The notes under the pieces are model-generated. The model ran no database searches. It saw only the letters and a list, made by a program, of their open reading frames with translations, and had not been told where the DNA came from. Position numbers and translations under genes: made by a program. Source: Gemmatimonadota bacterium (lineage in GTDB: Bacteria; Latescibacterota; UBA2968; UBA8231). From it: 10,644 bases of DNA. Below, piece after piece: positions 1-10,644 of the stretch. The stretch is from contig PATE01000011.1 of the NCBI GenBank assembly GCA_002712305.1, positions 43,358 to 54,001 of the forward strand, read 5' to 3'. Position 1 is the stretch's first letter; every line of letters begins with the position of its first letter.

Positions 1-255
1 CCCGGATTCGAGGAGTCCTATGACTGTGCCGCCCTGTATCAAGCGCTGCACAAAAGTCTCGATCCGCTCGACGATCGAGAGCAGCTGATTCTGCGGTCCT
101 ACTTCGGACTCGAGGGGCTGGATCCGATGACGTTGGAGCAGATCGGCGAGATTCTCGGACTGACGCGCGAACGAGTTCGTCAGCTGCGTGATCGTGCGCT
201 GGAGAGGGTGCGCCACGAACACGGTGATCTGCTGCTCGAGTTGTCCATCAACTAA
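1..255 (+). CDS. Sigma-70 family RNA polymerase sigma factor, C-terminal fragment (RpoD/RpoS type)
   Basis: The 5' part lies outside the window; 84 codons remain, ending in TAA at 253-255. The fragment is region 4 of a group 1/2 sigma-70 factor, the part that reads the -35 element. It carries the typical 'LDPLDDREQLILRSYFGL' stretch leading into a helix-turn-helix, with 'MTLEQIGEILGLTRERVRQL' as turn and recognition helix. The TRERVRQ signature is characteristic of RpoD/RpoS-like factors and rare in ECF factors. The tail after the HTH ('RHEHGDLLLELSIN') is short and ends in a hydrophobic stretch, unlike the common RpoD ending. Regions 1-3 cannot be seen, so housekeeping RpoD and an alternative RpoS-like factor cannot be told apart. 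A gap of about 150 bases separates it from the next gene. Confidence 0.9.
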   Translation, partial: PGFEESYDCAALYQALHKSLDPLDDREQLILRSYFGLEGLDPMTLEQIGEILGLTRERVRQLRDRALERVRHEHGDLLLELSIN

Positions 256-407
256 CAGCACACGGGTCACAGAGGGCTACGGAGCACGGCCTTGGCCGGC
301 GCTCGAGCACTTCCCCAGACGGAACCGATCCTTACATTAGATCGTCTTGATGTGGTCGCCTCACAACGCGGCTTCTGCTTTTCTCCATCACGTCAGCGAT
401 CGAATCT

Positions 408-1235
408 GTGCAGTATAACCTGGCCGATCTCCATACCCATTCGACCTGCTCGGACGGGCTGCGTTCTCCAACGCAGGCAGTCGAAGAAGCCGTCGCCGCC
501 GGTGTCCGTGTACTGAGTCTGACCGACCACGACACGGTGGATGGCATCGACGAAGCCATGGCTGCGGGCAAAGAACAGGGCATCGACGTTGTGCCGGGGA
601 CCGAGTTGAGTGCTCACGTCAACGACCGCGAACTGCACCTGCTCGCTTACTTCGTCGACCATCGTTCGCAGCGACTCGCCGTCCATCTGAGCAAACTTCG
701 CGAGCGACGCCACGAGCGAGGTGCAGCGATCGTGGAACGGCTCAACCAGCTCGGCGTCCAGATCTCACTCGATGATGTCCTGTCACGGACCGATGGTGGA
801 CCGCTGGGGCGCCCTCACATTGCCGCGGCCATTGTGGCCTCCGGAGCTGCCATGAACAAGGAAGAGGCCTTCGTCCGCTTCATTGGCGATCGAAGACCTG
901 CCGACGTGCCGAAACCCCGGTCTCCAGCTGCAGAAGTGATTGGCTTGGTCCACGAATTGGGTGGTGTTGCCGTGCTCGCCCATCCGGGAATGGTCGTGTC
1001 GGAACCGGTGATACAACAACTGGTCGAGGTCGGCCTTGATGGGGTGGAGGTCTACCATCCGGCTCATCAGCCACCTCAGATCGAGCACTATCTTGATGTG
1101 GCTGAGCGCTTCGGATTGCTCACATCCGGAGGCTCCGACAGTCATGGCGACCAGAGCGGCGTCGCCATCGGCGACTATGGCATCGGTGTAGAAGCCGTCG
1201 ACGCCCTCAGCATGCGAGCCGCCACATATGCGTGA
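408..1235 (+). CDS. PHP domain metal-dependent phosphoesterase (YciV/TrpH-like)
   Basis: This 275-residue protein has a complete PHP (polymerase and histidinol phosphatase) fold. Visible metal-site motifs are DLHTHSTCSDG at residues 7-17, TDHD at 39-42, GTE at 64-66, GRPH at 134-137, LAHPG at 190-194 and GSDSHG at 242-247. This order and length match the YciV/TrpH group. Its characterised members hydrolyse 3',5'-nucleotide bisphosphates or degrade RNA 5' to 3' (RNase AM), so a soluble cytoplasmic nuclease or nucleotide phosphatase is the best guess. The GTG at 408 is chosen because it puts the HTH motif about nine residues from the N-terminus, as in the family. Upstream, the frame is open only back to a TGA at 348 and has no ATG. 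No clear Shine-Dalgarno is visible. The end overlaps the next gene by 8 bases. The exact substrate is not determinable. Confidence 0.9.
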   Translation: MQYNLADLHTHSTCSDGLRSPTQAVEEAVAAGVRVLSLTDHDTVDGIDEAMAAGKEQGIDVVPGTELSAHVNDRELHLLAYFVDHRSQRLAVHLSKLRERRHERGAAIVERLNQLGVQISLDDVLSRTDGGPLGRPHIAAAIVASGAAMNKEEAFVRFIGDRRPADVPKPRSPAAEVIGLVHELGGVAVLAHPGMVVSEPVIQQLVEVGLDGVEVYHPAHQPPQIEHYLDVAERFGLLTSGGSDSHGDQSGVAIGDYGIGVEAVDALSMRAATYA

Positions 1236-2952
1236 ATTGCCGGACGGTGGTGACCGCTGGGTGCGTCCCCCTCTGGTTCTGATCCTCGCTCTTCAGGTCA
1301 TCTCACTTCTGGCGGTGACCTCGGCGCCCACCTCGGCGCTGTTGCCCCGGTCCTTCCATCCTTCCCAGGATCCGCCCCTGAGTGGCCTGGTAGGCACGAG
1401 CATGAGTGATGTCGTGTGGAGCGGACACTATCTGTGGGTTGCCACCGAGCGCGGTCTGGCGCGGTGGAATCCTGACGATGGAACCGGACTGTCGGCCCAG
1501 AACTGGCGTACCTACACCCAGGAAAATGGTTTGGGACGCGGTGCGGTCAGTGCGCTGGACGCGGTGGGCGACACGGTGTGGGCAGCGACGATCTTCGACA
1601 CCCTCGTCGCGGGCGTCACTCCCCCACCCCAGGTGGGCGGCGGCCTGAGTTGGTCTATCGATGCGGGCGAGACGTGGCAGCACATCCCCAACGACGCCAT
1701 TTTTGACACACTGACACCGGGCTTCGAAGACGGACCACGGACACCGGTGCAGAACGGCTGCTTTGGGCTGTCCATCGTGGGCGATACGGTTTGGGCGGCC
1801 TTCTTCTCAGGCTCCACCGTCCGCACAACGGACTTTGGCCGCAGTTGGGAGCGTGTGTTGCCCGGTGGCGGCGACCAGATCGTGTTCCTGGCCACCGACA
1901 AAGAAGAAGAGGTGGGGCTTCTCCGCTTCGAAGCCGACAGTCTGGCGAGTTCCGGTGGTGATGCGATGCGGATCGATTCCTTGCGAACCGCCGCCGACAG
2001 CGTCGCCACCCTTCATCTGCTGCACCGCACATTCTCGGTTACGGCCTTCGGTGACACGGTTTGGATCGGCACCTCGAATGGGCTGACGTCGAGCACCGAC
2101 TTCGGTCAAACCTGGGTGAATCATCGCGTGCGCCTCAACGAATTCGGTGAACCCTTACCAGAGAACCCGTCAGGCAATTGGGCGGTGGCTGTCGAACGAC
2201 AGATCACGCAGGATGGGCGTTCGGTCATCTGGGCGGGAACGTCGACCACCATCGGACCCGGACAGAGGAATGGGATCAGTGTCAGCGAAGATGGCGGCGC
2301 GACATGGGCCTCGACGGCGCCCACCTTCGCCTGGGATTTCGCGTTTGGCCCGCAGGATACGGTCTGGGCGGGCACCAATGACGGACTGCTGGTCAGCCTC
2401 GACGCCGGAGATTCGTGGGGGGAGGTGCTGGTGGAAGATCCCTTCACTCGTGAACAGCTTCGCCCGCCTTTCATCGGCGTAACCCATGTGCCCCTGAGCG
2501 ACGGGCAGAATTCCATCTGGTCAGGAGCCGACAATGGGTTGGGTCGATCCATCGATGGTGGTGTCACGTGGACGATCCTCAGCTTCCCCGTCAAAACACC
2601 AAGTCTTGATGTGGGCGAGGTCATTGGCGAAGGAGGTGTTGTCGATGCCGAACGGGTACGCACCTATGCTGCGCCGAATCCTTTTGCACCCGACCAGGGA
2701 GATCGAGATCGATGCCGCATCGTCTACAGTTTGAGCGAACCCAGTCAGGTGACGATCGAAATCTTCGACTTCGCATCACGACAGGTGCGATCTCTTCTCG
2801 AGGGCGCCGATCGCGATGGGGAACGCAATCACGGTGAGAACTGGGATGGTCTCGATGACGAGGGAAACCCTGTTGCCAACGGTGTCTATTTCTATCGAAT
2901 CGCCACCGCCGCCGGCGATGAAGCACACGGCAAGATTGTGGTCCTAGACTGA
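1228..2952 (+). CDS. Exported beta-propeller protein with BNR/Asp-box-like repeats and C-terminal FlgD-like Ig domain
   Basis: This 574-residue protein starts with basic and hydrophobic segments (about residues 11-38) that look like a signal peptide. The body has about seven degenerate repeats of the form 'D-TVW-GT-NGL--S-D-G-TW', at roughly residues 60-84, 105-158, 180-208, 270-300, 320-358, 368-396 and 412-450. Examples are GDTVWIGTSNGL, STDFGQTW and SEDGGATW. This fits a sialidase/sortilin-type propeller with Asp-box loops. Residues about 480-574 form a FlgD-like Ig domain, from AAPNPFAP through WDGLDDEGNPVANGVYFYRI to KIVVLD. In FCB-group bacteria this domain often ends exported or surface proteins. 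No catalytic residues are recognised; a ligand-binding or surface role is inference. The ATG at 1228 lies inside the end of the PHP gene, and the TGA overlaps the ATG of the next gene. Confidence 0.82.
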   Translation: MRELPDGGDRWVRPPLVLILALQVISLLAVTSAPTSALLPRSFHPSQDPPLSGLVGTSMSDVVWSGHYLWVATERGLARWNPDDGTGLSAQNWRTYTQENGLGRGAVSALDAVGDTVWAATIFDTLVAGVTPPPQVGGGLSWSIDAGETWQHIPNDAIFDTLTPGFEDGPRTPVQNGCFGLSIVGDTVWAAFFSGSTVRTTDFGRSWERVLPGGGDQIVFLATDKEEEVGLLRFEADSLASSGGDAMRIDSLRTAADSVATLHLLHRTFSVTAFGDTVWIGTSNGLTSSTDFGQTWVNHRVRLNEFGEPLPENPSGNWAVAVERQITQDGRSVIWAGTSTTIGPGQRNGISVSEDGGATWASTAPTFAWDFAFGPQDTVWAGTNDGLLVSLDAGDSWGEVLVEDPFTREQLRPPFIGVTHVPLSDGQNSIWSGADNGLGRSIDGGVTWTILSFPVKTPSLDVGEVIGEGGVVDAERVRTYAAPNPFAPDQGDRDRCRIVYSLSEPSQVTIEIFDFASRQVRSLLEGADRDGERNHGENWDGLDDEGNPVANGVYFYRIATAAGDEAHGKIVVLD

Positions 2953-3944
2953 TGTCATGCCTGATACAACCTCCGCTGCGAAACCACACGGCACGACATC
3001 GACCCTCGCTCCTGCTGAGTGTGCTCGCCGTCGTCCTCAGTTCTGCCGCCACGGCACAGACCGGTGCGGCCTTCCTCGATCTGGGGATCGGCGGTCGCGC
3101 TATGGGCATGGGTGGAGCCCTGAGCACCCACGCTTCAGGTGCTGAGGCCATTCACTACAACCCCGCAGGTCTGGCCGGTGAACAGGGCCGAACGGTGCAG
3201 GTCGGTTCCCAGTCCCTGTCACTGGATCGCACGCATGCGACGCTTGCGGGCGCCATGAATCTCCGTGGGGGGCTGGCCTTTGGGCTGGCTTGGACCCATG
3301 CCAGCGCCGGACCCATTGACGCACGAACCGGTTCGGGAGATCTGGTCGCGGGGGGCATCGACGACACCGAACAGGCCATCGGATTCGCTTTGGGATCTCG
3401 TGTGAACGAGAAAGTACTACTCGGTGCGAGTCTGAAGGTGCTGAGTCACACCATCGATGTACCTGGCTCAGGCGAGTCGAGTGCGTCGGGTAGAGCCGTC
3501 GACATTGGTGCCATCATCGTCGAGGCGATACCCCAGTGGCGTGTCGCGGTGGGTGCTCGCAATCTGCTGGGGAAACTGGCCTGGGATGTTCGTCGTGCTG
3601 CCGCCCAGTCGAGCGCCTCGGAAGATGATCTGCCGATGACACCCTACGTGGGCGTCGGCGGTACGTGGCGACGCGTACGAATTGGGGCTGAGGCTCAACT
3701 CTATGATGTGAGCGGTGTCTCCCAGGCTCGTCTTCACGCGGGAGCTGAAGCCGACCTGTCTCCCATGCTGTCGGTACGTGGCGGCCTGCACCGGGTGGGT
3801 GACGCAGACGGACTCGGGCTGCTTGCCATGGGCATTTCGATTCGCCCGATGCACAGCAACCGTCTGGCCTTTCACTATGCGTGGGTCGCCGACGATCTGA
3901 GTGCCGGTGGCCGCAGTGTGCTCAGTATTGGGGGCGTGTTTTGA
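2952..3944 (+). CDS. PorV/PorQ family outer-membrane beta-barrel protein (first copy)
   Basis: This 330-residue protein has an N-terminal signal peptide: a basic region, a hydrophobic stretch at residues 19-33, and a probable cut after ATAQ at 36. The mature N-terminus carries the family hallmark 'GAAFLDLGIGGRAMGMGGA', followed by HYNPAGL. Alternating amphipathic strands fill the rest, and the last residue is Phe (IGGVF), the usual BAM-recognised ending of outer-membrane barrels. PorV in Bacteroidota shuttles type IX secretion substrates to the sortase, but the wider family in other phyla is mostly uncharacterised. The start ATG shares one base with the TGA of the propeller gene (TGATG), and the stop shares one base with the next start, so translation is probably coupled. 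Barrel identity is solid; function in secretion is inference from the family and the neighbour. Confidence 0.85.
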   Translation: MSCLIQPPLRNHTARHRPSLLLSVLAVVLSSAATAQTGAAFLDLGIGGRAMGMGGALSTHASGAEAIHYNPAGLAGEQGRTVQVGSQSLSLDRTHATLAGAMNLRGGLAFGLAWTHASAGPIDARTGSGDLVAGGIDDTEQAIGFALGSRVNEKVLLGASLKVLSHTIDVPGSGESSASGRAVDIGAIIVEAIPQWRVAVGARNLLGKLAWDVRRAAAQSSASEDDLPMTPYVGVGGTWRRVRIGAEAQLYDVSGVSQARLHAGAEADLSPMLSVRGGLHRVGDADGLGLLAMGISIRPMHSNRLAFHYAWVADDLSAGGRSVLSIGGVF

Positions 3945-4822
3945 TGCGTTTCCTGCTTGGTTGGGTGATGGTGTGTGCGTTGATGACCGGTACGCCGACG
4001 TTGGCCACGACGGGGTTTGCCTTTTTGCGACTGGGTGAGGGCGCCCGGGATGCCGCCATGGGAGACGCAACCGTCGCCGTGACCAGTTACACCGCCGACG
4101 CTGCCAATCCTGCGGCGCTGACTCGCGGTCAGCAGGCGCTGACCTTCAGCCACACAGAGTGGATCGAGCAGATCCGGCATGAGTATGTGGGCACGCTGTG
4201 GAGTATCGGAGAGGACGTGATCGCCCTCAGCGCACGTGTCTCGCATACGGACGGTCTGGAACATCGCGTCGGTGCGTCACTCGAACCACTGGGTGAGTTC
4301 GGTGTGTATGAGTGGACGGCAGGCGCCGCCTGGTCACACGCCTTTTCGCAGGACCTGCGGCTGGGGGTGGGCCTACGATTCGTGCGCCAGTCGATCTTCG
4401 ATGAAGCGGCAAGTGGGGGTCACGCCGATGCGGGTCTGTTGTATCGGGCTGCCGGTTGGGACCTGGGGATTTCGGTTCGCAATGTAGGTACCATGAACGA
4501 ATTGAACCGCGTCTCCACCGAACTGCCTCTTCAGTTGCGCGTGGGAGGCGCTCGTCGCCACGGGAAGATCCTGTTCGCCGCGGCGGGCCATTGGTCCGAT
4601 GCGAGCACAGATCTGCACGCGGGTGTCGAGTGGGCAGCACGTGAACATCTGAACCTTCGTCTCGGCTACGACAGTGGTGGCACCCGTGGGCTCAGCTACG
4701 GCGCGGGTGTGGAGTTGGCCCCCTGGCGGGTAGACTATGCCTATCTGCCCTTTGGTGACGGATTCGGCCCGGCTCACAGATTCAGCTTGCGCTGGGCAGT
4801 CGACACGGTGCCTGCGCGGTGA
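3944..4822 (+). CDS. PorV/PorQ family outer-membrane beta-barrel protein (second copy)
   Basis: This 292-residue paralogue of the preceding gene starts at the ATG at 3944, which overlaps the upstream TGA and opens a standard signal peptide (MRFLLGWVMVCALMTGTPTL, cut near residue 22). An in-frame ATG at 3881 would add 21 residues without signal character and overlap the neighbour by 64 bases, so it is rejected. A GGGGG run about 9 bases upstream may act as a weak ribosome site. The mature start 'GFAFLRLGEGARDAAMGDA' and ANPAAL match the first copy's hallmark. The C-terminus has a barrel-like last strand (HRFSLRW), but unlike copy 1 it is followed by a seven-residue polar tail. The two are diverged, so the duplication is old. 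A role as partner barrel to copy 1 or to the propeller protein is inference. Confidence 0.83.
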   Translation: MRFLLGWVMVCALMTGTPTLATTGFAFLRLGEGARDAAMGDATVAVTSYTADAANPAALTRGQQALTFSHTEWIEQIRHEYVGTLWSIGEDVIALSARVSHTDGLEHRVGASLEPLGEFGVYEWTAGAAWSHAFSQDLRLGVGLRFVRQSIFDEAASGGHADAGLLYRAAGWDLGISVRNVGTMNELNRVSTELPLQLRVGGARRHGKILFAAAGHWSDASTDLHAGVEWAAREHLNLRLGYDSGGTRGLSYGAGVELAPWRVDYAYLPFGDGFGPAHRFSLRWAVDTVPAR

Positions 4823-5862
4823 ATCTCTGGCGCCGAGAACCGACGCCGCCTCCGATACGGCCGCCAGCGATGACGGACGGATGGGGAACACATCGACAGG
4901 GGCTTGGCTCCGGATTCACCGGCTGGGAACCGACGCCGCAGCCGGCCAAGCAGAGCCATCCGGCCATGCACGTGTTGTTGTTCGTCCTGACGTTGTTTTC
5001 CATGATGGCCGCTGGATCGATGCAGCAGGGCGTGAATCCCCTGCAAGGCCTGGATCAGCTCGTTCATCTTGTGGAAGGCTGGCCCTTCGCCTCCACGTTG
5101 TTGGCGATTCTGACCGTACATGAGTTCGGCCACTACTTCGCCGCACGTCGCTGGGGGGTGAAAGCCTCCCTCCCCTACTTCCTGCCCCTGCCCTTCGTCT
5201 CGTTCCTCGGCACCCTCGGTGCGGTAATCCGCATCCGCTCGCCGATTCCAAACAAACAAGCCCTGCTGGATATCGGCGCTGCCGGACCCCTGTCGGGCTT
5301 CGTCGTCGCTGTGACCGCCTGCATCGTGGGCCTGCCACTGTCGACGGTCGTCGAACCAGGCTATTTCGGTGTCCTGCCACGCCAGTTGGAGCCCACCACG
5401 ATTCAGCTAGGCGCGCCGTTGCTGTTCCAGGGCCTGTCTGCATGGTTGTCGCCAGAGGTGATCGCTGAGGATCAGATGGTGATTCTCCATCCCATCGCTT
5501 TCGCAGGATGGGTTGGACTCTTCATCACCGCCTTCAATCTTTTTCCGGTGGGTCAGCTCGACGGTGGACACATCGTGTACGCTCTGGCCTCTCGAGCCCA
5601 CAGCATGATCGGGCGATTCACGTTCTCAGCCTTGATGGGTCTGGGGCTCTACGGTGTATTCTCTCTGTTTTGGGAAGTTCCCGCAGGGTGGCCTGGGTGG
5701 TTGGTGCTTGCCTTGCTGCTCACTTTTTTCGGTCGCAGCCATCCACCCCTTTATCATCCAGCGACGTCTCTGAGTCCAGGCAGACGATGGATTGGATGGC
5801 TTTGCTTTCTGGTGTTCGCCCTGTGTTTCACGCCAGCCCCCTTCAGCGCCCTCGCCGGTTGA
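4819..5862 (+). CDS. Site-2 protease family (M50) intramembrane metalloprotease
   Basis: This 347-residue polytopic membrane protein cleaves, by family precedent, transmembrane substrates within the membrane. The zinc site is complete: HEFGH at residues 101-105 in a hydrophobic helix, and NLFPVGQLDGGH at 240-251, supplying the third ligand Asp248. 'LLDIGAAGPLSGF' and 'HPIAFAGWVGLF' are typical of the soluble-PDZ-free S2P subgroup found in cyanobacteria and several candidate phyla. About eight hydrophobic segments are visible, near residues 51-67, 91-108, 116-135, 147-170, 226-245, 265-285, 290-303 and 326-345. A Pro-rich, cytosolic-looking segment of about 49 residues precedes the first. The GTG at 4819 overlaps the previous stop (GTGA); ATG at 4870 or 4966 are alternative starts. 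No PDZ domain and no anti-sigma factor are seen nearby, so the substrate is unknown. Confidence 0.88.
   Translation: MNLWRREPTPPPIRPPAMTDGWGTHRQGLGSGFTGWEPTPQPAKQSHPAMHVLLFVLTLFSMMAAGSMQQGVNPLQGLDQLVHLVEGWPFASTLLAILTVHEFGHYFAARRWGVKASLPYFLPLPFVSFLGTLGAVIRIRSPIPNKQALLDIGAAGPLSGFVVAVTACIVGLPLSTVVEPGYFGVLPRQLEPTTIQLGAPLLFQGLSAWLSPEVIAEDQMVILHPIAFAGWVGLFITAFNLFPVGQLDGGHIVYALASRAHSMIGRFTFSALMGLGLYGVFSLFWEVPAGWPGWLVLALLLTFFGRSHPPLYHPATSLSPGRRWIGWLCFLVFALCFTPAPFSALAG
4837..4939 (+). repeat. Pair of 13-base direct repeats 90 bases apart
   Basis: GAACCGACGCCGC occurs at 4837-4849 and again at 4927-4939, in the same reading frame of the M50 gene and 30 codons apart. It encodes EPTPPP and EPTPQP in the Pro-rich N-terminal segment. 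The sequence between the copies is not repeated. This could be a remnant of duplication or convergent Pro-rich coding. Confidence 0.6.
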
Positions 5863-5864
5863 GC

Positions 5865-6635
5865 GTGCAATTGAACCGTAGCCGCTGTGTCCTGCTGCGG
5901 CTGGGCTGCATACTGGCCGTGGCGAGTGGCTGTGGCTTTGGCGGCGAGAGTGGCAAGAATTGTCGCTGCGTCCCAGAGACAGATGCGGCTTCTTTTCCCC
6001 ATTGTGAGGGGATCACCTTCGAAGAAGAAGTGGAAACGGCGAACCCCTTCGCCACGCGCCAACCAGAGTGTCCCAGCGGACAACTGCTGTTTCTCCGGGA
6101 ACCGACAACACCGGAGGCTGTCCTATTCAACGTAAGGGATACCTTTCAGGGATTCAGCCCGATCCAATACCTGGACCTTCTGAGTGACGACTTTCTCTTC
6201 GTTCCCGATCTGGACGGGCTGAGTCTGTATCCTGAGGTATTCCAGGCGCCGGGTGACTATGACCCGGAGGCGGATCGCGACACGCTGTGGACACGAGAGG
6301 ATGAGCGTCGTTTTGCGACCAATTTCCTCGATCGCACCGAGTTTCAGCGCATCACCTTCGACCGCTGGTACCAGGCGGGCGAGGACGATGTCATCTTCGA
6401 CGATTCCGATCCGCTCAGAGAGACGTATATTTTTAACTATGCCATCGAACTGATCCTGCCACCAGGAGAAGATGGTGTTGCGCTGCTACTGGAGGTCCGT
6501 GGCAGGGCAGAGGTTGACCTGGTCACACCCACGCTCGAGAATCCGGTGTGGACGGTGCGCAGGTGGCAGGATCTACGTGACCCGGCGTCGACGAAGAATT
6601 CGATGACTCAGATGCGGGGTGAGTTTCTGCAGTGA
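5865..6635 (+). CDS. Probable lipoprotein with NTF2/SnoaL-like domain (first paralogue)
   Basis: This is a lipoprotein of about 256 residues with no confident family match. Its signal peptide (LGCILAVASGC) has a lipobox-like ASGC with the acceptor at Cys23, followed by Gly-rich and Cys-containing sequence. From about residue 80, the pattern TTPEAVLFNVRDTF, then YLDLLSDDFLF, resembles the first helices of an NTF2/SnoaL-like cone fold; it ends with a strand-like WTVRRWQDL. The next gene shows the same signals, so the two are probably paralogues. The start is uncertain. GTG at 5865, just after the upstream TGA, is preferred; TTG at 5859 (TTGA overlap) and TTG at 5871 are also in frame. The frame stays open far upstream, but that part overlaps the M50 gene and is not coding. 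Such domains often bind ligands, but no active residues are identified. Confidence 0.72.
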   Translation: MQLNRSRCVLLRLGCILAVASGCGFGGESGKNCRCVPETDAASFPHCEGITFEEEVETANPFATRQPECPSGQLLFLREPTTPEAVLFNVRDTFQGFSPIQYLDLLSDDFLFVPDLDGLSLYPEVFQAPGDYDPEADRDTLWTREDERRFATNFLDRTEFQRITFDRWYQAGEDDVIFDDSDPLRETYIFNYAIELILPPGEDGVALLLEVRGRAEVDLVTPTLENPVWTVRRWQDLRDPASTKNSMTQMRGEFLQ

Positions 6636-6666
6636 ACGAACGTGCTACACCACCCCAAGGTGCGAT

Positions 6667-6672
6667 GATAAT
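6667..6672 (+). promoter_or_regulatory. Possible -10 promoter element upstream of the second lipoprotein gene
   Basis: GATAAT matches the sigma-70 -10 consensus at five of six positions. It lies in the 49-base gap before the ATG at 6685. The matching -35 region about 17 bases upstream is poor (GCTACA), and transcription would start only a few bases before the ATG. It is a weak candidate for an internal promoter. Confidence 0.22.
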
Positions 6673-6684
6673 CTGTAGGTATCC

Positions 6685-7344
6685 ATGTTGAACCGAGCTG
6701 TTCTCTTCGCAGCCCTGACTCTGCTCGTTGCCTGCAGCAATCCTTTTGCGCCTGAGAAAACGGTACCCACCGACGTGGTGGAGAAACCACCCGCCGAGCA
6801 GACGACAACGCCCGAGATTGTTATGGAGAATCTCGAGCGCGCATTCTCAGATCGTGACAAGGACCTCTACGAGAGTATCCTCGACGATAATTTCTGGTTC
6901 ACGGAAACCGATTGCCTCGGAGAGCTCATCCTCGCCAATGACAAAGAGGAAGAGCTCCAGATCATGGGCACGAGGGACGGATCGAATCAGGGAATCTTCG
7001 ATATCTTCCGCAGCATCGACTGGAACTTCCAGCAGTCGCAGCGCTACACCGAATTGGGACGCGACTTTCCGAATGCCTTCGATGGCGACCCGGACGGACA
7101 TCCAGATGAAGACTGGGAGGTCTTTCGCGGTCGTGTCGAAATCCTGCTGCTGCAATCCGCTGACGACGGATTCCGTGTCGTCCAGGTCATGAGCTTCAAG
7201 CTGCGCAAGGGCGATGACGATTTGTGGCGCATCGTGCGCTGGATCGACGATCCTCTCGCCGGTGACTGTGGCGACGGTGGTGATAGCGACGCGGGTCGCC
7301 CAGTCGGCTCGTCATGGTCCTGGGGCCAGTTGAAGAGGCGCTAG
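6685..7344 (+). CDS. Lipoprotein with NTF2/SnoaL-like domain (second paralogue)
   Basis: This 219-residue protein has a clean lipoprotein signal: LTLLVAC with lipobox LVAC and Cys17, followed by Ser, so outer-membrane sorting is plausible. From about residue 40 it has TTPEIVMENLERAF, then DLYESILDDNFWF, and near residue 180 WRIVRWIDDP, matching the helix-then-sheet layout of NTF2/SnoaL-like domains. The same landmarks (TTPE-V--N, Y---L-D-F-F, then W---RW-D) occur in the preceding gene. The tail is Gly/Asp-rich, then Ser/Trp-rich and basic (SSWSWGQLKRR). The ATG at 6685 has a weak AGG ribosome site about six bases upstream. No catalytic residues are recognised. Placement next to a site-2 protease and the barrels suggests an envelope role, but this is inference only. 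Confidence 0.78.
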   Translation: MLNRAVLFAALTLLVACSNPFAPEKTVPTDVVEKPPAEQTTTPEIVMENLERAFSDRDKDLYESILDDNFWFTETDCLGELILANDKEEELQIMGTRDGSNQGIFDIFRSIDWNFQQSQRYTELGRDFPNAFDGDPDGHPDEDWEVFRGRVEILLLQSADDGFRVVQVMSFKLRKGDDDLWRIVRWIDDPLAGDCGDGGDSDAGRPVGSSWSWGQLKRR

Positions 7345-7350
7345 GCGCCT
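7336..7350 (+). other. Inverted repeat spanning the stop codon
   Basis: AGGCGC, TAG, GCGCCT is a perfect 6-base inverted repeat with the TAG stop of the preceding gene as a three-base loop. No U-run follows, so it is not a standard terminator. It contains the only AGG available as a ribosome site for the ATG at 7355, so it could limit initiation there. It may also be chance. Confidence 0.35.
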
Positions 7351-7354
7351 GACC

Positions 7355-8290
7355 ATGGCTGCTGCACGTCGTGCCCAACGACTGGTCCGGCGTCGACGGC
7401 CGCCGCAGTGGCATCTCCTGCTCAGCGGTAGCCTCCTGCTGATTGCCGTCGTGGTCGGCGTCTACCTGTCTACGAACGATCACGACGTTGGCGATGTCGA
7501 TCTCCTGAGCGCCAATCCGGCGCCCGTGGGGCCACCACACGCGGTGACGGCAAGTCAGTTCGCCTCACGACTGCATGCCGATATCGATTCGCTGCTGGCC
7601 GAACTGGGGATCGCCGGTCACTTGATCGAAGTGGACCCTTCCGACTCTCCCGTGCAGATCGGTGTGAAAGTACCACGCGATTTACCCCTCATCTCGGTGA
7701 ATGTCCATCTGACACGCGCCGTCGAGCAGCTTGGTGGCATCATCTTTGAGGGACGCGAGACCGCCGATGGCCGCGTTCACCTGCAGTGCGGTTTCGATTC
7801 GATGCGAACCACGCAGTTCACGCTTCGACGACTCCGCACCACAGCACGCCGAACGGGTGTCCTTGGACTCATCGTGCGTGATGTGGCCGTTCCTGAGCAG
7901 GATGAGGAGGGTGTGTGGGGGGTGCCGCAACGTTTGACATTGATGCTGGATCGCCCCGCTGGGGGGCTGTCGACTGAGAGTTGGACGCGAATGCGGCAAT
8001 GGGCCCTGGACGGCGACCACGAGCTGATCGGTCCCGAGATCGGTGACCCGGAGACCCAACAACGACTACAATCGCTTCTTGAACAGGATCCCGTCGTGCT
8101 CGATACCGAGCAGCAACCGTCGGCCATCGAACGACGACTATGGGCCTTGGCGGATCGAGCCGCCGACGACGGACACGCCATTGGCGTGCTGCGCGATCAC
8201 CCGGCTGCGCATGCGGCCCTGGAGGCCGTCTTACCAAGGCTTGAGATGCGCGGCTACCGTTTCGTTGCTGCTGCCTCGCTATTGCCCTAG
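7355..8290 (+). CDS. Membrane-anchored protein related to divergent polysaccharide deacetylase (YibQ/DUF610), probably degenerate
   Basis: This 311-residue protein has an Arg-rich N-terminus, then a single transmembrane helix (about residues 20-38) and a long extracytoplasmic part. Residues about 65-165 resemble the N-terminal accessory region of some YibQ-type proteins: [19 protein letters not shown] and [10 protein letters not shown]. Residues about 170-311 recall the deacetylase fold at its two ends: GLIVRD (171-176) at the place of the family's 'IIDD', and [10 protein letters not shown] (274-283) through [11 protein letters not shown] at the place of 'AIGIGHPHP...LP.L...G'. The middle, which should carry the NNHMGS and LDSRT-type motifs, is absent, and the domain is about 140 rather than about 220 residues. 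The metal-binding Asp pair reads Arg-Asp. A non-catalytic, peptidoglycan- or glycan-binding role is inferred. The assignment comes from remembered family patterns, not from a search. Confidence 0.6.
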
Positions 8291-8298
8291 TGGTGTCC

Positions 8299-9459
8299 AT
8301 GACCCCAGCGGATGACACTGCGCCCTTCCAATTTGATCTGATTGCGGAAGACCCCACGGGGGCTCGGGCCGGTGTGTTGCACACCCCCCATGGGCCGATA
8401 CAAACCCCCGTCTTCATGCCCGTCGGCACGCAGGCGACGGTCAAGACCCTGACGCAACAGGATCTGCTCGACCTGGATGCGCGCATCATTCTTGGCAACG
8501 CCTACCACCTCTATCTGCGCCCGGGCCACGAACGCATCGCAGGCCTTGGTGGTCTCCACGGGTTTATGGGATGGCCGAGAGCGATTCTGACCGACTCGGG
8601 CGGTTTCCAGGTCTTCAGTCTGGAAGAATTGCGCAAGATCACTGAAGAGGGCGTGCACTTTCGCAGTCATCTGGACGGATCGAAACACCTGTTTACGCCG
8701 GAATCGGTGATGGAGGTCGAGACGGCCCTCGGGGCAGACATCATCATGGCCTTTGATGAATGCACACCCTATCCGGCGACGGAGGACTATGCGCGCCAGT
8801 CGATGGAACGAACCCAGCGGTGGATGGACCGTTGCTGGAGTCAGCATCAGACCCTGGCGACGCACCGTGCCAATGCCGGACGTCCTCCTCAGGCGCTGTT
8901 TGGCATCGTTCAGGGGTCTGTGTATTCGGAGTTACGGAAGCTCAGTGCCCGTCAACTCACCGAATTCGATCTTTCCGGTTACGCCCTCGGTGGCCTCGGA
9001 GTCGGTGAGCCACGCGACGAGATGCTGGGCATGGTAGACGTGTCGCTGCCGCATCTGCCGCGTCTCAAGCCTCGCTATATGATGGGTGTGGGATTGCCGC
9101 AGGACCTGGTCGATTGCGTCGAACGCGGGGTGGACATGTTCGATTGTGTCATTCCCACCCGCAACGCCCGCAACAGCACGCTGTTCACCTCCACGGGCCG
9201 TGTTCGCATGCGCAACGCCGCCCACGCAGATGACGATGGACCTGTCGATGAACGGTGCAGCTGCCCCACGTGCCAGATGCATCATCGCGCCTATCTGCGT
9301 CATCTGTTTCAGACCGATGAGATACTCGGGCTGAGGTTGGCGACGTACCACAATGTTCACTTTTACCTGACTCTGATGCGTCAGATGCGCAGTGCGATTA
9401 TCGATGGAACCTTCGCCGATTGGTGCCGACAGTTCCGTTCGACTTACCAGGGGGACTGA
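8299..9459 (+). CDS. tgt: Queuine/preQ1 tRNA-guanine transglycosylase
   Basis: This cytoplasmic enzyme exchanges G34 in the anticodon of Asp, Asn, His and Tyr tRNAs for preQ1 in queuosine synthesis. Starting from the ATG it is 386 residues long, the usual size. The family signatures are all present: [26 protein letters not shown] (Asp99), [33 protein letters not shown] (nucleophile Asp282), and the zinc site Cys320-X-Cys322-X2-Cys325 with His351. Numbering is shifted by two from the Zymomonas enzyme at the nucleophile and zinc ligands. An in-frame GTG at 8290 overlapping the upstream TAG, and another at 8293, are alternative starts adding three or two residues. The gene precedes yajC as in many bacteria. 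No queA is seen upstream. Confidence 0.97.
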
Positions 9460-9512
9460 CTCTTCGTACTTTCCCCCCACTCACATGCGCCACGTGCGCC
9501 AGGAATCCCCTG

Positions 9513-9521
9513 AAAAAAGGA
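9513..9521 (+). promoter_or_regulatory. Shine-Dalgarno sequence for yajC
   Basis: AAAAAAGGA is the clearest ribosome site in the window. It lies 10 bases before the GTG at 9532 and 4 bases before the TTG at 9526. The longer spacing suits the GTG better once aligned to the anti-SD, so GTG is favoured. Confidence 0.55.
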
Positions 9522-9531
9522 CCGATTGATC

Positions 9532-9864
9532 GTGCTGCTCTTCTTCGTTGAGCCCGCCTACGCCATGGGTGGCGCTGCCGAGGGGCAGGCTTCGGGCAGT
9601 CCCATCGCCCAGCTGTTGCCCTTCGTGCTGATGTTCGTCGTACTCTGGTTGCTGATCTTGAGACCTCAGATCAAGAAGCAGAAGGCACAGCAAAAGATGG
9701 TGGACGAACTCAAGAAGGGGGACAAGATCGTCACCAGCGGCGGCATCCACGGCGTGATCACGAACCTCAAAGATGACGTGATCAATGTGAAGGTCGCTGA
9801 GAACCTGAAGATCGATGTCTCTCGTGCCGCCGTATCGCGTGTCAAAGACGGTACCGACGACTAA
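9532..9864 (+). CDS. yajC: Preprotein translocase subunit YajC
   Basis: YajC is a small inner-membrane protein that associates with SecDF and the SecYEG translocon. With the GTG start it has 110 residues: a short hydrophobic N-terminus (LLFFVEPAYA), a Gly/Ser-rich linker, one transmembrane helix at about residues 26-43 (LLPFVLMFVVLWLLILRPQ), and a basic stretch (KKQKAQQK). The conserved soluble domain follows, with KKGDKIVTSGGIHGVI, a signature of the family. The TTG at 9526 would add two residues and is the alternative start. It sits 72 bases after tgt, the common tgt-yajC order, but secD is not next. The gap after tgt (9460-9531) holds only the ribosome site described separately. Confidence 0.95.
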   Translation: MLLFFVEPAYAMGGAAEGQASGSPIAQLLPFVLMFVVLWLLILRPQIKKQKAQQKMVDELKKGDKIVTSGGIHGVITNLKDDVINVKVAENLKIDVSRAAVSRVKDGTDD

Positions 9865-9901
9865 TCTGCGTCGTTGACGCCCAGTTCGGGTCTCACTCCC
9901 C

Positions 9902-10644
9902 ATGAAGCTCGCGTTTATGGGTACGCCGCATTTTGCCGTACCTACCCTCGACGCCCTGATCACCAGCGAGCATGAGCTCGCCCTGGTCGTGACCAATCCG
10001 GATCGGCCCGCCGGACGCGGACGCAAGTTACGCCCGCCACCGGTGAAAGTGGCCGCTCAGGCTGCGGGGCTTCCCCTTCTGCAGCCCGACGGGGTCGACG
10101 ATCCAGCGCTGGTCGAGACGCTGCGGAGCATCGAGCCAGACGCCTTCGTCGTGGTGGCCTTCTCCATTCTACCTGCCTCTCTGCTGGCGATCCCTCGCTT
10201 GGGATCGATCAACCTGCATCCAAGCCTTCTGCCTGCCTACCGGGGTGCGGCACCCATCGTCTGGGCTCTGTTCGGTGGAGAACGCCAGACGGGGATCACG
10301 ACATTCCTGCTCAACGAGCGAGTCGATGGCGGTGACATCCTCCTGCAGGAGACCGTCGACATCGACGACGACGAAACCGCAGGAGAGCTCGAACAGCGAT
10401 TGTCGATTCTGGGTGCGCAGACCGTCGTGCGCACGTGCGATGGCCTGGAGGCAGGTACGCTCACGCCGTCTCCCCAACCGCGCCGCAGCCCCAGCCGGGC
10501 ACCGAAGCTGAGTAAAGCCGATGGGCGATTGGACTGGGCCCAGTCGACGCTGTTTGTGAGAAACCGAATTCGAGGTGCCAATCCGATGCCGGGTGCATTT
10601 ACCGAATGGGACGGACGAATCCTCAAGATCCATCGGGCCCAAGT
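9902..10644 (+). CDS. fmt: Methionyl-tRNA formyltransferase (partial, continues past the window end)
   Basis: This enzyme formylates initiator Met-tRNA using 10-formyltetrahydrofolate. The 247 codons in the window cover the catalytic Rossmann domain and the start of the C-terminal tRNA-binding domain; the remainder lies beyond the edge. Signatures are MGTPHFAVPTL at residues 6-16, NPDRPAGRGRKL at 32-43, SINLHPSLLPAYRGAAP at 102-118 and VDGGDILL at 141-148. The catalytic Asn104, His106 and Asp142 match Asn106, His108 and Asp144 of the E. coli enzyme. The SLLPAYRG loop involved in acceptor recognition is present. The ATG at 9902 is 37 bases after the yajC stop with no clear Shine-Dalgarno. def, the usual partner gene, is not upstream; it may lie beyond the window. 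Confidence 0.96.
   Translation, partial: MKLAFMGTPHFAVPTLDALITSEHELALVVTNPDRPAGRGRKLRPPPVKVAAQAAGLPLLQPDGVDDPALVETLRSIEPDAFVVVAFSILPASLLAIPRLGSINLHPSLLPAYRGAAPIVWALFGGERQTGITTFLLNERVDGGDILLQETVDIDDDETAGELEQRLSILGAQTVVRTCDGLEAGTLTPSPQPRRSPSRAPKLSKADGRLDWAQSTLFVRNRIRGANPMPGAFTEWDGRILKIHRAQ

Follow-up and report, generated by a model that had tools for sequence, protein, structure and literature searches.

The window analysed here, a stretch of 10,644 nucleotides (C32:43358-54001) from a Latescibacterota MAG (4.77 Mb in 146 contigs), contains three consecutive forward-strand genes, which we refer to as PROP (1228..2952, +), POR1 (2952..3944, +) and POR2 (3944..4822, +). PROP encodes a predicted exported protein of 574 aa with a seven-bladed beta-propeller and a C-terminal FlgD/type IX-like domain, and the two genes behind it encode outer-membrane barrels of the PorV/PorQ family, POR1 with a FadL fold. 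Both the PROP/POR1 and the POR1/POR2 junction read TGATG, one base being common to each pair, just as the one-base stop/start overlaps of the three open reading frames had been described in a previous sequence-only reading of this DNA. The PHP gene upstream overlaps PROP by 8 nt, and a gene of the M50 site-2 protease family downstream (4819..5862, +; PF02163, 83.3 bits), a frequent neighbour whose link to the trio is uncertain, overlaps POR2 by 4 nt. Two small lipoprotein-like genes follow in the window between positions 5862 and 7344; they match no recognised family, and homologues of both are found close to the M50 gene in further families of Latescibacterota (L335, L339 and L340). The closest relatives of PROP were found in Latescibacterota MAGs, some of them labelled Gemmatimonadetes, with 79% identity to the copy in JABJJN010000024. 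The trio is real, strongly conserved and built from known parts, and it is undescribed in the available open-licence literature, including that on the PorV/PorQ family and on type IX systems in these phyla.

The N-terminal hydrophobic stretch of PROP (1270..1344, +; residues about 15-39, boundaries approximate) is a predicted Sec signal peptide without lipobox and coincides with a helix at residues 16-31 of the AF2 model (pLDDT 78.9, pTM 0.78), which further consists of a propeller (1384..2580, +; aa about 53-451, from structure-aligned ranges) and a beta-sandwich. Within the propeller, a two-helix insertion (1888..2022, +; aa 221-265, helices in the AF2 model) was seen in the window's family only and is mostly gapped in the aligned PROP sequences of other phyla. 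A BNR match (27.4 bits) was obtained, and in a Foldseek search with the model BT4663-type sensors lead, with PorZ (5m11) at rank 10 (E 2.8e-12). Structure matches of the propeller reach Z scores of about 25-26, and since many unrelated propellers come near 25, the fold of PROP alone says little. The C-terminal domain (2659..2949, +) contains YAAPNPF ... WDG ... VANGVYFYR ... GKIVVLD with invariant residues, scores 28.2 bits against FlgD_ig over aa 497-562 (cut-off 27) and 17.8 bits, below the cut-off of 23, against the T9SS type A tail model TIGR04183. This Ig domain lies at the extreme C-terminus, its PNPF and GVYFY motifs also occur in the tails of PorU and PorZ, and PorU (6za2) was matched. 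Thus, the predicted exported propeller with a FlgD-like Ig end that had been recognised earlier is borne out, this end being a type IX-style tail.

The same reading had taken PROP to be cargo, a designation that the data do not support. PROP is a single-copy orthologue in 25/25 genomes of the window's family, mostly at full length with a few copies cut by contig ends, and across phyla its tail is more conserved than its propeller (41% versus 31%). Moreover, PROP tails group together in one clade, distinct from the tails of PorZ and of cargo (support 100/99 in a tree of 70 tails calculated from 96 columns, which are few). The last residue is D, N, Q or E in 91/96 PROP copies, some genomes being counted twice, and K or R in 23/30 other tails of the window's genome. 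Single-copy occurrence, a conserved tail and a tail clade of its own therefore make PROP look less like an exchangeable secretion product than like a fixed component. One KSB1 genome carries a tandem pair of PROP copies (L163:9992-12979).

Both barrels are relatives of PorV by profile, in line with the earlier assignment to the PorV/PorQ family, and neither is a canonical PorV or PorQ. Against the subfamily model PorV_fam NF033709 (cut-off 90 bits) POR2 scores above the cut-off with 130.9 bits and POR1 below it with 82.8 bits, and sequence profiles matched 6h3i_F, which is PorV in the translocon of F. johnsoniae, with E values of 1.2e-4 for POR1 and 2e-13 for POR2. Scores against the equivalog models remained far lower than required, with 16.4 (POR1) and 47.1 bits (POR2) for PorV (cut-off 250) and 42.9 and 70.2 bits, respectively, for PorQ (cut-off 220). 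The AF2 model of POR1 (pLDDT 88.9) has PorV 6h3i_F as its best match (Z 31.0, rmsd 3.6, 285 aligned), a tie with FadL at Z 30.1; sequence profile and predicted fold together support the placement of POR1 in the PorV/PorQ family. A tree built from 72 barrels resolves POR1 (support 100/98), POR2 (96/99) and PorV as three separate clades, each spanning phyla. A link to BamI or BamG, considered on the basis of weak profile matches, was dropped, as BamI matched at chance level and POR1 and POR2 of the window had no BamG match. The window's genome also encodes a BamG-like barrel (C84:51051-52379, L102) scoring 60.8 bits, under the cut-off of 250.

For a comparison across phyla, 80 loci were kept from 401 candidates chosen by PROP alone, the sample lying outside Bacteroidota proper. 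The order PROP-POR1-POR2 on one strand was found in 73/80 loci, and since the relatives had been picked by PROP alone, this is more than chance. Six of the remaining seven loci end at a contig edge, and the seventh (L178) extends about 1.9 kb beyond POR1 without POR2; one or two genes separate PROP from POR1 in four loci. Among the record titles of the loci are Latescibacterota, KSB1, Calditrichota, Ignavibacteria, Marinimicrobia and Electryonea, and the recurrent adjacency, whose lack would have weakened the proposal of the sequence-only reading, is thus confirmed for several phyla. In distant loci (L146-L203) a further gene, here termed gene X, was present near PROP in 53/58 cases, usually directly upstream, with a lipobox-like motif in 32/53 and a choice-of-anchor X match in all four examples scanned. 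In the window's family the PHP gene takes this place, and gene X was not seen beside PROP.

The two barrel genes differ in how they are retained together with PROP. In about 13 Latescibacterota loci (families f2-f5 and f9) POR2 is kept, while PROP and POR1 are both missing at the locus, and in families f6, f7, f8 and f10 PROP and POR1 are kept, as is POR2. No copies of PROP were found elsewhere in the PROP-less genomes of f2-f4, the absence of POR1 referring to the locus only. The presence of POR1 at the locus thus follows that of PROP, an indication that POR1 is the barrel more closely associated with it. The M50 gene lies next to POR2 in most of the PROP-less Latescibacterota loci, and in 11 distant loci it is found close to the trio.

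The sequence-only reading would also have seen its proposal weakened by a genome-wide lack of T9SS core genes, but SprA and PorU were found above cut-off outside the window. SprA is located on contig C91 (658 bits, cut-off 200; SprA_N 130.5 bits), and two PorU genes with a C25 peptidase domain scored 670 and 607 bits (cut-off 420). Profile matches further identified a PorZ-like gene directly upstream of PorU in two neighbour pairs (C52:43320-49318 and C57:19507-25600; L091 and L092), with scores of 209 and 197 bits, under the PorZ cut-off of 260, and the PorZ N-terminal propeller domain PF21544 is present in the PorZ-like gene of this genome. About 69 FlgD_ig matches, the PorZ and PorU tails among them, and 10 PorV_fam matches were counted genome-wide. 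From the PorK/L/M/N energy and ring module, GldM gave zero matches in the genome search, the controls being silent too, and GldK matched genome-wide only below cut-off. Because SprA, PorU, PorZ-like genes and FlgD-type tails were found, a type IX system is, as judged from these profile matches, present in partial form in this genome. Additional PorU-like fragments lie on C40 and C87, and near-identical segments occur on C83 and C113, which could mean that strain duplicates are present in the assembly. At two further sites (C36:19287-25539 and C19:17579-25205; L095 and L098) a protein with a type IX-like tail adjoins a PorV-family barrel, and these units, possibly further tail-barrel pairs, lie beside a further large gene whose end resembles that of a TonB-dependent receptor.

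SprA was above cut-off in 61/64 phylum genomes and in 37/40 distant genomes tested, and because it is so common in these phyla, its co-occurrence with the trio is by itself weak evidence for a connection. SprA is also present without PROP in sister families; type IX export therefore does not require the trio. The genes of the known attachment complex, in turn, lie apart from the trio. Among 28 genomes searched, PorZ exceeded its NCBIfam cut-off of 260 bits in 16, and separate PorZ-like matches were found in 25/25 PROP-positive genomes examined; a genome not counted among them (G049) contains the trio and a weak and partial PorZ match. No PorZ-like gene was found in G027 and G030, which are both complete and PROP-negative. 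In G101 canonical PorV (279 bits), PorQ (235 bits) and PorZ (378 bits) all score over their cut-offs and are all distinct from its trio, and in the genomes examined canonical PorV has a gene of its own. PROP itself scores only 13.6 bits against the PorZ model (cut-off 260), the match being limited to the tail region.

Taken together, these results suggest that the trio is probably a hitherto undescribed standing part of the surface machinery and not disposable cargo. The reading that we favor, with moderate confidence, is that PROP is exported through SprA, held at the surface by a barrel and kept there as a part of the machine. PROP would cross the envelope by Sec and subsequently, via its C-terminal domain, by SprA. 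This domain would then be captured and kept at the surface by a PorV-type barrel of its own, for which POR1, assisted by POR2, is the likeliest candidate. The propeller would thereby stay on display as a lasting component of a complex in the outer membrane, with an architecture similar to that of PorZ and PorQ but existing alongside them. There it would probably bind a glycan or a protein at the cell surface, a guess by analogy with PorZ. This reading is built on the domains and folds of the three proteins, the gene order and its distribution, the separate ancestry of tails and barrels and the presence of SprA, PorU and PorZ-like genes elsewhere in the assembly. Weighing against it are the occurrence of SprA without PROP in sister families, the TIGR04183 score of the tail below cut-off, the fold of POR1, which resembles FadL as much as PorV, the commonness of SprA in these phyla and the few columns of the tail tree.

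Alternatively, PROP might be an ordinary secreted or displayed product with the two barrels as its private shuttles, similar to PorP/SprF for type B substrates, as the earlier notion of a cargo-plus-shuttle unit implied. Much of that notion stands, namely the type IX genes SprA and PorU, the tail, the PorV relatives and the recurrent adjacency, but the data do not support the cargo status of PROP. The tail of PROP and the adjacency of the genes are in agreement with private shuttles, as are the neighbouring tail and PorV-family genes elsewhere in the window's genome and the type B tails of Flavobacterium johnsoniae, which are served by cognate barrels from adjacent genes that may also anchor or locate the substrate (PMC12618676). 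The sole difference from the favored reading is whether PROP is released or kept. Since PROP is ancient, occurs in single copy and has its tail as the best conserved part, the trio fits a component with a retained tail better than a substrate with private barrels, and we therefore regard release of a phylum-crossing PROP as unlikely.

The trio could also be unrelated to type IX secretion and represent a pair of FadL-like transporters with a periplasmic propeller carrying a generic Ig domain. This would be consistent with the tie between FadL folds and PorV for POR1, with the wide occurrence of the FlgD Ig fold, and with a co-occurrence that is to be expected when SprA is near-universal in these phyla. 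However, the Ig domain is placed at the extreme C-terminus and has PNPF and GVYFY motifs in common with the tails of PorU and PorZ, and the sequence profiles of POR1 and POR2 point to PorV, all of which makes this explanation quite improbable. A further alternative equates the trio with PorZ-PorQ-PorV of the known attachment complex, as represented in this lineage. The like build of a type IX-tailed propeller with two PorV/PorQ-family barrels and the high rank of PorZ (5m11) in the fold search with PROP might suggest this, but the idea was dropped once separate PorZ, PorV and PorQ genes had turned up. With a separate PorZ-like gene in each of the 25 PROP-positive genomes examined, the window's genome having its own upstream of PorU with the PorZ propeller domain, and with the distinct canonical set of G101, it is very improbable and largely refuted; if it holds anywhere, it would be in lineages such as Latescibacterota, the separate canonical PorQ being that of G101.

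Returning to the retained component that we favor, a more far-reaching version, which we put forward only tentatively, is that of an ancient FCB surface complex acting as a second attachment or quality-control station beside PorU-PorZ. Such a station would comprise PROP with two PorV-type barrels of its own and, in lineages other than the window's family, the exported product of the upstream gene X, and would have its own class of non-cleaved sorting tails. The type IX literature considered here describes a Bacteroidota system with one attachment complex, and a cross-phylum trio beside PorU-PorZ points to a further, unstudied surface component. The trio also offers a test of whether each barrel of the PorV family has its own partner tail, and may help to explain the abundance of PorV/PorQ-like genes without assigned role in these genomes.

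Several known systems resemble the trio in part. BamG, a FadL-like subunit of the Bacteroidota BAM complex, has its fold class in common with POR1 (9n2d_B and 9hjm_F, Z 26.7), but the fold score is lower, POR1 and POR2 lack a BamG profile match, and the genome has a separate BamG-like gene. With the PorV shuttle of the SprA translocon (6h3i_F), POR1 and POR2 share the fold and detectable sequence similarity, although each forms a distinct clade. In the type B system of F. johnsoniae the gene of a secreted protein adjoins that of its own PorP/SprF-like barrel, as in the trio (PMC12618676). In contrast, the tail of PROP is type A/FlgD-like and the trio barrels belong by profile to the PorV family, and PROP is a conserved single-copy gene, whereas type B substrates are known or predicted adhesins. 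The closest likeness is to PorZ-PorQ and PorU-PorV of Porphyromonas gingivalis, in which a surface propeller or sortase retains an uncleaved type IX tail and is held by a FadL-fold barrel of the PorV/PorQ family (PMC5562754; PMC8545088). Compared with the two-propeller build of PorZ, PROP has one propeller in its model and no match to the N-terminal propeller domain PF21544, and unlike PorZ with PorQ, it is encoded together with two barrels of its own in genomes where separate PorZ genes coexist.
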